From Deferribacter autotrophicus (GTDB taxonomy: Bacteria; Chrysiogenota; Deferribacteres; Deferribacterales; Deferribacteraceae), in the NCBI RefSeq assembly GCF_008362905.1, contig NZ_VFJB01000006.1:62001-126000 (forward strand): a DNA stretch of 64,000 nucleotides, given 5' to 3'. Below are positions 1 through 64,000 of this stretch, one piece after another. Each line of letters begins with the position of its first letter. The first letter of the stretch is position 1. The translations under genes and the position numbers were made by a program. Under the pieces are notes generated by a model, which was not told the origin of the DNA, searched no databases, and saw nothing but the letters and a program-made list of their open reading frames with translations.

Positions 1-1
1 A

Positions 2-373
2 CAATTGCCTGACTTTTTAAACAAAACGATTGGACTGTTATCTATGGCTGCAATTCCTCTTTTAATTTTTATCCTTGGCTTACAGCTATCTAATATAAAA
101 ATTTCTAGCAGGTTTTTAAGGCCGGCTTTAGTGGCTTCTTTTTTAAGACTGGTAATTTCGCCTATAATTGCTCTTTTTATAGTTTATTTGCTTGGTCTAA
201 AAGGTGTGGAAAAAAATGTAGCGGTGGTTCAAACCTCAGCACCAAGTGCTTTATTACCTTTGATGTATGCAATAAAATTTAATAGGTCACCAGAGTTTTT
301 ATCTACTGTGATTTTTCTTTCTACACTCTTATCAGGTTTTACTTTGACAATTTTAATTAATTATCTTCGTTAA
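2..373 (+). CDS. AEC (auxin efflux carrier) family permease, C-terminal part, 5' truncated
   Basis: The C-terminal ~123 residues of an integral membrane transporter; the reading frame is open to the window edge, so the true start lies upstream. The visible part has about four hydrophobic helices. A polar stretch around VVQTSAPSALLPLMYA resembles the conserved last repeat of AEC permeases, where a proline/serine-rich helix break precedes the final helices. AEC proteins export small organic anions such as malate or other carboxylates; the substrate here cannot be read. The gene ends with TAA, and a repeat element begins shortly after. The family call rests on this partial sequence only. Confidence 0.7.
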   Translation, partial: QLPDFLNKTIGLLSMAAIPLLIFILGLQLSNIKISSRFLRPALVASFLRLVISPIIALFIVYLLGLKGVEKNVAVVQTSAPSALLPLMYAIKFNRSPEFLSTVIFLSTLLSGFTLTILINYLR

Positions 374-388
374 ATATTTTAAATCCAA

Positions 389-627
389 CCTGGAGTCACC
401 CCAATATTTTTGACACAGAACAAGAAGATGTTATTAATTTCAATAAATTATGCGACAAAAGCCAGAGATAAAATATCTTCTTCATTCTCGTGGCACATCC
501 AGGTAACTTGCGAGGTAAATCCCTCTAAAACCGCCGTCTATGGCGGTTTTATGGGGATTTAAACCCGGAAGATATTTTATCTCTGGCGTATATAAACAAG
601 GTTTTGTAAAAAATGGGGTGACGCCAG
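389..627. repeat. 239-bp nested palindromic element (MITE-like or structured RNA)
   Basis: This element fills most of the gap between the permease and the MOSC-MogA gene. The outer arms 390-403 and 614-627 are near-perfect inverted repeats (CTGGAGTCACCCCA against the complement of TGGGGTGACGCCAG, one mismatch). Inside them, 461-480 and 568-587 form an exact 20-bp inverted repeat. Further in, 516-523 pairs with 554-561, and 527-535 pairs with 542-550 around a 6-nt loop. The whole unit can fold into one long branched hairpin. No ORF is present. It could be a non-autonomous transposable element or a structured transcript; the sequence alone does not decide. Confidence 0.75.
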
Positions 628-689
628 AAATCCTACTGTTTGACTTTGGATGTAAAATCTTATAAAAGTTTTCGAAAGAGAGGTGGAAT

Positions 690-1619
690 ATGGGAAAAGT
701 TTATGCAATTTCCATAAGTGAAAAAAAAGGTACAAGAAAACATAATGTGGATAAAGTGCATATCAGAAATGAGCATGGGATAGTGGGTGATGCCCATGCA
801 GGTGACTGGCACAGACAGGTAAGTTTTCTAGCCATCGAAAGTATTGAAAAGATGAGAAAACTTGGTCTTGATGTGAAAAGTGGTGATTTTGCAGAAAATA
901 TAACCACGCAAGGTATTGAGCTTTGCAAGATGAAGGTTGGAGAGCGAATTATAATCAATGGTATCGAATTTGTAATATCTCAGATTGGGAAAATTTGTCA
1001 TCACAGGTGTGCAATTTATTATCAGGCTGGTGACTGTATTATGCCAAAGGAGGGGATATTTGCCGTCGTGAAAAATGATGGTGAAATTCAGGTGGGTGAT
1101 GAAATTGAGATTAAGCCAAAAGATGGTTTTAGTGTTGCTATAATCACTTTGAGTGATAAGGGGAGCAAAGGGGAAAGGGAAGATATTACAGGTATTAAGC
1201 TGAAAGAGTATTTGCGAGAGAAAATGGATATTTCATTCATCAGGTATGAAATGATACCTGATGAAAAAGAAATGCTTGAAAATATGCTTGTAGATTTTTG
1301 TGACCTGCAAAGGTTTGATCTTGTTATTACCAATGGTTCTACTGGCATTTCTCCTAGGGATATAGCTCCAGATGTTACTAAGAAAGTTATTGATAAGGAA
1401 CTACCTGGATTTGGAGAGGCCATGAGGATGGCAAGCTTTCAGAAAACTCCACACGCTATCATTTCAAGGGCTCTTGCAGGAACAAGAAGAGATACTTTGA
1501 TATTAAATCTACCCGGCAGTCCAAAGGGGGCTATTGAGAATTTGGAAGTGGTGATAGATGCTATCCCTCATACAATAAAAAAGTTACAAGGGGATAAAGA
1601 GGATTGTGCAAGAAGCTGA
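690..1619 (+). CDS. MOSC domain - MogA/MoaB fusion, molybdenum cofactor biosynthesis protein
   Basis: A two-domain cytoplasmic protein. Residues ~1-145 are a MOSC (molybdenum cofactor sulfurase C-terminal) domain, with the conserved GDAHAGDWHRQVS region and a cysteine in KICHHRC. Residues ~150-305 are a MogA/MoaB-type molybdopterin adenylyltransferase domain, with TNGSTGISPRD and the LPGSPKGA loop. MogA-type enzymes adenylylate molybdopterin before metal insertion; the MOSC half is likely to bind sulfur or cofactor. The start is preceded by AGAGAGGTGG at good spacing. It overlaps tmk by 14 bp. Fusions of this kind are known in anaerobes; the exact role of the MOSC half is not established here. 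Confidence 0.88.
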   Translation: MGKVYAISISEKKGTRKHNVDKVHIRNEHGIVGDAHAGDWHRQVSFLAIESIEKMRKLGLDVKSGDFAENITTQGIELCKMKVGERIIINGIEFVISQIGKICHHRCAIYYQAGDCIMPKEGIFAVVKNDGEIQVGDEIEIKPKDGFSVAIITLSDKGSKGEREDITGIKLKEYLREKMDISFIRYEMIPDEKEMLENMLVDFCDLQRFDLVITNGSTGISPRDIAPDVTKKVIDKELPGFGEAMRMASFQKTPHAIISRALAGTRRDTLILNLPGSPKGAIENLEVVIDAIPHTIKKLQGDKEDCARS

Positions 1620-2253
1620 TTTAAAAAAAGGACTATTTTTTGTAATTGATGGGATTGATGGATGTGGGAAGACAACACAATCTCAGTTAGTTGTAAGCTA
1701 TTTGAAGTCTTTAGGTAAGAAAGTTATCTTAACGAAGGAGCCTGGTGGAACTGAGGTTGGCAAGGTTTTAAGAAATATCCTCCTTTCTACTGAGTTTGAT
1801 GTGACTTCTGAAACAGAGTTATTATTGTATAGTGCTGATAGGCTTGAGCATCAAAAAAAGGTAATTGAACCAAATATCTTAGATGGAAATATAATTGTAT
1901 GTGACAGATTTATATCGTCAACTTATGCTTATCAGATTTTTGGTAGAGGATTGAATATTAATATACTTAAAACGTTAGAGAAAATCAGTGTAAAATGGTG
2001 GCCTGATATCACTTTTATTATTGATATTAAACCTGAAGTTGCTTTAAATAGAGCTTTGGAGAGGTTAAAGGTAGCTGGAAAAATGGAAAAAGAGGGGAAA
2101 TTCGAACAGTCTGGTCTTGAATTTTACAAAAAGGTTAGGGAAGGTTTTTTGTGGTATTCAAAAAGTTTTAAAAATGTAATTGTAATAGATGGTAGTAAAA
2201 GTATTGATGATATTTTTGAAAATATTAAACAGGAAATTGAGGCTAAATTGTAA
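1606..2253 (+). CDS. tmk: thymidylate kinase
   Basis: Phosphorylates dTMP to dTDP with ATP, the step after ThyX in dTTP synthesis. The P-loop GIDGCGKTT lies at residues 16-24, followed by TKEPGGTEVG (the DRX-like/EPGG region) and CDRFISSTYAYQ, all diagnostic of Tmk. The length of 215 aa is normal. The GTG start lies inside the end of the MOSC-MogA gene, so the two are probably translationally coupled. holB-like follows with no gap, an arrangement (tmk-holB-ricT-metG-tatD) common in many bacteria. Confidence 0.95.
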   Translation: MQEADLKKGLFFVIDGIDGCGKTTQSQLVVSYLKSLGKKVILTKEPGGTEVGKVLRNILLSTEFDVTSETELLLYSADRLEHQKKVIEPNILDGNIIVCDRFISSTYAYQIFGRGLNINILKTLEKISVKWWPDITFIIDIKPEVALNRALERLKVAGKMEKEGKFEQSGLEFYKKVREGFLWYSKSFKNVIVIDGSKSIDDIFENIKQEIEAKL

Positions 2254-3048
2254 ATGCTGCTTGGACATAATCATTTGAAAGAGTATTTTAAAGTTGTAGC
2301 GAGAAACAATACATTTCATTCCTCATATATATTTTATGGCAATGAGGGGGTTGGTAAAAAATTATTTGCTATTTACCTTGCAAAAGGGGTGCACTGCGAA
2401 AATGGGGTGTTTTTCGAGGATTGCAGTTGTAGCAGTTGCAGGCAGATTGATAATAAAAGCCATCCGGATGTAGTGATTTTGGAGGAGGATGAGCTTAAAA
2501 TTGATAATATTAGAGAGCTTAATGAAAAGGCTTTTTTATCATCTTTTAGCGGAAAAAGAAAATTTTTTATATTGGATAATTTTCATAAAATAAAAAGAGA
2601 AGCAGCCAATGCTATGCTGAAAACATTAGAGGAGTCACCACAGGATACTACATTTATATTGGTTACACATAATTATGAAATGATAATTCCTACTATTAGG
2701 TCGAGAAGTATCAAGATTATGTTTCACAGGTTGAGTCCTAATGAAATGGAACAGTTACATAGTTTTGTAAAAGAGGAAGAAGAGATTTATGACGTTGATT
2801 TGGAAAATTTTGATCTTTTAGAATTTGTAAACTTTATTAGCAAGGTTAAAGAAAGAGATGAATTAAAGGTTATCTTAAAAAGATTTTACAAAGATTTCAG
2901 AGCGCTATATTTGAAAAGTATGAATGAAAAATATCTTGATTATTCTGATTATCTGCTGGATATTTTGAAAAGTGTTGACTATAATATAAATCTTGATATA
3001 GCAAAAGGGTATTTAATTACAAAAATGATTGAGGTAGCAAGTGATTGA
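2254..3048 (+). CDS. holB: DNA polymerase III delta' subunit (clamp-loader ATPase family)
   Basis: A clamp-loader component related to DnaX that helps open the sliding clamp. It has the Walker A-like GNEGVGKK (residues 29-36), a zinc-type cysteine cluster (C48, C57, C59, C62) and the DnaX-family signature NAMLKTLEESPQ followed by the sensor-like FILVTHN. At 264 aa it is shorter than E. coli delta' (334 aa) and the C-terminal collar domain is compact and divergent. The ATG directly follows the tmk stop. Its place in tmk-holB-ricT strongly supports the call; whether it is catalytically active cannot be seen. Confidence 0.88.
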   Translation: MLLGHNHLKEYFKVVARNNTFHSSYIFYGNEGVGKKLFAIYLAKGVHCENGVFFEDCSCSSCRQIDNKSHPDVVILEEDELKIDNIRELNEKAFLSSFSGKRKFFILDNFHKIKREAANAMLKTLEESPQDTTFILVTHNYEMIIPTIRSRSIKIMFHRLSPNEMEQLHSFVKEEEEIYDVDLENFDLLEFVNFISKVKERDELKVILKRFYKDFRALYLKSMNEKYLDYSDYLLDILKSVDYNINLDIAKGYLITKMIEVASD

Positions 3049-3748
3049 GATAAATGCAATAGGTGTAGCCTTTAAGAGGGCTGGAAAAATATACGACTTT
3101 TTAACTAACAATGTGGAAGCAAAAAGGGGTGATTTTGTCGTTGTAGAGTCTGAGAAAGGTGAAGATATAGCTACAGTTGTCATCCCTGATAGAAAGATTC
3201 AGATAGAAGATTTATCTGTAATGAAGAAGGTCTTAAGGGCTGCAACCAGTAAGGATCTTGAGCAGTTAGCCCAGAATAGAAAAGATGAGATAAAGGCTTT
3301 GGCTATTTGTAAGCAGTTTGTAAAAAAACATAAGCATGAGATGAAGCTTTTAAAAGCTGAATACACACTGGATAGAAAAAAACTGACATTTTATTTTACC
3401 GCCGATGGGAGGATAGATTTTAGAGAGCTTGTGAAAGACCTTGCAAGAGTTTTCAGAACTCGTATTGAAATGCGACAGGTTGGTGTAAGGGATGCCACAA
3501 AGATACTTGGTGGAATTGGAGTTTGTGGGAGAGAGCTTTGTTGTGCATCTTTTTTAAGGACTTTTCAGAATATTTCCATTAAGATGGCAAAAGACCAAAA
3601 TCTGATTTTGAACCCTTCAAAAATTTCAGGTGTTTGTGGCAGGCTAATGTGCTGCCTAATGTATGAAACATACGAAGACGATTTGGAAGAAGGTGAATTT
3701 ATAGAATTTCGAGATATTTTGGACGAACAAAGCGGAGGAGAAATATGA
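3041..3748 (+). CDS. ricT: PSP1 domain protein (RicT/YaaT family)
   Basis: A 235-aa PSP1-family protein. The conserved cysteine motifs GVCGRELCCASF and GVCGRLMCCLMYE are visible, together with the typical RTRIEMRQVGVRD stretch. In Bacillus the RicT homologue forms a complex with RicA/RicF that carries Fe-S clusters and promotes RNase Y-dependent mRNA maturation. RicA and RicF are not seen here, so the role in this organism is open. The GTG start overlaps the end of holB by 8 bp, and the stop overlaps the metG ATG as ATGA. Confidence 0.9.
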   Translation: MIEINAIGVAFKRAGKIYDFLTNNVEAKRGDFVVVESEKGEDIATVVIPDRKIQIEDLSVMKKVLRAATSKDLEQLAQNRKDEIKALAICKQFVKKHKHEMKLLKAEYTLDRKKLTFYFTADGRIDFRELVKDLARVFRTRIEMRQVGVRDATKILGGIGVCGRELCCASFLRTFQNISIKMAKDQNLILNPSKISGVCGRLMCCLMYETYEDDLEEGEFIEFRDILDEQSGGEI

Positions 3749-5667
3749 GTAGGAAGACGTTTTATGTTACCACTCCCATTTACTATGTAAATGATGTTCC
3801 TCATATTGGGCATGCATATACAACTGTGGCTGCTGATGTTTTGGCCAGATACAAAAGGATGTGTGGTTATGATGTGTTTTTTCTCACAGGTACAGACGAA
3901 CATGGCCAAAAAATTGAACAGGCAGCAGCGAAAAAAGGGATTAGCCCTAAGGAACTTGCTGATTCTGTGGTAGAGCGTTTTAAAAGCTTATGGGTAAAAC
4001 TCAATATTTCAAATGATAAATTTATCAGAACTACAGATGAGTCTCACAAAAAGGCTGTTCAAAAGATTTTTAAGAAGATGCAGGAAAACGGTGATATCTA
4101 TTTGGGTGAATATGAAGGGTGGTATTGTACACCTTGTGAAACTTATTGGACAGAAACTCAGCTTCTCGATGGTAACAATTGCCCATCTTGTGGCAGAGAA
4201 ACACAAAAATTGAAAGAGCCAAGTTATTTTTTCAGAATGTCAAAGTATCAAGATGCTCTTTTGAAGTATATTGAGGAGAACCCTGATTTTATTCAACCAC
4301 CTTCAAGAAAAAACGAAATAGTATCTTTTATTAAAGAAGGGTTGAAAGATTTATCGGTGAGTCGTGTGTCATTTAAATGGGGGATTCCTGTCCCTGGTGA
4401 TGATAAACATGTGATTTATGTATGGATAGATGCACTTACAAACTACATTTCTGCCATTGGGTATATTGATGAGAGCGAGCAGTTTAAAAAATTCTGGCCA
4501 GCTGATGTTCATCTTGTAGGAAAAGACATTTTAAGATTTCATACCGTTTACTGGCCTACAATGTTGATGAGTGCCGGTTTACCTTTACCTAAAAAGGTTT
4601 TTGCCCATGGGTGGTGGACTGTAGAAGGGCAGAAGATGAGTAAATCTCTTGGAAATGCCATTGATCCGAACTGGCTTGTGGATACTTTTGGAGTTGATGC
4701 TATCAGGTACTTTTTATTGAGAGAAGTGCCGTTTGGACTTGATGGTGATTTTTCTTTCAAAGCCCTTATTCATAGAATCAATGGTGATCTAGCAAATGAC
4801 TTAGGAAACCTTTTGAACAGAACCCTTGGAATGGTAAAAAGATATTTCAATGGGGTAATTCCGGAATACAAAGTGGAAGATGAATCAGATATTGAGCTGT
4901 TTAAAAAAGTGGAAGAAGTGTTTGATGAGGTGGATAAACATATTGATGCAATAGCCTTCAATAAAGCATTGATAAGTATTTGGACACTTGTGGCTGAGTT
5001 AAATAGATATATTGATAAGAATGCACCATGGATGCTTGCAAAGGATGAGAGCAAGAGAGATAGACTTGAAACTGTATTATACGTAGTGCTTGATGGAATT
5101 CGTATTTTATCTTTGCTTATCTATCCATTTATGCCTGATACCTCTGAAGAGATTAGAAAGCAACTTAATATTAAAGTAGATATTTTCAAAGAAAGCTTTG
5201 AAGATTTGAAAAAAGTGAAGCTTCTTGAATCAGGCAACAAAATAGGTGAAGTGAAGCAGCTTTTCCCAAGAATTGATGAGAAAGAGTTTCTTGAAAAGGT
5301 AACTGCTGAAAATAAAAAGAGTGAGCCAGAAAAGGTAGTGGAAGAGATAACGATAAATGATTTTTCAAAGGTTGTAATTAAAGCCGGGAAAATACTTGAA
5401 GCTGAAAAGATTAAGAAATCTGAAAAATTATTAAAGTTAAGAGTTGATCTAGGAAATGGTGATATCAGGCAGATTGTAGCAGGTGTGGCAAAAAGTTATG
5501 AGCCTGAAACTCTTGTGGGTAAGACTGTTGCTGTTGTTTCCAATTTGAAGCCTGCAAAGCTTATGGGGGTAAAATCAGAAGGGATGATACTTGCTGCATG
5601 GATTGGTGATAAACATGTGGTGGTTGAATTGCCTGATGAAGTACCTGCAGGAAGTGTAATAAAATGA
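3745..5667 (+). CDS. metG: methionyl-tRNA synthetase with C-terminal tRNA-binding domain
   Basis: Charges tRNA-Met. The class I signatures are PHIGH (residues 19-23) and KMSKS (297-301). A zinc knuckle sits in the connective peptide (CTPCETYWTE and CPSCGRE), with single CxxC pairs as in the short-knuckle bacterial group. Residues ~350-470 form the helical anticodon-binding domain. Residues ~535-640 are a fused EMAP-II/Trbp111-like OB-fold that dimerizes and binds tRNA. The full length of 640 aa is as expected for this form. The ATG overlaps the ricT stop, and the gene overlaps tatD by 4 bp. Confidence 0.97.
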   Translation: MSRKTFYVTTPIYYVNDVPHIGHAYTTVAADVLARYKRMCGYDVFFLTGTDEHGQKIEQAAAKKGISPKELADSVVERFKSLWVKLNISNDKFIRTTDESHKKAVQKIFKKMQENGDIYLGEYEGWYCTPCETYWTETQLLDGNNCPSCGRETQKLKEPSYFFRMSKYQDALLKYIEENPDFIQPPSRKNEIVSFIKEGLKDLSVSRVSFKWGIPVPGDDKHVIYVWIDALTNYISAIGYIDESEQFKKFWPADVHLVGKDILRFHTVYWPTMLMSAGLPLPKKVFAHGWWTVEGQKMSKSLGNAIDPNWLVDTFGVDAIRYFLLREVPFGLDGDFSFKALIHRINGDLANDLGNLLNRTLGMVKRYFNGVIPEYKVEDESDIELFKKVEEVFDEVDKHIDAIAFNKALISIWTLVAELNRYIDKNAPWMLAKDESKRDRLETVLYVVLDGIRILSLLIYPFMPDTSEEIRKQLNIKVDIFKESFEDLKKVKLLESGNKIGEVKQLFPRIDEKEFLEKVTAENKKSEPEKVVEEITINDFSKVVIKAGKILEAEKIKKSEKLLKLRVDLGNGDIRQIVAGVAKSYEPETLVGKTVAVVSNLKPAKLMGVKSEGMILAAWIGDKHVVVELPDEVPAGSVIK

Positions 5668-6491
5668 GTGATCTTGAGACATCTATTGAACAGTTAAAAA
5701 AAGAGGGGTTGTTTTTTACAGATACTCATGCCCATATTCATTTTGAACCGCTTGGTTCAAACCTTGATAAAGTTATTGAAAATTGCAAAAAGAATTGTAT
5801 TGGCAGAATTATAAATATTGGTATAAATCTTGAAGATTCAAAAAAAGCTTTGAGCGTTGCAAAACAGTATCCCTTTATTTATGCTGCTGTGGGGGTACAT
5901 CCTCATGATTCTGAAAATTTTAAAATAAAAGACCTTGGATATTTTGAAGAGCTTATACAAGATGAAAAGGTTTTGGCTATTGGAGAAATAGGACTTGATT
6001 ATTATAGAAACTATGCTCCAGCTGATATTCAAAAAGATGTCTTCAGAATATTTCTTGATCTTGCGCTATCTCTTGATAAACCGATAGTCATTCATAACAG
6101 GGAGTCGAGTGAAGATATTGTAAAGATTTTGAACGAAATGAACAGTAACGGGAAGTTAAAAGGGATTATTCACTGTTTTAATGGGGATAGAACAATTTTA
6201 AAGTGGGCATTAGATAATGGATTTCTTATCTCATTTGCGGGCAATGTAACATATAAGAAAGCTGTTGAAATAAGGGATGCTGCAAAAGATGTTCCTTTTG
6301 ACAGAGTTTTGGTGGAGACAGATTCTCCATATTTAGCTCCTGTTCCAAAAAGGGGTAAAACAAATGAGCCTGCTTATGCCATCTATACTGCCAAGTTTTT
6401 AGCTGATTTCTATGGTGTTACGCTTATTGATTTAGCAAAAATCACTGAAGAAAATATTTCTAAGCTGTTTGGAAAGTTAAATGTCTTATAA
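5664..6491 (+). CDS. tatD: TatD family metal-dependent hydrolase/DNase
   Basis: A TIM-barrel metallohydrolase of the TatD/YcfH family. The metal ligands are visible in order: DTHAHIHF (H22, H24), GEIGLDYYR, VIHNRES, IHCFNGD and VETDSPYLAP. The length of 275 aa is slightly over the family norm because of a short N-terminal helix ahead of the first motif. Family members have 3'-5' exonuclease or DNA-repair activity; the physiological substrate is not determined. The start overlaps the metG stop (ATGA), a classic metG-tatD coupling, and the 3' end overlaps the receiver gene by 11 bp. Confidence 0.93.
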   Translation: MSDLETSIEQLKKEGLFFTDTHAHIHFEPLGSNLDKVIENCKKNCIGRIINIGINLEDSKKALSVAKQYPFIYAAVGVHPHDSENFKIKDLGYFEELIQDEKVLAIGEIGLDYYRNYAPADIQKDVFRIFLDLALSLDKPIVIHNRESSEDIVKILNEMNSNGKLKGIIHCFNGDRTILKWALDNGFLISFAGNVTYKKAVEIRDAAKDVPFDRVLVETDSPYLAPVPKRGKTNEPAYAIYTAKFLADFYGVTLIDLAKITEENISKLFGKLNVL

Positions 6492-6855
6492 GATTTTACT
6501 TGTGGAAGATGATTTTAATACCCTGCAGGGGTTGAAGACTTTTCTGGAGAACGAAGGCTTTTGTGTGGATATTGCTGATAACGGGAAAGATGCCTATACT
6601 TTGCTGCAAGATGGAGAATATTCCATTGTAATTACAGATATAAATATGCCCTTTATGGATGGTTTAAATTTTCTTAGCAAGATAAGAAATTTAGATGAAG
6701 AGATACCTGTAGTTGTAATCACAGCTTACAGTAATATAGAAAATATGGTCGTGGCCTTTGATCTGGGTGCAGTGGAGTTTATTGAAAAGCCTTTCGATCC
6801 GGATGTTCTTTTAGAAAGTGTGAAAAAAATCTTATCTATAAACCTTGAACTTTAA
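6481..6855 (+). CDS. single-domain response regulator (CheY-like receiver)
   Basis: A 124-aa receiver domain with no output domain. The acidic pair D10/D11, phospho-acceptor D53 (ITDINMP), T81 (VVVITAYS) and K103 (EKPF) are all present, so it should be phosphorylatable. It overlaps the tatD 3' end and is the last gene of the run. No kinase lies beside it; the orphan PAS histidine kinase at 41992 is a possible but unproven partner. It may act in chemotaxis or as a phosphorelay intermediate. Confidence 0.92.
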   Translation: MSYKILLVEDDFNTLQGLKTFLENEGFCVDIADNGKDAYTLLQDGEYSIVITDINMPFMDGLNFLSKIRNLDEEIPVVVITAYSNIENMVVAFDLGAVEFIEKPFDPDVLLESVKKILSINLEL

Positions 6856-6860
6856 TTAAT

Positions 6861-6896
6861 TTCCATTTCCCCGCTTCCCTACTTCACTATTTCACA
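6861..6896. repeat. short array of degenerate 9-bp units between convergent genes
   Basis: The 43-bp gap between the convergent receiver gene and the transglycosylase holds pyrimidine-rich units of the form CTACTTCAC/TATTTCACA repeating at about 9-bp steps. It is short and imperfect. It resembles the nonamer arms of the elements at 11906, 18411 and 45232 in period, but differs in consensus. Confidence 0.4.
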
Positions 6897-6898
6897 AA

Positions 6899-8500
6899 CT
6901 AATTCGGAATTGTGATGTAAGTACCAGGAATTAGAAGGGTTGTTTTCAGTTTATTAGTTTTTTTAATTTTTTCCACAGAAGTGTTAAACTTGTTTGCAAT
7001 ACTCCATAGTGTATCACCCTTTCTGATAAGGTATTTTCTGTTTTTGGTAAGGGTGTATCTTTTATATCTTTTCTTTCTGTATTTATATTTTTTAGAAACA
7101 ATAATTGGGTCTCCAGGTCTAATGAGTCTTGGATTAATTCCTTTGTTGAGTTTTATAAGCTCATAAACTGATAATCCATATTTATGAGCTATATTATACA
7201 GAGTATCACCTTTTCTCACGATGTAAATCCTTGGAGTTACAGCATTAATGTCATTTGCAAAATTTTGCATCGCAAGGGACTTTTCATACTTTTTTATTGG
7301 GATAAAAATGGGGCCAGAAAAAAGCACGAAGTCATACCGCAAGTTGTTTAATCTTTTTATAGATGAAACAGAGACTCCAAATTTTCTTGCAATTTTGTAA
7401 AGTTTTTCTTTTTTCTTTGCATAGTAGATTTTTACCTGCAACAACTCTTCTGGTGAGAGCTCAGCTATCTTTTTCTCCAAAAACAGCTTTGTACCATATG
7501 GTATTCTTAGCTCAAAATTGTCATTTGGAGGTGTAATAGGTTTTTTTAAGGAAGGGTTTAACTCTTTAAGTTTTTCAAATTCAGTGTTGAGCAAATCTGC
7601 TATTACATATAAATTTACAGGTTGATTGAGCTTTATTTTATCGTAAATTAAAGGATCAGTTTGAGGTGGCTCAAAGCCATATTCAAGATAGTTTTTATAA
7701 ATTATAGTTAGGGCGATAAATTTTGGAACGTAATCTTTTGTTTCTTGTTTTAAAAATCTATATTTTGATATCTTAAAAAAATTCTTTGTTTTGTATTTTT
7801 GTGTGGCCTTCAAGACCTTATAAAAGCCGCCATTATAGGCAGCTATGGCAAGATACCAGTCATTGAAATATTCATATAAGTACTTTAGATATTTTGCCGC
7901 TGCAATTGTTGCTTTTTCAAAATCCCTTCTTTCATCCACCCAAAAGTTGTTTTTTAAACCATAAATTTTTCCGGTGGATTCCATAAATTGCCACATTCCA
8001 CTGGCACCAGCCCAGGAGTATGCATAAACATCAAAACCGCTTTCTGCAAAAGGTAGGCATGCGAGGTCTGTGGGCAATTCCATCCTTCTGAAGATATCTT
8101 TTACAATGTAAATATATTTATTTGCATTGTTCAGCCACCTTTGAAAAGTAACAGGGTAAAGTTTTGTGTAGCGTTTTATGAAATATTTCACTCTTGCATT
8201 AACCACAATTGGAATGTCGTAATCTTTTTGGTTGAAAGTTTCTGAAGTTAAATCAAGGCTTAATGATTTATCGAAAAGTAAGGAGGTTTCAAAGTTGATA
8301 TTGGGTGAGAAAAGTATAAATTCATCATCTTTTAACGGCGGTAAAATAGGTTTTTTTACTATTTCAACTTTTTTTACAGGGGGATTGCTTTGAATATTGT
8401 GAATATTTTGTTTTGTTTGCGTTTTTAAATCAATGAGTGAACATGAGATGAATAAAAGAGATAAAAAAAACAATACCAATAACTTTTTCATGGTGGGCAT
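6899..8500 (-). CDS. lipoprotein lytic transglycosylase with three LysM domains (MltD-like)
   Basis: A probable outer-membrane peptidoglycan lyase. The N-terminus is a lipoprotein signal (LLFISC, cleavage before Cys, aspartate not at +2). A family 1 (SLT/GEWL-fold) catalytic domain follows at ~110-260, with LPFAESGFD containing the catalytic Glu, then GASGMWQFMESTG and AIAAYNGG. Three LysM repeats occupy the C-terminal ~200 residues; the last two are classical (YIVRKGDTLYNIA, YLIRKGDTLWSIA). The order matches MltD. Translation may begin at the first ATG or at the ATG three codons later; neither has a clear Shine-Dalgarno. It lies 6 bp after the glycosyltransferase. Confidence 0.92.
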   Translation of the reverse strand: MPTMKKLLVLFFLSLLFISCSLIDLKTQTKQNIHNIQSNPPVKKVEIVKKPILPPLKDDEFILFSPNINFETSLLFDKSLSLDLTSETFNQKDYDIPIVVNARVKYFIKRYTKLYPVTFQRWLNNANKYIYIVKDIFRRMELPTDLACLPFAESGFDVYAYSWAGASGMWQFMESTGKIYGLKNNFWVDERRDFEKATIAAAKYLKYLYEYFNDWYLAIAAYNGGFYKVLKATQKYKTKNFFKISKYRFLKQETKDYVPKFIALTIIYKNYLEYGFEPPQTDPLIYDKIKLNQPVNLYVIADLLNTEFEKLKELNPSLKKPITPPNDNFELRIPYGTKLFLEKKIAELSPEELLQVKIYYAKKKEKLYKIARKFGVSVSSIKRLNNLRYDFVLFSGPIFIPIKKYEKSLAMQNFANDINAVTPRIYIVRKGDTLYNIAHKYGLSVYELIKLNKGINPRLIRPGDPIIVSKKYKYRKKRYKRYTLTKNRKYLIRKGDTLWSIANKFNTSVEKIKKTNKLKTTLLIPGTYITIPN

Positions 8501-8506
8501 AGTAGA

Positions 8507-9298
8507 CTAAATGTTCGTTTCTTTCAATGTTTTTTTGGATAAACCTGAAGCTACGATTTTTTCTTTTCTATTAATCATTTGAATAATTTTCAGTTTTTCT
8601 TCATGATTAAAATGTGTTTTGTATTTACTATAAAATTTTCGTAAGGCAAGTAATCTGTAATATTCTATGTTTTTGACACTATGGCTGAGATGGTCATTTA
8701 AAAAAAATCTTTTTACAATGGTTTTCAGATTTAAAAATCCTATTCGATAAAAGAGGGCAATACGCAGCCAAAGGTCATAATCTTCAGCAATGGGCAGTGA
8801 TTCGTTGAAAATACCAGATTTATAAAAAACTTCTTTTTTTGCTATAAAACTTGAAGGGCTGATTCTACAATGGTCAAGTATTTTTGTTAAAATTTTGCCA
8901 CCAAACTTTTTATGTTTTTCACCCTGATTGATAAACACTCCCTTCTTATACCAGAATTCATCCGTATGACATACTTCAAAACCGTTTTGTGTCATGAAAC
9001 TTATTTGTTTTTCGAGTTTAAACGGAAGCCAAATGTCATCTGAGTCCAAAAAAGCAATATACTCACCTTTTGAAAGTCTTATACCTTCATTTCTTGCAGC
9101 ACTTACACCTCTGTTCTTTTCAAACCGGATATATTTGATCAAATTTAAATATGGCTTTAAAGCTGTGGCAATATCTGTGGTGGAACCGTCATCCACTATG
9201 ATTATTTCAAAATTTTTAAATGTTTGACAAAGTACCGATTCTATTGCATCTTTCAAGACAGTAATGCGATTGTGTACTGGAATAATTACGGATACCAT
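8507..9298 (-). CDS. family 2 glycosyltransferase
   Basis: A 263-aa GT-A fold glycosyltransferase. The N-terminus VSVIIPVHNR, the nucleotide-sugar site IIIVDDGSTTD and the metal-binding DSDD motif (YIAFLDSDDIW) are clear, and the acceptor region contains EDYDLWLR. There is no membrane segment, so it acts at the cytoplasmic face, probably in surface polysaccharide or LPS core synthesis. Donor and acceptor cannot be inferred. It is followed directly by the MltD-like gene. Confidence 0.92.
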   Translation of the reverse strand: MVSVIIPVHNRITVLKDAIESVLCQTFKNFEIIIVDDGSTTDIATALKPYLNLIKYIRFEKNRGVSAARNEGIRLSKGEYIAFLDSDDIWLPFKLEKQISFMTQNGFEVCHTDEFWYKKGVFINQGEKHKKFGGKILTKILDHCRISPSSFIAKKEVFYKSGIFNESLPIAEDYDLWLRIALFYRIGFLNLKTIVKRFFLNDHLSHSVKNIEYYRLLALRKFYSKYKTHFNHEEKLKIIQMINRKEKIVASGLSKKTLKETNI

Positions 9299-9335
9299 TG
9301 TTAAGCCAACTTCAAATGTACTTCGGAAAAATAAA

Positions 9336-9791
9336 TTAATCTACATTCCTGACTTTATCCATAATTGTGGAAAAGACGAGAATTGTATTGGTCTGCCTGA
9401 CACCTGTGATATTTCGGATTTTTTTTATCAATTGTGATAGTGTTTCGGTATTTTTTGTAACAACTTTCAAAATCATTGTAAAATCGCCAGTTACATGATG
9501 GCATTCTATGATATCTTCATCAAAATTTGTAAGTGTTTTTTCAAAGTCTTCAATATGTTGAGCATTATCGATGGAGATACCGATAAAAGCTAATATATCA
9601 TAACCCAATTTTTTATAATCAATTTTCGCTGTGTATTGCTTAATAATACCTTCTTTTTCAAGCTTTTTTATTCTCTCTATAACTGAAGGAGGTTTCATTC
9701 CAACCGCTTTCGATATATCTGCATAGGAAGTTCTTCCGTCTTTAACGAGAATATTTATTATCTGCTTGTCAACCTCATCTATATATTTCAT
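9336..9791 (-). CDS. Lrp/AsnC family transcriptional regulator
   Basis: A 151-aa regulator with an N-terminal AsnC-type winged helix-turn-helix (DEVDKQIINILVKDGR, then ADISKAVGMKPPSVIERIKKL) and a C-terminal RAM/ACT-like effector-binding domain. I place the start at the ATG at 9791 because GGAGG lies at ideal spacing before it; a longer frame from a GTG at 9803 would put that ribosome site inside the coding region. The start follows the nth stop by 2 bp, so translation is probably coupled. The effector (likely an amino acid) is unknown. Confidence 0.9.
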   Translation of the reverse strand: MKYIDEVDKQIINILVKDGRTSYADISKAVGMKPPSVIERIKKLEKEGIIKQYTAKIDYKKLGYDILAFIGISIDNAQHIEDFEKTLTNFDEDIIECHHVTGDFTMILKVVTKNTETLSQLIKKIRNITGVRQTNTILVFSTIMDKVRNVD

Positions 9792-9793
9792 CC

Positions 9794-10456
9794 TTACCTC
9801 CACTTTTCTACGGATATTCTATCACACAATTTGTATAATTTGCAAGTTGAACACTTTGGAGAAATAGGTGTACATATTTTTTGTCCGAAACTTACCAGCA
9901 TTTCATTCCATTTCTTCCAGTAGCTTTTTGGTAAGATTTTACGTAATTCCATCTCTGTTTTTTCTGGAGTTTTTGTTTTGACCACACCAAGTCTATTACA
10001 AATTCTGTGTACATGGGTATCAACACAGATACCATCTTTGTTAAAGCCTTCTACAATGACAAGATTGGCAGTTTTTCTTCCAACACCTTTTAACTTTAAA
10101 AGTTCTTCTATGGTATCAGGTACATGACCACCGTATTTATTTACTATTGTTTTTGAAATTTCTTTTAAAGTTTTCGCCTTTTTTTTGTAAAATCCTGCCG
10201 GATAAATTAGTTTTGCAATTTCGTCTTCTTCAAGTTCGGATAATTTTTGCGGAGAATCTGCAACAGAAAAGAGTCTTTTAGATGCAGCAATAGTAACTTC
10301 ATCTTTGGTTCTCAATGAAATGAGACAGCTAATCAATACTTTGAAAGGATCTTTTTTGGACTCTTTAGATATTTTGGTTACTGATGGTTCTGATAAAGTT
10401 TTGTAAACATCTTCAAGTGTATGATAAATGTTATCTATTTTATTAGTAGTTTTCAA
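9794..10456 (-). CDS. nth: endonuclease III
   Basis: A bifunctional DNA glycosylase/AP lyase for oxidized pyrimidines. The helix-hairpin-helix [12 protein letters not shown] carries the catalytic Lys, and [13 protein letters not shown] carries the catalytic Asp. The [4Fe-4S] motif C-x6-C-x2-C-x5-C is complete near the C-terminus ([17 protein letters not shown]). The length of 220 aa is normal. It overlaps the upstream small gene by 14 bp and is coupled to the Lrp-type regulator downstream. Confidence 0.96.
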
Positions 10457-10691
10457 TGAATTCTCTCAGTTTTGGTTTTATATGGATATTATTCAAATCA
10501 AGTTTTCTTAAAGATCTTACAAGAACGGATATTTTATATTCAGGAGTAGCTTTTTTATCTATGATGATATAATATTTATCTTCCACTCTGCAAAGACCAC
10601 CCTTTGCCTTTGTAGCTTCATAACGTACGGAAATATTTAGTCTTTGGGCAATTTCTTCCAGTTCTTTTATTAATTTACGTTTATCTTTCAT
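10443..10691 (-). CDS. conserved small protein of unknown function
   Basis: An 82-aa basic protein I do not recognise. It starts with a lysine-rich helix, followed by a beta-rich centre ([17 protein letters not shown]) and a C-terminal helix. No membrane segment or metal motif beyond a single cysteine is visible. The 14-bp overlap with nth suggests co-expression. A region of about 45 bp with no identifiable signal separates it from rsmB. It has the look of a real coding frame because of codon use like its neighbours and its tight coupling. Confidence 0.7.
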
Positions 10692-10735
10692 ATTTTGACT
10701 TTTACAAATCTTTTATAAAATTTCAACAAGATTCT

Positions 10736-11884
10736 TCAGTATGTCAGGATAGCAGCAAAAAATCCATCCCCTTCAGATTTGTGAGGTAATGGGTAGAAAC
10801 AGTTATCTTTTATAAATTTTTTATCTATTTCAGGTGTGACAAGTTTTAGATTATTATTTTTCTTTAAGAGCCAATGGATATTTTCGAACCCTTCTTCAGG
10901 CTCAAGGGAACAGACGCTATAGATTAAATGCCCACCTTTTTTTAAGTGTGTTAATCCTTTTTCAAGAAACTTTTTCTGGTATTTTGACATCCTGTTAATA
11001 TCTTTATCATTTTTTAGCCATAAGACTTCCGGATGTTTTCTAATGGTTCCAAGGGCTGTGCATGGAGCATCAAGCAGTATCAGATCGTACTGGATATTAT
11101 CTGTAAAGTGCAGAAAGTCGGCATTAATTGCTTCAACATTATTGCACTTATATTTTTTTAGATTTTGCATTAAAACCTTTACTCTATCAGGATTTTTTTC
11201 AACAGCTTTTATCCTGGCATTCGGATAAAGTTTGGAAAGCAGAATGGTTTTCCCACCAGGTGCCGCGCAGCAATCTAGGATATTTGATACATTCTGGAAT
11301 TTTTTTAGTAAAGGGATCGTATAAGAATTGATATCCATAGGATAATAAATGCTGTTATTAAACCCTTCTTCATATTCTTTTATGGATAAGTCATTGGTTG
11401 AAACAAGATAATATTTCGGGACTTTGTGAAAGGATTGTAAAAAACTTTCAAATTCATTTTCATCCTTAAATTCTTTTTGCCACCTATCAAAAAAGTAGTG
11501 GGGAAAATCGTAATAAATGTGGTATTCTTTTAAAAGATTCGTTTTGTTTTTCACAATATTTCTTAATACTGCATTAACGAGAGGTTTTTGTTTTTTGGGG
11601 GTTAAAGCCACCGATTCATTTACAGCTGCATAATCAGGGATGTCATCTAAAAAGAGGATTTGTGCCGCTCCCAATGTGAGAGAAGCCATTGATTCAACAG
11701 GGGTATCCTTTTTGAGATATTTTGTCAAAACGTATTGAATGAATCCGAAATGTCTAAAGATTTCAAAATAAATTTTTCTATAAAATTTCCTATATGGGGT
11801 GTCTGTGAAGAAATCTTCTTTTATCTGGCCGTTAAAAAAATGAAGGAGGAGGTTGTAAAGCCTCCTCCTAATGTTATCTGCCAT
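10736..11884 (-). CDS. rsmB: 16S rRNA m5C methyltransferase, RsmB/Sun family
   Basis: A 382-aa enzyme with an N-terminal NusB-like RNA-binding domain (residues ~1-140, with NESVALTPKKQKPLVNAVLRNI) and a C-terminal Rossmann methyltransferase. The SAM site is DCCAAPGGKT, and the catalytic motifs are LDAPCTALGTIRKHPEVLW and YSVCSLEPEEG, with the nucleophile Cys in the latter. The family methylates C967 of 16S rRNA. It lies downstream of htpX, separated by the palindromic repeat at 11906-11988. Confidence 0.93.
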   Translation of the reverse strand: MADNIRRRLYNLLLHFFNGQIKEDFFTDTPYRKFYRKIYFEIFRHFGFIQYVLTKYLKKDTPVESMASLTLGAAQILFLDDIPDYAAVNESVALTPKKQKPLVNAVLRNIVKNKTNLLKEYHIYYDFPHYFFDRWQKEFKDENEFESFLQSFHKVPKYYLVSTNDLSIKEYEEGFNNSIYYPMDINSYTIPLLKKFQNVSNILDCCAAPGGKTILLSKLYPNARIKAVEKNPDRVKVLMQNLKKYKCNNVEAINADFLHFTDNIQYDLILLDAPCTALGTIRKHPEVLWLKNDKDINRMSKYQKKFLEKGLTHLKKGGHLIYSVCSLEPEEGFENIHWLLKKNNNLKLVTPEIDKKFIKDNCFYPLPHKSEGDGFFAAILTY

Positions 11885-11905
11885 TATAAGGTACCCTTTT
11901 TCGCA

Positions 11906-11988
11906 GTAGTGGAAGTAAGGGTTGTAAGGTAAAAGGAGAAATAGAGAAATATATCCTCACTACCTCTAAAACCTCTACAACCCTTATT
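11906..11988. repeat. palindromic nonamer-repeat element, copy A (short form)
   Basis: Fills the htpX-rsmB gap. The 11-bp sequence TAAGGGTTGTA at 11916-11926 is exactly inverted at 11976-11986. Reading outward, both arms continue as about 9-bp units of the type TAAGGGTTG / TAGAGGTTT / TAGAGGTAG. The central ~27 bp is A-rich and lacks the GTTCAAT core found in copies B and C. On the minus strand it could form a hairpin between the two genes and may act as a processing or termination site. Confidence 0.7.
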
Positions 11989-12846
11989 TTATCCGCCATA
12001 TGCTAATTTTCTAAGTCTCTTAATTCTCTCCTCTATTGGGGGATGGGTGGAAAATAATGATAATATATCCCTGCCTCGCAATGGATTCATAATGAACATA
12101 TGGGCTGTGGCAGGGTTTGCATTCATTGGTGCAGCTTGCACACCATAAGCTATTTTCTCAAGTGCACTTGCCAATGCTAAAGGTTTTCCCGAAAGCTTAG
12201 CTCCACGTTCATCAGCAAGGTATTCCCTAGATCTTGAAATGGCCATCTGAATTAAGATGGCTGCAATGGGAGCTATTAGCATGGCAATCAAAGCTCCAAT
12301 GGCACCGCCAGGATTTTCATCGTCATCCGATCTGAAACCTCCGAAAATAAATGCCCATCTTGCCCAATCGGCAAGCATCATTACTGCACCAGCCACTGAT
12401 GCGGCAATTGTGGAGATAAGAATATCTCTACCGTAAATATGGGCTAATTCATGCCCCAATACCCCTTCCAATTCATCTTCGTTTAATAAATGTAGAATCC
12501 CTGTGGTTACTGCCACTGCTGCATGGCTGGGGTTTCTACCTGTAGCAAAAGCGTTAGGAGTGGGAGTATCAATTATGTAGATTTTAGGCATTGGCATTCC
12601 GGCTTTCTGAGTGAGTCTTCTTACAATTGAATAAAGCATTGGAGCTTCCGCTTCGCTTACTTCTTTAGCTCTGTACATTGCCAGTACAATTTTATCACTG
12701 AACCAATATGAGATAAAATTCATTCCAAGAGCAAATATAAATGCTATCATCATTCCTGTTCTACCACCTAATAATCCCCCGATAAATATGAAAAGGAGAG
12801 TTAACAACCCAAGCAGAAAGGCTGTTTTTAAAGTGTTTAAATTCAT
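11989..12846 (-). CDS. htpX: M48 family membrane metalloprotease HtpX
   Basis: An inner-membrane zinc protease for quality control of membrane proteins. Two N-terminal transmembrane helices are followed by the zinc motif HELAH (residues 132-136), then two more hydrophobic segments, and EYLADERGA supplies the third ligand Glu. The C-terminus has the typical [14 protein letters not shown]. The length of 285 aa is normal. It is followed by the copy A repeat and rsmB. Confidence 0.96.
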
Positions 12847-12915
12847 ACAGTTAAACCTCCATTAGTTGTTTTTATTATAATTTCTATGAAACGGATAATT
12901 TTTCAAGGGGTTAGT

Positions 12916-13848
12916 TCAAATTTTTGGTTCGAACCTATCACCTTCTTTGATTGAAAATCCTGCGAGAAAAGAAGCTACAGGCATTCTTTTCTTCCCTTCG
13001 AATTGAATCTCTTTAACAATCAGTGAACCTTCTATACATTTGACTTTAAAATCTTTCTTTGTGACATCAAATATAGTGCCTGGTGACAATTCTTTTTTGT
13101 CTTTTGTAACATCCGCTTTAAAAAATTTTACCAACTTTCCATTGTAGTAGGTAAATGCCGTAGGCCAGGGTTGTAATCCTCTGATTTTTCTTTCGATTAC
13201 TTCTGCTGATTCATTGAAATTTATCAATCCGTCCTCTTTTTTTAATATGGGTGCATAGGTTGCTGCAGAATCATCCTGCTTTTTTGGAGTAATATAATCA
13301 AAATTTTTAATTGTTTCTATAAGTAAATTTGCACCGCTTTCAGACAATTCTTTTGAAAGTTCTACGGCATCCTTTCTATCAATACTGGTTTCATCCATCA
13401 AAAGAATATCACCGGTATCAAGTCCTACATCCATTAGCATGGTGGTAACACCTGTTTTTCCTTCTCCATTTATGATTGCCCAGTTAACAGGAGCTGCACC
13501 TCTATATTTTGGTAAAAGGGAAAAGTGAACATTTATGGGAGCTTTACCCGGAATGTTTAAAATTTTAGCAGGTAAAATTTTGCCGTAAGCTACCACCACT
13601 AAAAAATCTGGATTTTTCTCAGCAATTTTATAATACGCTTCATCATTGTTTTTTAATTTTTCAGGTTGATAGACTTCTATACCGTGTTTTAGTGCAAACT
13701 CTTTTGTGGGAGGAGGTTGAAGTTTTTTTCCTCTTCCTTTAGGTTTATCCGGTTGGCAAACCACAAGATTTACATTGAATCCCATTTCTACAAGTTTTGA
13801 AAGGGTGGGTACTGCTATTTCAGGTGTTCCCATAAAAACAATGTTCAT
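12916..13848 (-). CDS. fmt: methionyl-tRNA formyltransferase
   Basis: Formylates initiator Met-tRNA using 10-formyl-THF. The N-terminal MGTPEIAVPTL, the SLLPKYRGAAPVNWAIINGE motif (formyl-transferase signature with catalytic Asn/His context) and DTGDILL are present, followed by the C-terminal OB-like domain with LQPWPTAFT. The 310-aa length is standard. It follows dapL with a ~50-bp gap containing a small hairpin. Confidence 0.96.
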   Translation of the reverse strand: MNIVFMGTPEIAVPTLSKLVEMGFNVNLVVCQPDKPKGRGKKLQPPPTKEFALKHGIEVYQPEKLKNNDEAYYKIAEKNPDFLVVVAYGKILPAKILNIPGKAPINVHFSLLPKYRGAAPVNWAIINGEGKTGVTTMLMDVGLDTGDILLMDETSIDRKDAVELSKELSESGANLLIETIKNFDYITPKKQDDSAATYAPILKKEDGLINFNESAEVIERKIRGLQPWPTAFTYYNGKLVKFFKADVTKDKKELSPGTIFDVTKKDFKVKCIEGSLIVKEIQFEGKKRMPVASFLAGFSIKEGDRFEPKI

Positions 13849-13880
13849 AATATTTCTCCATTTTAGATTCGAAGAAGAGA

Positions 13881-13899
13881 AGAGCCTTTAACAGGCTCT
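13881..13899 (-). terminator. weak hairpin at the dapL-fmt junction
   Basis: A 7-bp stem (AGAGCCT/AGGCTCT) with a 5-nt loop that overlaps the dapL stop codon. On the transcribed minus strand it is followed by TTCTCTTC rather than a solid T-run, so it would be at best a leaky attenuator or an mRNA-stability stem. Confidence 0.35.
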
Positions 13900-15127
13900 A
13901 GAAAATGTATTCTTCTTCAGATAACCTTTTTGCTACCTCATCAATTATTCTTTTTTCATCATCAAGATCTTTTGCTTCAAAGGTTACAGTAAATCTGAGA
14001 TAATGTCCAGCATCATCCCATGGAACAGAAGAAATGAGTTTTTCTCTTATCAGGTAATCGCAAAATTCCTCTGCACTTTTGAATTCTCTGCCACTTTTTG
14101 TTCCTTTTGGTATTTCAAAATAAAGATAGAATGTTCCTTTAGGTTCATTGACGTAAAAACCTAGGTCTTTTAAAACTTTTGCCAAAGCTTGTAGTCTTCT
14201 TTGGTATTTTTCTCTAACGTTATCTATCAATTCAGGATGTTGTAAAGCATAGGTTGCTGCCTTTTGTATTGGAATAAATTGTCCAGAATCGTTATTGTCT
14301 TTTACAGTGGCGAAAGCCTGCACGAGAAGTTCGTTACCACATACGAAGGCCATTCTCCAACCAGTCATATTAAACGATTTTGATAATGAATGAATCTCTA
14401 CACCTACTTCCTTTGCACCTTCAATCTCTAAAAAGGATGGTTGTCTTTCGCCATAAGTAAGCTCAATGTATGCAGCATCATGGATTACTGCTATATTGTT
14501 TTCTTTTGCAAATTTTACAACTTTTTCGAAAAACTCTTTTGGTGCAAGAACCCCTGTAGGGTTGTTTGGATAGTTTAAATACAGGATTTTTGCCCTTTTT
14601 CTTACATCTTCAGGGATAGAATCTAGATCAGGTAAAAAGTTGTTTTCCTTTGTTAAAGGCAAATTGAAAACATCTCCACCAAGGTATTTTGTGATTGTTC
14701 CTGTAACAGGATATCCAGGTACTGTCATCAAAGCAATATCACCAGGATTGATTAGACAAAATGGAAGCATTGCAAGGGCTGGTTTTGAACCAATTGCATG
14801 ATTTACTTCTTTAACAGGATCTATATCGACACCAAATCTTTTTTTCATATATTCTGCTGCAGCATCTTTAAATTCTTGAATTCCATTGTCTGCATAGAAT
14901 CTATTTTCTTTTTTTTCAGCTTCGATTTGCAAAACTTTTACGATACTCATGTCTGCCATGTCATCAGGTTCACCCACTCCAAGATCTATAAGTTCTTTTC
15001 CAGGATTTGCCTCTAAAGCAGCCCTTTTTGCTCTTTTTATTTTCTCAAATTTGTAGATTTTGGTGTCTTTGCCAAACATTTTACCGCCTAAACGTTCAGC
15101 AATAACATTTTCCATAAAATCTCTCAC
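13898..15127 (-). CDS. dapL: LL-diaminopimelate aminotransferase
   Basis: A fold-type I PLP aminotransferase of 409 aa that converts tetrahydrodipicolinate directly to LL-diaminopimelate for lysine and peptidoglycan. The PLP lysine is K250 in SLSKSFNMTGWRMAF. The N-terminus (LIDLGVGEPDD, YADNGIQEFKDAAAEY) is typical of the DapL group rather than aspartate or alanine aminotransferases. The GTG start is preceded by AAAGGAGG at ideal spacing. No dapC, dapD or dapE is present in the window. A related aminotransferase specificity cannot be fully excluded from sequence alone. Confidence 0.85.
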   Translation of the reverse strand: MRDFMENVIAERLGGKMFGKDTKIYKFEKIKRAKRAALEANPGKELIDLGVGEPDDMADMSIVKVLQIEAEKKENRFYADNGIQEFKDAAAEYMKKRFGVDIDPVKEVNHAIGSKPALAMLPFCLINPGDIALMTVPGYPVTGTITKYLGGDVFNLPLTKENNFLPDLDSIPEDVRKRAKILYLNYPNNPTGVLAPKEFFEKVVKFAKENNIAVIHDAAYIELTYGERQPSFLEIEGAKEVGVEIHSLSKSFNMTGWRMAFVCGNELLVQAFATVKDNNDSGQFIPIQKAATYALQHPELIDNVREKYQRRLQALAKVLKDLGFYVNEPKGTFYLYFEIPKGTKSGREFKSAEEFCDYLIREKLISSVPWDDAGHYLRFTVTFEAKDLDDEKRIIDEVAKRLSEEEYIF

Positions 15128-15143
15128 TACATCCTCCTTTTTA

Positions 15144-16070
15144 TCATTTAATTTGTTTATTATTATCTAAACGGATTTTATTGTTATTGCAAGCATCAAA
15201 TCCCGGACAAGTTTTTTCATCACAAGGATCCATATGAATAGTAACATCTAAATCTTTTATCTCTTTTTTTAAGGTATTTTCAATCAAATCTGCAACTTTG
15301 TGTGCATCTTCCAAAGTAAGGTTTTTGCAAAGAGTGATATGCATATCTAAGAATTTTTTATTACCGGCTTTCCTAGTCCTGATTTTGTGGGTATCTAGAT
15401 GGTATTTATCAAACTGTTTCAAAACATTTAAAATATCGTTTTTTATTTCTTTTGGAAGTTCAGTGTCGAGCAGTTCCATGCTGACTTTTAGGTTTAATTT
15501 TATTGCTGAATAAATTATATAAAATGCTGTAAGGATAGAAATAATAGGGTCAATTATTTGAAAATTAGTGTATTTAATAATCAGTAAAGCTAAAATAACG
15601 CCACCGTTACTTAGTAAATCCACTTTATAATGTAATGCGTCTGCTTCTATAACTGAAGAGTCTGTTTTTTTTGCCATATGATTTAGGTAAATGACTAGAA
15701 AAAATGTAACTATTAATGAGAAAGTCATTATGTAGATACCGGTAGTTAAATCCGTTACGGGGTCTTTGCGGATAATTTTGATAATACTTTTATAAAGTAT
15801 AAAACCACCTGATAAAAGTATAATCAATGATTGGATATAAGTGGCAAGGGATTCAAATTTGGCGTGGCCATAAGGGTGTTTTTCGTCAGGTGGTTCTTCA
15901 GATTTTTTAATTGCAACAAAGTTTATAGCAGATGATATAATATCAAAGATTGAATCAGCTGCAGAAGCAATGATTGCCATTGAATTAACTAATAATCCGA
16001 AAACAATCTTTACTACTGCCAGGATAGAGGCAATGATTATAGATATTTTAGGCGCATTTGCTTTACCCAT
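15144..16070 (-). CDS. cation diffusion facilitator family transporter
   Basis: An inner-membrane divalent metal/proton antiporter of the CDF (FieF/CzcD-like) family. Six hydrophobic segments are visible, with the metal site pattern ADSIFDI in helix II and a second acidic/His helix (EADALHYKVDLLSN). The loop signature HPYGHAKFE is present, followed by a cytoplasmic ferredoxin-like domain. The C-terminus carries extra cysteines (CDEKTCPGFDAC) that might bind metal. Zn or Fe is the likely substrate, but this is not decided. It overlaps the DUF1844 gene by 8 bp. Confidence 0.93.
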   Translation of the reverse strand: MGKANAPKISIIIASILAVVKIVFGLLVNSMAIIASAADSIFDIISSAINFVAIKKSEEPPDEKHPYGHAKFESLATYIQSLIILLSGGFILYKSIIKIIRKDPVTDLTTGIYIMTFSLIVTFFLVIYLNHMAKKTDSSVIEADALHYKVDLLSNGGVILALLIIKYTNFQIIDPIISILTAFYIIYSAIKLNLKVSMELLDTELPKEIKNDILNVLKQFDKYHLDTHKIRTRKAGNKKFLDMHITLCKNLTLEDAHKVADLIENTLKKEIKDLDVTIHMDPCDEKTCPGFDACNNNKIRLDNNKQIK

Positions 16071-16332
16071 CAGTTTTTATCTCTTCCACATAATTTAATT
16101 CTAAATTTGTAATTGTAGTTGTTAGGTGTTTCAATTCTTGTTCACTTAAGTTATTATTTGTCTTTTCTTTTAACATTCTGAGAATGTCAATATTCATTTT
16201 AGCAGCGTTAAGATCTTTTTCCACTTTACCATCGACGGGATTTGTGAGTTTTCCCATAGCTATTAAGGCATTTGTTTCAAATGTTGCGACAAGGGAGATA
16301 AATAATGACTCAAAATATTTTTTTTCATCCAT
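16063..16332 (-). CDS. DUF1844 family protein
   Basis: An 89-aa helical protein matching the DUF1844 pattern: an N-terminal LFISLVATFETNALIAMGKL helix, a NPVDGKVEKDLNAAKMNID segment and a conserved LRMLKEKTNNNLSEQE. No function is established for this family. It overlaps both neighbours by 8 bp, so the DUF2232-DUF1844-CDF set is very likely one translation-coupled unit. Confidence 0.85.
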   Translation of the reverse strand: MDEKKYFESLFISLVATFETNALIAMGKLTNPVDGKVEKDLNAAKMNIDILRMLKEKTNNNLSEQELKHLTTTITNLELNYVEEIKTDG

Positions 16333-17194
16333 TTTGTCCTCCCTTATTCAATTTTCTAAAATCTATCCAGGTATCAAAGAGTCCAAAAATACTCAAAATT
16401 ATAGTAAGAGGTGGTTCTACTAAAATAAAAAAGTAGATTACATATTTAAAAATTATAGGTACTTTGATTTTTTTCAACCAGAACTCGAGAATTTCAATTC
16501 CTTGCACAAAAAACAGTGTAAAGAAGATGATTAACGTGTTGTACGATATAATTTTTGTAATAATGTAATTGGCTAAAATTAAAAAACCACCTACCACTAA
16601 TACGGGTATCAGCTGAAATGGCACCTGAAAAGGCTGTACTGGGATTTTTTGAAATTTGTAAAAAAATCTTTTATTAATATATGTTGTAAAAGCAATGTAG
16701 CTGTAAGAGAGTGATGGCATTAGATATATAAAAAGAGCTGCGATGTAAGTTTTATTCTTTTCGATTTTTTCAATATAAAATAGTTTTTCTGTTGTAGCAC
16801 TATTTCTTAAAAGTTCAAGATAGTTTGAAAGGTTAAATTCTAAGTTTTTTATTAATGCTGTTTTTATTTCTGGCAACAAAATTAAAACGATGATAGAGGC
16901 CAGTAAAGCGGGTAAACCTGATAATAATTCAGCTTTTTCTTTTCTTGTTAATATGATGAAGGATGGAATAACTACCATGAAAATATAATAAACTGTGACT
17001 ATTTTGAAAATAGCAGCGTGAATAATGACTGCAATCAAAAGCTCGAAAGGAAATCTTTTTAAAGAATTTAAGTAAAAGAGTAAAAATAGGGGCGAAATTA
17101 GCCCAAAGAAAAACCCAAAATATGGGTTATATGCGTTGAAAGTAAATAATATTATACTTGCTAAAAGTTGAATTATTGGTATGGGATTCACCAT
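16325..17194 (-). CDS. DUF2232 family multi-pass membrane protein (YybS-like)
   Basis: A 289-aa protein with about eight predicted transmembrane segments. It resembles DUF2232/YybS proteins, which in many bacteria lie beside rpsR and rplI; here it directly follows rpsR. The family's function is unknown, and its fold recalls transporter S components. No Shine-Dalgarno is visible before the ATG, which follows the T-run of the rpsR terminator closely, so the start is uncertain. No rplI is found in the usual place. Confidence 0.75.
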   Translation of the reverse strand: MVNPIPIIQLLASIILFTFNAYNPYFGFFFGLISPLFLLFYLNSLKRFPFELLIAVIIHAAIFKIVTVYYIFMVVIPSFIILTRKEKAELLSGLPALLASIIVLILLPEIKTALIKNLEFNLSNYLELLRNSATTEKLFYIEKIEKNKTYIAALFIYLMPSLSYSYIAFTTYINKRFFYKFQKIPVQPFQVPFQLIPVLVVGGFLILANYIITKIISYNTLIIFFTLFFVQGIEILEFWLKKIKVPIIFKYVIYFFILVEPPLTIILSIFGLFDTWIDFRKLNKGGQNG

Positions 17195-17199
17195 AGATA

Positions 17200-17224
17200 A
17201 AAAAAGGGGAAGGGATTCCCCTTA
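17200..17224 (-). terminator. rho-independent terminator after rpsR
   Basis: On the minus strand the stem AGGGGAA / TTCCCCT with a short TCCC loop is followed by seven T residues. It lies a few bases past the rpsR stop and should end or attenuate the rpsF-ssb-rpsR transcript ahead of the DUF2232 gene. Confidence 0.85.
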
Positions 17225-17226
17225 TA

Positions 17227-17457
17227 TTATTTATTTAATGTAAAAGGTAATAATGCCATAATACGAGCAGTCTTTATGGCGTCAGCTAATCTTCTTTGAT
17301 GTTTAGCACAGGTTCCAGTTAATCTTCTTGGCATGATTTTACCACGTTCTGTGATGAATTGTTTTAAAAGATTTGCATCTTTATAATCAATATCAATATT
17401 TTCTGAACAGAATTTACAAACTTTTTGTCTTTGAAATCTTCTTCTAACTATTGCCAT
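17227..17457 (-). CDS. rpsR: 30S ribosomal protein S18
   Basis: A 76-aa basic protein that binds S6 and 16S rRNA. The family signature [19 protein letters not shown] is followed by [19 protein letters not shown] and a final ARIMALLPF. An N-terminal [10 protein letters not shown] CxxC, with the Cys in TGTCAKH, could give a zinc-binding (C+) form. Third gene in rpsF-ssb-rpsR, with AGGAGG before the ATG. Confidence 0.98.
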
Positions 17458-17485
17458 CTATAAACCTCCTAACAGTATACTTAAT

Positions 17486-17890
17486 TTAAAATGGTATGTC
17501 ATCTTCATCAAAGCTGTCTTCAGCAACATCATCAAGCAGGTCTGATGCATCAGCAGACTTTTCCTTTTTCCACACAAGTTGTATATTTTCAGCTACAACT
17601 TCATGTTTGCTTCTTTTTTGTCCATCCTGTTCCCATGTGCGATATGTAAGGCGCCCTTCCACAAGAACAGAAATCCCCTTGGCAATATATTCTCCAGCAA
17701 ATTCAGCCAACTTTGAAAAGGCTACTATGTCAATAAAACAGGTCTCTTCTCTTGTATCATCACCCTGTCTGTATCTTCTATTTATGGCAAGGCCAAAAGA
17801 TGCAACAGGTGTTCCGCTACCAGGGATATACCTTACCTCAGGATTCCTTGTAACATTGCCAAGAAGGATTACTTTATTGAAAAAACCCAT
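17486..17890 (-). CDS. ssb: single-stranded DNA-binding protein
   Basis: A 134-aa OB-fold protein (FNKVILLGNVTRNPEVRYIPGSG, FIDIVAFSKLAE, VLVEGRLTYRTWEQDG). It ends in the acidic tip DEDDIPF that recruits replication and repair partners. The linker is short. It sits between rpsF and rpsR as in many bacteria, 1 bp after the rpsF stop. Confidence 0.97.
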   Translation of the reverse strand: MGFFNKVILLGNVTRNPEVRYIPGSGTPVASFGLAINRRYRQGDDTREETCFIDIVAFSKLAEFAGEYIAKGISVLVEGRLTYRTWEQDGQKRSKHEVVAENIQLVWKKEKSADASDLLDDVAEDSFDEDDIPF

Positions 17891-17891
17891 T

Positions 17892-18266
17892 TTATTCCTC
17901 AGTTTTTTCTTCAGCAGGTTGCTCTTCAGCTTTTGGTGTTTCTTCTGGTGCTGGAGCTTGTTTCTTTAATTTAAACTTTTTGCCATCGATTTTAACTACT
18001 ATGAAACGGATAACACTTTCATTGAGTTTAAGTCTTCTTTCAAGTTCCTTTGGATATGTTGGTTCTGCTTCAAAGTTGATTAAAAAGTAGTATCCTTCAC
18101 TGAATTTCTGAATTTTGTAAGCAAGGGTTTTTTTACCCCATACTTCTTCATTGATGATTTTGCCGCCATTGTTTGTGATATTTTCTTTGAAGCTTTCAAA
18201 AACCTTGATAGCATCTTCCTGTGAAAGATCTGGTTTTACGATAAAAAGTGTTTCATATACTCTCAT
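17892..18266 (-). CDS. rpsF: 30S ribosomal protein S6
   Basis: A 124-aa protein beginning MRVYETLFIVKPDLSQ, with the typical GKKTLAYKIQKFSEGYYFLINFEA core. The C-terminal ~25 residues form an Ala/Pro/Glu-rich low-complexity tail, common in S6. I chose the ATG at 18266 because AAGGAGG lies just upstream; the frame stays open for another 30 codons upstream, but that stretch is the leader RNA. First gene of rpsF-ssb-rpsR. Confidence 0.97.
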   Translation of the reverse strand: MRVYETLFIVKPDLSQEDAIKVFESFKENITNNGGKIINEEVWGKKTLAYKIQKFSEGYYFLINFEAEPTYPKELERRLKLNESVIRFIVVKIDGKKFKLKKQAPAPEETPKAEEQPAEEKTEE

Positions 18267-18290
18267 TTTTCCTCCTTGTGGTTTTTTAGC

Positions 18291-18323
18291 CACGCACCTA
18301 AAAATGCACGCAGCAAGGTGGTG
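18291..18323 (-). promoter_or_regulatory. possible S6:S18 autoregulatory leader stem
   Basis: In the rpsF 5' leader, CACCACCT can pair with AGGTGCGTG leaving a single bulged base, enclosing a 15-nt loop with GCTGCGTG. S6:S18-binding leader RNAs are known upstream of rpsF in many phyla. The position and a bulged stem fit, but I cannot verify the conserved loop bases. Confidence 0.4.
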
Positions 18324-18328
18324 AAAAC

Positions 18329-18356
18329 TTCTAACAGTTTGACGATGATATGTCAA
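18329..18356 (-). promoter_or_regulatory. sigma70-type promoter for rpsF-ssb-rpsR
   Basis: On the minus strand a perfect TTGACA is followed by a 16-nt spacer and TTAGAA. Transcription would begin about 55 nt before the rpsF start codon, just upstream of the leader stem. Confidence 0.6.
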
Positions 18357-18410
18357 TAAAAAATTAACCTGGATTAATCCAATTTTTTAATGAATAGGAG
18401 GATGATTTTT

Positions 18411-18575
18411 ATGGTTGTCAATGGTTGTAAAGGTTGTGGTATCTAATCTTTATTCTTTTAACTTCAACCTTAACCCGTTTTAAACATAGAACCTTGAACA
18501 TTGGACGTTGAACTTTCTTCCACTCATACAACTCTTATTACTTTTACAGCCTTTACAACTCTTACGACCTTATTA
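18411..18575. repeat. palindromic nonamer-repeat element, copy B (full form)
   Basis: The left arm (18411-18440) has ATGGTTGT/TAAAGGTTG units, and the right arm (18524-18575) is their inverse as about six units of the type TAAGAGTTG / TAAAGGCTG. The core (18455-18515) contains, on the minus strand, GTTCAACGTCCAATGTTCAA-like heptamers followed by GGGTTAAGG, matching the core of copy C in the opposite orientation. A 65-codon open frame across it consists largely of repeat arm and shows no protein-like character. Confidence 0.75.
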
Positions 18576-18831
18576 ATCGGCTTCGTTTACCCCGATTACT
18601 ACGACCGCATTTGGGCAAGTTGTATGATGAGTCGGCAGGCTGACAACAGTGGTTGTGAAAGTTCGATGCATTTTATATTACTGTTTTATAAAAAATGAGT
18701 AGTTCTTGAAGTTTGATTTTGATTTTATGGTTGCATATAGATAAGACATAGTTTAATTAGTTACTGCTGAAAAAGTGTATTTTATTGATAAATGGAAAAT
18801 TATTCATTTGTGATATTTATAAAAATGATAC
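18576..18831. other. non-coding stretch with no identified feature
   Basis: This part of the rpsF-rluD gap is AT-rich, except for a GC-richer patch around 18600-18660 (GTCGGCAGGCTGAC is nearly palindromic). I see no convincing gene, RNA or promoter in it. Confidence 0.5.
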
Positions 18832-18855
18832 TTAAAGGGGGTAAACCCCCTTTAA
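18832..18855. repeat. perfect 10-bp stem hairpin
   Basis: TTAAAGGGGG and CCCCCTTTAA flank a TAAA loop. It is followed by AAACCCC rather than a T-run, so it is not a classical terminator in either direction. It stands alone between repeat copy B and the paired hairpins ahead of the rluD-type gene. Confidence 0.6.
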
Positions 18856-18956
18856 AACCCCGAAAAGTTTAGAGTTTACGATAAATTATATTAGACAACA
18901 GATTTTAGTAATTGATGGATAATAATCAGTGTGATAAGGAAAAACATATTAACTAT

Positions 18957-18990
18957 TAATTAGTTGCCACTTTTAAGTGGCAACTAATTA
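18957..18990. repeat. paired hairpin 1, stem shared with hairpin 2
   Basis: An exact 16-bp inverted repeat with a 2-nt centre, TAATTAGTTGCCACTT and its complement. The inner part AGTTGCCACT is repeated in hairpin 2 about 190 bp downstream. It could be one end of a small mobile element, an operator, or a terminator-like stem. Confidence 0.75.
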
Positions 18991-19144
18991 TTAAATGAAA
19001 AATTTTTTATGATTTTATTAATTAAATAAGTTCTCATTTTATGAAATTCATTTTATAATAGGAGGTTACATCCCTCATTTTTTTTGTAAAAATTATCCAA
19101 AAATGGGGATTTTTATGGAATATTGAAATAAATCAATTATTATA

Positions 19145-19177
19145 AAATAGTTGCCACTTCTTCAGTGGCAACTATTT
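19145..19177. repeat. paired hairpin 2, in the leader of the rluD-type gene
   Basis: An exact 14-bp inverted repeat, AAATAGTTGCCACT and its complement, around a TCTTC loop. It ends 8 bp before the AAGGAG ribosome site of the downstream gene, so in RNA it could shield or present that site. The stem core is the same as that of hairpin 1. Confidence 0.75.
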
Positions 19178-19198
19178 ACAATTTCAAGGAGTTGTATA

Positions 19199-20110
19199 GT
19201 GGAAATTGAAAGTGAAGTAACTATCGTAGCTGAAGAATCTAAAGTTAGATTAGATCAGTACATTTCTGGACAAATTGATAGGTCAAGAAGTTTTTGTACC
19301 AATTTGATAAAAGATGGTTTGGTTTTGGTGAATGGTAAAAAAGTAAAGCCTTCTTATAAAATAAATATAAATGATATTATTATTGTTAAAATTCCGAAAG
19401 AAGAGCCTCTTGATTTAAAGCCTGCAGATATACCACTAAATATAATATATGAAAATGAATACTATATCATTATAAACAAACAACCAGGTCTTTGTGTACA
19501 TCCTGCTCCAGGTAATAAATACAATACGCTGGTTAATGCCATTATTAATAAGTATCAATTGGATGATGAGGATGAATTGAGGCCAGGAATTATTCATAGG
19601 CTGGATAAAGATACTTCTGGGTTAATAATTGTTGCGAAAAATAGAGTAGTTAAAGAGAAGTTGTCCCATCTTTTTAAGGAGCGTATGGTAGAGAAGAAAT
19701 ATTATGCGCTTTGTTATGGTAATCCAAAATGGGAACATGTTATAGTGGAAAACAAAATAGGTAGACACCCTGTTGATAGAAAAAAGATGGCAGTGGTGGA
19801 GAATGGTAGGTTTGCCAAAAGTGAAATATGGGTTCTAAAAAGATGGAAGGATATTTTTCTTGCTGATGTAAAAATTTACACAGGGAGAACTCATCAAATA
19901 AGGGTTCATATGTCACACCTTGGATTTCCTTTGATAGGTGATACTGTTTATGGAAATAAATTGAGTAAAAAAATCGATTTCCCAAGGCAGGCACTTCACT
20001 CTTATTATCTGTCATTTCAATGCCCTTTTGAAAAGCGATTAGTGAGTTTTAAAATAGGTTTTCCAGATGATATGAAAAGTTTTATTGATAAATGGTCTAT
20101 CAATAGCTGA
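19199..20110 (+). CDS. RluD-family 23S rRNA pseudouridine synthase
   Basis: A 303-aa RluA/RluD-type enzyme. The N-terminal S4 RNA-binding domain (VRLDQYISGQIDRSRSFC, VLVNGKKVKPSYK) is followed by the catalytic domain with HRLDKDTSGLIIVAKN, whose Asp is the nucleophile, and TGRTHQIRVHMSHLG. The frame is open upstream through hairpin 2, but the GTG at 19199 has AAGGAG at 7-nt spacing and gives the normal N-terminus, so I use it. RluD, RluC and RluA specificity cannot be separated with certainty; the S4 domain favours RluD or RluC. Confidence 0.93.
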   Translation: MEIESEVTIVAEESKVRLDQYISGQIDRSRSFCTNLIKDGLVLVNGKKVKPSYKININDIIIVKIPKEEPLDLKPADIPLNIIYENEYYIIINKQPGLCVHPAPGNKYNTLVNAIINKYQLDDEDELRPGIIHRLDKDTSGLIIVAKNRVVKEKLSHLFKERMVEKKYYALCYGNPKWEHVIVENKIGRHPVDRKKMAVVENGRFAKSEIWVLKRWKDIFLADVKIYTGRTHQIRVHMSHLGFPLIGDTVYGNKLSKKIDFPRQALHSYYLSFQCPFEKRLVSFKIGFPDDMKSFIDKWSINS

Positions 20111-20160
20111 AATAGATAATCATAATATTGCGTTATCCTTTATTAAAACAATGTTTCTTG

Positions 20161-20189
20161 TTGACACTTTCGTTTTGATATGATAGAAA
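20161..20189 (+). promoter_or_regulatory. candidate sigma70 promoter of the nuo operon
   Basis: A perfect TTGACA is followed 17 nt later by TAGAAA, about 33 nt before the nuoA start. TATGAT overlaps the same region but at a poor spacing. It lies in the gap between the rluD-type gene and nuoA. Confidence 0.55.
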
Positions 20190-20222
20190 ATGCATACTGT
20201 ATACAAAATACAGAGGTGGGTT

Positions 20223-20576
20223 ATGAGTCCTTATTTACCAATAGCACTAATGTTAATAATTTCAGCTTTAATAGGTGTTATCACAATTTCAGTAGGTGTC
20301 ATAGTTAGGCCTAATAAGCCAGAGAAAGTAAAGTTGAGTGTTTATGAATGTGGTATGCCAGAGTTTTCTGATGCAAGGAAAAGGTACAGTGTAAAGTTTT
20401 ATATTATTGCAATGTTGTTTGTAATATTCGATGTGGAAACTGTTTTCTTGTTCCCATGGGCTGTGGCATTCGATCTGGTAGGAATCTTTGGTTTAGTTGA
20501 GATGATTATTTTTATCATCATTCTTGTTTTTGGTTATTTTTATGCTTGGAGAAAAGGAGCGTTAGAATGGGCTTGA
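20223..20576 (+). CDS. nuoA: NADH-quinone oxidoreductase subunit A
   Basis: A 117-aa membrane subunit of complex I with three transmembrane helices. The conserved loop [24 protein letters not shown] and the acidic [14 protein letters not shown] helix are diagnostic. The ATG at 20223 follows GAGGTGGG at proper spacing; an earlier in-frame ATG 11 codons upstream lacks a ribosome site and would fall at the promoter. It overlaps nuoB by 10 bp. Confidence 0.97.
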
Positions 20577-21043
20577 TCGAGCACAAGTTTTCAGACAACA
20601 TTATTACTACAACTATTGATAGTGTTATTAACTGGGCTAGAAGATCTTCTATTTGGCCTGTAACGTTTGGTCTTGCCTGCTGTGCTATCGAAATGATGGC
20701 AGCTGGTGCGTCTAAGTATGACCTCGATAGGCTTGGTGTTATTTTTAGGGCTACACCAAGGCAAGCTGACTTAATGATTGTGGCAGGAACAGTGACAAGA
20801 AAAATGGCACCAGTTGTTAGAAAGGTGTATGATCAGATGCCAGAGCCAAAATGGGTTATCGCTATGGGGAGTTGTGCTACAAGTGGTGGTATATTTAATA
20901 CTTACTCCACTGTTCAGGGTGTGGATGAGATAGTACCTGTAGATTTTTATATTCCTGGGTGTCCTCCAAGGCCTGAAGCTCTTCTTGATGCTATAGTTGC
21001 TCTTCAAGAAAAGATAAAGCATGAAAAAGTTATCAGGAAATGA
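20567..21043 (+). CDS. nuoB: NADH-quinone oxidoreductase subunit B
   Basis: A 158-aa peripheral-arm subunit carrying cluster N2, which hands electrons to quinone. The cysteine pattern is complete: [17 protein letters not shown] and [13 protein letters not shown]. The start is the ATG at 20567 with AAAGGAG upstream, inside the end of nuoA. A GTG/ATG 7 codons earlier in frame has no ribosome site. Confidence 0.98.
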
Positions 21044-21051
21044 GGTGGGAT

Positions 21052-21546
21052 ATGACATTTAATGAAATTGTTCAGTATTTTAATGAAAAATACCCAGGAA
21101 AAGTTTCAGGTAAAGTAGAGTTTAAATGTAATTTTCTTCAAGTTGATAAATCCTTTTTCAAAGATGTTTTGAAAGAGTTAAAAGAGAAATTCTCTTTTAA
21201 GTATATTGTCGATATTGTTGCTACCCACTGGCCTGATAGAGATATGAAATTTGATGTGGTTTATAATCTCTATTCTATTGAGAATAATATTAGGGTTTTT
21301 GTTAAGGTGATGATTCCTGATGAAAAGATAGAGACTGTTACTGACATCTGGAAAGGTGCCAACTTTATGGAAAGAGAGCAGTATGACCTTGTTGGTGTGA
21401 TTTTTGAAGGTCATCCTGACTTGAGAAGGATTTTGCTTCCTGATTTCTTTGAAGGACATCCTCTTAGAAAAGATTTCCCATTAAAAGAACGTAAATGGTT
21501 TAATAAAGTTGATGAGCAGAACTTAGGTATAAGGTTTACAAAGTAG
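21052..21546 (+). CDS. nuoC: NADH-quinone oxidoreductase subunit C
   Basis: A 164-aa peripheral subunit with the 30-kDa signature, including EREQYDLVGVIFEGHPDLRRILLPDFFEGHPLRKDFPL. The start is the ATG at 21052: the GAGGTGGG just before it is the ribosome site, whereas an upstream ATG at 21040 would overlap the nuoB stop and sit on that site. It is a separate gene, not fused to nuoD. Confidence 0.96.
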   Translation: MTFNEIVQYFNEKYPGKVSGKVEFKCNFLQVDKSFFKDVLKELKEKFSFKYIVDIVATHWPDRDMKFDVVYNLYSIENNIRVFVKVMIPDEKIETVTDIWKGANFMEREQYDLVGVIFEGHPDLRRILLPDFFEGHPLRKDFPLKERKWFNKVDEQNLGIRFTK

Positions 21547-21555
21547 GGGTTGGCT

Positions 21556-22755
21556 ATGGAGAATGTAAAAGTTCAAGATAAAGATTATTTAGGCGAAGTT
21601 ATAACAATTAATATGGGACCTCAGCACCCCAGTACGCACGGGGTTTTGAGGCTTGTAGTAGACCTTGATGGTGAGACAATAGTTGATGTGAGACCAGATA
21701 TTGGTTTTTTGCATAGAGGTGTGGAAAAATTAGCTGAAAATAGAACCTACCATCAGTTTATCCCTTTAACTGATAGGTTGGATTATCTTGCTCCTCTTTC
21801 AAATAACCTTGCTTATTGCTTGGCAGTTGAAAAGTTTTTTGATGTGAAGATTCCTGAAAGGGCAGAATATCTGAGAGTGATTTTTGCAGAGCTTGCTAGG
21901 ATTGCAAGCCACCTTGTATGGATTGCTACTCATGCCTTAGATATTGGTGCTATGACAGTGTTCCTTTATGCGTTTAGAGAAAGGGAAATGATACTTGATA
22001 TGTTTGAGATCGCTACTGGACAAAGGATGACTAGCTCTTGGATCAGAATTGGTGGAATCAGAGAAGATGTTCCTCCTGAATTTTTTGATAGGTTGAAGGA
22101 GTTTATAGATATCTTTGAAGATCGTTGTAATACATACGAAAGACTGCTTACTAAAAACCGTATCTGGCTAAAGAGAACAGTTGGTGTGGGTTATATCTCC
22201 GGTGAAGATGCAATGAATTACGGTGCAAGCGGACCTATTATGAGAGGTTCTGGTATTAAGTTTGATTTAAGAAAAGCTGAGCCTTACAGTATTTACGATA
22301 GATTTGACTTTGATATCCCATGTTTTGAAGAAGGGGATATCTATGCAAGATACAAAGTTCGTATGCAGGAGATGAGAGAATCAAGAAAGATTCTTGAGCA
22401 GGCGTTAGAGCAGATACCTGAAGGGCCAGTAATGACAGATGACCCAAGAGTTGGGATGCCATCTCATGAAGATGTTTACGAAAAGATGGAATCGCTTATT
22501 AGAAGATTTTATCTCATATCCAAAGGTTTTAGAACTCCTAAAGGTGAGACTTATGCTTGCGTTGAAGCTCCAAAAGGGGAAGTGGGCTTCTATATTGTGA
22601 GTGATGGCAAAGAGAAACCATACAGGTTGAAAATTCGTGCTGCTTCTTTTGTGAATCTGGGTGCTCTACCTATTATGGCAAAGGGGCATATGATTGCTGA
22701 CCTTGTTGGTATTATCGGTAGTGTAGATATAGTTTTAGGTGAAATAGATAGATAG
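21556..22755 (+). CDS. nuoD: NADH-quinone oxidoreductase subunit D
   Basis: A 399-aa 49-kDa-type subunit that builds the quinone pocket with NuoB. GPQHPSTHGVLRLVVDLDGE and the DIGFLHRGVEKLAENRTYHQ motif are at the N-terminus, and the C-terminus has the GLVGIIGSVDIVLGEIDR-type ending. The initiating ATG at 21556 follows TAGGGGTTG, in which the nuoC stop codon forms part of the ribosome site. Confidence 0.98.
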   Translation: MENVKVQDKDYLGEVITINMGPQHPSTHGVLRLVVDLDGETIVDVRPDIGFLHRGVEKLAENRTYHQFIPLTDRLDYLAPLSNNLAYCLAVEKFFDVKIPERAEYLRVIFAELARIASHLVWIATHALDIGAMTVFLYAFREREMILDMFEIATGQRMTSSWIRIGGIREDVPPEFFDRLKEFIDIFEDRCNTYERLLTKNRIWLKRTVGVGYISGEDAMNYGASGPIMRGSGIKFDLRKAEPYSIYDRFDFDIPCFEEGDIYARYKVRMQEMRESRKILEQALEQIPEGPVMTDDPRVGMPSHEDVYEKMESLIRRFYLISKGFRTPKGETYACVEAPKGEVGFYIVSDGKEKPYRLKIRAASFVNLGALPIMAKGHMIADLVGIIGSVDIVLGEIDR

Positions 22756-22764
22756 GGGAAGCCT

Positions 22765-23286
22765 ATGGCTGAGAACACATTGGAAAAAAATGAACAGCAA
22801 GAACAAGAAGTTCTACAGGAATTAGATTTAACAGCAATTGATGAAATTTGTGCAGAATACAAGGGGAAGAAAGGTTCAACCATTCCTGTGTTACAAAAAG
22901 TTCAGGATCATTACGGTTATCTTTCAAAAGATATGGTTGATAGAATTGCAGAAAATTTAAATATGTCACCCCACACGATTTATGGGGTAATTACATTTTA
23001 TGCGCAATTTTATACTACACCGCGTGGTAAATATGTGATTAGGGTTTGTAGAGGTACAGCCTGCCACGTAAAAGGTTCTGGTCGTATTTCCGAAGTGGTA
23101 ACTGAAGAGTTTGGTATCAAAAATGGAGAAACATCCAGTGATTTGAAATTCACGTTGGAAGAAGTTTCATGCATTGGTGCTTGTGGTATGGCACCTGTTA
23201 TTATGATTAATGATAAAACTTACGGTAATTTGACCCCTGAAAAAGCAAGAGAGATTTTTAGGGAATATGCTAAAAAAGAGGATTAG
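22765..23286 (+). CDS. nuoE: NADH-quinone oxidoreductase subunit E
   Basis: A 173-aa thioredoxin-like [2Fe-2S] subunit (cluster N1a). The ligand pairs are complete: CRGTACHVKG (C-x4-C) and CIGACGMAP (C-x3-C). The N-terminal ~20 residues are a Glu/Gln-rich extension. It pairs with NuoF as the NADH-accepting module. The stop codon of nuoD (TAG) merges with its GGGG ribosome site. Confidence 0.97.
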   Translation: MAENTLEKNEQQEQEVLQELDLTAIDEICAEYKGKKGSTIPVLQKVQDHYGYLSKDMVDRIAENLNMSPHTIYGVITFYAQFYTTPRGKYVIRVCRGTACHVKGSGRISEVVTEEFGIKNGETSSDLKFTLEEVSCIGACGMAPVIMINDKTYGNLTPEKAREIFREYAKKED

Positions 23287-23295
23287 GGGTAGGTT

Positions 23296-25086
23296 ATGAG
23301 TGCTCAAAAAATAGATCAAATTGAAGTTCACGTTTGTATGGGTACTGCCGGGGTTGCATCAGGTGGTCCTGATGTAATGGCAGCCTTTGAAGAAGAGTTT
23401 AAAAAGCATGGACTTATTGGTGAAGTAAAAGAGAGGAATTGTAAAGTAAAAGCTACCGGTTGTAGGGGTCTTTGTGCAAGGGACGTTTTGGTTGATATAC
23501 ATATTCCTGGCCAGGAAGAAGTAACATATGAGCATGTGACTCCAGAAATGGTTCCAACCATTGTTGAAGAGCATATAATTAAAGGTGAAGTTGTTAAAAA
23601 ATGGGCTGCTAAGAAAGATTACTATGATTTTTACAAACTGCAAAAACGCTATGTTTTGGCTGATTGTGGTAAAGTAGATCCTGAAGATATAGATGATTAT
23701 ATTGCTTATGGTGGATATGAGGCAATAAAGAAAGTTTTAAAAGAGATGACTCCTGAAGAGGTTATTGAAGAGGTTAAAAAATCTGGTTTGAGAGGAAGAG
23801 GGGGTGGTGGTTTCCCTACTGGACTTAAGTGGACATTTTGTAGAGCATCAAAGGGGGATTTGAAATATTTGATATGTAATGCTGACGAGGGTGACCCTGG
23901 TGCTTTCATGGATAGAAGTATTATTGAGGGGAACCCGCATGCAGTGATTGAAGGGATGCTTATTGCAGCATATGCGATTGGTTGTAAAGAGGGGTATATT
24001 TATTGTCGTGCTGAGTATCCATTGGCAATAAAACGTGTTAAAAAAGCTATTAGAATAGCTGAAGAAAGAGGATTTTTAGGCAAAAATATATTGGGTACTG
24101 ATTTTGAGTTTCATCTTCACCTTAAAGAAGGTGCTGGTGCCTTTGTTTGTGGTGAAGAGACAGCCTTGATTGCATCCATTGAAGGTGAGAGAGGGATGCC
24201 AAGACCAAGGCCTCCATTCCCAGCTGTTAAAGGGCTTTGGGGGAAACCTTCAAACGTTAATAACGTGGAAACCTTTGCCAACTTACCTCTGATTATAAAA
24301 AATGGTGCAGAATGGTATGCATCTATTGGTACGGAAAAATCAAAGGGTACAAAGATATTTGCTTTGAGCGGTAAAGTTAAGAGTACAGGACTTATTGAAG
24401 TGCCAATGGGGGTTACTGTTAGACAGCTTGTTTTTGATGTAGGTGGTGGTATCCCTAAAAGGAGAAAGATTAAAGCTGTTCAGCTTGGTGGACCATCAGG
24501 TGGTTGTCTACCAGAAAGCATGCTTGATACCCCTATAGATTATGACTCATTGATTGCTGCTGGAGCCATGATGGGTTCTGGTGGTGTGGTTGTAATGGAT
24601 GAAACTAACTGTATGGTTAATGTTGCTAAGTTCTTCTTGACTTTTACCCAAAGAGAATCTTGCGGTAAATGTATTCCTTGTAGAATAGGTACAAAGACAA
24701 TGCTCGATATCCTTGAAAGGATTTGTAAGGGTGAAGGTAGAGAAGGTGATATAGAATTACTCGAATCCCTTGCAATGGATATCAAGACTGCTTCACTTTG
24801 TGGTTTGGGTCAAACCGCTCCAAACCCAGTCCTTACAACAATAAAGTATTTTAGACATGAGTATGAAGCACATATAAAAGATAAAAAATGTCCTGCGAGA
24901 GAATGTCCAGACTTGATAGAGTTCGTTGTGGATGAAGATAGATGTAAGAAATGTGGTATCTGTTTTAAGGTATGTCCTGTTGGTGCCATTACCTGGGAGA
25001 AAGGTAAGCCAGCATATATAGATAAAAGTAAGTGTGTTAAGTGTCGTGAATGTATAGTAAACTGTCCATTTAATGCAATAGATTAA
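23296..25086 (+). CDS. nuoF: NADH-quinone oxidoreductase subunit F, long form with extra N- and C-terminal domains
   Basis: The NADH/FMN/N3 subunit, 596 aa against ~420-445 for the classical form. Residues ~8-100 are an extra thioredoxin-like domain; ~120-530 are the core, with GRGGGGFPTGLKW (NADH/FMN site), CNADEGDPGAF and the N3 motif ESCGKCIPCRIGT. Residues ~545-596 add two [4Fe-4S] motifs (CKKCGICFKVCP, CVKCRECIVNCP). This layout is known from bifurcating and NADP-reducing hydrogenases (HydB/HndC). In the N-terminal domain C14 is present, but the second Cys of the usual C-x4-C is Gly19; C49, C56 and C60 remain. Confidence 0.96.
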   Translation: MSAQKIDQIEVHVCMGTAGVASGGPDVMAAFEEEFKKHGLIGEVKERNCKVKATGCRGLCARDVLVDIHIPGQEEVTYEHVTPEMVPTIVEEHIIKGEVVKKWAAKKDYYDFYKLQKRYVLADCGKVDPEDIDDYIAYGGYEAIKKVLKEMTPEEVIEEVKKSGLRGRGGGGFPTGLKWTFCRASKGDLKYLICNADEGDPGAFMDRSIIEGNPHAVIEGMLIAAYAIGCKEGYIYCRAEYPLAIKRVKKAIRIAEERGFLGKNILGTDFEFHLHLKEGAGAFVCGEETALIASIEGERGMPRPRPPFPAVKGLWGKPSNVNNVETFANLPLIIKNGAEWYASIGTEKSKGTKIFALSGKVKSTGLIEVPMGVTVRQLVFDVGGGIPKRRKIKAVQLGGPSGGCLPESMLDTPIDYDSLIAAGAMMGSGGVVVMDETNCMVNVAKFFLTFTQRESCGKCIPCRIGTKTMLDILERICKGEGREGDIELLESLAMDIKTASLCGLGQTAPNPVLTTIKYFRHEYEAHIKDKKCPARECPDLIEFVVDEDRCKKCGICFKVCPVGAITWEKGKPAYIDKSKCVKCRECIVNCPFNAID

Positions 25087-25101
25087 GAGTGAGGATGGCC
25101 T

Positions 25102-27393
25102 ATGTTGACCGTTAAGATAGACGGAATAGAAGTTAAAGTAGAACCAGGGACAACAATTTTGGAAGCGGCTGAGAAAGCCGGTGTTTATATTCCAATAATG
25201 TGTCATCATAAAAATTTAAACCCTTTTGGTGCATGTAGGGTTTGTCTTGTTGAGGTTAAAGGCAGCCCAAAATTGATGACTGCATGTACAACTCCTGTAA
25301 CTGATAATATGGAAGTAATTACTAATAGTGAGAAGCTAAAAAGGATTAGGAAGACATTAATTGAATTGTTATTGATAAACCACCCTCTTGACTGTCCTGT
25401 GTGTGACAAGGGTGGTGAGTGTTTGCTGCAGGACTTAACATATGAGTTTGGAATAACTAAAGTTAGATTTGATGAAAAACCAAATAATAGTCCAGTAGAT
25501 CATACAAACCCATTTATTGAAAGAGATATCGACAGATGTGTGCTTTGTGGAAAATGCGTGAGAATCTGTGATGAGATTGTAAATGTAGAGGCTATATCAT
25601 TTATCAACAGAGGCGTTGAAACATATATTGGAACAGCATTTGATCAGCCTTGGAACTGCGAATACTGTGGACAATGTATGAGTGTTTGTCCGGTAGGTTC
25701 GCTGAATAACAGAGTGTATCTTTTCAAAAACAGACCATGGCATCTTGAGCATACAGAATCTATCTGTGGATACTGCTCATGTGGCTGTACTGTAATTATT
25801 GATCATGAAAACAATGAAGTGTATCGAATTAAAGAAGATGTGTATAAAGGGGTAAACAAAGGGCTTCTTTGTGCTAAAGGTAGGTTTGGTTATGAACTTA
25901 TCAATTCTACACAGCGACCTGTAACTGCAAAAGTTAAAGACGGTAATGAGTTTAAGGATGTAGATTTTGATGGTGCATTAAATACAATTTATGAAAAATT
26001 AAGTGCGGTAATATCCAAATATGGTAATGATAGTGTAGCTTTTGTTATTTCACCACGATTAACGAACGAAGAAGCTTTTCTTGCTCAAAAGTTTGCTAGA
26101 GAAGTTGTTAAAACAAACAATATCTATTCCCTTGAAACAATTAATGCACTTCCTGATGGCACCTACAATGATGTTGAATCAAGCAATGCATTAATTGTTT
26201 TCAATATCGATGTTACAGAATCTAACCCAGTATTAGGTTATTCAGTAAGGGTTGCAGGTAGAAGAGAAGAGTCAAACCTCTATGTTTTTTATCCGAATTA
26301 TACACCACTAAAAAGAGTGGCCACAGAGTTTTATGTATATAAACCATCAGAACTTTATAATGAGTTTGAATTGTTCTTAAAAGCATTAGATGGTGAAAAC
26401 AACAAGTATAGCGAAGCTGCTGATAATTTTAAAAATGATGATAAACCTGTATTCGTGTTTAACCCTTATAATCCTAAAGATGTAGAAATTGCTAAAAAGG
26501 TTCTTGATAAAGTGTCAAATGTAAAATTGGTTCCAGCTAAAGCAAAGAATAATTCCCAAGGTATTGTTGATATGGGATGTTTCAATGGAATGAATCCAGG
26601 ACTTGTGGAGACTGATAAAGGGGTTGAGCTTAGAGAAGGGATTGAAGCTGATAAAATAAAGGCATTAATTGTGTTGGGAGAGAATTTAGCTGTTAGATCC
26701 GAATACTTTGATATTCTAAACTTATTGAATGATTTGGAGTTATTTGTTGTTACGGATCCATTCTTTAGTGAGACAGCTGAGCTTTCAAATGTTTATATAC
26801 CAGTGGCTACCTTTGCTGAAAAAGATGGTTCTTTTACAAACTTTGAAGGTAGAGTTCAGTCTTTACATAAGGCTGTAGATAAAGGTGTGAAGACTGATAA
26901 AGATGTCATTGTAGAGCTTGCTAAAAAATTCGGTACAACATTACCATATGAAACAGACAAAATCAGGGAAATGATTGAAGTTGAAAACCCATTGTATATA
27001 GGTGTGGATTGGAATGGTGGTATTGTAAGCTATCCATATAAAGTGAAAATTGATGGTGATGTAAAATTTGAGATTAAAGGTTCTGGTAAATATGAATTGT
27101 ACCCTGCTTATTTGAGGTTACATAGCGGTTCGTATACAAGAAGGTCTTATGATTTGAGTAAAGTATATGGTGAACCAATCATAGAAATTAACCCTGAAGA
27201 TGCAAAAGAATTAAATGTAAAGGATAACGATTATTTAACCATTAAAATAGGTAATGATTCTTACAAATATAGAGTAAAAGTTGATAAAAAGATTTTGCAA
27301 GGCGCAATCTCATTACCAAAAGATTTTAAAGAAACAGCACCTCTGTTTTACGAAGGAAGTTATTTGAAGGTAGATTTAATAAAGCATATATAA
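25102..27393 (+). CDS. nuoG: NADH-quinone oxidoreductase subunit G
   Basis: A 763-aa molybdopterin-like subunit. In order: a [2Fe-2S] ferredoxin (CHHKNLNPFGACRVC, then TAC), the His-containing motif HPLDCPVCDKGGEC, two [4Fe-4S] motifs (CVLCGKCVRIC, CEYCGQCMSVCPVG) and a further four-Cys site (CGYCSCGC ... LLCAKG), corresponding to cluster N7. The rest is a divergent oxidoreductase domain without evident molybdenum ligand. N7 is lost in many complexes I, so its presence points to the ancestral type. Stop TAA; no coupling TAG here. Confidence 0.97.
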   Translation: MLTVKIDGIEVKVEPGTTILEAAEKAGVYIPIMCHHKNLNPFGACRVCLVEVKGSPKLMTACTTPVTDNMEVITNSEKLKRIRKTLIELLLINHPLDCPVCDKGGECLLQDLTYEFGITKVRFDEKPNNSPVDHTNPFIERDIDRCVLCGKCVRICDEIVNVEAISFINRGVETYIGTAFDQPWNCEYCGQCMSVCPVGSLNNRVYLFKNRPWHLEHTESICGYCSCGCTVIIDHENNEVYRIKEDVYKGVNKGLLCAKGRFGYELINSTQRPVTAKVKDGNEFKDVDFDGALNTIYEKLSAVISKYGNDSVAFVISPRLTNEEAFLAQKFAREVVKTNNIYSLETINALPDGTYNDVESSNALIVFNIDVTESNPVLGYSVRVAGRREESNLYVFYPNYTPLKRVATEFYVYKPSELYNEFELFLKALDGENNKYSEAADNFKNDDKPVFVFNPYNPKDVEIAKKVLDKVSNVKLVPAKAKNNSQGIVDMGCFNGMNPGLVETDKGVELREGIEADKIKALIVLGENLAVRSEYFDILNLLNDLELFVVTDPFFSETAELSNVYIPVATFAEKDGSFTNFEGRVQSLHKAVDKGVKTDKDVIVELAKKFGTTLPYETDKIREMIEVENPLYIGVDWNGGIVSYPYKVKIDGDVKFEIKGSGKYELYPAYLRLHSGSYTRRSYDLSKVYGEPIIEINPEDAKELNVKDNDYLTIKIGNDSYKYRVKVDKKILQGAISLPKDFKETAPLFYEGSYLKVDLIKHI

Positions 27394-27414
27394 AAATTTA
27401 GAAGAGGTAAGGGT

Positions 27415-28398
27415 ATGTTAGTGGGGATAATTTTAACAGTTATTAAGATCCTAATTGTTATCACTGTACTTCTGTTGAGTGTAGCTTATATGACATGGGC
27501 AGAGAGGAAGGTTATCGGTCATATGCAGGTAAGGCTTGGTCCTACCCATGTGGGTTGGAAAGGTTTACTGCAGCCTATTGCTGACGGTTTGAAGTTATTA
27601 ATGAAAGAAGATATTGTGCCTGATATGGTGGATAAACCTGTATATATTATTGCACCATTACTCAGTTTAATACCTGCATTAAGTGCCTTTGCTGTTATCC
27701 CTTTTGCTGATAAGTTTGTTATTTTTGGTAAAGAGGTACAACCTTATATTTCAGATATAAATATTGGTCTTTTGTACATTTTGGCGCTTTCATCTGTGGG
27801 TACATATGGTATTATTATGTCTGGTTGGGCATCAAACTCCAAATATGCACTCCTTGGTAGTTTAAGATCATCTGCACAGGTTATCAGTTATGAGACTGCT
27901 ATGGGACTGGCGTTAGTTGGTCCAGTGTTGTTGGCAGGTTCACTTTCTTTAAGAGATATTACTATTGCCCAAAAAGGATTGTGGTTTATTGTTCCGCAAT
28001 TTGTCGCATTTGTTATATACCTTATTTCTGCTATAGCAGAAACAAACAGAGCTCCATTTGACCTACCTGAAGCAGAAACAGAGCTTGTTGCTGGTTTCCA
28101 TGTAGAATACTCTAGTATGAAGTTTGCGCTCTTTTTCTTAGCAGAATACGCAAATATGTATGTGGTTTCTGCTATTGCAACAATAGTATTTTTAGGTGGA
28201 TGGAATGGACCAATTTTACCAGGATTTGTTTGGTTTGTTATAAAGGTTCTCTTCATTATGTTCTTCTATCTATGGTTAAGAGCGACTTTGCCAAGGTTAA
28301 GATTCGACCAGTTGATGTCACTTGGTTGGAAAGTCCTTATTCCAATTGCGCTAGCTAACGTACTTATTACATCTATTATTGTATATATCGTGAGATAG
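27415..28398 (+). CDS. nuoH: NADH-quinone oxidoreductase subunit H
   Basis: A 327-aa membrane subunit at the junction of the two arms, forming part of the quinone channel. There are about eight transmembrane helices. The signatures [20 protein letters not shown] and [20 protein letters not shown] are complete, the latter containing the conserved acidic residues. The length is as expected. Confidence 0.98.
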
Positions 28399-28407
28399 GG
28401 GTGAATT

Positions 28408-28866
28408 ATGGCGAGGAATATATTTGACTACGTATTTTTTACTGAAATAATGCAGGGGCTTGGTGTAACTCTGAAACATATGTTTAAAAAACCAGTTACA
28501 TATAAATATCCCTTTGAGGCCACCCCTATTTTTGAAAGATTTAGGGGCGTTCATTACATGAAAACGGATGAACAAGGTAAGCCAAAATGTGTTGGTTGTT
28601 ATTTATGTGAAAGAGTTTGCCCATCAGAATGTATCCATATTGAAACGGATGCAGGTCCAAATGGAGAAAGATTAATTAGGAAATACGAGATAGAGCTTGA
28701 TAGGTGTATTTACTGTGGATTTTGTGAAGAAGCATGTCCAGTTGATGCAATCCACATGGGCAGAAGCTATGATGTTGTTAGACCAACAAGAGATGGTTAC
28801 AGGGTTAATATTAAGTTTTTGGTTAAAAAGTATAAAGAATATATAGAAGAAGGTAAAGGAGAATAA
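28408..28866 (+). CDS. nuoI: NADH-quinone oxidoreductase subunit I
   Basis: A 152-aa ferredoxin-type subunit carrying clusters N6a and N6b. Both motifs are complete: CVGCYLCERVCPSEC and CIYCGFCEEACPVDA. The start has TAGGGGTG upstream, again merging the nuoH stop with the ribosome site. It sits between the membrane and peripheral arms. Confidence 0.97.
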   Translation: MARNIFDYVFFTEIMQGLGVTLKHMFKKPVTYKYPFEATPIFERFRGVHYMKTDEQGKPKCVGCYLCERVCPSECIHIETDAGPNGERLIRKYEIELDRCIYCGFCEEACPVDAIHMGRSYDVVRPTRDGYRVNIKFLVKKYKEYIEEGKGE

Positions 28867-28867
28867 A

Positions 28868-29368
28868 ATGGAGCAGGTGGCATTTTATATTTTGGCGTTT
28901 TTAGCCATTGTATCAGCACTATTTATGATAACAAGAATTAACCCTGTCCATTCAGCCCTGTGGATGTTGTTAACCTTTTTTAGTGTAGCTGGTATTTTTG
29001 TACAGCTTAATGCAGAATTTATAGCTGCAATCCAGGTCTTGGTTTATGCAGGAGCTATTTTGGTTCTGTATCTCTTTGTAGTTATGTTGCTTAATCCAAA
29101 ATCGCATGGATTTATCAAAATACCTTTTAGGTATGCTTTGGGAACCATTGTTTCAATAATACTAGTTGTGCAAGTTTTTATAGCAATTAAGACAAGCAAT
29201 ATTCTCGGACATGAAGGTGGGATTACTGATCAGATGATTAAAGAGATGGGGAATGTTAAACTGTTTGGTAAAGAACTGTTTACTAATTACCTTGTACCAT
29301 TTGAAGTTGCTTCTATCCTTTTGCTTGTGGCGATGATTGGTGCAATTGTTCTGGCGAAGAAAGAGTAG
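28868..29368 (+). CDS. nuoJ: NADH-quinone oxidoreductase subunit J
   Basis: A 166-aa membrane subunit with five hydrophobic segments. The TM3-like VQVLVYAGAILVLYLFVVMLL core, with a pi-bulge-type sequence, is conserved. It begins 1 bp after the nuoI stop, with GGAG inside the end of nuoI. Confidence 0.96.
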   Translation: MEQVAFYILAFLAIVSALFMITRINPVHSALWMLLTFFSVAGIFVQLNAEFIAAIQVLVYAGAILVLYLFVVMLLNPKSHGFIKIPFRYALGTIVSIILVVQVFIAIKTSNILGHEGGITDQMIKEMGNVKLFGKELFTNYLVPFEVASILLLVAMIGAIVLAKKE

Positions 29369-29380
29369 GGGAGGTGGATA

Positions 29381-29686
29381 ATGGAAATGACATTGCAGCA
29401 TTACTTGATATTAAGCGCGATACTCTTCGGTATTGGAATTACTGGAGTACTTATCAGAAGAAACTTAATAGTAATGTTTATGTCGCTGGAATTGATGTTA
29501 AATGCTGTTAATATAAATTTGGCCGCTTATTCGAAATATTTACATACAATGACTGGTCAAATTTTTATCGTTTTTGTTATGTGTGTGGCTGCTGCTGAGG
29601 CTGCTGTAGGGTTGGCGTTGATAATTACACTTTTCAGAAATAAAGCCACAATAAATGCTGATGAAATCAATTCACTAAGAGGATAG
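29381..29686 (+). CDS. nuoK: NADH-quinone oxidoreductase subunit K
   Basis: A 101-aa three-helix membrane subunit homologous to MrpC. The two conserved glutamates sit in [15 protein letters not shown] and [12 protein letters not shown], used in the proton relay. The start follows TAGGGGAGGTGG. Confidence 0.97.
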
Positions 29687-29696
29687 GAGTAGGGAT

Positions 29697-31604
29697 ATGA
29701 TTGAGTTAGGTATACTAATAGCGCCATTAGCTGCATTTTTAATAAACGGGATATTTGGAAGGCTTTACATAAAGAGGAATGCTCACTATGTGGCTATTGC
29801 CGGTGTTTTGGTATCATTAGCTTTGGCTATTATGACGTTTTTTAAGGTTGCCGGCGGATATAGAGTAGATGCCACTGTTTATGAATGGGTTATTGCTGGA
29901 AAGATTACAATCCCTTTTGGTATTCTTATAGATCCGCTTTCATCAATAATGCTTATTGTTGTAACATTTGTTAGTACTATGGTACATATCTATTCTATCG
30001 GTTATATGCATCATGATCCTGGATACTGGAGATTCTTTACATATTTATCAATGTTTACCCTTTCAATGTTAATTTTAGTACTGGGTAACAACTTCTTAAT
30101 GCTTTTTGTTGGATGGGAATTGGTTGGTTTATCTTCTTATGCATTGATCGGTTTCTGGTTTCATAAAAAGAGTGCTGCAGATGCCTCTAAAAAAGCATTT
30201 GTAGTAAACAGAATTGGTGACTTCGGATTTTATATAGGTTTGCTACTTGTAATTATGACATTCAAAAGTCTAACATATCAGGATGCTTTTAATTATGAAA
30301 TTATTGAGCATGTTAAGAATACTACATTTAATGTTTTTGGACTGGATTTGAGCCTTCTTGACTTAATGACATTCGGATTGTTCTGCGGTGCGATTGGTAA
30401 ATCTGCACAGTTTCCACTTCATGTGTGGTTGCCTGATGCGATGGAAGGTCCTACACCAGTTTCTGCATTAATCCACGCTGCTACAATGGTTACTGCTGGT
30501 GTTTATATGGTAGCTAGATGTAATCCACTTTTCTCAGAAGCTCATATTACAAGTAATATAGTGGTTTTTGTTGGTGCTGCTACAGCATTACTTGGTGCGA
30601 CAATCGGTTTAACACAGTATGACTTCAAGAGAGTTTTGGCTTATTCAACAGTGAGCCAGTTAGGTTATATGATTATGGCTACCGGTGTTGGTGCCTATGT
30701 GGCAGGTATTTTCCACCTTTTTACACACGCATTTTTTAAGGCACTATTGTTCCTTTGTTCTGGTAGCGTAATGCATGCTATGCAGGATGAACTTGATATT
30801 AGAAAAATGGGTGGACTTTTAAATAAAATGAAGATTACGGGCTATACATTCTTGATTGGATGTATAGCAATTGCAGGAATTCCACCTTTTGCTGGTTTCT
30901 TCAGTAAGGATGAAATCTTAGCTATGACATTTGCAAGTGGGCATAAATTTGCTTGGTTTGTAGGTACTGTTGTAGCATTTATGACGGCATTTTATATGTT
31001 TAGATTGTGGTGGTACGTATTTGTTGGACAGCCAAGGGATAAACACCTTTATGATCATGCCCATGAATCACCATGGCAAATGACATTTCCTTTGATACTT
31101 TTGGCTATTATGTCAGTATTGGCAGGATTCTTCGGATTTCCACCTGAGCATGGGTTTATCCATAAATTCCTTGAGCCTGTTCTTGTGCCTGAGCATTTCC
31201 ATATACCACACTTATCAGCTGGTACAAGCTACGGCTTAATGGCTCTTTCAGTTGTTGTTGCTGCAGCGGGTATTTATGTATCATACTTATACTATGTTAA
31301 AATGCCTGAATTACCTGCTAAGACAGTTAAGACATTTAGACCTGTACATAAATTTTTCTATAACAAATGGTATTTTGATGAGTTGTACGATGTACTTTTT
31401 GTACAGCCAATTATAATGATTTCAAAATTCTTGTGGAAAGGGTTCGATGCAAATTTCATCGACTTCATAGTAAATGCCTTTGGATGGGTGGCTCAGTTTC
31501 TTGGTAGATTTTTCAGGATTATTCAAACAGGAAGAATACAGACATACATATTCACTTTTGTACTTGGTGTAATACTATTATTAACAATTTTCTATATGGT
31601 GTAG
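29697..31604 (+). CDS. nuoL: NADH-quinone oxidoreductase subunit L
   Basis: The distal antiporter-like proton-pumping subunit, 635 aa. It has the FVGWELVGLSSYALIGFW motif with the channel Glu, the LHVWLPDAMEGPTPVSALIHAATMV signature split by conserved Lys/His residues, and a long C-terminal part with the lateral helix and final helix. The length is typical. Confidence 0.98.
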   Translation: MIELGILIAPLAAFLINGIFGRLYIKRNAHYVAIAGVLVSLALAIMTFFKVAGGYRVDATVYEWVIAGKITIPFGILIDPLSSIMLIVVTFVSTMVHIYSIGYMHHDPGYWRFFTYLSMFTLSMLILVLGNNFLMLFVGWELVGLSSYALIGFWFHKKSAADASKKAFVVNRIGDFGFYIGLLLVIMTFKSLTYQDAFNYEIIEHVKNTTFNVFGLDLSLLDLMTFGLFCGAIGKSAQFPLHVWLPDAMEGPTPVSALIHAATMVTAGVYMVARCNPLFSEAHITSNIVVFVGAATALLGATIGLTQYDFKRVLAYSTVSQLGYMIMATGVGAYVAGIFHLFTHAFFKALLFLCSGSVMHAMQDELDIRKMGGLLNKMKITGYTFLIGCIAIAGIPPFAGFFSKDEILAMTFASGHKFAWFVGTVVAFMTAFYMFRLWWYVFVGQPRDKHLYDHAHESPWQMTFPLILLAIMSVLAGFFGFPPEHGFIHKFLEPVLVPEHFHIPHLSAGTSYGLMALSVVVAAAGIYVSYLYYVKMPELPAKTVKTFRPVHKFFYNKWYFDELYDVLFVQPIIMISKFLWKGFDANFIDFIVNAFGWVAQFLGRFFRIIQTGRIQTYIFTFVLGVILLLTIFYMV

Positions 31605-31614
31605 GGGGCTTGAT

Positions 31615-33114
31615 ATGATGGGTAATATTTTATCAATTCTGATTTTCTTCCCAGTTGTAGCGGCACTTGTGATATTCGCCCTATGGAGAAGTGGTAAAGC
31701 TACAATGTGGGCTGCATTTGTTGCAAGTGTTATCGAATTCATTCTCACAATGCCTTTGATGTGGAATTTTGATAAAGGTACTGCAGCAATGCAGTTTGTT
31801 GAGAGATATGATTGGGTTAAAGCTTGGGGGATTAGCTATTATGTAGGTGTGGATGGGATATCCATCTTAATGGTATTTCTTACAACTCTTTTAACAGCAA
31901 TATCAATCTTAGCATCATTTAAATATATAGGTAAAAGGCAAAGAGAGTTTTACATTGCAATGCTTATTTTAGAAGCGGCAATTGTTGGTGTGTTTGTTGC
32001 ATTGGATTTCTTCCTTTTCTACATTTTTTGGGAAGCAATGCTCATACCTATGTATCTCATTATTGGTGTTTGGGGCGGCAAAAGAAGGGTTTACGCTGCT
32101 ATCAAATTCTTCCTCTACACACTTGCAGGTTCAGTATTAATGATGCTTGCAATTATAGCTCTTTACTTCAAACATGGACAGCTAACAGGTGAATATACAT
32201 TTGATATATTAAAAATAACTGCAGCTAGTGCTCAATATTCACTAGGATTCCAAACAATAGTATTTTTAGCATTCTTCTTGGGATTTGCAATTAAGGTACC
32301 TATGTTTCCATTCCATACATGGTTGCCTGATGCACACGTGGAAGCACCAACTGCAGGTTCTGTAATACTTGCTGGTGTACTTTTGAAAATGGGTACTTAT
32401 GGTTTCTTGAGATTCTGTTTACCTATTACACCGATTGCTTCAATTAAGTTTGTACCTCTTGTGGCCATACTATCTGTAGTGGCTATCATTTATGGAGCAC
32501 TGGTAGCTATGGTTCAGGAGGATGTGAAAAAGCTTGTTGCATATTCTTCTGTGAGTCACATGGGTTTTGTAACATTAGGTATATATGCACTTAATCAATC
32601 AGGTATTGAAGGTGGCATTCTTCAGATGTTCAATCACGGTATAATTACAGGTGCACTCTTCTTATTAATTGGTTTGATTTATGAAAGAACACATACAAGA
32701 TTGATTGCAGATTATGGTGGTATTGCTCAAAAAGTACCTGTATATGCAACAATTTTTGCAATATTTACCTTCGGTTCTATTGGTCTTCCAAGTATGGGAG
32801 CGTTTATAGGTGAATTTCTTGTGCTTGTTGGTGCTTTTAAGGCATTTTCAGATTATGCTATAATAGCAGCTTCTGGTGTAATTTTTGCAGCTGTTTATAT
32901 GCTTTGGATGTATCAGAGAGTATTTTTCCAGCAGTTTAACAGTAGGTGGGAAAATATTGAAGATGTGAATGTAAGAGAGTTTATCTATCTGTTTCCACTT
33001 ATAATTATTGTATTTTGGGTGGGTGTGTATCCAGAGACATTCACTTCATATATGCATGAAAGTGTTAAGAACCTGATAGAACAAATAAATACAGTTAAAA
33101 TAGCGCTTAAATAG
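31615..33114 (+). CDS. nuoM: NADH-quinone oxidoreductase subunit M
   Basis: The second antiporter-like pump subunit, 499 aa with about 14 helices. FYIFWEAMLIPMYLIIGVWGG, the FPFHTWLPDAHVEAPTAGSVI motif and LLKMGTYGFLRF are all standard. Either of two adjacent ATGs may start it; the ribosome site is the TAGGGGG formed with the nuoL stop. Confidence 0.98.
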   Translation: MMGNILSILIFFPVVAALVIFALWRSGKATMWAAFVASVIEFILTMPLMWNFDKGTAAMQFVERYDWVKAWGISYYVGVDGISILMVFLTTLLTAISILASFKYIGKRQREFYIAMLILEAAIVGVFVALDFFLFYIFWEAMLIPMYLIIGVWGGKRRVYAAIKFFLYTLAGSVLMMLAIIALYFKHGQLTGEYTFDILKITAASAQYSLGFQTIVFLAFFLGFAIKVPMFPFHTWLPDAHVEAPTAGSVILAGVLLKMGTYGFLRFCLPITPIASIKFVPLVAILSVVAIIYGALVAMVQEDVKKLVAYSSVSHMGFVTLGIYALNQSGIEGGILQMFNHGIITGALFLLIGLIYERTHTRLIADYGGIAQKVPVYATIFAIFTFGSIGLPSMGAFIGEFLVLVGAFKAFSDYAIIAASGVIFAAVYMLWMYQRVFFQQFNSRWENIEDVNVREFIYLFPLIIIVFWVGVYPETFTSYMHESVKNLIEQINTVKIALK

Positions 33115-33125
33115 GGAGGCTCGTA

Positions 33126-34556
33126 ATGGCACAAAGTATCGTATCAATATTGCCTGAAATTTTAATGACGATTTTTGGCCTCTTACTGATTGTGATAGAT
33201 GTATTGGCCGGTGAGGACAGAAAATCTGGAGTGGGGTATTTTGGGATTGCTTTTGTTTTATTGGCATTGATTGCGTCAATTCCTCCATTTAATGGATTTA
33301 AAATATTCGGTTTTAACAAAATGGTTGTTTGGGATGTGTACTCTTATGCATTTTTTCTAACATTTGCTTTTGCTTATATAATGAGTACGCTTGGCTCTGT
33401 TGATTACCTTAAAGATAGAGGGATCAACAAAGGTGAATATTACGTTATAATGTTTTTCAGTATCATTGGTATGATGTTTATGGTTAGTGCTACAGATTTA
33501 TCTGTATTTTATCTTGGCTTAGAGACAATGGCTATTTCTATGTATATACTTGCTGGGTACAACAAAAAAGAATTGACTTCCAATGAGGCAGGTATAAAAT
33601 ATTTTATAATGGGTGCATTCTCATCAGGAATCTTTTTATATGGTTTGACTTATGTATTCGGGTATACAGGTAGTACTAAGTACCATATTATTGCAGAGTT
33701 TATTAGAAATAACGGCGTTTCACATTTTAGCATAATCTTTGGGTTAATATTAATGTTTGCAGGATTTGCATTCAAAATTTCAGCGTTTCCATTCCATATG
33801 TGGGCGCCTGATGTTTATAGTGGGGCACCAACTCCGGTAGCTGGATTCATGACAGTAGCACCCAAAGCAGCAGCATTTGGTGGTATGGTTAGATTTTTAA
33901 TGGTTGCAGGTGTGCCAGTTGTTGAAAAATGGCAGTTGTTCTTTGCAATATTAGCTGTGTTAACAATGACATATGGTAATTTGGTGGCTATTGCTCAAAA
34001 CAATGTTAAAAGGATGCTTGCTTATTCAGCAATTTCACATGCTGGATATATGTTGATAGGCTTGGTTGCTGCAAATGATATTGGTTATCAAGCTATAGCA
34101 TTGTATACAATGATTTATGCTTTTATGAATATCGGTGCATTTACATTACTTTCAGTGCTTAAAAATAAAGGGATAATTGATGATGAAAGATTAGAAAGCT
34201 TTGCTGGATTGGCTAAAAAACATCCATTATATTCCCTTGCAATGTTACTATTTATGTTCTCATTGGCAGGTATTCCACCACTTGCAGGGTTTATCGGTAA
34301 ATTTTACATCTTTATGGCAGCAATAAAAGCTAAAATTTACTGGCTTGCCATTATCGGTGTATTGAACAGTGCAATTGCATGCTACTACTATATGAGAGTT
34401 ACAGTATACATGTACTTTAAAGAAGCTGAATACGATGTAGAAGCTAATTTAAGACCAGCAGCGTTTATTGCAACGTTTATAGCATCTGTTGTAGTATTGC
34501 TTTTAACAGTATTCCCAAGCTTATTAATTAATATTGTTAAGAGTATGATTGTTTAA
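33126..34556 (+). CDS. nuoN: NADH-quinone oxidoreductase subunit N
   Basis: The third antiporter-like pump subunit, 476 aa. It carries FYLGLETMAISMYILAGY, FPFHMWAPDVYSGAPTPVAGF and a discontinuous helix region with conserved Lys. It ends the complex I set; nuoN is followed 11 bp later by the ferritin-like gene. Confidence 0.98.
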   Translation: MAQSIVSILPEILMTIFGLLLIVIDVLAGEDRKSGVGYFGIAFVLLALIASIPPFNGFKIFGFNKMVVWDVYSYAFFLTFAFAYIMSTLGSVDYLKDRGINKGEYYVIMFFSIIGMMFMVSATDLSVFYLGLETMAISMYILAGYNKKELTSNEAGIKYFIMGAFSSGIFLYGLTYVFGYTGSTKYHIIAEFIRNNGVSHFSIIFGLILMFAGFAFKISAFPFHMWAPDVYSGAPTPVAGFMTVAPKAAAFGGMVRFLMVAGVPVVEKWQLFFAILAVLTMTYGNLVAIAQNNVKRMLAYSAISHAGYMLIGLVAANDIGYQAIALYTMIYAFMNIGAFTLLSVLKNKGIIDDERLESFAGLAKKHPLYSLAMLLFMFSLAGIPPLAGFIGKFYIFMAAIKAKIYWLAIIGVLNSAIACYYYMRVTVYMYFKEAEYDVEANLRPAAFIATFIASVVVLLLTVFPSLLINIVKSMIV

Positions 34557-34567
34557 AGAGGACAGAT

Positions 34568-35032
34568 ATGAGTGAAATTACACTGAAAAAAGCGCTGGAA
34601 GATGCGCTTGATAAAGAGCAGAAGGCTCATGATTTTTATATGAAACTTTACGATTTGCTAAGTGATCTTGGTGCAAAAGCTATTATTAAAGAGTTGGCTG
34701 AAGAGGAAGTGAAACATAGAGAAATGATTACGAAAGCTATGGAAACAGGGAAGATTGAACATATAGGACTTGATACTAAATTTTATACTACAGATTTGGG
34801 TATAGCACAAATGGTTCTTCCGCAGGTGATTACTGAAGATATGTCAGTTCAGGATGTATTAAGAATAGCTATGAAACATGAAGATAATTCAAGAATATTT
34901 TACGAAAAGCTTGCAGAAAAATTTGCTGGAAGTGAAGCAGAAGAGTTCTTTAGAAGAATGGCCGTTGAAGAGGCAAATCATCGAAATAAGATACAGAATA
35001 TTTATGACGATATAGTTTATGATGAGAACTAA
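34568..35032 (+). CDS. ferritin-like diiron protein (rubrerythrin-type, no rubredoxin domain)
   Basis: A 154-aa four-helix protein. Two ExxH-type motifs are visible (EEEVKHREMI and VEEANHRNKI), plus carboxylates in the first and third helices (DKEQKAHDFY, KHEDNSRIFYEKL), enough for a diiron site. There is no CxxC rubredoxin tail. Such proteins act in peroxide reduction or iron handling in anaerobes. It lies 11 bp after nuoN with no intervening terminator, so it is probably co-transcribed with complex I, perhaps protecting its Fe-S clusters; that is inference. Confidence 0.85.
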   Translation: MSEITLKKALEDALDKEQKAHDFYMKLYDLLSDLGAKAIIKELAEEEVKHREMITKAMETGKIEHIGLDTKFYTTDLGIAQMVLPQVITEDMSVQDVLRIAMKHEDNSRIFYEKLAEKFAGSEAEEFFRRMAVEEANHRNKIQNIYDDIVYDEN

Positions 35033-35057
35033 AAAGGGAGCTAAAAGCTCCCTTTTT
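35031..35057. terminator. bidirectional rho-independent terminator
   Basis: GGGAGCT and AGCTCCC flank a 3-nt loop, with A-runs before and seven T residues after. It sits between the convergent ferritin-like and comFB-type genes and should stop transcription from both sides, ending the nuo transcript. Confidence 0.92.
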
Positions 35058-35336
35058 TTATATGTGATGTGGGTATTTTGCCACTCTATCAGCAGCTTCT
35101 TTTATTGTCTTTAAAATATCTTCGTCACTTATTTTTTTAATTGCAGGGGCAGGATCGTCTGAAACTTGATAATGAGGAGGTATTGTGTTCAAAGTAATTG
35201 AAACAACATCCAAAATACAGTCTCTACATGTACAATACTCAGAATGAGTTTCATAAAATTGAACTAATAGATCCCAGACTCTCTTTTCATTAATATTTTT
35301 TATTTTTTCGACATCATAAATGTTGATTTTAGCCAT
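35058..35336 (-). CDS. ComFB domain protein
   Basis: A 92-aa protein matching the ComFB (late competence) domain: an N-terminal KRVWDLLVQFYE helix, the cysteine cluster CTCRDC, and DVVSITLNTIPPHYQVS. Three closely spaced cysteines suggest zinc. ComFB-like proteins occur far outside competent bacteria and some have been linked to cyclic dinucleotide signalling; a role here is not established. The ATG at 35336 has AGGAGG before it; the frame stays open further upstream without a ribosome site. It is divergent from gpsA with only a 49-bp gap. Confidence 0.82.
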   Translation of the reverse strand: MAKINIYDVEKIKNINEKRVWDLLVQFYETHSEYCTCRDCILDVVSITLNTIPPHYQVSDDPAPAIKKISDEDILKTIKEAADRVAKYPHHI

Positions 35337-35385
35337 AAATCCTCCTAAAATAGGGATAATTAAATTTAGTATAGGAGGGAGTTGA

Positions 35386-36375
35386 TTGCAAGAGAAAATA
35401 GCAGTTATCGGTGGTGGTAGTTGGGGCACAGCATTAGCAAATTTATTGTCAGATAATAATCACGACGTATCGCTTTATGTGCTTGAAGAAGAAGTAAAAG
35501 AATCGATCAATAAAAAGCATGAAAATAGTATATTTCTAAAAGGTATAGAGCTAAATAAAAGACTTAAATGTTTTCTTTTTGAAGAATTGAGTGCAGATTT
35601 TGATAAGATATTATGGGTTGTCCCTACGCAATTCACAAGAGATACGTTAGTAAAGTTTAAAGAATTGTTAAATGATAAACATGTAATTGTTGCAACAAAA
35701 GGGATAGAAATAAAACATAAAAAATTTGTTCATGAGATTTTTGAAGAAGTTGTAAATGTCAAACTATCCGTATTATCAGGCCCTTCTTTTGCGAAGGAAG
35801 TTGCCTTGAGGAAACCTACCGCTGTTAGCATAGCATCATTTGATAATAGTGAGGCTAAGTTATGGCAACGGATATTTTCCAATGAATATTTTAGATGCTA
35901 CACGTTGGACGATGTCGTTGGGGTAGAAGTTGGTGGAGCAATGAAAAATGTAATAGCCATTGCTACAGGAATATCTGATGGGCTTGGTTTTGGTAATAAT
36001 GCCAGGGCTGGAATTATCACTCGGGGACTAAGAGAGATTACCCGACTTGGTTTGAAGATGGGTGGTAAATTAGAGACTTTTATGGGTTTGTCTGGGATGG
36101 GAGATTTAGTGCTTACCTGTACTGGTGAATTAAGCAGAAATAGAACTGTGGGGATAAGACTTGGAAAAGGTGAAAAGATTGAAGAAATAACTGAGAGTAC
36201 GAAAATGATTGCTGAAGGTGTTTATACAGTAAAAGCTGCGTATGAACTTGCTAAAAAATTGGAAATTGAGATGCCTATAACTGAAGAGGTATATAAAATA
36301 ATTTACGAGTCAAAAGATCCTCAAGAATCATTTTATGACATAATGAGAAGGCCGCTTAAAGAAGAAAATATATAG
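35386..36375 (+). CDS. gpsA: NAD(P)-dependent glycerol-3-phosphate dehydrogenase
   Basis: Reduces dihydroxyacetone phosphate to sn-glycerol 3-phosphate for phospholipid synthesis. The Rossmann motif GGGSWGTALANLL is at the N-terminus, with SGPSFAKEVALRKPTAVSIA and GVEVGGAMKNVIAIATGISDGLG containing the catalytic Lys. The length of 329 aa is normal. The start is a TTG preceded by GGAGGGAG. It begins the run gpsA-ilvE-polA-GGDEF-hisD-kinase. Confidence 0.96.
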   Translation: MQEKIAVIGGGSWGTALANLLSDNNHDVSLYVLEEEVKESINKKHENSIFLKGIELNKRLKCFLFEELSADFDKILWVVPTQFTRDTLVKFKELLNDKHVIVATKGIEIKHKKFVHEIFEEVVNVKLSVLSGPSFAKEVALRKPTAVSIASFDNSEAKLWQRIFSNEYFRCYTLDDVVGVEVGGAMKNVIAIATGISDGLGFGNNARAGIITRGLREITRLGLKMGGKLETFMGLSGMGDLVLTCTGELSRNRTVGIRLGKGEKIEEITESTKMIAEGVYTVKAAYELAKKLEIEMPITEEVYKIIYESKDPQESFYDIMRRPLKEENI

Positions 36376-36390
36376 GAGGAATGAGGAATC

Positions 36391-37311
36391 ATGTTTGAAG
36401 GTGGGAAGCTTATATGGAAAAATGGTGAATATTTAAATTGGGAGGATGCAACAACTCATGTTTTGACGCACACCCTACATTATGGTGTGGGAGTATTTGA
36501 AGGGATAAGATGTTATGAGACAGATGAAGGGCCTGCGGTGTTTAGGCTCAAAGAACATGTTAAAAGGCTTTTTGAATCAGCAAAGATATTCATGATGAAA
36601 ATACCTTTTTCAGAGGAAGAAATATTTGATGCAATACTCGATACAGTGAAAAAAAATGAGCTTAAAAGCTGTTATATCAGACCTATAGTTTATTATGGAT
36701 ATAAAAGTTTGGGACTTTCAGTAAATGATGAATTTCCTGTTGATATAGTTATTGCTGCGTGGAGTTGGGGTGCATATCTAGGTGAAGAAGGGATAAAAAA
36801 CGGTATAAGAGTGAAAACATCAAGCTTTAACAGATTTCATGTTAATACTATTGCAACTAGAGCTAAAGCTTGTGGTAATTACATTACTTCCGTACTGGCA
36901 AAAAGGGAAGCTTTGATGAGTGGTTATGATGAGGCACTCTTTTTAGATCCTGATGGATATGTGGCTGAAGGGAGTGGTGAAAACGTTTTTATAATCAAAG
37001 ATGGTGTTGTATATACTCCACCTGTTACATCTATACTGAAAGGGATTACGAGAGATTCTATTATCACAATTGCTAGAGATTTGGGATATGAAGTAATTGA
37101 GAGAAGATTTACAAGGGATGAAATGTATATTGCAGATGAGGCGTTTTTTACTGGTACTGCAGCAGAAGTGACTCCTATCAGAGAACTTGACGGAAGACCT
37201 ATAGGAATCGGTAAAAGAGGTGAGATAACAGAGAAAATTCAAAGTACATTTTTTGATATTGTAAAAGGTAAAAACAAAAAATACAGTGATTGGTTGGCTT
37301 TTGTTAAATGA
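36391..37311 (+). CDS. ilvE: branched-chain amino acid aminotransferase
   Basis: A 306-aa class IV PLP aminotransferase. The PLP lysine lies in [55 protein letters not shown] and [18 protein letters not shown] match the IlvE group rather than D-amino-acid transaminase or aminodeoxychorismate lyase. It catalyses the last step of Val, Leu and Ile synthesis. The stop overlaps the polA ATG (ATGA). Confidence 0.95.
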
Positions 37312-39671
37312 TACTGATTATTGATGGTCATTCTGTAAGTTATAGAATTTATTATAAAACTCCCCCTTTGAGTAATTCAAAGGGGGTACCTACATCGGTA
37401 CTGCATTCATTTCTGAATTTAATCATCTCTTTAAGGGAAAAACTTAATCCTGATACAATTTATGTAGTATTTGATTCTAAGGGTGAGACTAATAGGCATA
37501 AAATTCATAAGGAATACAAATCACAGAGAGAAAAGACGCCAGAAGATTTAATCCCTCAAATTGAAAGATTGAAAGAAATTTTACCATTAATGGGTGTCTG
37601 TGTGGCAGTAAAAGAAGCCACTGAAGCTGATGATATAATTTATACTTTAATTAAAAGGAATGATGATAAAAATATATACCTTATAACAAAGGACAAAGAT
37701 CTGCATCAACTCGTAAATGATAGAGTGAAAATATATGATTATCAGGATGACATTGCACTGGACAGGGATGGTGTCTTTAAAAAGATAGGCGTTTATCCAG
37801 AGCAGATTAAGGATTTTTTAGCTTTGTGTGGAGATAAATCTGACAATATCCCTGGGGTAAGAGGGGTTGGAGAAAAAACTGCAGCAAAACTTGTTAGTCA
37901 ATTCGGATCTCTTGAAGACCTATATGAAAATATTGATGAAGTAAAAGGTAAGCTAAAGGAGAAGCTGTTAGCAGGAAAAGAGGATGCTTTTTTTAGCAGG
38001 TCATTAATTAAGCTTGAAGAAATAGATGATATTGAGATACGTGATAATAAACAAGACAATGAGAAGCTTAAGAAATATTTGAGTGATCTTGAACTAAAAA
38101 CTATTTACAAGCGACTATTTGGAGAAGGTTTTGATGATTCAGTTTCGGGGGAGAATTATGTTGATTTGGCTGCTTGGATAGATAATGAATTATTTCTTTT
38201 CAAAAATGGAAAGTTGGTTAATGATTTTTCAATACTTAAAGAGATTAATTATTTTTATGATTTAAAAGGGATTATCAAAAATAATAAGGTAGATCTGAAA
38301 AAGTTTTATGATTTGAAAATAATATCCTGGATGAATAATCCGGATGAAGGAAGCGTTAAAAAACATAAAGATGAGAGTGTAGAGACTTTTTTAAAAAGGT
38401 TATCTTCTTTGGCAGAAGAAGAAGTTAGTAAACTTAAAAACCTTCAGCTAGAAAAACTTTATCGTGATATTGAATGCAATATATTGCTTATCCTTGCAGA
38501 GATGGAAAAAATTGGGATTAAGATAAATGCAGACAAGGTATATAATATACACAAAGAGCTTGATGAAAAATTAATTAACATTGAAAAAGAGATTTTTGAT
38601 TATTGCAAAGAAGAGTTTAATTTAAATTCGCCTAAGCAGTTATCGGTAATCTTATTTGAAAAGCTGGGTTTGAAGCCGGTTAAGAAGACAAAAACAGGTT
38701 TTTCAACATCTGAAGAGGCTTTAAAAGAGCTGATTATTCAGAATCCAGAGCATTTTATATTGATTGAAAAAATTCTTGCATATAGAGAATTGAATAAACT
38801 TAAGAGCACATATACTGTAAACTTATTAAATTATGCAGATGAATCTAGAAGGATTCATTCAGAGTTTAATCAAACAGGAACTGCAACGGGCAGAATAAGT
38901 TCTACAAATCCGAATTTGCAGAATATTCCTACAAGTTCGGATTATGGAAAGAGGATCAGAGATTGCTTTGAGGCCGAGAGTGGGTTCAGTTTTGTGAGTT
39001 TTGATTATTCTCAGATAGAACTTAGAATTTTGGCTCATTTGTCAAAAGATGAAAAATTATTAGAAGCATTTCATAAAAATGAGGATATTCATACAAAGAC
39101 AGCCAAAGAGATATTTAATGTGGATAAGGTGGATGCCAGATTAAGAAGGATTGCTAAAGCAGTGAATTTCGGTATAGTGTACGGTCTAAGCCCTTATGGA
39201 TTAGCAAGAGATACAGGAATTTCACAAAAAGAAGCGTCGGATTTTATCGATAAATATTTTAAACTTTATCCCAAGGTAAAGGATTATATTGAAAGTATTA
39301 TAAAACAGGCCGGTGAAAAGGGGTATACGGAAACCATACTTCGCAGAAAGAGGTTTATAAGGAATATTAATAGTAAAAATAAGATGTTAAGGCAGCGTGC
39401 CGAAAGAATTGCTATTAATGCTCCCATTCAAGGATCTGCAGCAGATATTATAAAACTTGCTATGATTAGTGTATATAAATATTTACAAGATACAAAGATT
39501 GATGCTAGAATGATACTGCAGATACATGATGAACTGATCTTTGAAGTAAAAGATGATGTGATTGATCTATTTATAAAAGATACAAAAGAATTGATGGAAA
39601 GCGTGATCGAACTAGATGTACCCCTTTCAGTGAATTATGGGGTTGGAAAAACCTGGGGAGATTTAAAGTAG
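37308..39671 (+). CDS. polA: DNA polymerase I lacking a functional 3'-5' exonuclease domain
   Basis: A 787-aa family A polymerase. Residues ~1-255 are the 5'-3' exonuclease ([38 protein letters not shown]). Residues ~270-370 are a shrunken, divergent remnant where the proofreading domain should be, and I find no DEDD-type motifs. The polymerase part has motif [15 protein letters not shown] (D566), motif [15 protein letters not shown] and motif [11 protein letters not shown]. Taq-type PolI is similarly non-proofreading. It fills gaps in repair and Okazaki maturation. Confidence 0.95.
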
Positions 39672-40744
39672 TGAGTAAAAAACTTAATGAAATCTTAAAA
39701 GAAAATCATGACCTAAAGAAAGAACTGGAAGGGATTCTGGAGCTGATAAAAGAAAACGAGGTTAAACAGAAGGGTTTTAAGGTTGTTGAATATGCTTTTT
39801 TGCTTTCCGAATCAATAGATGAAATTGCAAAAAAACCTCTAAAGTATCTTGAAGAGATTTTTGAAATTGATAAAGCAGCGCTTTTTATTGATAGGGAAGC
39901 TTTTCCTTTTGAAAGAGAGAGTGATATAATAGATGAGAAAGTTTATTTTGTAGAGGGAAAGATTTTTAAGTATTTTTTCTTGGAGAAGAAGGTTTATGCG
40001 GGGGTAGGAAGGGTTAACTTTATTAGTGAGTATGATGTTTGTAAAGAGATGAATTCATATTTAATTTCGCCAATAATTGAGAATGGTAAAATTATCGGTT
40101 CGCTAAATTTATATTCGGCTAATCCTAAAAGATTTATTGAAAGACGAGGAACAGATTTTATTAAAGATTTATCATTTAAAATTGCAGTATCTCTTAGAAA
40201 GTTGTTTGATGCTGAGAGATTATCAAAACAAATGTTAATAGATTTTTTAACAGGTAGTTATAATAAACTTGCTCTCTATGATTTTCTTGAGCGATTTGTA
40301 AATATGTATGAAAGATATGGAAAGAGTTTTGCTTTTGGAATTTTTGATATCGATAATTTTAAAGAGATAAATGATACTAAAGGTCATCTTGCAGGTGATG
40401 ACTTTTTAAAAAGTTTTGCTAAGATATTGAGAGAAACATTCAGAAAAGCTGATATTGTGGGAAGGTTTGGTGGAGATGAATTCTATTTAATATTGCCAGA
40501 AGCTAATAATTTAATGACACAAGGTGTTGCAAAAAAGATAAAAGATATTGTTGCTAGGTTGCGTGTAGAACTAGCATTGCCAGAAACTTTAGATATTACT
40601 GGAGGAATTGTGTTAGTTCCTTCTGAAGAAATAAGTGAAATAAAACCAGAATATATAATTAAAGTAGCTGATGAGAAACTTTATAAAGGTAAAAATACAG
40701 GGAATGGAAAAATTATAGGGGTTAACGATGATATTTTATCCTGA
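39671..40744 (+). CDS. GAF-like sensor diguanylate cyclase (GGDEF)
   Basis: A 357-aa protein. A short N-terminal coiled coil precedes a GAF-like domain (residues ~30-185), followed by a GGDEF domain. The active site GRFGGDEFYLILPEA is intact, and an RxxD inhibitory site (RKAD) lies five residues before it, so the enzyme should make c-di-GMP and be product-inhibited. No membrane segment, so it is cytoplasmic. The GTG start touches the polA stop and the 3' end overlaps hisD by 17 bp, an unusual place for a signalling gene. Confidence 0.92.
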   Translation: MSKKLNEILKENHDLKKELEGILELIKENEVKQKGFKVVEYAFLLSESIDEIAKKPLKYLEEIFEIDKAALFIDREAFPFERESDIIDEKVYFVEGKIFKYFFLEKKVYAGVGRVNFISEYDVCKEMNSYLISPIIENGKIIGSLNLYSANPKRFIERRGTDFIKDLSFKIAVSLRKLFDAERLSKQMLIDFLTGSYNKLALYDFLERFVNMYERYGKSFAFGIFDIDNFKEINDTKGHLAGDDFLKSFAKILRETFRKADIVGRFGGDEFYLILPEANNLMTQGVAKKIKDIVARLRVELALPETLDITGGIVLVPSEEISEIKPEYIIKVADEKLYKGKNTGNGKIIGVNDDILS

Positions 40745-42014
40745 CTCTGAGAAGATTGAAAAGATTTTAAATAGAGGAGAAATTTTTGAGGAGAAATATC
40801 TTAATTCTGTAATTGAGATTATTCAAAAAGTAAAAAAAGAGGGTGATAGGGCTTTAATTAAATTAACTAAAAAGTTTGATAACTATGATCTTGAAAAGAA
40901 ATTTTACTTTGAGAGAAGTGAGCTTAAAACCTTTTATGAAAAAATTCCTGAAAATTTAAAGGTAGCCTTCAACAGAGCAAAGGATAATATTGAGTTTTTT
41001 CATCAGGCTCAACTGGAGAAAACCTTTTTAGTGGAGAGCAATGGAGCTGTTTTGGGGCAGAAGATTACTCCGCTAGAAAAAGTTGGAATATATGTACCTG
41101 GTGGTAAGGCAAGCTATCCTTCCACTGTGCTAATGAATGCTGTGCCAGCAAAGGTTGCTGGAGTGGATAAGGTTTATATGATGAGCCCTACAAGTGGTGG
41201 GGAGATAAATGAACTTGTGCTAGGTGTGGCTTACCTTGCAGGTGTGGATAGGGTGTACTTAGTGGGGGGAGCTCAGGCAATTGCTGCTTTTGCTTATGGA
41301 ACTGAGAGTGTGGAAAAAGTGGATAAAATAGTAGGACCTGGTAATATTTATGTAGCTTTGGCTAAGAAGATGGTTTTTGGAACAGTAGATATAGATATGA
41401 TTGCTGGTCCTAGTGAAATACTTATTCTTGCTGATGATAGTGCTGATCCTACCTTTGTGGCAGCTGATATGCTTTCACAGGCTGAGCATGATGAGCTTGC
41501 CAGTGCAATTACAATTACTGATAATGAAGATCTTGCAAAGGAAATTGAACAAGAGCTGATTTCTCAGCTTTTTAAGTTGGAGCGTAGATCTATAGCTGAG
41601 AAATCGTTGAAAGAGTTTGGAGGTATTTTACTTGTTAAGAATCTTGAAGAAGGGATAGATTTTGTAAATAAAATTGCTCCAGAGCATTTTGAGCTGTGTG
41701 TGAGAAATCCATTTGAATATCTTTATAAGATTAAAAATGCGGGTGCCATATTCATGGGGCATTATACTCCTGAAGCTGTGGGGGATTATTTTGCAGGACC
41801 TAATCATACACTTCCCACAGGGGGAAGTGCGAGATTTTTTTCTCCTCTAGGTACTTATGACTTTATTAAAAGAAGCAGCATCATTCAGTGCTCTTTAGGC
41901 TACCTGACAAAGTTTGGAAAAAACATTATGGATATGGCAGATAGTGAAGGGCTTACAGCTCATAGAGATTCAGTAAAATACCGGATGTTAAATGGATTTA
42001 AAACAGATATTTGA
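40728..42014 (+). CDS. hisD: histidinol dehydrogenase
   Basis: Oxidizes L-histidinol to histidine in two NAD-dependent steps, using zinc. The 428-aa protein has GIYVPGGKASYPSTVLMNAVPAKVAG, IVGPGNIYVALAKK, the metal/catalytic AEHDELASAI, and the C-terminal HTLPTGGSARFFSPLGTYDF. It overlaps the diguanylate cyclase (17 bp) and the kinase (23 bp). Other his genes are not beside it; hisG lies 12 kb away in another run. Confidence 0.97.
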   Translation: MIFYPDSEKIEKILNRGEIFEEKYLNSVIEIIQKVKKEGDRALIKLTKKFDNYDLEKKFYFERSELKTFYEKIPENLKVAFNRAKDNIEFFHQAQLEKTFLVESNGAVLGQKITPLEKVGIYVPGGKASYPSTVLMNAVPAKVAGVDKVYMMSPTSGGEINELVLGVAYLAGVDRVYLVGGAQAIAAFAYGTESVEKVDKIVGPGNIYVALAKKMVFGTVDIDMIAGPSEILILADDSADPTFVAADMLSQAEHDELASAITITDNEDLAKEIEQELISQLFKLERRSIAEKSLKEFGGILLVKNLEEGIDFVNKIAPEHFELCVRNPFEYLYKIKNAGAIFMGHYTPEAVGDYFAGPNHTLPTGGSARFFSPLGTYDFIKRSSIIQCSLGYLTKFGKNIMDMADSEGLTAHRDSVKYRMLNGFKTDI

Positions 42015-43347
42015 CAGTTATAATTATCCAATATTAGTTACAAATGAAAACCTTGAGGTAATATTTGTTAATAGTAAATTTAGTAGCCTATACAACTATG
42101 AAATAATTATTGATAAAATTAGAGATTACTACAATGATAACAGGGAAAATGAATCTTTTACTATTGATATTAAAGAACTAAGGAAAGTTTTTAAAATAGT
42201 TGTTTCAAAAATTGACGATAATATTGTTTTTACTCTTGAGGACAGGACTAATCTAGAGGATTTCCTAGATAAATATTTCACTTTAAACTCAATCATTAAT
42301 CAGGCTCCATTTGGGGTAATTATTACGGATATAAAAGGAAATATAGTATTTGTGAATTATGGATTTGAAAAGCTAAGTGGTTATACTTTTGATGAGGTTT
42401 ATGGAAAAAATCCTAGGATTTGGAGAACTGATCATCAAAATGAAGCGTTTTACAAAAATTTATGGGATACAATATTATCAGGGAAAGAGTGGAAAGGGGA
42501 ATTTGTAAACAGGAAGAAAAATGGTGAACTTTATGTGGATGAGAGTATAATCTTTCCTCTTTTTGATGAGGAAGGGGAAATTGTAGAGTTTTGTGCAATT
42601 AAGCAGGATATAACAGAGCTTAAAAGATTAGAAAGAAATTTAATTCAAAACGAAAAGCTTGTGGCAATGGGAAGGTTTGTCCATAATATTGCCCATGATA
42701 TGAAGAACATACTTACAGGTATATATTCACTGACAGATTATCTTAGAGCAAGGGTGGATGATAGTAATCCTGATAAAAAAATTATCGAGCAAATTCATAA
42801 ATATGTAGAAGTGCTAAAAAATTTTACATATTCATTAAAAAATCTAGGTAAAACTGATTCTTATGGAATTACAGAAGTTAATTTATGCTCGTTTATTAAA
42901 GAAATTACTTCATTCTACAACAGACTTGTAGGAAAGAATATAAAGTTTACAATTAAATTCAACAAATGCTGTGATCTTTATATAAATCAAAATCATTTAG
43001 AGCAGATTTTGTTGAATTTAATTGTAAATGCTAAAGATGCAATAACAGAAAAATTTGGAACTAAAAGTGGTGGTGAAATTGTTATTGGTACAGATATTGT
43101 TGATGAAAATGTTATAATATTTGTCGCCGACAATGGAAAAGGGATTCCGCCGGAGATTGTAGAGAAAGTATTTTCTTTGAGTTTTACTACTAAAGAGGAA
43201 GGAACAGGGGTGGGGTTAACAATTGTTAAGAATATTGTTGAAAATTATGAGGGGAAGATTGAAGTGGAATCAAAAGAAGGTGTAGGAACAACATTTAAAA
43301 TTATCTTACCTGTTTCTAGTTGCAAAAGAGAAATAGTTTGTGAGTAG
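41992..43347 (+). CDS. PAS-domain histidine kinase (NtrB-like architecture), orphan
   Basis: A 451-aa soluble kinase. A weak first PAS-like domain (1-90) is followed by a clear PAS/PAC (~95-215, with GVIITDIKGNIVFVNYGFEKLSGY and WRTDHQNEAFYKNLW), a HisKA segment with phospho-acceptor H235 (IAHDMKN), and a HATPase with N box NLIVNAKDAI, G1 DNGKGIPPE and G2 GTGVGLTIVKNI. There is no transmembrane helix, so it senses a cytoplasmic signal, possibly redox through PAS. No response regulator is adjacent. It overlaps hisD by 23 bp and converges on the alcohol dehydrogenase. Confidence 0.93.
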   Translation: MDLKQIFDSYNYPILVTNENLEVIFVNSKFSSLYNYEIIIDKIRDYYNDNRENESFTIDIKELRKVFKIVVSKIDDNIVFTLEDRTNLEDFLDKYFTLNSIINQAPFGVIITDIKGNIVFVNYGFEKLSGYTFDEVYGKNPRIWRTDHQNEAFYKNLWDTILSGKEWKGEFVNRKKNGELYVDESIIFPLFDEEGEIVEFCAIKQDITELKRLERNLIQNEKLVAMGRFVHNIAHDMKNILTGIYSLTDYLRARVDDSNPDKKIIEQIHKYVEVLKNFTYSLKNLGKTDSYGITEVNLCSFIKEITSFYNRLVGKNIKFTIKFNKCCDLYINQNHLEQILLNLIVNAKDAITEKFGTKSGGEIVIGTDIVDENVIIFVADNGKGIPPEIVEKVFSLSFTTKEEGTGVGLTIVKNIVENYEGKIEVESKEGVGTTFKIILPVSSCKREIVCE

Positions 43348-43349
43348 GT

Positions 43350-44375
43350 TCAGTTGATTTTTAATACTTTTGCACCTTTTATTTTTTTCTCTTTTAATTC
43401 CCTTAATGCTAAATTGGCTTCTTCCAACGAGTATGTTTGATAAACCGGTTTAATATTTGCTTTTGAGGCAATTTCAACAAATTCTTTAATATCAGAGGTT
43501 GTAACATTGGCTACAGATTTTATCTCTTTTTCAAGCCATAAATCCCTTTCGTAAGAAAGGTTTAAAAGGTAATTTTTATCAATATCTTCTTTTCTAATAG
43601 CATTTATTACAAGTCTTCCTGCCGGAGCAAGATTTTTCATTGCTTCAACGATAGGTTTCCAAACGGGGGTAGTGTCTATGATTGCATGAAGCAATTCAGG
43701 AGCGTTATCAGTTGTGTCTCCACTCCATGCGGCGCCAAGTTCCAATGCAAATTCGCGTTCTTTAGGGTTTCTTGCAAAAACAAATACATTTGAATCAGGA
43801 TATAGGTATTTGACCAGTTTCAGAATAAGATGTGCAGATGCTCCAAATCCCGTTAAGCCAAGATTCATTCCATTTTTAATATTTGCAAGTTTTAATGAGC
43901 GATATCCTATTGCACCGGCACATAATAAAGGTGCTGCTTCTTCATCACTGAAATTATCGGGTAATTTTACAGCATAATTTTCATTTATTTTCATATATTC
44001 TGCATAACCACCATGAGCATCTCTACCTGTGGCTTTGAAATCATTGCAAAGATTTTCAAGCCCCCTTTGGCAAAATTCACATTTACCGCAAGCTGAAAAA
44101 ATCCAACCTACACCTACTCTATCACCTATTTCGAAGAGTGTTACGTTTTTGCCTTTTTCTATAACTTTTCCAACTACTTGATGTCCTGGTATCATTGGAA
44201 AGGAAGATGGAGGAGTTCTTCCTTCTATTTCATCAAGTTCTGTATGACATACACCACAGGTGTTCACTTTTATTAAAATTTCATTATTACTTATGTTAGG
44301 TGCAGGAATATCTACTAAAGTTAAAGGGGCTTCATTGAGGACGTTGCAGATTTTATTGATAACCATTGCCTTCAT
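43350..44375 (-). CDS. zinc-dependent alcohol dehydrogenase family protein
   Basis: A 341-aa medium-chain dehydrogenase. The catalytic zinc site is CGVCHTELDEIEG with GHQVVGKV, and the structural zinc cysteines are CGKCEFCQRGLENLC. The Rossmann region is LGLTGFGASAHLILKL, a variant of GxGxxG. It oxidizes alcohols or reduces aldehydes with NAD(P); the substrate is not evident. It overlaps the MBL-fold gene by 23 bp, so the two form a unit. Confidence 0.93.
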   Translation of the reverse strand: MKAMVINKICNVLNEAPLTLVDIPAPNISNNEILIKVNTCGVCHTELDEIEGRTPPSSFPMIPGHQVVGKVIEKGKNVTLFEIGDRVGVGWIFSACGKCEFCQRGLENLCNDFKATGRDAHGGYAEYMKINENYAVKLPDNFSDEEAAPLLCAGAIGYRSLKLANIKNGMNLGLTGFGASAHLILKLVKYLYPDSNVFVFARNPKEREFALELGAAWSGDTTDNAPELLHAIIDTTPVWKPIVEAMKNLAPAGRLVINAIRKEDIDKNYLLNLSYERDLWLEKEIKSVANVTTSDIKEFVEIASKANIKPVYQTYSLEEANLALRELKEKKIKGAKVLKIN

Positions 44376-45180
44376 TGAGTTCCTCCTGAAAAATTGCTTT
44401 GATAAAATTTAATTTACAAAAATCAAAATTTGTTGCAATAGAAGTTATATCCTCTTTGCCTAGCAGTTTATTCCTGATTTTTTTTAAAGACATATCTTTT
44501 TTCCGCAGATTTTTGGCTTTTTCGATAATTTCTTCAATGTAGGTTATTTTTTTCTTAATTAGTAGTTTTGGATTGTCAGTAATAATTCCTTTATGGGCAC
44601 AAAACATCACTTCAAAGTCTAAAGATAAAACTTTTTTTAGACTTTTTAAAATTTCGTAGATATTCTCATCTTTTCTAAGGTACTTAGGTTTTGATGAGAT
44701 ATATAAATCTCCGGTGAACAGCCACCCTCTATTTATTTCTAAAAGACATATTGAATCAATTGAATGTCCTGGTGTATGGATTATTTTAAATGTGTATTTT
44801 CCTAAATCCAAAAGCTCTTTATAAAAGAGATCAGGAGTGAATCTTTCAGGTTTTCCCCATATCATTTTTTCGTAAGGAAAAAGTTTAAACCCGTTAGAGA
44901 GATAAGAATATGAAAGTTTATGAGAGATTATTTTGGTATTAAATAATTTTTTTAGTTTTGCCGCGTTACCTGAATGATCTTCATGATAATGGGTTAACAA
45001 GCAGTACCTTGGTATATGGTTTTTAGCAATCTCGATGAAATGTTTTTCCATTACAGGTTGAGCAGAGTCAATATATATTTCAGGAAGTGTAAAGAAATGG
45101 ACAGTAAGATTTATTGCATTATAAAATCTACCAAGTTTGTATGCAGTTAATTCATAAAAGTTTGTAGCTTGGTGAATCAT
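44353..45180 (-). CDS. MBL-fold metallo-hydrolase
   Basis: A 275-aa beta-lactamase-fold protein with the dinuclear metal signature HYHEDHSGN, the HTPGHSIDSICLLE site, FTGDLYIS and a distal CAHKG. It has a helical C-terminal extension of about 60 residues. Members include glyoxalase II-like thioesterases and other hydrolases; substrate unknown. Its coupling with the alcohol dehydrogenase suggests aldehyde or ester metabolism, but this is inference. The region upstream is the copy C repeat. Confidence 0.9.
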   Translation of the reverse strand: MIHQATNFYELTAYKLGRFYNAINLTVHFFTLPEIYIDSAQPVMEKHFIEIAKNHIPRYCLLTHYHEDHSGNAAKLKKLFNTKIISHKLSYSYLSNGFKLFPYEKMIWGKPERFTPDLFYKELLDLGKYTFKIIHTPGHSIDSICLLEINRGWLFTGDLYISSKPKYLRKDENIYEILKSLKKVLSLDFEVMFCAHKGIITDNPKLLIKKKITYIEEIIEKAKNLRKKDMSLKKIRNKLLGKEDITSIATNFDFCKLNFIKAIFQEELNEGNGYQ

Positions 45181-45231
45181 AGTTCAATTATATTGATAAT
45201 TATGTTAAAAACAAGAAAAATAATATATAAA

Positions 45232-45452
45232 TAATGGGTAGTAAGGGTTGTAAAGGTATTAAAGGTTGTATGGGTTGTATGGGAGAATGGGGAGGTTGGA
45301 AAGTAGAAAAAGTTCAATGTTCAATGTTCAACGTTTAAAAAAGTTTAGGTTAAGGTTTAGGTTGAGGAAATTATAGAAATTGAATTCTAGTACCACTTCT
45401 ACAACCCTTATTACCCTTACAACCTCTAATACCTTTAATACCCTTACTTATT
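45232..45452. repeat. palindromic nonamer-repeat element, copy C (full form)
   Basis: The left arm (45238-45290) is a run of about six 9-bp units of the type TAAGGGTTG / TAAAGGTAT. The right arm (45393-45450) holds the same units in inverse orientation (CTACAACCC / TTAATACCC). The core (45309-45365) contains GTTCAAT heptamers in tandem followed by TTTAGGTTAAGG-type hexamer-like repeats. The core matches copy B on the opposite strand. No ORF. It fills the gap between the MBL gene and selC. Confidence 0.8.
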
Positions 45453-45532
45453 AGGGGTATTTGTAAAATTGGGGGACGCAAATATTAGCAGATATTGATT
45501 TTTGTGAAAAAAACTGTAAATTACATTGGACT

Positions 45533-45629
45533 GGGAGTGGTTGGAGTGCTGGTGCCTCCCGGGGCCTTCAAAGCCCACTGTTTCGTCCTTGTGGCGAAAG
45601 GAAGGTTCGATTCCTTCCCACTCCCGCCA
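45533..45629 (+). tRNA. selC: tRNA-Sec (selenocysteine, anticodon UCA)
   Basis: A 97-nt tRNA with the selenocysteine features. The 8-bp acceptor GGGAGTGG pairs with CCACTCCC, followed by a G discriminator and encoded CCA. The anticodon loop CTTCAAA carries UCA (reads UGA). The long variable arm lies at about 45580-45600. The T arm GAAGG-TTCGATT-CCTTC is perfect, giving the bacterial 8+5 stack. A weak promoter (TTGATT, 16 nt, TAAATT) lies 10 nt upstream. So the organism should make selenoproteins; selA, selB and selD are not in the window. Confidence 0.95.
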
Positions 45630-45639
45630 TTTTTTCGGT

Positions 45640-45891
45640 TGATTTGTTAATTATTAGATGAGGTTGGGATTAAGAATATACCGCTAAATCATGTGGCTGA
45701 GTTTTTTGAGATAATAAGGCGCATATATAAAAAATGGTTCAATTATTATTGCCACGAATAGGTCTTTTGAGGAGTGGGCTAACATAGTTGGAAATGCTGT
45801 TTAGTATCAGCTATTGTTGATAGATTGGTTCATCATGCTCATATATTCAGGATTACAGGTGAAAGCTATCGAATCAAATTTACAATCTGTT
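45640..45891 (+). pseudogene. istB remnant (IS21 helper ATPase), frameshifted
   Basis: Translating across frames gives the IstB C-terminal third: DEVGIKNIPLNHVAEFFEII, then SIIIATNRSFEEWANIVGNAV, then SAIVDRLVHHAHIFRITGESY. Frames change near 45734 and again near 45800, and the N-terminal two thirds, including Walker A, are absent. IstB is the DnaC-like ATPase that helps IS21 transposase choose targets. The copy is dead. Confidence 0.85.
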
Positions 45892-45960
45892 GATAACAAC
45901 TGAATTTAACTGGGGAATTTTCAAACCCCTAAGGATGGGGATTTTTGCTTGACTTTAACA
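45640..45960 (+). mobile_element. IS21-family insertion sequence remnant (right end)
   Basis: The 3' part of an istB-like gene is followed by a non-coding tail. The tail contains the hairpin AAACCCCTAAGGATGGGGATTT (45932-45953) and ends TTGACTTTAACA, a form typical of IS21-family termini. The left end and istA are missing. It begins about 10 bp after the tRNA-Sec gene, suggesting insertion beside the tRNA followed by deletion. Confidence 0.75.
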
Positions 45961-46203
45961 ATAAAGAAAATCCGCCTAAACTAACCAAATTAGTCATTTC
46001 CTCCTCCTGTTCCTTACTTGCCACTGTTATGGACAGGAACAGGGCTGTTAGCGTCATGTCTTTTTAGCCGCAACTGTCATTATGATTTTATCACAACTAT
46101 AAGAATTTTTAAATTTTCAATATTATATTACCAATTACCTTTGTTATAAAATCGCTTGCCGTAAATTAGAAACTATTCTAAAATATGATATAGAGGTGCA
46201 ATT
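45961..46203. other. gene-free spacer between IS remnant and toxin-antitoxin pair
   Basis: AT-rich spacer. An 8-bp inverted repeat, CCTGTTCC at 46006-46013 and GGAACAGG at 46036-46043, is the only structure I see. No coding frame or clear promoter. Confidence 0.45.
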
Positions 46204-46434
46204 ATGAGCAAAATAGACTATAAAGAAAGAATCATCTATGATTCTACTGTAATGCTGGGTAAACCTGTGATAAAAGGCACCAGAATACCTGTTGAGCTCA
46301 TTCTTCGTAGGTTGAGTGAAGGTATGCCTATTGAGAAGTTGCTTGATTCATATCCTAATTTAACAGAAGAAGATATTAAAGCTGTTCTTGCTTATTCTGC
46401 CGATTTGGTAGCTAACGAGGAAGTTGTTGGTTAA
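46204..46434 (+). CDS. DUF433 family protein, probable antitoxin
   Basis: A 76-aa DUF433 protein with the signature MLGKPVIKGTRIPVELILRRLSEGM and EEDIKAVLAYSA. It has a winged-helix-like DNA-binding fold. DUF433 proteins regularly precede DUF5615 PIN-like genes, as here, and are taken as VapB-type antitoxins. RBS AGAGGTG before ATG. It overlaps the partner by 8 bp. Toxin-antitoxin activity is inferred from the pairing only. Confidence 0.88.
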   Translation: MSKIDYKERIIYDSTVMLGKPVIKGTRIPVELILRRLSEGMPIEKLLDSYPNLTEEDIKAVLAYSADLVANEEVVG

Positions 46435-46783
46435 ATTTCTAATTGATGAAAGTGTCAATTATAAATTAGTCAAAATTCTTCGTCAAAAATCAATAGATGT
46501 AATATCTGTTATGGAAAATTACCCAGGAATTACCGACCAAAAAGTGATTGAGCTTGCAATAAATAAAAGAGCAATTATTATCACGGAAGATTCAGATTTT
46601 GGAGAATGGGTATTTGCTCATAAGATAGAAACAATTGGAGTAATATATTTACGCTATCGCTATGATGAGCTTATTAATATTACAAATACGCTTTTAAAGG
46701 TAATAAGCAAATATAATGAAAACCTTTACCGTAAATTTATCGTGATAAAGCCTAATAAAATCCGTGTAATAAATTTACTTTAA
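46427..46783 (+). CDS. DUF5615 PIN-like protein, probable toxin
   Basis: A 118-aa PIN-like (Mut7-C/VapC-related) nuclease domain. Conserved acidic residues lie in FLIDESVNYKLV, ENYPGITDQKVIELA and ITEDSDFGE, the last being the typical catalytic DxDF region. The start is one of two adjacent TTGs; I prefer 46427 because GAGGAA lies at better spacing. The 3' end overlaps the small convergent ORF by 32 bp. It is likely an RNase toxin paired with the DUF433 gene. Confidence 0.85.
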   Translation: MVKFLIDESVNYKLVKILRQKSIDVISVMENYPGITDQKVIELAINKRAIIITEDSDFGEWVFAHKIETIGVIYLRYRYDELINITNTLLKVISKYNENLYRKFIVIKPNKIRVINLL

Positions 46784-46961
46784 CTCTTCCCGGGTGCTGG
46801 ACTAAAATTGTGATAAAATATGTTGTTTTCAGATCGTAAACAATTATACCCAGTTGTTGTAATTCGCTCACACATAATAATTTTTCATAACCGTTTACTT
46901 GAACCTTTATGTTTTCTTTATTACTTATCTTTTGTCCTGGTTTAAACTTAGGATCAAACAT
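46752..46961 (-). CDS. small protein of unknown function downstream of the Nudix gene
   Basis: A 69-aa frame whose ATG overlaps the end of the Nudix gene by 8 bp. It has a centre GYEKLLCVSELQQLGIIVYDL and ends with VQHPGR before a short tail that runs into the toxin gene. I do not recognise it. A decayed copy of the same sequence lies at 47412-47548, which suggests that the sequence was once duplicated with its neighbour and is, or was, coding. Confidence 0.55.
   Translation of the reverse strand: MFDPKFKPGQKISNKENIKVQVNGYEKLLCVSELQQLGIIVYDLKTTYFITILVQHPGRVKVNLLHGFY
46793..46912. repeat. direct repeat, intact copy (inside the 69-aa ORF)
   Basis: This segment, starting GGTGCTGGA and ending near CCGTTTACTTGAACC, recurs in the same orientation at 47412-47548. 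By eye about three quarters of positions agree. It covers most of the coding region of the small ORF. Confidence 0.75.
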
Positions 46962-47349
46962 TTTTTATATACCTTCTAATTTTCTGAAAGAGAACTACAT
47001 CTGCTGGTGCCAAATTATAATTTAGTACTTTTGTAGATGACACCCACAGAATCTTATCATGAACTGTTAGCAAAAAATTTTTATCTATTAAATCAGTTAA
47101 TACACCTATCAATTTGATTTTATTACGATTATAATGGTATATTATTTCCCCCAGAATCTTTTTTCCGACGGACTTTACATTCAATTCTTCGAAAAGCTCC
47201 CTTTCTATACATTGTTGAGGAGTTTCTCCGTCTTCTATTTTACCACCCGGGAATTCCCAATAACCAGCTAGAACTTCTCCTGTTTTACGACGTGCTAATA
47301 ATATCCTTTTTTCATCATCAAGTATAATTGCTGCAGCTACTTCTTTCAT
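46954..47349 (-). CDS. Nudix hydrolase (MutT-like)
   Basis: A 131-aa Nudix hydrolase with a perfect Nudix box, GGKIEDGETPQQCIERELFEELNV. The N-terminus KEVAAAIILDDEKRILLARRK and YWEFPGGK match the MutT / CTP pyrophosphohydrolase-like group that cleans oxidized or non-canonical nucleotides. I start at the ATG giving MKEVAAA; the frame extends 8 codons further upstream. No clear Shine-Dalgarno is present; TATTATAT lies just upstream and could be a -10 element. It is surrounded by repeat copies. Confidence 0.88.
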   Translation of the reverse strand: MKEVAAAIILDDEKRILLARRKTGEVLAGYWEFPGGKIEDGETPQQCIERELFEELNVKSVGKKILGEIIYHYNRNKIKLIGVLTDLIDKNFLLTVHDKILWVSSTKVLNYNLAPADVVLFQKIRRYIKNV

Positions 47350-47411
47350 TAATGAATATAATATCATTAACACAGCAAGTCTTCAATGAAAAGTAAGGAT
47401 TGTAACCTTCT

Positions 47412-47548
47412 GGTGCTGGATTAAGATTGTGATAAAATCCGTTATTTTCAGATTATAAACAAATTTACCTTTTTGCTGTAACTTACTTATACATAATATT
47501 TTTTATAACCATTTCATAATGGAATAACCGTTTGCTTGAATCTTTGAT
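47412..47548 (-). pseudogene. decayed duplicate of the 69-aa ORF
   Basis: Read on the minus strand, the fragments NGYKKYYV, VSYSKKVNLFII and SQS-like remains line up with NGYEKLLC, VSELQQLGIIVYDL and the tail of the intact ORF, with stop codons and frame changes between. A partial tandem duplication of about 19 bp (ATAACC twice) interrupts it. The Nudix gene has this degenerate copy upstream and the intact one downstream. Confidence 0.7.
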
Positions 47549-47671
47549 TTTTCCCACTTCTGCCACAATTTAATCAATGACTAATTTTAAATAGGAATTA
47601 AAAATAAAAAGCTGGAAATTAATTTATAATAACTTGAGAAAAAATAGTTTGTATGTTTATTAAAAAAATCT
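47549..47671. other. AT-rich spacer before the rho promoter
   Basis: No gene or clear structural element is visible in this stretch. Confidence 0.4.
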
Positions 47672-47700
47672 TGACAAGTGATTTCAATGTTATTAATTTC
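47672..47700 (+). promoter_or_regulatory. candidate promoter of rho
   Basis: TTGACA is followed 17 nt later by TAATTT, about 118 nt before the rho start codon. The long leader would leave room for Rho autoregulation, as known in other bacteria, but no specific site is recognised. Confidence 0.5.
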
Positions 47701-47818
47701 ACACTTATACAAAAAACAGAAATTGTTGTTTTGATACATCGGGTTTTGTGTGTTCATAACTTAAGACATAGGAAATAAATAATCCATAAACAATTTCAAT
47801 CAAACAATGAGGTGTAGT

Positions 47819-49060
47819 GTGAATTTATCGGAATTAAAGAAAAAGTCTATTGAAGAACTTGTTGCTATTGCCAATGATTTTGATATCGAGCATGCAGATA
47901 ATCTTTTGAAGCAGGAATTGATTTTTGAAATCTTAAAGGCTGCAAGTGAGAAAAATGGACAAATTTACGGAGAAGGTGTCTTAGAGGTTCTCCCTGATGG
48001 TTTTGGTTTTTTAAGGTCTCCTGATGCCAATTATTTACCTGGGCCTGATGATATTTATGTTTCACCTGCTCAGATTAAGAGGCTTGGACTTAGGAGTGGT
48101 GATACCATTCAGGGTGAAATCAGACCTCCAAAGGATAATGAAAAGTATTTTGCTCTTTTGAAAGTAGAGAGGGTGAATTGGGAGCCACCCAAAAGGCAGC
48201 GTAATCTTTTTGAGAACTTAACTCCATTATTTCCTGACGAAAGGATGAATCTAGAGGCTTTTCCTGCAGCCTATGATACAAGAATTATGAATCTGCTTGC
48301 ACCCGTTGGGAAAGGGCAGAGGGGGCTTATTGTTGCTCCACCAAAAGCTGGTAAGACAATGCTTCTGAAATCCATTGCGAACAGTATTACTAAAAATCAT
48401 CCAGAAGTATATCTTATAATTTTGCTTATAGATGAACGTCCTGAAGAAGTTACGGATATGCAGAGATCTGTGCAAGCAGAGGTAGTTAGTTCTACTTTTG
48501 ATGAGCCAGCTTTCAGACACGTGCATGTCGCTGAGATGGTTTTAAACAAGGCAAAAAGACTTGTTGAACATGGTAATGATGTATGTATTCTTCTTGACAG
48601 TATTACAAGGCTTGCAAGAGCTTACAACTCCGTTGAACCACCAAGTGGAAAAGTATTGAGTGGTGGTGTGGATGCCAATGCGCTTCATAAGCCAAAGAGA
48701 TTTTTCGGTGCTGCGAGAAATATTGAGGAAGGTGGATCTCTGACGATAATTGCTACTGCTCTTATTGATACTGGATCGAGAATGGATGAGGTAATTTTTG
48801 AAGAGTTTAAGGGAACAGGTAATATGGAACTACATCTTGATAGGAAGCTTGCTGAAAGAAGGATTTTTCCTGCTATTGATATTAATAAATCAGGTACAAG
48901 AAGAGAAGAGCTTTTACTTACTAAAGAAGAGTTGAATAAAGTATGGATACTCAGAAGGTTCTTGAGTAATATGAACTCTGTGGATGCTATGGAGTTTCTT
49001 CTTGATAAAATTAAAGGGACTAAGACCAATAAAGAGTTTCTTGAGTCAATGAGTAAATAG
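47819..49060 (+). CDS. rho: transcription termination factor Rho
   Basis: A hexameric RNA helicase that ends transcription. N-terminal helical domain, then the cold-shock-like RNA-binding domain ([22 protein letters not shown]), and the ATPase with Walker [15 protein letters not shown], Walker [15 protein letters not shown] and R-loop region [21 protein letters not shown]. The length of 413 aa is normal. The GTG at 47819 is preferred because TGAGGTG precedes it; an ATG four codons earlier would place the ribosome site inside the gene. Confidence 0.97.
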
Positions 49061-49133
49061 TGCTTTACAAAGAAAAATAAATTGTGTTAAAAGTTAAACT
49101 TTGAAAAATTATTAGTAATGGAGGATAGGATAA

Positions 49134-49358
49134 ATGAAAAAAGGTATTCATCCTGAAGTAAACGAAGTGGTATTTAAATGTGCTTGTGGTAACGAAATAA
49201 GAGCATTATCAACTGCTAAAAAAACAGGTATTGCGATTTGTTCTGCATGTCACCCATTTTTTACAGGTAAGCAGAAGTTTGTGGATACAGCAGGTAGAGT
49301 AGAGAAATTTATGAAAAAATACGGGAATTACGCTGAGAGTTTGAAGAAAAACAAATAA
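49134..49358 (+). CDS. rpmE: 50S ribosomal protein L31
   Basis: A 74-aa zinc-type L31: [22 protein letters not shown] and [25 protein letters not shown]. The four cysteines (the CxC and CxxC pairs) mark the C+ form. TGGAGGAT precedes the ATG. The rho-rpmE order is widespread. Confidence 0.97.
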
Positions 49359-49373
49359 TTTGGTGTAATCGAG

Positions 49374-50105
49374 TTGAAAGAAGCGAAAGTAAAAGTTAAG
49401 CTTTTAAAATATACGCACGATCCTGAGCTTACAGCTGCTCTTGCTGCAAAGCTGTGTTATTCCTCTGAAGCTGATATTGATAGTTTGCAGAACAGTATTG
49501 AAAAAACTGACCAGTTGAAATTTATTGAAAAGATAGTGAGTATTGGGCATCATTCAGTATTAGAGCATGTGTCATTCACTTTTGGAATAGAAGGCGTTTC
49601 TAGAGCGATGACACATCAGCTTGTAAGACATAGGATTGCCAGCTATTCGCAGAGATCGCAAAGATACGTAAAACATAAAGGTGGTTTTGAATATATACTT
49701 CCCCCTTCTATCAAGGCAAATGAAGAGCTAAAATTAAAATATGAAGATTTTATGAGTAAAATTGCTGATTTATATGACGAAATGATAGAAGCAGGTGTGC
49801 CTACTGAGGATGCTAGGTATGTGTTACCAAATGCATGTGAAACAAAAATAATTGTAACGATGAATGCTAGAGAACTCTTACATTTTTTTGAGTTGAGATG
49901 TTGCAATAGGGCACAATGGGAAATTAGAAGGGTTGCCGAGTTAATGCTTGAGGAATGTTTGAAGGTCGCACCTGGTATATTCAAATATGCTGGTCCAAGC
50001 TGTGTTACAGACAAATGTAAAGAAGGGGATATGACTTGCGGTAAGGCGCAGGATGTGAAAAGAAAATATGCAGAGCTTTTAAGAAAATATAACAGATTAA
50101 ATTAG
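49374..50105 (+). CDS. thyX: flavin-dependent thymidylate synthase
   Basis: A 243-aa FAD-dependent enzyme making dTMP from dUMP without releasing dihydrofolate. The ThyX motif RHRIASYSQRSQRY is exact. Also seen are VLEHVSFTFGIEGVSRAMTHQLVRH, and NARELLHFFELRCCNRAQWEIR. The start is a TTG with weak ribosome site. It presumably feeds Tmk (at 1606). No thyA in the window. Confidence 0.97.
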   Translation: MKEAKVKVKLLKYTHDPELTAALAAKLCYSSEADIDSLQNSIEKTDQLKFIEKIVSIGHHSVLEHVSFTFGIEGVSRAMTHQLVRHRIASYSQRSQRYVKHKGGFEYILPPSIKANEELKLKYEDFMSKIADLYDEMIEAGVPTEDARYVLPNACETKIIVTMNARELLHFFELRCCNRAQWEIRRVAELMLEECLKVAPGIFKYAGPSCVTDKCKEGDMTCGKAQDVKRKYAELLRKYNRLN

Positions 50106-50110
50106 ATGTA

Positions 50111-50150
50111 CAGGATATTGAGCTACAAATGCTCAATATCCTGTGATTTT
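50111..50150 (+). terminator. rho-independent terminator after thyX
   Basis: A perfect 13-bp stem, CAGGATATTGAGC and its complement, with a 6-nt loop, followed by TGATTTTT. It ends the rho-rpmE-thyX group; a 150-bp gap with no further gene precedes the DUF1385 gene. Confidence 0.8.
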
Positions 50151-50307
50151 TGGTCTTGAAACATTATCTAATCAATATTTAGCAGAATGTTAGCGTAGGA
50201 TTAAAAATTTTTATTAAATTTCTTTATTTTTCACGAATGTTGGCTATTATAATAACTGGCTTTTTGAATAAGTATAAAATAAATAAATTATTGTGGTATG
50301 GTGATAT

Positions 50308-51216
50308 ATGAATAAAAAGAAGTTAGATGTTGGTGGACAGGCAGTTATAGAAGGTGTTATGATGCGAGCACCTGGTAAGTTTGTTATTGCTGTTCGCCGT
50401 GAAGATGGTAAAATTGTGGTTAAAAAGAAAGATATTAGTATCGATTCAAAATCTTTTTTTAAGAAACCTTTTATAAGAGGGCTTGTTGCGCTTTATAATG
50501 CTCTAATATTAGGTATTAGTGCATTGAATTTTTCTGCGTATCATGCTTTTGGTGAAGGGGAAGAAAAAGTAAGTAAAAAAGAACTTTTTATAAGTATGAT
50601 TCTTGGTCTTGGATTTGGAATTGGATTGTTTGTTTTTTTGCCGTTGTTGATTACTGATTTGTTAAAACATGTGATGCCAGCAGTGAAGAATTCTTTTTTG
50701 CTGTACAATGCTGTGGATGGGGTGATAAGAGTTATTTTTTTCATACTTTATCTTTTTGTTATTACCTTTTTTAAAGATGTTAGAAGGGTTTTTGAATATC
50801 ATGGGGCTGAACATAAAGCAATTTATACCTACGAACAAGGAAAAGAGCTTAGTGTAGCTAATGCTAAGGAAATGAGTAGATTTCATCCAAGATGTGGTAC
50901 GAGTTTCCTTCTCATTGTGATGATAGTGAGTATTATTGTTTTTTCACTCATTCCAAAGGATGCTCATTTTCTTATAAAGTTACTCAGTAGAGTTATTTTT
51001 ATACCAGTTATTGCTGGTATTTCCTATGAAATTTTGAAGTTGAGTGATAAATACTATAATAATCCTGTTGTAAGGTCACTTATAAAGCCTGGTTTGTGGC
51101 TGCAGAAGCTTACAACAAAGGAGCCAGATGAGAGTCAGTTGGAAGTGGCTCTTATTTCGTTAAAACTTGCTTTGGATAAAGAAGTAGAAGGTGAGGGGAT
51201 TGTATATGTTTCATAA
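50308..51216 (+). CDS. DUF1385 family membrane protein
   Basis: A 302-aa protein matching DUF1385 (YqhQ-like): [24 protein letters not shown] at the N-terminus, [16 protein letters not shown] and [19 protein letters not shown] in the middle, with about four transmembrane helices. DUF1385 proteins are often next to prfA and prmC, as here. Function is not established. The 3' end overlaps prfA by 11 bp. Confidence 0.9.
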
Positions 51217-52273
51217 GTTAGATGAGGTTGTAGAAAAATATAATATTCTTACAGAGAAGTTATCTGATCCAAATATAATGACAGATAACAAAACATATCA
51301 GCAGATAGCAAAGGAGCATGCTGAATTAAAGCCAATAGTTGAAAAGTATCAAGAATATAAAAAGGTCGAGCAAGATATAGCTGAAGCTAAACAGATACTT
51401 GAATCTGGAGATAAAGAACTGAAAGAATTGGCTGAAATGGAGATTGAAGAAGGGAAAGAGTTGCTTGAGAAACTTGAGCAGGAACTAAAACTTCTTCTTG
51501 TGCCAAAAGATCCTTATGATGAAAAAAATATTTATCTTGAAATTAGGGCTGGTACAGGTGGAGATGAAGCTACTCTTTTTGCTGCGGATCTTTTGAGAAT
51601 GTATATGAGGTATGCGGAGAAAAAGAAGTGGAAAACCGAAATAGTGGATTATAATGAAACAGGTGTTGGTGGATATAAAGAGGTTGTACTTTTGGTGAAA
51701 GGGAAAGGTGCTTATAGCCGTTTGAAGTTTGAAGGTGGTGGTCACAGGGTGCAGAGGATCCCTGTAACAGAATCAGGTGGTAGAATTCATACGTCTGCAT
51801 GTACTGTGGCAGTTTTACCAGAAGCTGAAGATGTGGAAGTAACAATAGATCCAAATGATTTAAGAATTGACGTTTTCAGGGCAAGCGGTGCAGGTGGACA
51901 GCATGTAAATACTACAGACTCGGCAGTAAGAATTACCCATATCCCAACAGGAATTGTTGTTTCATGCCAAGATGAAAGAAGTCAGATTAAAAATAAAGAA
52001 AAAGCGATGAAATTACTTAAGGCAAAAATTCTTGAGATGGAAATAAGAAAACAGCAGGAAGAGATTGCTTCTAGCAGAAAGCTGCAAGTAGGGTCTGGGG
52101 ATAGAAGTGAAAGGATAAGAACTTACAATTTTCCTCAGAACAGGGTTACTGATCATAGGATTAACTTGACTCTTTACAATTTGGATCAGGTGATGGAAGG
52201 GGAGTTAGATGAAATCATTGATGCTCTAATAGCCTATGATCAGGCGGAAAAGCTGAAAGAGATTGGACTTTAA
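51206..52273 (+). CDS. prfA: peptide chain release factor 1
   Basis: Ends translation at UAA and UAG. The GGQ motif lies in [18 protein letters not shown], and the RF1-type [25 protein letters not shown] is present; the 355-aa length fits RF1 rather than RF2. The ATG at 51206 is preferred over a GTG five codons upstream because GGTGAGGGG provides the ribosome site. PrmC, which methylates the GGQ glutamine, follows directly. Confidence 0.97.
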
Positions 52274-52279
52274 AGTTAG

Positions 52280-53116
52280 ATGTCTCTTAAAAAGGGGCAG
52301 TATTACAGATTATTTGATATTTATACCTATATTGTAGATAATTTTTCTCATGTTTCCAGGTCTCAGGTAAAGGAACTTTTATCTTTTGTATATAAAATAC
52401 CTTATGAAAATCTAATTTTTTTCTTTCAGCACCCTTTCCCTGTAAATGAAAATTTATTAAATGTGTTGCAAAAGGTAGAAAAGAAATATCCTATTAGCTA
52501 TATAACGAAAAAAAGGCATTTCTATGGATATGATTTTTATGTAGATGAAAATGTGTTGATCCCTCGCTATGAAACAGAAATACTTGTGGAAGAAGCATTA
52601 AAAAGAGTAAATAAGGGAATAATGCTCGACCTTTGCACTGGTAGCGGTTGTATACCTATTTCTATGATTAAAAATAATGAAAATTTAAAAGCTGTAGCCG
52701 TGGATATAAGTTTTAGGGCATTGCAAATAGCTTGGAAAAATGCCGTAAATTTAGAAGTGAATGAAAGATTTATTCCAGTTTGTTTTGATGTGCTTCAAAT
52801 AGATAATCTTTTTAAGCAAGGGATATATTTTGATATAATTACCTGTAATCCTCCTTATGTGGATAGAATGGATAATTATGAAGAGTCGATTTTATATGAG
52901 CCTGAAGAAGCCCTTTTTGCGGAGGATGAAGGGTTGATATTTTATAAAAAGTTGTTGTATAAACTACCTAATTTGTGTAAAAAAGATGGATTTATAATTT
53001 TTGAAGTACCGCATAATAAGAGAGATAATTTGTTTGAGATTTTCAAGGGTCGAGAGATTGAATTGAAGAAAGATTTGAGTGGAAAAGAGAGGGTATTGAT
53101 TTGGAAAAACTCGTAA
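52280..53116 (+). CDS. prmC: release factor glutamine methyltransferase
   Basis: A 278-aa SAM-dependent enzyme that N5-methylates the GGQ glutamine of release factors. The Rossmann site is MLDLCTGSGCIPISM and the catalytic motif is CNPPYVDR (NPPY). The helical N-terminal domain is present, with FYVDENVLIPRYETEILVEEA. It follows prfA by 6 bp and overlaps murA by 16 bp. Confidence 0.95.
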   Translation: MSLKKGQYYRLFDIYTYIVDNFSHVSRSQVKELLSFVYKIPYENLIFFFQHPFPVNENLLNVLQKVEKKYPISYITKKRHFYGYDFYVDENVLIPRYETEILVEEALKRVNKGIMLDLCTGSGCIPISMIKNNENLKAVAVDISFRALQIAWKNAVNLEVNERFIPVCFDVLQIDNLFKQGIYFDIITCNPPYVDRMDNYEESILYEPEEALFAEDEGLIFYKKLLYKLPNLCKKDGFIIFEVPHNKRDNLFEIFKGREIELKKDLSGKERVLIWKNS

Positions 53117-54363
53117 TTGAGGGTGGTAATACTTTAAAGGGTAAGGTTAAAGTTAGCGGTTCTAAGAATGCTTCATTACCCATTATTGCTGCAACTATTC
53201 TTTGTGATGGTGAATATAAAATAGATAATGTTCCAAATTTGAGAGATGTACGAACTTTATTGAAGTTACTTAGTCTCCTAGATATTGAACCAAGTTTCAA
53301 TGGTAATGAAATCTTATTGAAAAATAAAAATGATGATGCCTTTGAAGCACCTTATGACCTTGTTAAAACAATGAGAGCAAGTATTCTTGTTTTGGGGCCT
53401 CTTCTTGCAAAAAGAAGGAAGGCACGTGTTTCTCTTCCCGGAGGGTGCGCAATAGGGGAGAGACCTGTGGATCAACATATTAAGGCTTTGAAACAGATGG
53501 GTGCAAATATTAATATTGAGCATGGTTATATAGTTGCTGAGTGTGATAGGTTGAAAGGTGCTGATATATATTTTGACCTTGTTACTGTCACAGGTACTGA
53601 GAATGTTTTAATGGCTGCTGTTCTTGCTGAGGGAAAAACTACTATTTACAATGCTGCAATTGAACCTGAGGTGATTGATCTTGCAAACTTTTTAAAAAAG
53701 ATGGGTGCTAAGATAGAAGGGATTGGAACAAAAACAATAACAGTTTATGGAGTGGATTCATTGTCTCCAGCAAATTACTCTGTGATGAATGATAGGATCG
53801 AAGCTGCTACTCTCATGTGTGCTGCTGCTATCACTGGAGGAGATGTGGAAATAGAAGGTGTTCCACAGGAATGTTTGACAACAGTTTTTGAAAAACTTTC
53901 AGAAACTGGTGTGAGTATAGATTTTATTAATGATAAAAGAGTAAGGGTTTCTTCTACTGGCAGGTTGAAAGCTGCAGATGTGACTACACAGGTTTACCCT
54001 GGTTTTCCTACGGATCTACAGGCTCAGTTTATGGCTTTGATGTGTGTGGCTGATGGTGTTTCAGTAATTACTGAAACGATTTTTGAAAACAGATTTATGC
54101 ATGTAGCAGAACTTAAGAGGATGGGTGCAGATATCAGATTGAAAGATAGGTCTGCTGTGGTGAATGGGGTGGAAAAATTGAGTGGTGCCCACGTAATGGC
54201 ATCTGATTTGAGGGCAAGTGCATCTCTTGTTATTGCCGGTCTTGTGGCTGATGGAGAAACCCACGTTCATAGAATTTATCATTTAGATAGAGGGTATGAG
54301 CGCTTTGATGAGAAACTTAACAGTTTAGGAGCTAAAATAAAGAGAGAGGAAAATGGGGTTTGA
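53101..54363 (+). CDS. murA: UDP-N-acetylglucosamine 1-carboxyvinyltransferase
   Basis: First committed step of peptidoglycan synthesis: enolpyruvyl transfer to UDP-GlcNAc. 420 aa; SGSKNASLPIIAATIL near the N-terminus, and the catalytic Cys in LPGGCAIGERPVDQHIKAL (C present, so fosfomycin-sensitive type in principle). RASASLVIAGLVADGET near the end. TTG start with AGAGAGGG upstream, inside the end of prmC. It overlaps hisG by 11 bp. Confidence 0.96.
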   Translation: MEKLVIEGGNTLKGKVKVSGSKNASLPIIAATILCDGEYKIDNVPNLRDVRTLLKLLSLLDIEPSFNGNEILLKNKNDDAFEAPYDLVKTMRASILVLGPLLAKRRKARVSLPGGCAIGERPVDQHIKALKQMGANINIEHGYIVAECDRLKGADIYFDLVTVTGTENVLMAAVLAEGKTTIYNAAIEPEVIDLANFLKKMGAKIEGIGTKTITVYGVDSLSPANYSVMNDRIEAATLMCAAAITGGDVEIEGVPQECLTTVFEKLSETGVSIDFINDKRVRVSSTGRLKAADVTTQVYPGFPTDLQAQFMALMCVADGVSVITETIFENRFMHVAELKRMGADIRLKDRSAVVNGVEKLSGAHVMASDLRASASLVIAGLVADGETHVHRIYHLDRGYERFDEKLNSLGAKIKREENGV

Positions 54364-54979
54364 CGAATTTATAAATATTGCTCTTCCAAAGGGAAGACTT
54401 GCCGAAGATACAATAAAATTATTGGTTGAAAAAGGGATTTCTACAGATTGCATAGATTTTAGTTCGAGAAAGTTGATTTTTGAGGATACAGAAAACAGAA
54501 TTCGTTTTATGATTGTTAGAAACATGGATGTGCCTACATATGTGGAGAATGGGGCATGTCATTTGGGTGTAGTAGGAAAAGATATTCTTGATGAACTTGA
54601 GCCTGATGTTTATGAGTTCCTTGATTTAAGATTTGGTTACTGCAGGTTGTGTGTGGCTGGTCTAAAAGACTGGAATGGGGAGTATAATCATAATTTAAGG
54701 ATTGCCACAAAATATCCAAATATCACAAAACAGTTTTTTTTCAGGAAAGGTTTTTTTGTAGAAACCATAAAACTTTATGGTTCTATAGAACTTGCACCAT
54801 TGGTGGGATTATCAGATTTAATTGTGGATCTTGTTTCTACTGGTGAAACCTTGAAAAGGAACGGTTTAAAAGAGATTGAAACAATAATGGAGTCAACTGC
54901 TAGGTTAATTGCTAATAAAAATTTAACAAAAGTTTATTTTAATAGAATTAAAGATATTGTTGAGGTTATTGATGATTAA
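54353..54979 (+). CDS. hisG: ATP phosphoribosyltransferase, short form
   Basis: Catalyses the first step of histidine synthesis. The 208-aa protein lacks the C-terminal regulatory domain of long HisG, so it should work with a HisZ partner, which is not in the window. INIALPKGRLAEDTIKLL, GVVGKDILDE and the PRPP-binding LIVDLVSTGETLKRNGL are visible. It is inserted between murA and bamA with overlaps on both sides, away from hisD. Confidence 0.95.
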   Translation: MGFDEFINIALPKGRLAEDTIKLLVEKGISTDCIDFSSRKLIFEDTENRIRFMIVRNMDVPTYVENGACHLGVVGKDILDELEPDVYEFLDLRFGYCRLCVAGLKDWNGEYNHNLRIATKYPNITKQFFFRKGFFVETIKLYGSIELAPLVGLSDLIVDLVSTGETLKRNGLKEIETIMESTARLIANKNLTKVYFNRIKDIVEVIDD

Positions 54980-57212
54980 AAAAATTAGGTTGATTCTACT
55001 TATTCTTCTTTTTTCTTTTACAGTTTATGCAGAAATTAAAATCGATAAGGTTGAGGTAAGAGGGAATCACAGAATACCTTTGTCTACAATTATTGAAAAT
55101 GGTGTAAAACCAGGTGACGATTTTGATTTAAAGAAAATAGATGAGTCGGTAAAAAATCTTTATAAGACAGGTTTATTTTTAGATGTAAAAGTTGATTTGA
55201 CTATCAAAGATGAGAAGGTAGTTCTTACTTATATTGTAAAAGAAAAACCTTATATAAATAAAATATATTTTGAAGGTAATGATGAAATCAAAGAGGATAC
55301 TCTAAAAGAAGTATTAGTGATTCATGAGGGGGATCCTTTTAATAAAAGAAGGATTGAACAGAGTATAGCAGAAATTAGAAGAAAATATGAGGATGAAAAT
55401 TTTTATAATGTCAAAGTTAGTTATGATATTGAAGAAAGAAAGGATAACAGTGTTGACCTGATATTTACAATTGATGAGGGCAAAGAAGCTAAAGTAGTAA
55501 AAATTAATTTTTACGGTAATAAGGCTTTTAAGGATAAAGAATTAAAAAAGATTATTGAAACAGATGAGAAGGGATTCTTTTCGTGGTTAACGGGTAGTGG
55601 TAAATTAAAGAGGGAAGAGCTTGAACTTGATAGGGAGAGAATCAGAGCAAAATATCTAAATAGTGGTTATATGAGGGTAAAAGTTGCAGAGCCTGAAGTG
55701 AAATTGAGTGATGATAAAACAAAAATTACTATTACTTTCAGGATTGAAGAAGGTAAGCCTTATAAAGTAAGAAAAATTACTTTTGAAGGGAATGTTCATA
55801 GAAAAGATGATGAACTTAAAAAACGTTTAACATTAAAAGAGGGAGAGCTTTTTTCAAGTGAGAAATTTAGACATGATATAGACTCTTTGACAGATGCTTT
55901 TACAGAGATAGGTTATGCCTTTGCAAATGTTGACCCAAACACAATACTAAATGATGAAAAACAAACCGTAGATATTGTCTACAAAATTGAAGAAAATGTT
56001 CTTGTCCATATAAATGAGATAATCATAAATGGTAATACAAAAACTAGAGACAGAGTGATAAGACGTGAGTTTGATATACATGAAGGGGAAATTTACAACA
56101 GTAAAAAGATAAGAGCATCTAAAAGGCATGTTGAAAATACCGGTTATTTTGAAGAAGTTAGTCTTGTTGAAGATCCAGTAGCTCAGGATAAAGTTGATTT
56201 GAAACTTGATGTAAGAGAAAAACCTACAGGTATGTTTACTCTTGGTGCCGGTTACTCTACACTGGATGGGTTTGTAGGGACAATCCAAGTTTCCCAACAA
56301 AATCTTTTTGGTTTGGGTTACAAGTTGAGCTTGAAATCAGAATTTTCAGCAAAAAGGACAGATTATACTTTAAGTTTTACAAATCCATGGTTGTTTGATA
56401 GACCAATCACATTTGGTTTTGATCTTTACAATCTGAAACGTAGCTATTTTGAATATACAAAGAAATCGATGGGTGGGGCATTGAGACTTGGACATTCTAT
56501 TATTGAAAGAAAACTTTATGCTTATTATCGTCTGGCTTATGATAAGATTGATATTTATGATATTGATGATACAGCATCCGATTACATTAAAGAACAAGAA
56601 GGTAAAACTGTCACAATAAGTTTTACTCCATCATTGGTATGGAATACATTAGACAATCCATTTGATCCTACAAAGGGTAATAAATCTCGTGTTTTTGTAA
56701 AATATGCTGGTGGTATTCTTGGTGGGGATAACAATTTTGTGAAAACTGGGGTTGAGTCTGCTCAATATTTTCCTCTTTTCTGGAAATTTGTGGGGATGTT
56801 GCATGGTGAAATAGGGTATGTAAAATCTTTGAATGGTGATCCAATACCTATTGATGAGCGTTATAGATTGGGTGGTATGTACAGTGTGAGAGGATTTAAA
56901 TATGGTGATATATCACCAAAGGATGAGACCGGGTACGATTATGGTGGTGATAAATATGTACTGTTCAATGCTGAAGTGACATTTCCTTTATCTGAGGCTG
57001 CAAAATTGAAGGGTGTCATATTCTTTGATGCTGGACAAGTTTATGACAATGGTGAGGATTATTTCTCTTATGATTTAAGGAAATCTGTAGGTTTTGGATT
57101 TAGGTGGTTTAGCCCAATTGGACCATTGAGGCTTGAGTATGGAAGAAAGCTTGATAGAAAAGAAGGAGAATCTCTAGATAGGTGGGATTTTTCAATAGGT
57201 GGAATGTTTTAA
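54972..57212 (+). CDS. bamA: outer membrane protein assembly factor BamA
   Basis: Inserts beta-barrel proteins into the outer membrane. A signal peptide (IRLILLILLFSFTVYA) is followed by five POTRA domains (~20-420), then a 16-strand barrel (Bac_surface_Ag). The lid-lock motif YSVRGFKYGD is present, and the C-terminus ends in phenylalanine as outer-membrane barrels do. 746 aa. The start I use (54972) overlaps the hisG stop; an in-frame GTG/TTG upstream has no better site. It is proof of a diderm envelope. Confidence 0.96.
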   Translation: MIKKIRLILLILLFSFTVYAEIKIDKVEVRGNHRIPLSTIIENGVKPGDDFDLKKIDESVKNLYKTGLFLDVKVDLTIKDEKVVLTYIVKEKPYINKIYFEGNDEIKEDTLKEVLVIHEGDPFNKRRIEQSIAEIRRKYEDENFYNVKVSYDIEERKDNSVDLIFTIDEGKEAKVVKINFYGNKAFKDKELKKIIETDEKGFFSWLTGSGKLKREELELDRERIRAKYLNSGYMRVKVAEPEVKLSDDKTKITITFRIEEGKPYKVRKITFEGNVHRKDDELKKRLTLKEGELFSSEKFRHDIDSLTDAFTEIGYAFANVDPNTILNDEKQTVDIVYKIEENVLVHINEIIINGNTKTRDRVIRREFDIHEGEIYNSKKIRASKRHVENTGYFEEVSLVEDPVAQDKVDLKLDVREKPTGMFTLGAGYSTLDGFVGTIQVSQQNLFGLGYKLSLKSEFSAKRTDYTLSFTNPWLFDRPITFGFDLYNLKRSYFEYTKKSMGGALRLGHSIIERKLYAYYRLAYDKIDIYDIDDTASDYIKEQEGKTVTISFTPSLVWNTLDNPFDPTKGNKSRVFVKYAGGILGGDNNFVKTGVESAQYFPLFWKFVGMLHGEIGYVKSLNGDPIPIDERYRLGGMYSVRGFKYGDISPKDETGYDYGGDKYVLFNAEVTFPLSEAAKLKGVIFFDAGQVYDNGEDYFSYDLRKSVGFGFRWFSPIGPLRLEYGRKLDRKEGESLDRWDFSIGGMF

Positions 57213-57240
57213 ATTAAAATAAAAATTAGGAGGAGAAAAA

Positions 57241-57768
57241 GTGAAAAGAAAAATTACTTTATTTGTGGTAGCAATGTTTTTGTTTGGAGCATTTTCTGCT
57301 TTTGCTGAGTTAAAGATTGGTGTTGTAAATATGCAAAGAGCTCTTGATGAGTGTGATGCAGGTAAAGCAGCTGTTGAAGAGATGAAAAAAATATACAATG
57401 AAAAACAGCAAGAGATTAATGAAAAACAGAATGAATTAAAAAAGATGCAAGAGGAAATAAACAATCAGAGCTCATTACTTTCTGATGAAGCAAAACAAGC
57501 AAAACTTGATGAGTATCAGAAAAAGCTGAAAGAGTTAAAAAGATTTGTGGCTGATTCCAATGAAGAATTGAAGAAAAAGGAAAAGGAATATATTGCTAGA
57601 ATTGCAAATGATTTGAGAAAGGTTGTGGAAGCTTTGGGGAAAGAGTTAAAATATGATGTTATTTTGGAAATAAGGGAAGCGGGGGTAATGTATAATTCTA
57701 ATAAAGTAGACATTACGAATCTTGTCATAGAAAGATATAATAAAGAATGGCATGCAAGACAAAAATGA
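57241..57768 (+). CDS. skp: Skp/OmpH family periplasmic chaperone
   Basis: A 175-aa periplasmic protein with a signal peptide ([18 protein letters not shown]) and a long central coiled coil (~50-130), rich in Lys and Glu, forming the tentacles of the trimeric Skp fold. [20 protein letters not shown] is the typical start of the mature OmpH domain. It holds unfolded outer-membrane proteins for BamA, encoded just upstream. GTG start with AGGAGG. The stop overlaps the lpxD ATG. Confidence 0.92.
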
Positions 57769-58751
57769 AGCTTAGTGAAATAGCTAAAGCTTTAAATTCT
57801 AAACTTGTAGGTGAAGATATATATATTGAAGATGTGACTTCAATTGATGCTGAACGCAAGAATTCTGTTACTTTTGTAAGTAAAAAAGCTCATATTGATA
57901 TATTTAATAAAGGAGATTTTTCTGCTGCTGTTATTGAAGAATCCTTGAGGGGTGAATCTATTGAAAAACCTCATATTTTTGTATCGGATATAAAATGGGC
58001 TTTAAAGACCGTTATTGACCTTTTTTATCCAGATGAAAAAATATGCCATTATATATCTGAAACAGCAGTGATTGGTGATGTGGAGATAAAAGAACCTGTA
58101 CATATTGGTAGTTTTGTTGTTTTAGGTGATGGGACTAAAATTGGAGTAAATACCAAGATTGAACATGGATGTGTTATCGGTAAAAATGTTATTATTGGAA
58201 AGAACTGCCTTATTTATCCAAATGTTACAATTTACGATAATGTGGTGATTGGTGATAATGTGATTGTTCATTCTGGTACAGTCATTGGTTCGGATGGCTT
58301 TGGTTATGTAAATACTTCAAAAGGGCATTTTAAGATAAAGCAGGTGGGTTCTGTTGTTATTGAAAATAACGTGGAAATTGGAGCTAACTGCACTATAGAC
58401 AGAGGGACATTAAACGATACAGTAATTGGTGAAGGGACAAAGATTGATAATCTTGTTCAAATTGGACATAACGTGAGAATAGGGAAACACTGTATTCTTG
58501 TGGCTCAGGCTGCTGTGGCAGGTAGTTCTAATATTGGTGATTTTGTTATAATAGGTGGACAATCTGGTGTGGCAGATCACGTAAACATTCCAAGTGGGAC
58601 TATAATAGCATCAAGGGCTGGAGTTCCAGGAAATATTAAAAAGCCTGGAATATATTCAGGAAGTCCTGTGATGGAGCATAAAAAATGGTTAAAAACACAG
58701 GTAATCTTGAAAAATATAGAAAAGTATATTGGCAAAGAAAGAGAGGGGTAA
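57765..58751 (+). CDS. lpxD: UDP-3-O-(3-hydroxyacyl)glucosamine N-acyltransferase
   Basis: Third step of lipid A synthesis. A 329-aa left-handed beta-helix protein with many hexapeptide repeats ([20 protein letters not shown] and following), the LpxD-type GSDGFGYV and the active-site His in QIGHNVRIG. The start is the ATG at 57765 overlapping the skp stop (ATGA); the upstream frame lacks a ribosome site. Confidence 0.96.
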
Positions 58752-58752
58752 A

Positions 58753-59181
58753 ATGGATATTAATATGATTAAAGATATTTTACCACATAGATACCCTTTT
58801 CTTCTGGTGGATCGTGTAAAAGAGATGACAGATAAAAAGATTATAGCATTGAAAAATGTGACTATGAATGAAGAGTTTTTTTTAGGGCATTTTCCTGAAG
58901 ATCCAGTAATGCCAGGGGTTTTAATAATTGAGGCGCTTGCCCAAGCTGGCGGAATTTTGGCGTTTCAGTTTTATAGTGAAGAAGATAAGAAAAATGCAAA
59001 AGTGTATTTTATGGCAATAGATAATGCTAAATTTAGAAAACCTGTCGTTCCTGGGGATCAGCTAATTTTGGAAGTGGAAGTTGTAAAAAGAAAAAGGGAT
59101 GTTTGGAAACTAAAGGGTGAAGCTAAAGTGGATGGCCACGTTGTGTGTGAGGCAGAATTTATGGCGATGGTGCAAAGATGA
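58753..59181 (+). CDS. fabZ: 3-hydroxyacyl-ACP dehydratase
   Basis: A 142-aa hot-dog fold dehydratase of fatty acid elongation. ILPHRYPFLLVDRV contains the catalytic His, and GHFPEDPVMPGVLIIEALAQAGG contains the catalytic Glu. Placed between lpxD and lpxA, where it competes with them for hydroxyacyl-ACP. The chosen ATG follows GAGAGGGG; the frame is open 8 codons further upstream without a site. Confidence 0.97.
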   Translation: MDINMIKDILPHRYPFLLVDRVKEMTDKKIIALKNVTMNEEFFLGHFPEDPVMPGVLIIEALAQAGGILAFQFYSEEDKKNAKVYFMAIDNAKFRKPVVPGDQLILEVEVVKRKRDVWKLKGEAKVDGHVVCEAEFMAMVQR

Positions 59182-59948
59182 TTCATAAAACAGCTATAAT
59201 AGATAAAACTGCTGAAATTGGCCAAAATGTAGAAATTGGGCCAAATGTTTACATTGGTAAAAATTGTATTATTCATGACGGTGTAAAAATCGGAGTAGGA
59301 GCGGTTATCGAGGAGAATACTGAGATACTTGAAAATACAGTAATTTCTCCCAATGCTCATTTGGGTGGTCCGCCACAGGATATTTCCTATAGAGGTGAGG
59401 ATACAAAGCTTAAGATTGGGAAAAATTGTGTAATTAGAGAGTTTACTACCATTCACAGGGCTTCTACAAAGGAAGATTGGATAACTGAAATAGGGGATAA
59501 TTGTTATATTATGGCAAGTAGTCATATTGCACATGATTGTAAATTTGGTAATAATATTATTCTTACAAGCTATTCAGGTATTGCGGGACATGTGCATGTG
59601 GGTGATTTTGCAGTAATTTCAGGACTTGTGGCTGTTCATCAGTTTGTTAGAATTGGTAAACTTGCAATGATTGGTGGTATGAGTAGAATTACCCAGGATG
59701 TTCCACCATTTACACTTGTGGAAGGAAATCCTGCTGTGATACATGGTTTAAATGTGGTAGGATTGAGAAGGAGAAATATTCTTCCTGAAGTTAGGAGTGA
59801 GTTGAAAAAGCTTCTTAAAGTTTATCTTGATAAATCACTTACCAAGGAAGAAGCGATTAATGAAATGAAATTAATTGCTAATTCCAATGAAGGTATTGAG
59901 TTTGTGAGTTTTTTTGAAAGTTCAAAACGTGGTATTATAAGGAGATAA
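59178..59948 (+). CDS. lpxA: UDP-N-acetylglucosamine (or 3-amino-analogue) acyltransferase LpxA
   Basis: First step of lipid A synthesis. A 256-aa hexapeptide beta-helix enzyme: HPxA-type start IHKTAIIDKTAEIGQNVEIGP, then LGGPPQDISYRGE and the catalytic His in SSHIAHDCKFGNN. VHQFVRIGKLAMIGGMS marks the family. The next gene is a Gfo/Idh-type oxidoreductase, so its natural acceptor may be the 3-amino sugar rather than UDP-GlcNAc; the sequence does not settle this. Confidence 0.95.
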   Translation: MIHKTAIIDKTAEIGQNVEIGPNVYIGKNCIIHDGVKIGVGAVIEENTEILENTVISPNAHLGGPPQDISYRGEDTKLKIGKNCVIREFTTIHRASTKEDWITEIGDNCYIMASSHIAHDCKFGNNIILTSYSGIAGHVHVGDFAVISGLVAVHQFVRIGKLAMIGGMSRITQDVPPFTLVEGNPAVIHGLNVVGLRRRNILPEVRSELKKLLKVYLDKSLTKEEAINEMKLIANSNEGIEFVSFFESSKRGIIRR

Positions 59949-59950
59949 AT

Positions 59951-60907
59951 ATGATCAAAATGGGACTTATTGGCCTTGGGCGAATGGGAAAGTACCATCT
60001 TAATCTTTATGATGAAATTCCTGAAATTAAATTGATGGGAATATGTGATATAAATGAAGAGGAAGTGAATAAATTATCTAAACAGACTGGAGTGAGAGGC
60101 TATACAAACTATGAAGAAATGCTCGATCTTGTGGATGCTGTTACTGTAGCTGTACCTACTAGACTTCATTATGAAGTAGCAAAAAAATGCTTACTTTCAG
60201 GAAAACATGTTCTTGTTGAAAAGCCGATTACTACTGATTTAGAAGAAGCGAAAGAGTTATTTAAAATTGCTGAAGAAAAAAATCTTGTACTGAATATTGG
60301 GCATGTTGAAAGATTCAATGGTGCTGTAATGGAGTTGAAAAAGATTGTACGTGATCCTTTTTTAATTGAATCGCGTAGAGTGGGGCCTTATGCTGAAAGG
60401 ATGAAGAATGATAGCATAATTTTAGATCTCATGATTCATGATATTGATATTATTCTAAATATATTAGACGATGAAGTGGTTGATATACAGGCGCAGGGTA
60501 GTCGCGTGTATTCAAATCTAACAGATTTGGCGTCGGTAAATTTAAAATTTAAAAAAGGAACAGTAGTAAATATAATTGTAAGTAGAGTTAACCAGAAAAA
60601 AGATCGAACCATGAGTATAGCTCAGAAAGATGCGTATATCTATCTTGATTATACAAATCAGGATATAAATATTTATAGACAGGGGCAGAGTCAGCATATT
60701 TTTGGTGATAAAGAGTTAACTTACAAAAATGAATATATCCTTGAGAGGATGTTTGTCTATAAGGATAATCCTTTGAAGCTTGAAATAAAGCATTTTATAG
60801 ATTGTATTGATAACAGAAGTTGCAGAATGGTTTCTGTGGAACATGAATTGAAGTCGCTGGAAATAGCTTTAAAAATCGATGAGATTTTGCATAAAGAGGG
60901 AAAGTAG
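59951..60907 (+). CDS. Gfo/Idh/MocA family oxidoreductase, GnnA-like
   Basis: A 318-aa NAD(P)-dependent sugar dehydrogenase. The Rossmann site MGLIGLGRMGKYHL, the catalytic VEKPIT (Lys) and GHVERFNGAV motifs are present, with a C-terminal alpha/beta domain. Its place between lpxA and lpxI fits GnnA, which in Acidithiobacillus oxidizes UDP-GlcNAc at C3 before GnnB transaminates it to UDP-GlcNAc3N. No gnnB-like aminotransferase is adjacent. The enzyme class is sure; the GnnA assignment is inference from context. Confidence 0.75.
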   Translation: MIKMGLIGLGRMGKYHLNLYDEIPEIKLMGICDINEEEVNKLSKQTGVRGYTNYEEMLDLVDAVTVAVPTRLHYEVAKKCLLSGKHVLVEKPITTDLEEAKELFKIAEEKNLVLNIGHVERFNGAVMELKKIVRDPFLIESRRVGPYAERMKNDSIILDLMIHDIDIILNILDDEVVDIQAQGSRVYSNLTDLASVNLKFKKGTVVNIIVSRVNQKKDRTMSIAQKDAYIYLDYTNQDINIYRQGQSQHIFGDKELTYKNEYILERMFVYKDNPLKLEIKHFIDCIDNRSCRMVSVEHELKSLEIALKIDEILHKEGK

Positions 60908-60911
60908 TTCT

Positions 60912-61712
60912 GTGAAAATTGGTCTGCTAGCTGGTTATGGACAATTACCATTAATTGCTATAAGGAATTTAAAAGCAGAAGGACATTTTGTTGTAACTAT
61001 AGCATTCAATGAAGAAATTAATACCGATTTATCATTTGTCTCTGATAAAATATATACATTTAGTGTAGGACAAGCTGGAAAGGTTTTAAATACTTTAGAA
61101 AAAGAGTCAGTGGAAGCTGTTTTATTTGCTGGGAAGATAAATAAGTCTCTGCTTTATAGCAATTTGAAACTTGATCTGTTCTCTATGAAGGTGTTGATGA
61201 GTTTGAAAGATAGAAAAGATGATACGATTATGCTGAAGATTGTAGAGCTATTAGAAGAGCGAGGGATACACGTTTTAAAGCAAACTGATGTTTTTAAAGA
61301 TTTAATTGTTGAAGAGGGAGTTCTTACAAAGAAGAAACCGTCTAAAAATGAATTGAAAGATATTGAGTTTGGTTTTGAAATGGCAAAAGAGATTGGAAGG
61401 CTTGATATTGGACAAACTGTTGTGGTAAAGGATATGGCAGTAATGGCTGTAGAAGCTATTGAGGGTACTGATGAAGCAATAAAAAGGGGCTGTATGTATG
61501 CAAAGAAAGATGGGGTAGTGGTAAAGGTTGCAAAGCCTTCGCAAGATTTAAGGTTTGATGTTCCAACGGTGGGGGTTGACACTTTAAAGAATATGAAGGA
61601 TAATGGCGGGAAAATATTAGCCCTTGAAGCTGGTAAGACATTTATAGTGGATAAAGAGAAGTGTGTAGAGTTTGCCAATCAAAACAAGATGGTTATCTTG
61701 GGTGTTTCGTGA
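60912..61712 (+). CDS. lpxI: UDP-2,3-diacylglucosamine diphosphatase LpxI
   Basis: A 266-aa LpxI (DUF1009) protein that hydrolyses UDP-diacylglucosamine to lipid X, replacing LpxH. KIGLLAGYGQLPLIAIRNLK, LFAGKINKSLLY and the C-terminal EAIEGTDEAIKRG, PSQDLRFDVPTVGVDTLKN are characteristic; the last holds the conserved Asp. The start is the GTG at 60912, 4 bp after the upstream stop; the ribosome site is weak. No lpxB follows in the window. Confidence 0.93.
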   Translation: MKIGLLAGYGQLPLIAIRNLKAEGHFVVTIAFNEEINTDLSFVSDKIYTFSVGQAGKVLNTLEKESVEAVLFAGKINKSLLYSNLKLDLFSMKVLMSLKDRKDDTIMLKIVELLEERGIHVLKQTDVFKDLIVEEGVLTKKKPSKNELKDIEFGFEMAKEIGRLDIGQTVVVKDMAVMAVEAIEGTDEAIKRGCMYAKKDGVVVKVAKPSQDLRFDVPTVGVDTLKNMKDNGGKILALEAGKTFIVDKEKCVEFANQNKMVILGVS

Positions 61713-61719
61713 GGTAAAA

Positions 61720-62187
61720 ATGAAAGCTGAACATATTAATCCTTTTATAGAGTCAACTTTAGCTGTTTTTGAGACAATGTTAGGGCTAAGACCTAAAAAA
61801 GAAGAGTTGTTTATTAAAAAGGATGATGAACCATCATTTGATATTTCTGGAATAATAGGCTTAACTGGTCAAGCAGTAGGTTCTGTCGTAATCAGTTTTC
61901 CAGAGTCGTTGGCTTTGAAGGTTGTATCAAAATTTATTGGTGAGGATAAAAAAAGTGTTGATGACGAAGTGGTAGATGCTGTTGGTGAGCTTATTAATAT
62001 GATAGCAGGTGGTGCAAAGAAGATCTTTACGGATAAAGGGTTAAAGTTTAAAATTTCTATTCCAAATGTTGTGACTGGTAAAGGACATAAAATAAAAAGA
62101 CCTAGTAATGTTCCATGTTTGGGAGTAAAATTCAAAATTGATAATGAAGTCTTTGTTATAGAGGTATCTTTAAAAGAAAATCAATAA
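61720..62187 (+). CDS. CheX family chemotaxis phosphatase
   Basis: A 155-aa protein of the CheX/CheC-type family. The single CheC-like signature DAVGELINMIAGGAKK carries the catalytic E-x2-N pair (ELIN), and the N-terminus HINPFIESTLAVFETMLG is typical of CheX. Such proteins dephosphorylate CheY-P. GAGGT precedes the ATG I use, with an in-frame upstream extension into lpxI rejected. It could act on the receiver protein at 6481, but that is speculation. Confidence 0.9.
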   Translation: MKAEHINPFIESTLAVFETMLGLRPKKEELFIKKDDEPSFDISGIIGLTGQAVGSVVISFPESLALKVVSKFIGEDKKSVDDEVVDAVGELINMIAGGAKKIFTDKGLKFKISIPNVVTGKGHKIKRPSNVPCLGVKFKIDNEVFVIEVSLKENQ

Positions 62188-62188
62188 T

Positions 62189-62968
62189 ATGGGTACATTT
62201 ATAATTTTTATAATAGGTACAATTTTCGGCAGTTTTTATAACGTGATAATATGCAGACTTCCTTATGGGGAGTCTATAGTTACGCCATCTTCTAAATGTC
62301 CCCAATGTAATACAAAAATTAAATGGTATGATAATATTCCGATTATAAGTTATTTGATTTTAAAGGGGAAATGTAGAAATTGTAACGCTTCAATTTCCGT
62401 CCAATACCCGTTAATTGAGCTTACTACAGGTTTATTTACATTTTTTTTATATAAAATGTATGGTTTTGATATAAACTTTTTCAAATATTTTGTACTACTA
62501 TCCATACTTCTTTGTGCAGGAGTGATAGACTTTAAAACAGCTTTGGATGATAACTTTGAAACTGGGATTATCCCTAATGAGCTTTCTTTGGGTGGTTTTT
62601 TGCCGGGATTTATATTTGCATTGATTGAGAAGAGAATAATTGTTTCACTTGTTGGTGCTGCTGTGGGATTTTTATTACTCTTTTTACCAGGATTTATTTA
62701 TAAGCTTTTGACTGGTAAGGAAGGGATGGGTGGTGGAGATATAAAGCTTTTTGCAATGATTGGCAGTTTCTTAGGATTTAAACCATTGTTTTTTATACTT
62801 TTTGCTAGTTCTCTTTTGGGAGCAGTTGTTGGTGTTATTTTTATTGCCATTTCGAAAAATAAGGACTATCCTATTCCTTTTGGTCCTTTTATAGGTTTAG
62901 CTACATTTATATACATTTTTTTTGGGAATACACTAATAAATGCTTATTTAAAAATTTTAACAGCATAA
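62189..62968 (+). CDS. prepilin peptidase (A24, PilD-type)
   Basis: A 259-aa membrane aspartic protease that cleaves and may N-methylate type IV prepilins. The N-terminal domain [20 protein letters not shown] has the zinc-type [15 protein letters not shown] and [17 protein letters not shown] pairs (methylase domain). The catalytic Asp residues lie in CAGVIDFKT and [14 protein letters not shown]. About seven transmembrane helices. It follows cheX by 1 bp, suggesting joint expression of surface-motility functions. Confidence 0.94.
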
Positions 62969-62978
62969 GGAGGATAGG

Positions 62979-64000
62979 TTGTTACCTGTAGAAGAACAAT
63001 TAAAATTAATACGTAGAGGTACAGAGGAAATAATTGTTGAAGATGAGTTGAAAAAGAAACTTGAAAGAGCTGTTAAAGAAAATAGACCCTTGAGGGTTAA
63101 GGCGGGTTTTGATCCAACTGCTCCAGACCTTCATCTTGGACATACAGTGTTAATCCAAAAATTAAAGCATTTTCAAGATCTTGGTCATCGAGTAATATTT
63201 TTAATTGGCGATTTTACAGGTATGATTGGTGATCCTACAGGTAAATCTGAAACAAGAAAAGCGCTTACAAGGGAAGAGGTACTTAAAAACGCTGAAACTT
63301 ATAAAGAGCAGGTATTTAAGATTCTTGATCCTGATAAAACAGAAATTGCATTTAACAGCAGTTGGATGGATAAAATGACATCCTATGATATGATTAAGCT
63401 GGCTTCAAAATATACTGTGGCAAGAATGCTTGAGAGAGATGATTTCTCGAAACGCTATGCAGCAAATAAACCTATCAGTATTCATGAATTTTTATACCCT
63501 CTTGTTCAAGGTTATGATTCTGTTGCTTTAAAAGCAGATGTTGAGCTTGGTGGAACAGATCAAAAATTCAATTTATTGGTAGGTAGAGAATTGCAAAGGG
63601 ATTATGGGCAGGAACCTCAAATTGCAATTACTATGCCTATTCTTGAAGGGCTTGATGGGGTTCAGAAAATGAGTAAATCCCTTGGAAATTATGTTGGAAT
63701 TACTGAAGATCCTTTTACCATGTTTAGTAAAATTATGTCCATTTCGGATGAGTTGATGTTTAGATATTATCTATTGCTGTCTGATAAAAGTGAAGATGAT
63801 ATTGAAAAAATGAAAATTGATATAAAAAATGGAATTCTTCATCCTATGGAAGCAAAAAAGCAGTTAGCCGCAGAAATTGTAACAAGGTTTCATAGTGCTG
63901 AAGATGCAAAAAATGCCAGGGAAAAGTTTGAAGCATTATTTAGTAAAAAGGAAATCCCTGATGACTTACCAGAATTTACTTTGCAGAAAGGGATGAAATT
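62979..64000 (+). CDS. tyrS: tyrosyl-tRNA synthetase, 3' truncated by the window edge
   Basis: The frame runs from a TTG at 62979 (AAGGAGG 5 nt upstream) to the window end without a stop, giving about 340 residues. The class I signature is DLHLGH and the KMSKS motif is QKMSKSLGN, both exact; [16 protein letters not shown] and [13 protein letters not shown] place it in the TyrS type 2 group. The C-terminal S4 domain should lie beyond the edge. Confidence 0.95.

What the first reader, a model, noticed from the sequence alone, without database searches (positions are those of the whole stretch)
389..627. 239-bp nested inverted-repeat element downstream of the AEC permease
Four nested inverted repeats, including an exact 20-bp pair and 14-bp outer arms with one mismatch, make a single large foldable unit without coding capacity. 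AAATCC occurs just outside both ends (381-386 and 628-633), though not symmetrically. It could be a MITE or an unrecognised structured RNA.
Basis: partly seen in the sequence, partly recalled or inferred. Interest (0 to 1): 0.6.

Follow-up and report, generated by a model that had tools for sequence, protein, structure and literature searches.

The report
Promoter-hugging mini-transposon with folded core
The hairpin is one copy of a small parasitic DNA element that hops to a precise spot just in front of bacterial promoters and is itself the programmed landing pad of a second, RNA-guided jumping gene, so the find is a chain of nested transposons rather than a lone hairpin.

Summary
Observation confirmed; MITE reading right. 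Window 390-627 is one of about 45 dispersed copies, full-length ones 228-240 bp. TIRs are CTGGNGTCACCCC. The autonomous partner, absent here, is a 1467-1473-bp IS4-like element (DDE, YREK motif) in related genera, with the same ends and mostly 8-11-bp TSDs.

New: insertion sites follow a single-base rule. Element right end + TSD + exactly 3 bp + a TTGACA-like hexamer, with a -10-like site about 17 bp on: 29/33 exact-TSD insertions, 15/15 autonomous copies. The element sits just upstream of a sigma70-type -35 in fixed orientation, independently of its cargo. The known analogue, TnGBS/ISLre2, has other transposases and 15-17 bp spacing (PMC3942029).

The interior is a strongly covarying three-way junction. 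A TIR-less copy is conserved before etfB in the sister species. An IS110 element sits in the junction of 9 copies; its bridge-RNA target loop spells that site. A 56%-identical IS110 in the same genome is retargeted to another repeat. All inference is from sequence; nothing was tested at the bench.

The parts
381..389 (.). left copy of the target-site duplication, AAATCCAAC
390..627 (+). non-autonomous IS4-like element (MITE), 238 bp, one of ~45 copies
390..409 (+). left terminal inverted repeat CTGGAGTCACCCC...
608..627 (+). right terminal inverted repeat ...GGGGTGACGCCAG (promoter-side end)
462..587 (+). three-way-junction core (model R1); P1 stem 462-481/567-586
486..515 (+). P2 hairpin of the core (stem covaries between copies; loop ATCCAG in this copy, GTCCAG in most)
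516..561 (+). P3 hairpin of the core (covarying)
474..492 (+). site corresponding to the IS110 bridge-RNA target (left half ...TTCTTCAT, core CAT 483-485, right half TCTCG); empty in this copy, left half with 4 mismatches to the guide
   Evidence: window mismatch count read from the sequence
628..636 (.). right copy of the target-site duplication, AAATCCTAC
640..645 (+). -35-like hexamer TTGACT, exactly 3 bp (TGT) after the TSD
663..668 (+). -10-like hexamer TAAAAG at 17-bp spacing (alternative TATAAA 661-666)
2..373 (+). upstream gene: membrane transport protein, Pfam Mem_trans PF03547 (AEC-type permease), truncated by the window start
690..1619 (+). downstream gene: MOSC + MoCF_biosynth fusion protein, whose putative promoter the element abuts

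Best explanation
Window 390-627 is a MITE: a transposase-less derivative of an IS4-superfamily insertion sequence. The autonomous 1467-1473-bp relatives live in other genera of the order; their transposase binds ends of type CTGGNGTCACCCC and duplicates mostly 8-11 bp of target (inferred to have acted on the MITE in trans in the past; no source copy remains in this genome). The transposase, or a host factor it follows (inferred), positions insertion just upstream of sigma70-type promoters: the TSD edge nearest the promoter lies exactly 3 bp before the -35 hexamer and the element's right end faces the promoter. In the window the target is the putative promoter of the MOSC/MoCF gene. The interior carries a 126-nt three-way-junction core whose pairing is conserved by compensatory change; it probably derives from, or was left behind as, the TIR-less copy conserved upstream of etfB (direction unresolved). 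The junction is in turn the programmed landing site of an IS110-family element, whose bridge RNA carries both halves of the core sequence as target guides and whose 9 type-A copies in this genome all sit there.
For: Dispersed family. TSDs. Autonomous IS: TIR pairs 1467 bp apart in G002/G008 and 1473 bp in G010; transposase 454 aa with DDE_Tnp_1 E 1.5e-11, best NCBIfam IS4_2/IS4_4, YREK motif readable as YFSRWKIEESYKFMK (motif definition in PMC2266710); zero copies in own genome. Promoter rule: mean promoter score peaks sharply at -35 offsets 11-13 in the right flank, not in the left; TTG exactly 3 bp after the TSD in 29/33 exact-TSD insertions, 15/15 of the autonomous ones, expected 2.3% per site; two G010 insertions also fit (read by eye); -10-like score maximal at spacers 16-18 (p = 0.0015); element strand equals downstream-gene strand at most sites; core-less elements with the same TIRs also have a TTG at 10-16 nt on one side (read by eye). 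Core: 26 of 50 pairs with double changes, covariation 0.431 vs 0.180 shuffled and at most 0.128 slid. IS110: NCBIfam IS110 E 6.5e-59; the 9 type-A copies (77-100% identical) all in the core site; guides CATTTTTCTCAT and CATTCTC match the targets; bRNA-like fold z -6.4.
Against: No transposition was observed; trans-mobilisation is inferred from shared ends only, and the internal arms of MITE and IS align weakly. Four of 33 exact-TSD insertions lack TTG at +3. The promoters are predictions from a sigma70 consensus; no transcription start data. The transposase is far below the NCBIfam IS4 cut-offs. TTG at 10-14 nt is present in 37 of 47 flanks, not all, probably through decay of old copies. Promoter scores used an E. 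coli-type matrix typed from general knowledge.
Confidence: 0.88

Rival explanations
1. The whole unit is a functional structured RNA or regulatory hairpin of the host, dispersed by recombination, and the transposon-like ends are incidental.
For: Strong covariation; fold z -10; TIR-less core at the etfB locus with 9 differences in about 125 positions between species where overall identity of the alignment is 81%, p 2e-4 against 19% divergence; sense orientation at 29 of 34 tandem gene pairs (one site completed).
Against: TIRs and TSDs at most full-length copies; elements with the same TIRs but other interiors; sense bias is explained by promoter targeting, since core-less copies and the autonomous IS obey the same rule; no Rfam match; core absent from 49 other genomes of the phylum.
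Confidence: 0.1
2. Promoter proximity is survivorship: insertion is random and only copies in front of promoters, outside genes, persist.
For: Copies are intergenic; strand follows local GC skew in about 38 of 43 copies by my count, as expected for neutral co-orientation with leading-strand genes.
Against: Selection cannot place a -35 hexamer exactly 3 bp from the TSD edge in 29/33 cases while the TSD length itself varies from 8 to 11, and the opposite flank shows no promoter peak.
Confidence: 0.05
3. The transposase simply recognises the sequence TTGAMA as DNA, not promoters as such; promoters are hit because they contain it.
For: TTG is the strongest signal and positions 4-6 follow A, C/A, A; a few sites have antisense downstream genes.
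Against: -10-like score peaks at spacers 16-18 (p 0.0015); most insertions lie upstream of a co-directional gene.
Confidence: 0.4
4. The arms stay complementary through hairpin-templated repair or gene conversion, not selection, so covariation does not imply a functional fold.
For: Almost no one-sided changes in P1, the pattern quasi-palindrome correction would leave; G-U versus A-C non-standard pairs give little strand preference once two invariant U-G pairs are set aside.
Against: Conserved unpaired residues (GTCCAG/ATCCAG loop, AACCCG) and slow evolution of the single-copy sister locus.
Confidence: 0.35

Closest known systems
IS4 family (IS231/IS4Sa/IS10 subgroups; PMC2266710)
   Same: DDE_Tnp_1 domain, YREK motif, ends starting CT as in the IS10 subgroup, target duplications of about 8-11 bp, 1.47-kb size
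   Different: NCBIfam IS4 models hit below cut-off; base-precise promoter-proximal target rule, and the word 'promoter' does not occur in the main text of the IS4 review read
TnGBS / ISLre2 / ISKra4 promoter-targeting elements (p-MULT 3 and 4; PMC3942029)
   Same: oriented insertion at fixed distance upstream of sigmaA promoters with the right end facing the promoter
   Different: Mutator-type transposases, -35 at 15-17 bp (peak 16) from the right end; here a DDE_Tnp_1/YREK transposase and -35 at TSD+3 (11-14 bp)
Bacterial MITEs (reviewed in PMC10969869; abstract only seen)
   Same: short, non-coding, TIRs, TSDs, high copy, foldable
   Different: carries a conserved three-way-junction cargo also found without TIRs; promoter-precise targeting
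IS110 / IS621 with bridge RNA targeting REP elements (PMC11208160, PMC11187229, PMC1525189; the last two by abstract only)
   Same: DEDD recombinase, noncoding region upstream of the gene with target and donor loops, insertion into a dispersed palindromic repeat
   Different: target is a MITE core; core CAT shared by target and ends; a 56%-identical relative in the same genome is retargeted to the GTCATTGCGAG repeat

Membership tests
MITE (non-autonomous DNA transposon) | terminal inverted repeats | tested here: met
MITE (non-autonomous DNA transposon) | target-site duplication at insertion sites | tested here: met
   exact 7-11 bp in 11 of 18 full-length copies; window 8/9
MITE (non-autonomous DNA transposon) | multiple dispersed copies without coding capacity | tested here: met
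MITE (non-autonomous DNA transposon) | autonomous element with matching ends | tested here: met
   in G002, G008, G010; not in own genome
MITE (non-autonomous DNA transposon) | mobilisation in trans | not testable with these tools
   no transposition data
IS4 family (autonomous partner) | DDE transposase with Y-(2)-R-(3)-E-(6)-K | tested here: met
   YFSRWKIEESYKFMK in L134 protein; PF01609
IS4 family (autonomous partner) | target duplication of about 8-13 bp | tested here: met
   8-11 bp
IS4 family (autonomous partner) | NCBIfam curated cut-off of an IS4 model | tested here: not met
   best 46.9 bits against cut-off 152; so called IS4-like, not a named subgroup
ISLre2/TnGBS promoter-targeting group | oriented insertion upstream of sigma70/A promoters | tested here: met
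   (predicted promoters)
ISLre2/TnGBS promoter-targeting group | Mutator-type (p-MULT) transposase | tested here: not met
   Pfam returns only DDE_Tnp_1; NCBIfam returns mainly IS4/IS701/IS1634 models and none named ISLre2 or ISKra4
ISLre2/TnGBS promoter-targeting group | 15-17 bp spacing to -35 | tested here: not met
   11-14 bp, TSD+3
IS110 family (inserted element) | DEDD_Tnp_IS110 + Transposase_20 domains | tested here: met
IS110 family (inserted element) | noncoding RNA with target and donor loops matching target and ends | tested here: met
   target loop; donor loop CGGAACAT read from the sequence; transcription not tested
known Rfam RNA family | match at gathering score | tested here: not met

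The most novel reading that the evidence does not exclude
A promoter-targeting specificity evolved in an IS4-like lineage independently of TnGBS/ISLre2: the transposase reads the sigma70 -35 region (or RNA polymerase bound to it) with single-base precision, and its MITE, carrying a host-derived structured RNA, has become the programmed landing pad of a bridge-RNA element whose relative in the same genome carries guides for another repeat.
Probability: 0.5. Interest if true: 0.75.

Novelty: new variant of a known kind. Interest (0 to 1): 0.62.

Why it matters
Base-precise, oriented promoter targeting by a DDE transposase of the IS4 type would be a second solution to safe-site insertion besides the Mutator-like TnGBS/ISLre2 elements, and insertions obeying the rule would mark candidate -35 boxes in poorly studied bacteria. 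The IS110 part is a natural case of bridge-RNA guides matched to two unrelated repeat families by related recombinases in one genome.

Tried and rejected
Rfam membership of the core: none. Exact 20-mer scan of genome contigs: two hits in unrelated MAGs, not followed, possibly chance. Hits of the element in G003, G005, G010 and G025 by blastn are short; the G003/G010 ones look like one unrelated orthologous locus and all were set aside as probable chance; the core model finds nothing there. RNA-level selection as the cause of sense orientation was considered and largely replaced by promoter targeting; replication-strand coupling was considered and judged secondary, since promoters and genes are co-oriented with the leading strand. 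The IS110 gene inside copies was first considered as the MITE's own autonomous partner and rejected: it interrupts a core site that is intact in other copies, and the TIRs belong to the IS4-like element. Own-genome PF01609 proteins do not lie near any listed TIR.

Full report
Observation.

It is a dispersed family. A blastn search of the window's genome gives 100 matching pieces; a covariance model of the core finds about 45 loci, and the TIR pattern 115 + 97 matches against 28 + 28 for the reversed control. Full-length copies are 228-240 bp. Eleven of the 18 uninterrupted full-length copies have an exact TSD of 7-11 bp; the window copy has 8 of 9.

Autonomous partner. The TIR with its A/T tail recurs in other families of the order, including pairs about 1467 bp apart. 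These bracket a single ORF of 454-462 aa with a DDE_Tnp_1 domain, IS4-type best NCBIfam hits below cut-off and a readable YREK motif, the IS4 hallmark (PMC2266710). Intact copies have 8-11 bp TSDs. The own genome has none, so the MITE is an orphan there. Ends are shared; internal arms align only weakly.

Target rule. Aligning the right flanks showed TTG at a near-constant place. A sigma70-type score peaks at -35 offsets 11-13 nt from the right end, with no such peak in the left flank. Referred to the TSD the rule sharpens: TTG starts exactly 3 bp after the TSD in 29 of 33 exact-TSD insertions, 14/18 for the MITE and 15/15 for the autonomous IS, whatever the TSD length. Two G010 insertions read by eye fit too, and seven core-less TIR elements of the own genome all have a TTG 10-16 nt out on one side. 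Among TTG-positive flanks a -10-like score is highest at spacers 16-18 (p = 0.0015). In the window this places TTGACT at 640-645 and TAAAAG at 663-668, before the MOSC/MoCF gene at 690. These promoters are predictions. The known analogue is TnGBS/ISLre2/ISKra4, oriented 15-17 bp upstream of sigmaA promoters, with different transposases (PMC3942029). My literature searches found no IS4-type case, but the library lacks most subscription journals.

Orientation. The element is co-directional with both neighbours at 29 of 34 tandem gene pairs (one site completed) and its strand follows local GC skew in about 38 of 43 copies by my tally. Promoter targeting explains both without a separate mechanism; a replication effect is not excluded.

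The core. Positions 462-587 fold as P1 + P2 + P3. On 19 cores, 26 of 50 pairs change on both sides, 96% of cells pair, and the covariation score is 0.431 against 0.180 shuffled and at most 0.128 slid. The model finds the core only in this genus. The single copy of the sister species lies, without TIRs, between an iron-sulfur protein gene and etfB (gene names from reading the sequences), and the own genome has the orthologous TIR-less copy. The two differ at about 9 of 125 positions in a region 81% identical overall, suggesting constraint. Whether the MITE captured this host element or the etfB copy is a decayed MITE is unresolved. Hairpin-templated repair could also keep arms complementary.

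Second element. Nine copies carry an IS110-family element in the core, at one site and in one orientation. Its upstream noncoding region folds like a bridge RNA and contains CATTTTTCTCAT and the complement of CATTCTC, the two halves of the target around core CAT. The window copy is empty and its left half has 4 mismatches to the guide. Three 56%-identical IS110 copies in the same genome, and seven in G010, carry other guides (ATTGTCAT / CATTGCGA, in G010 also CATCTCGA) and mostly sit in GTCATTGCGAG-type repeats; in some G010 copies guide and present right flank do not match exactly.

Shown: family, ends, TSDs, autonomous relative, spacing rule, covariation, guide-target match. Inferred: mobilisation in trans, promoter recognition as such, RNA function of the core, past bridge-RNA insertion.

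Noticed in passing
L006, L041, L047, L048, L063, L066 (own genome): A second small element of 101-105 bp (CAGGGTGT[T/A]GCAC...GTGC[T/A]ACACCCTG) is inserted at the same position in the P3 strand of six copies whose flanking subfamily sequence differs.
   Followed up: partly
L176, L178, L180 (own genome) and L157-L171 (G010): IS110 relatives with guides for GTCATTGCGAG-type repeats; within G010 the right guide varies (CATTGCGA, CATCTCGA), sometimes not matching the present right flank.
   Followed up: partly
L042, L043, L045, L050, L051, L056, L059: Elements with the same TIRs but unrelated interiors, several with GTCATTGCGAG-type or GTTCAACGTTCAAGG-type repeats as cargo.
   Followed up: partly
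L096 1501-1626 (own genome C3:314134-314259) and L088 (G001): TIR-less core conserved upstream of etfB in two species; candidate structured RNA of the genus.
   Followed up: partly
window 45533-45625: Selenocysteine tRNA (Rfam RF01852, 62.7 bits).
   Followed up: no
L008 / L014 (C1:223727 and C3:151287): Two nearly identical full-length copies with different flanks, suggesting a fairly recent insertion event.
   Followed up: no
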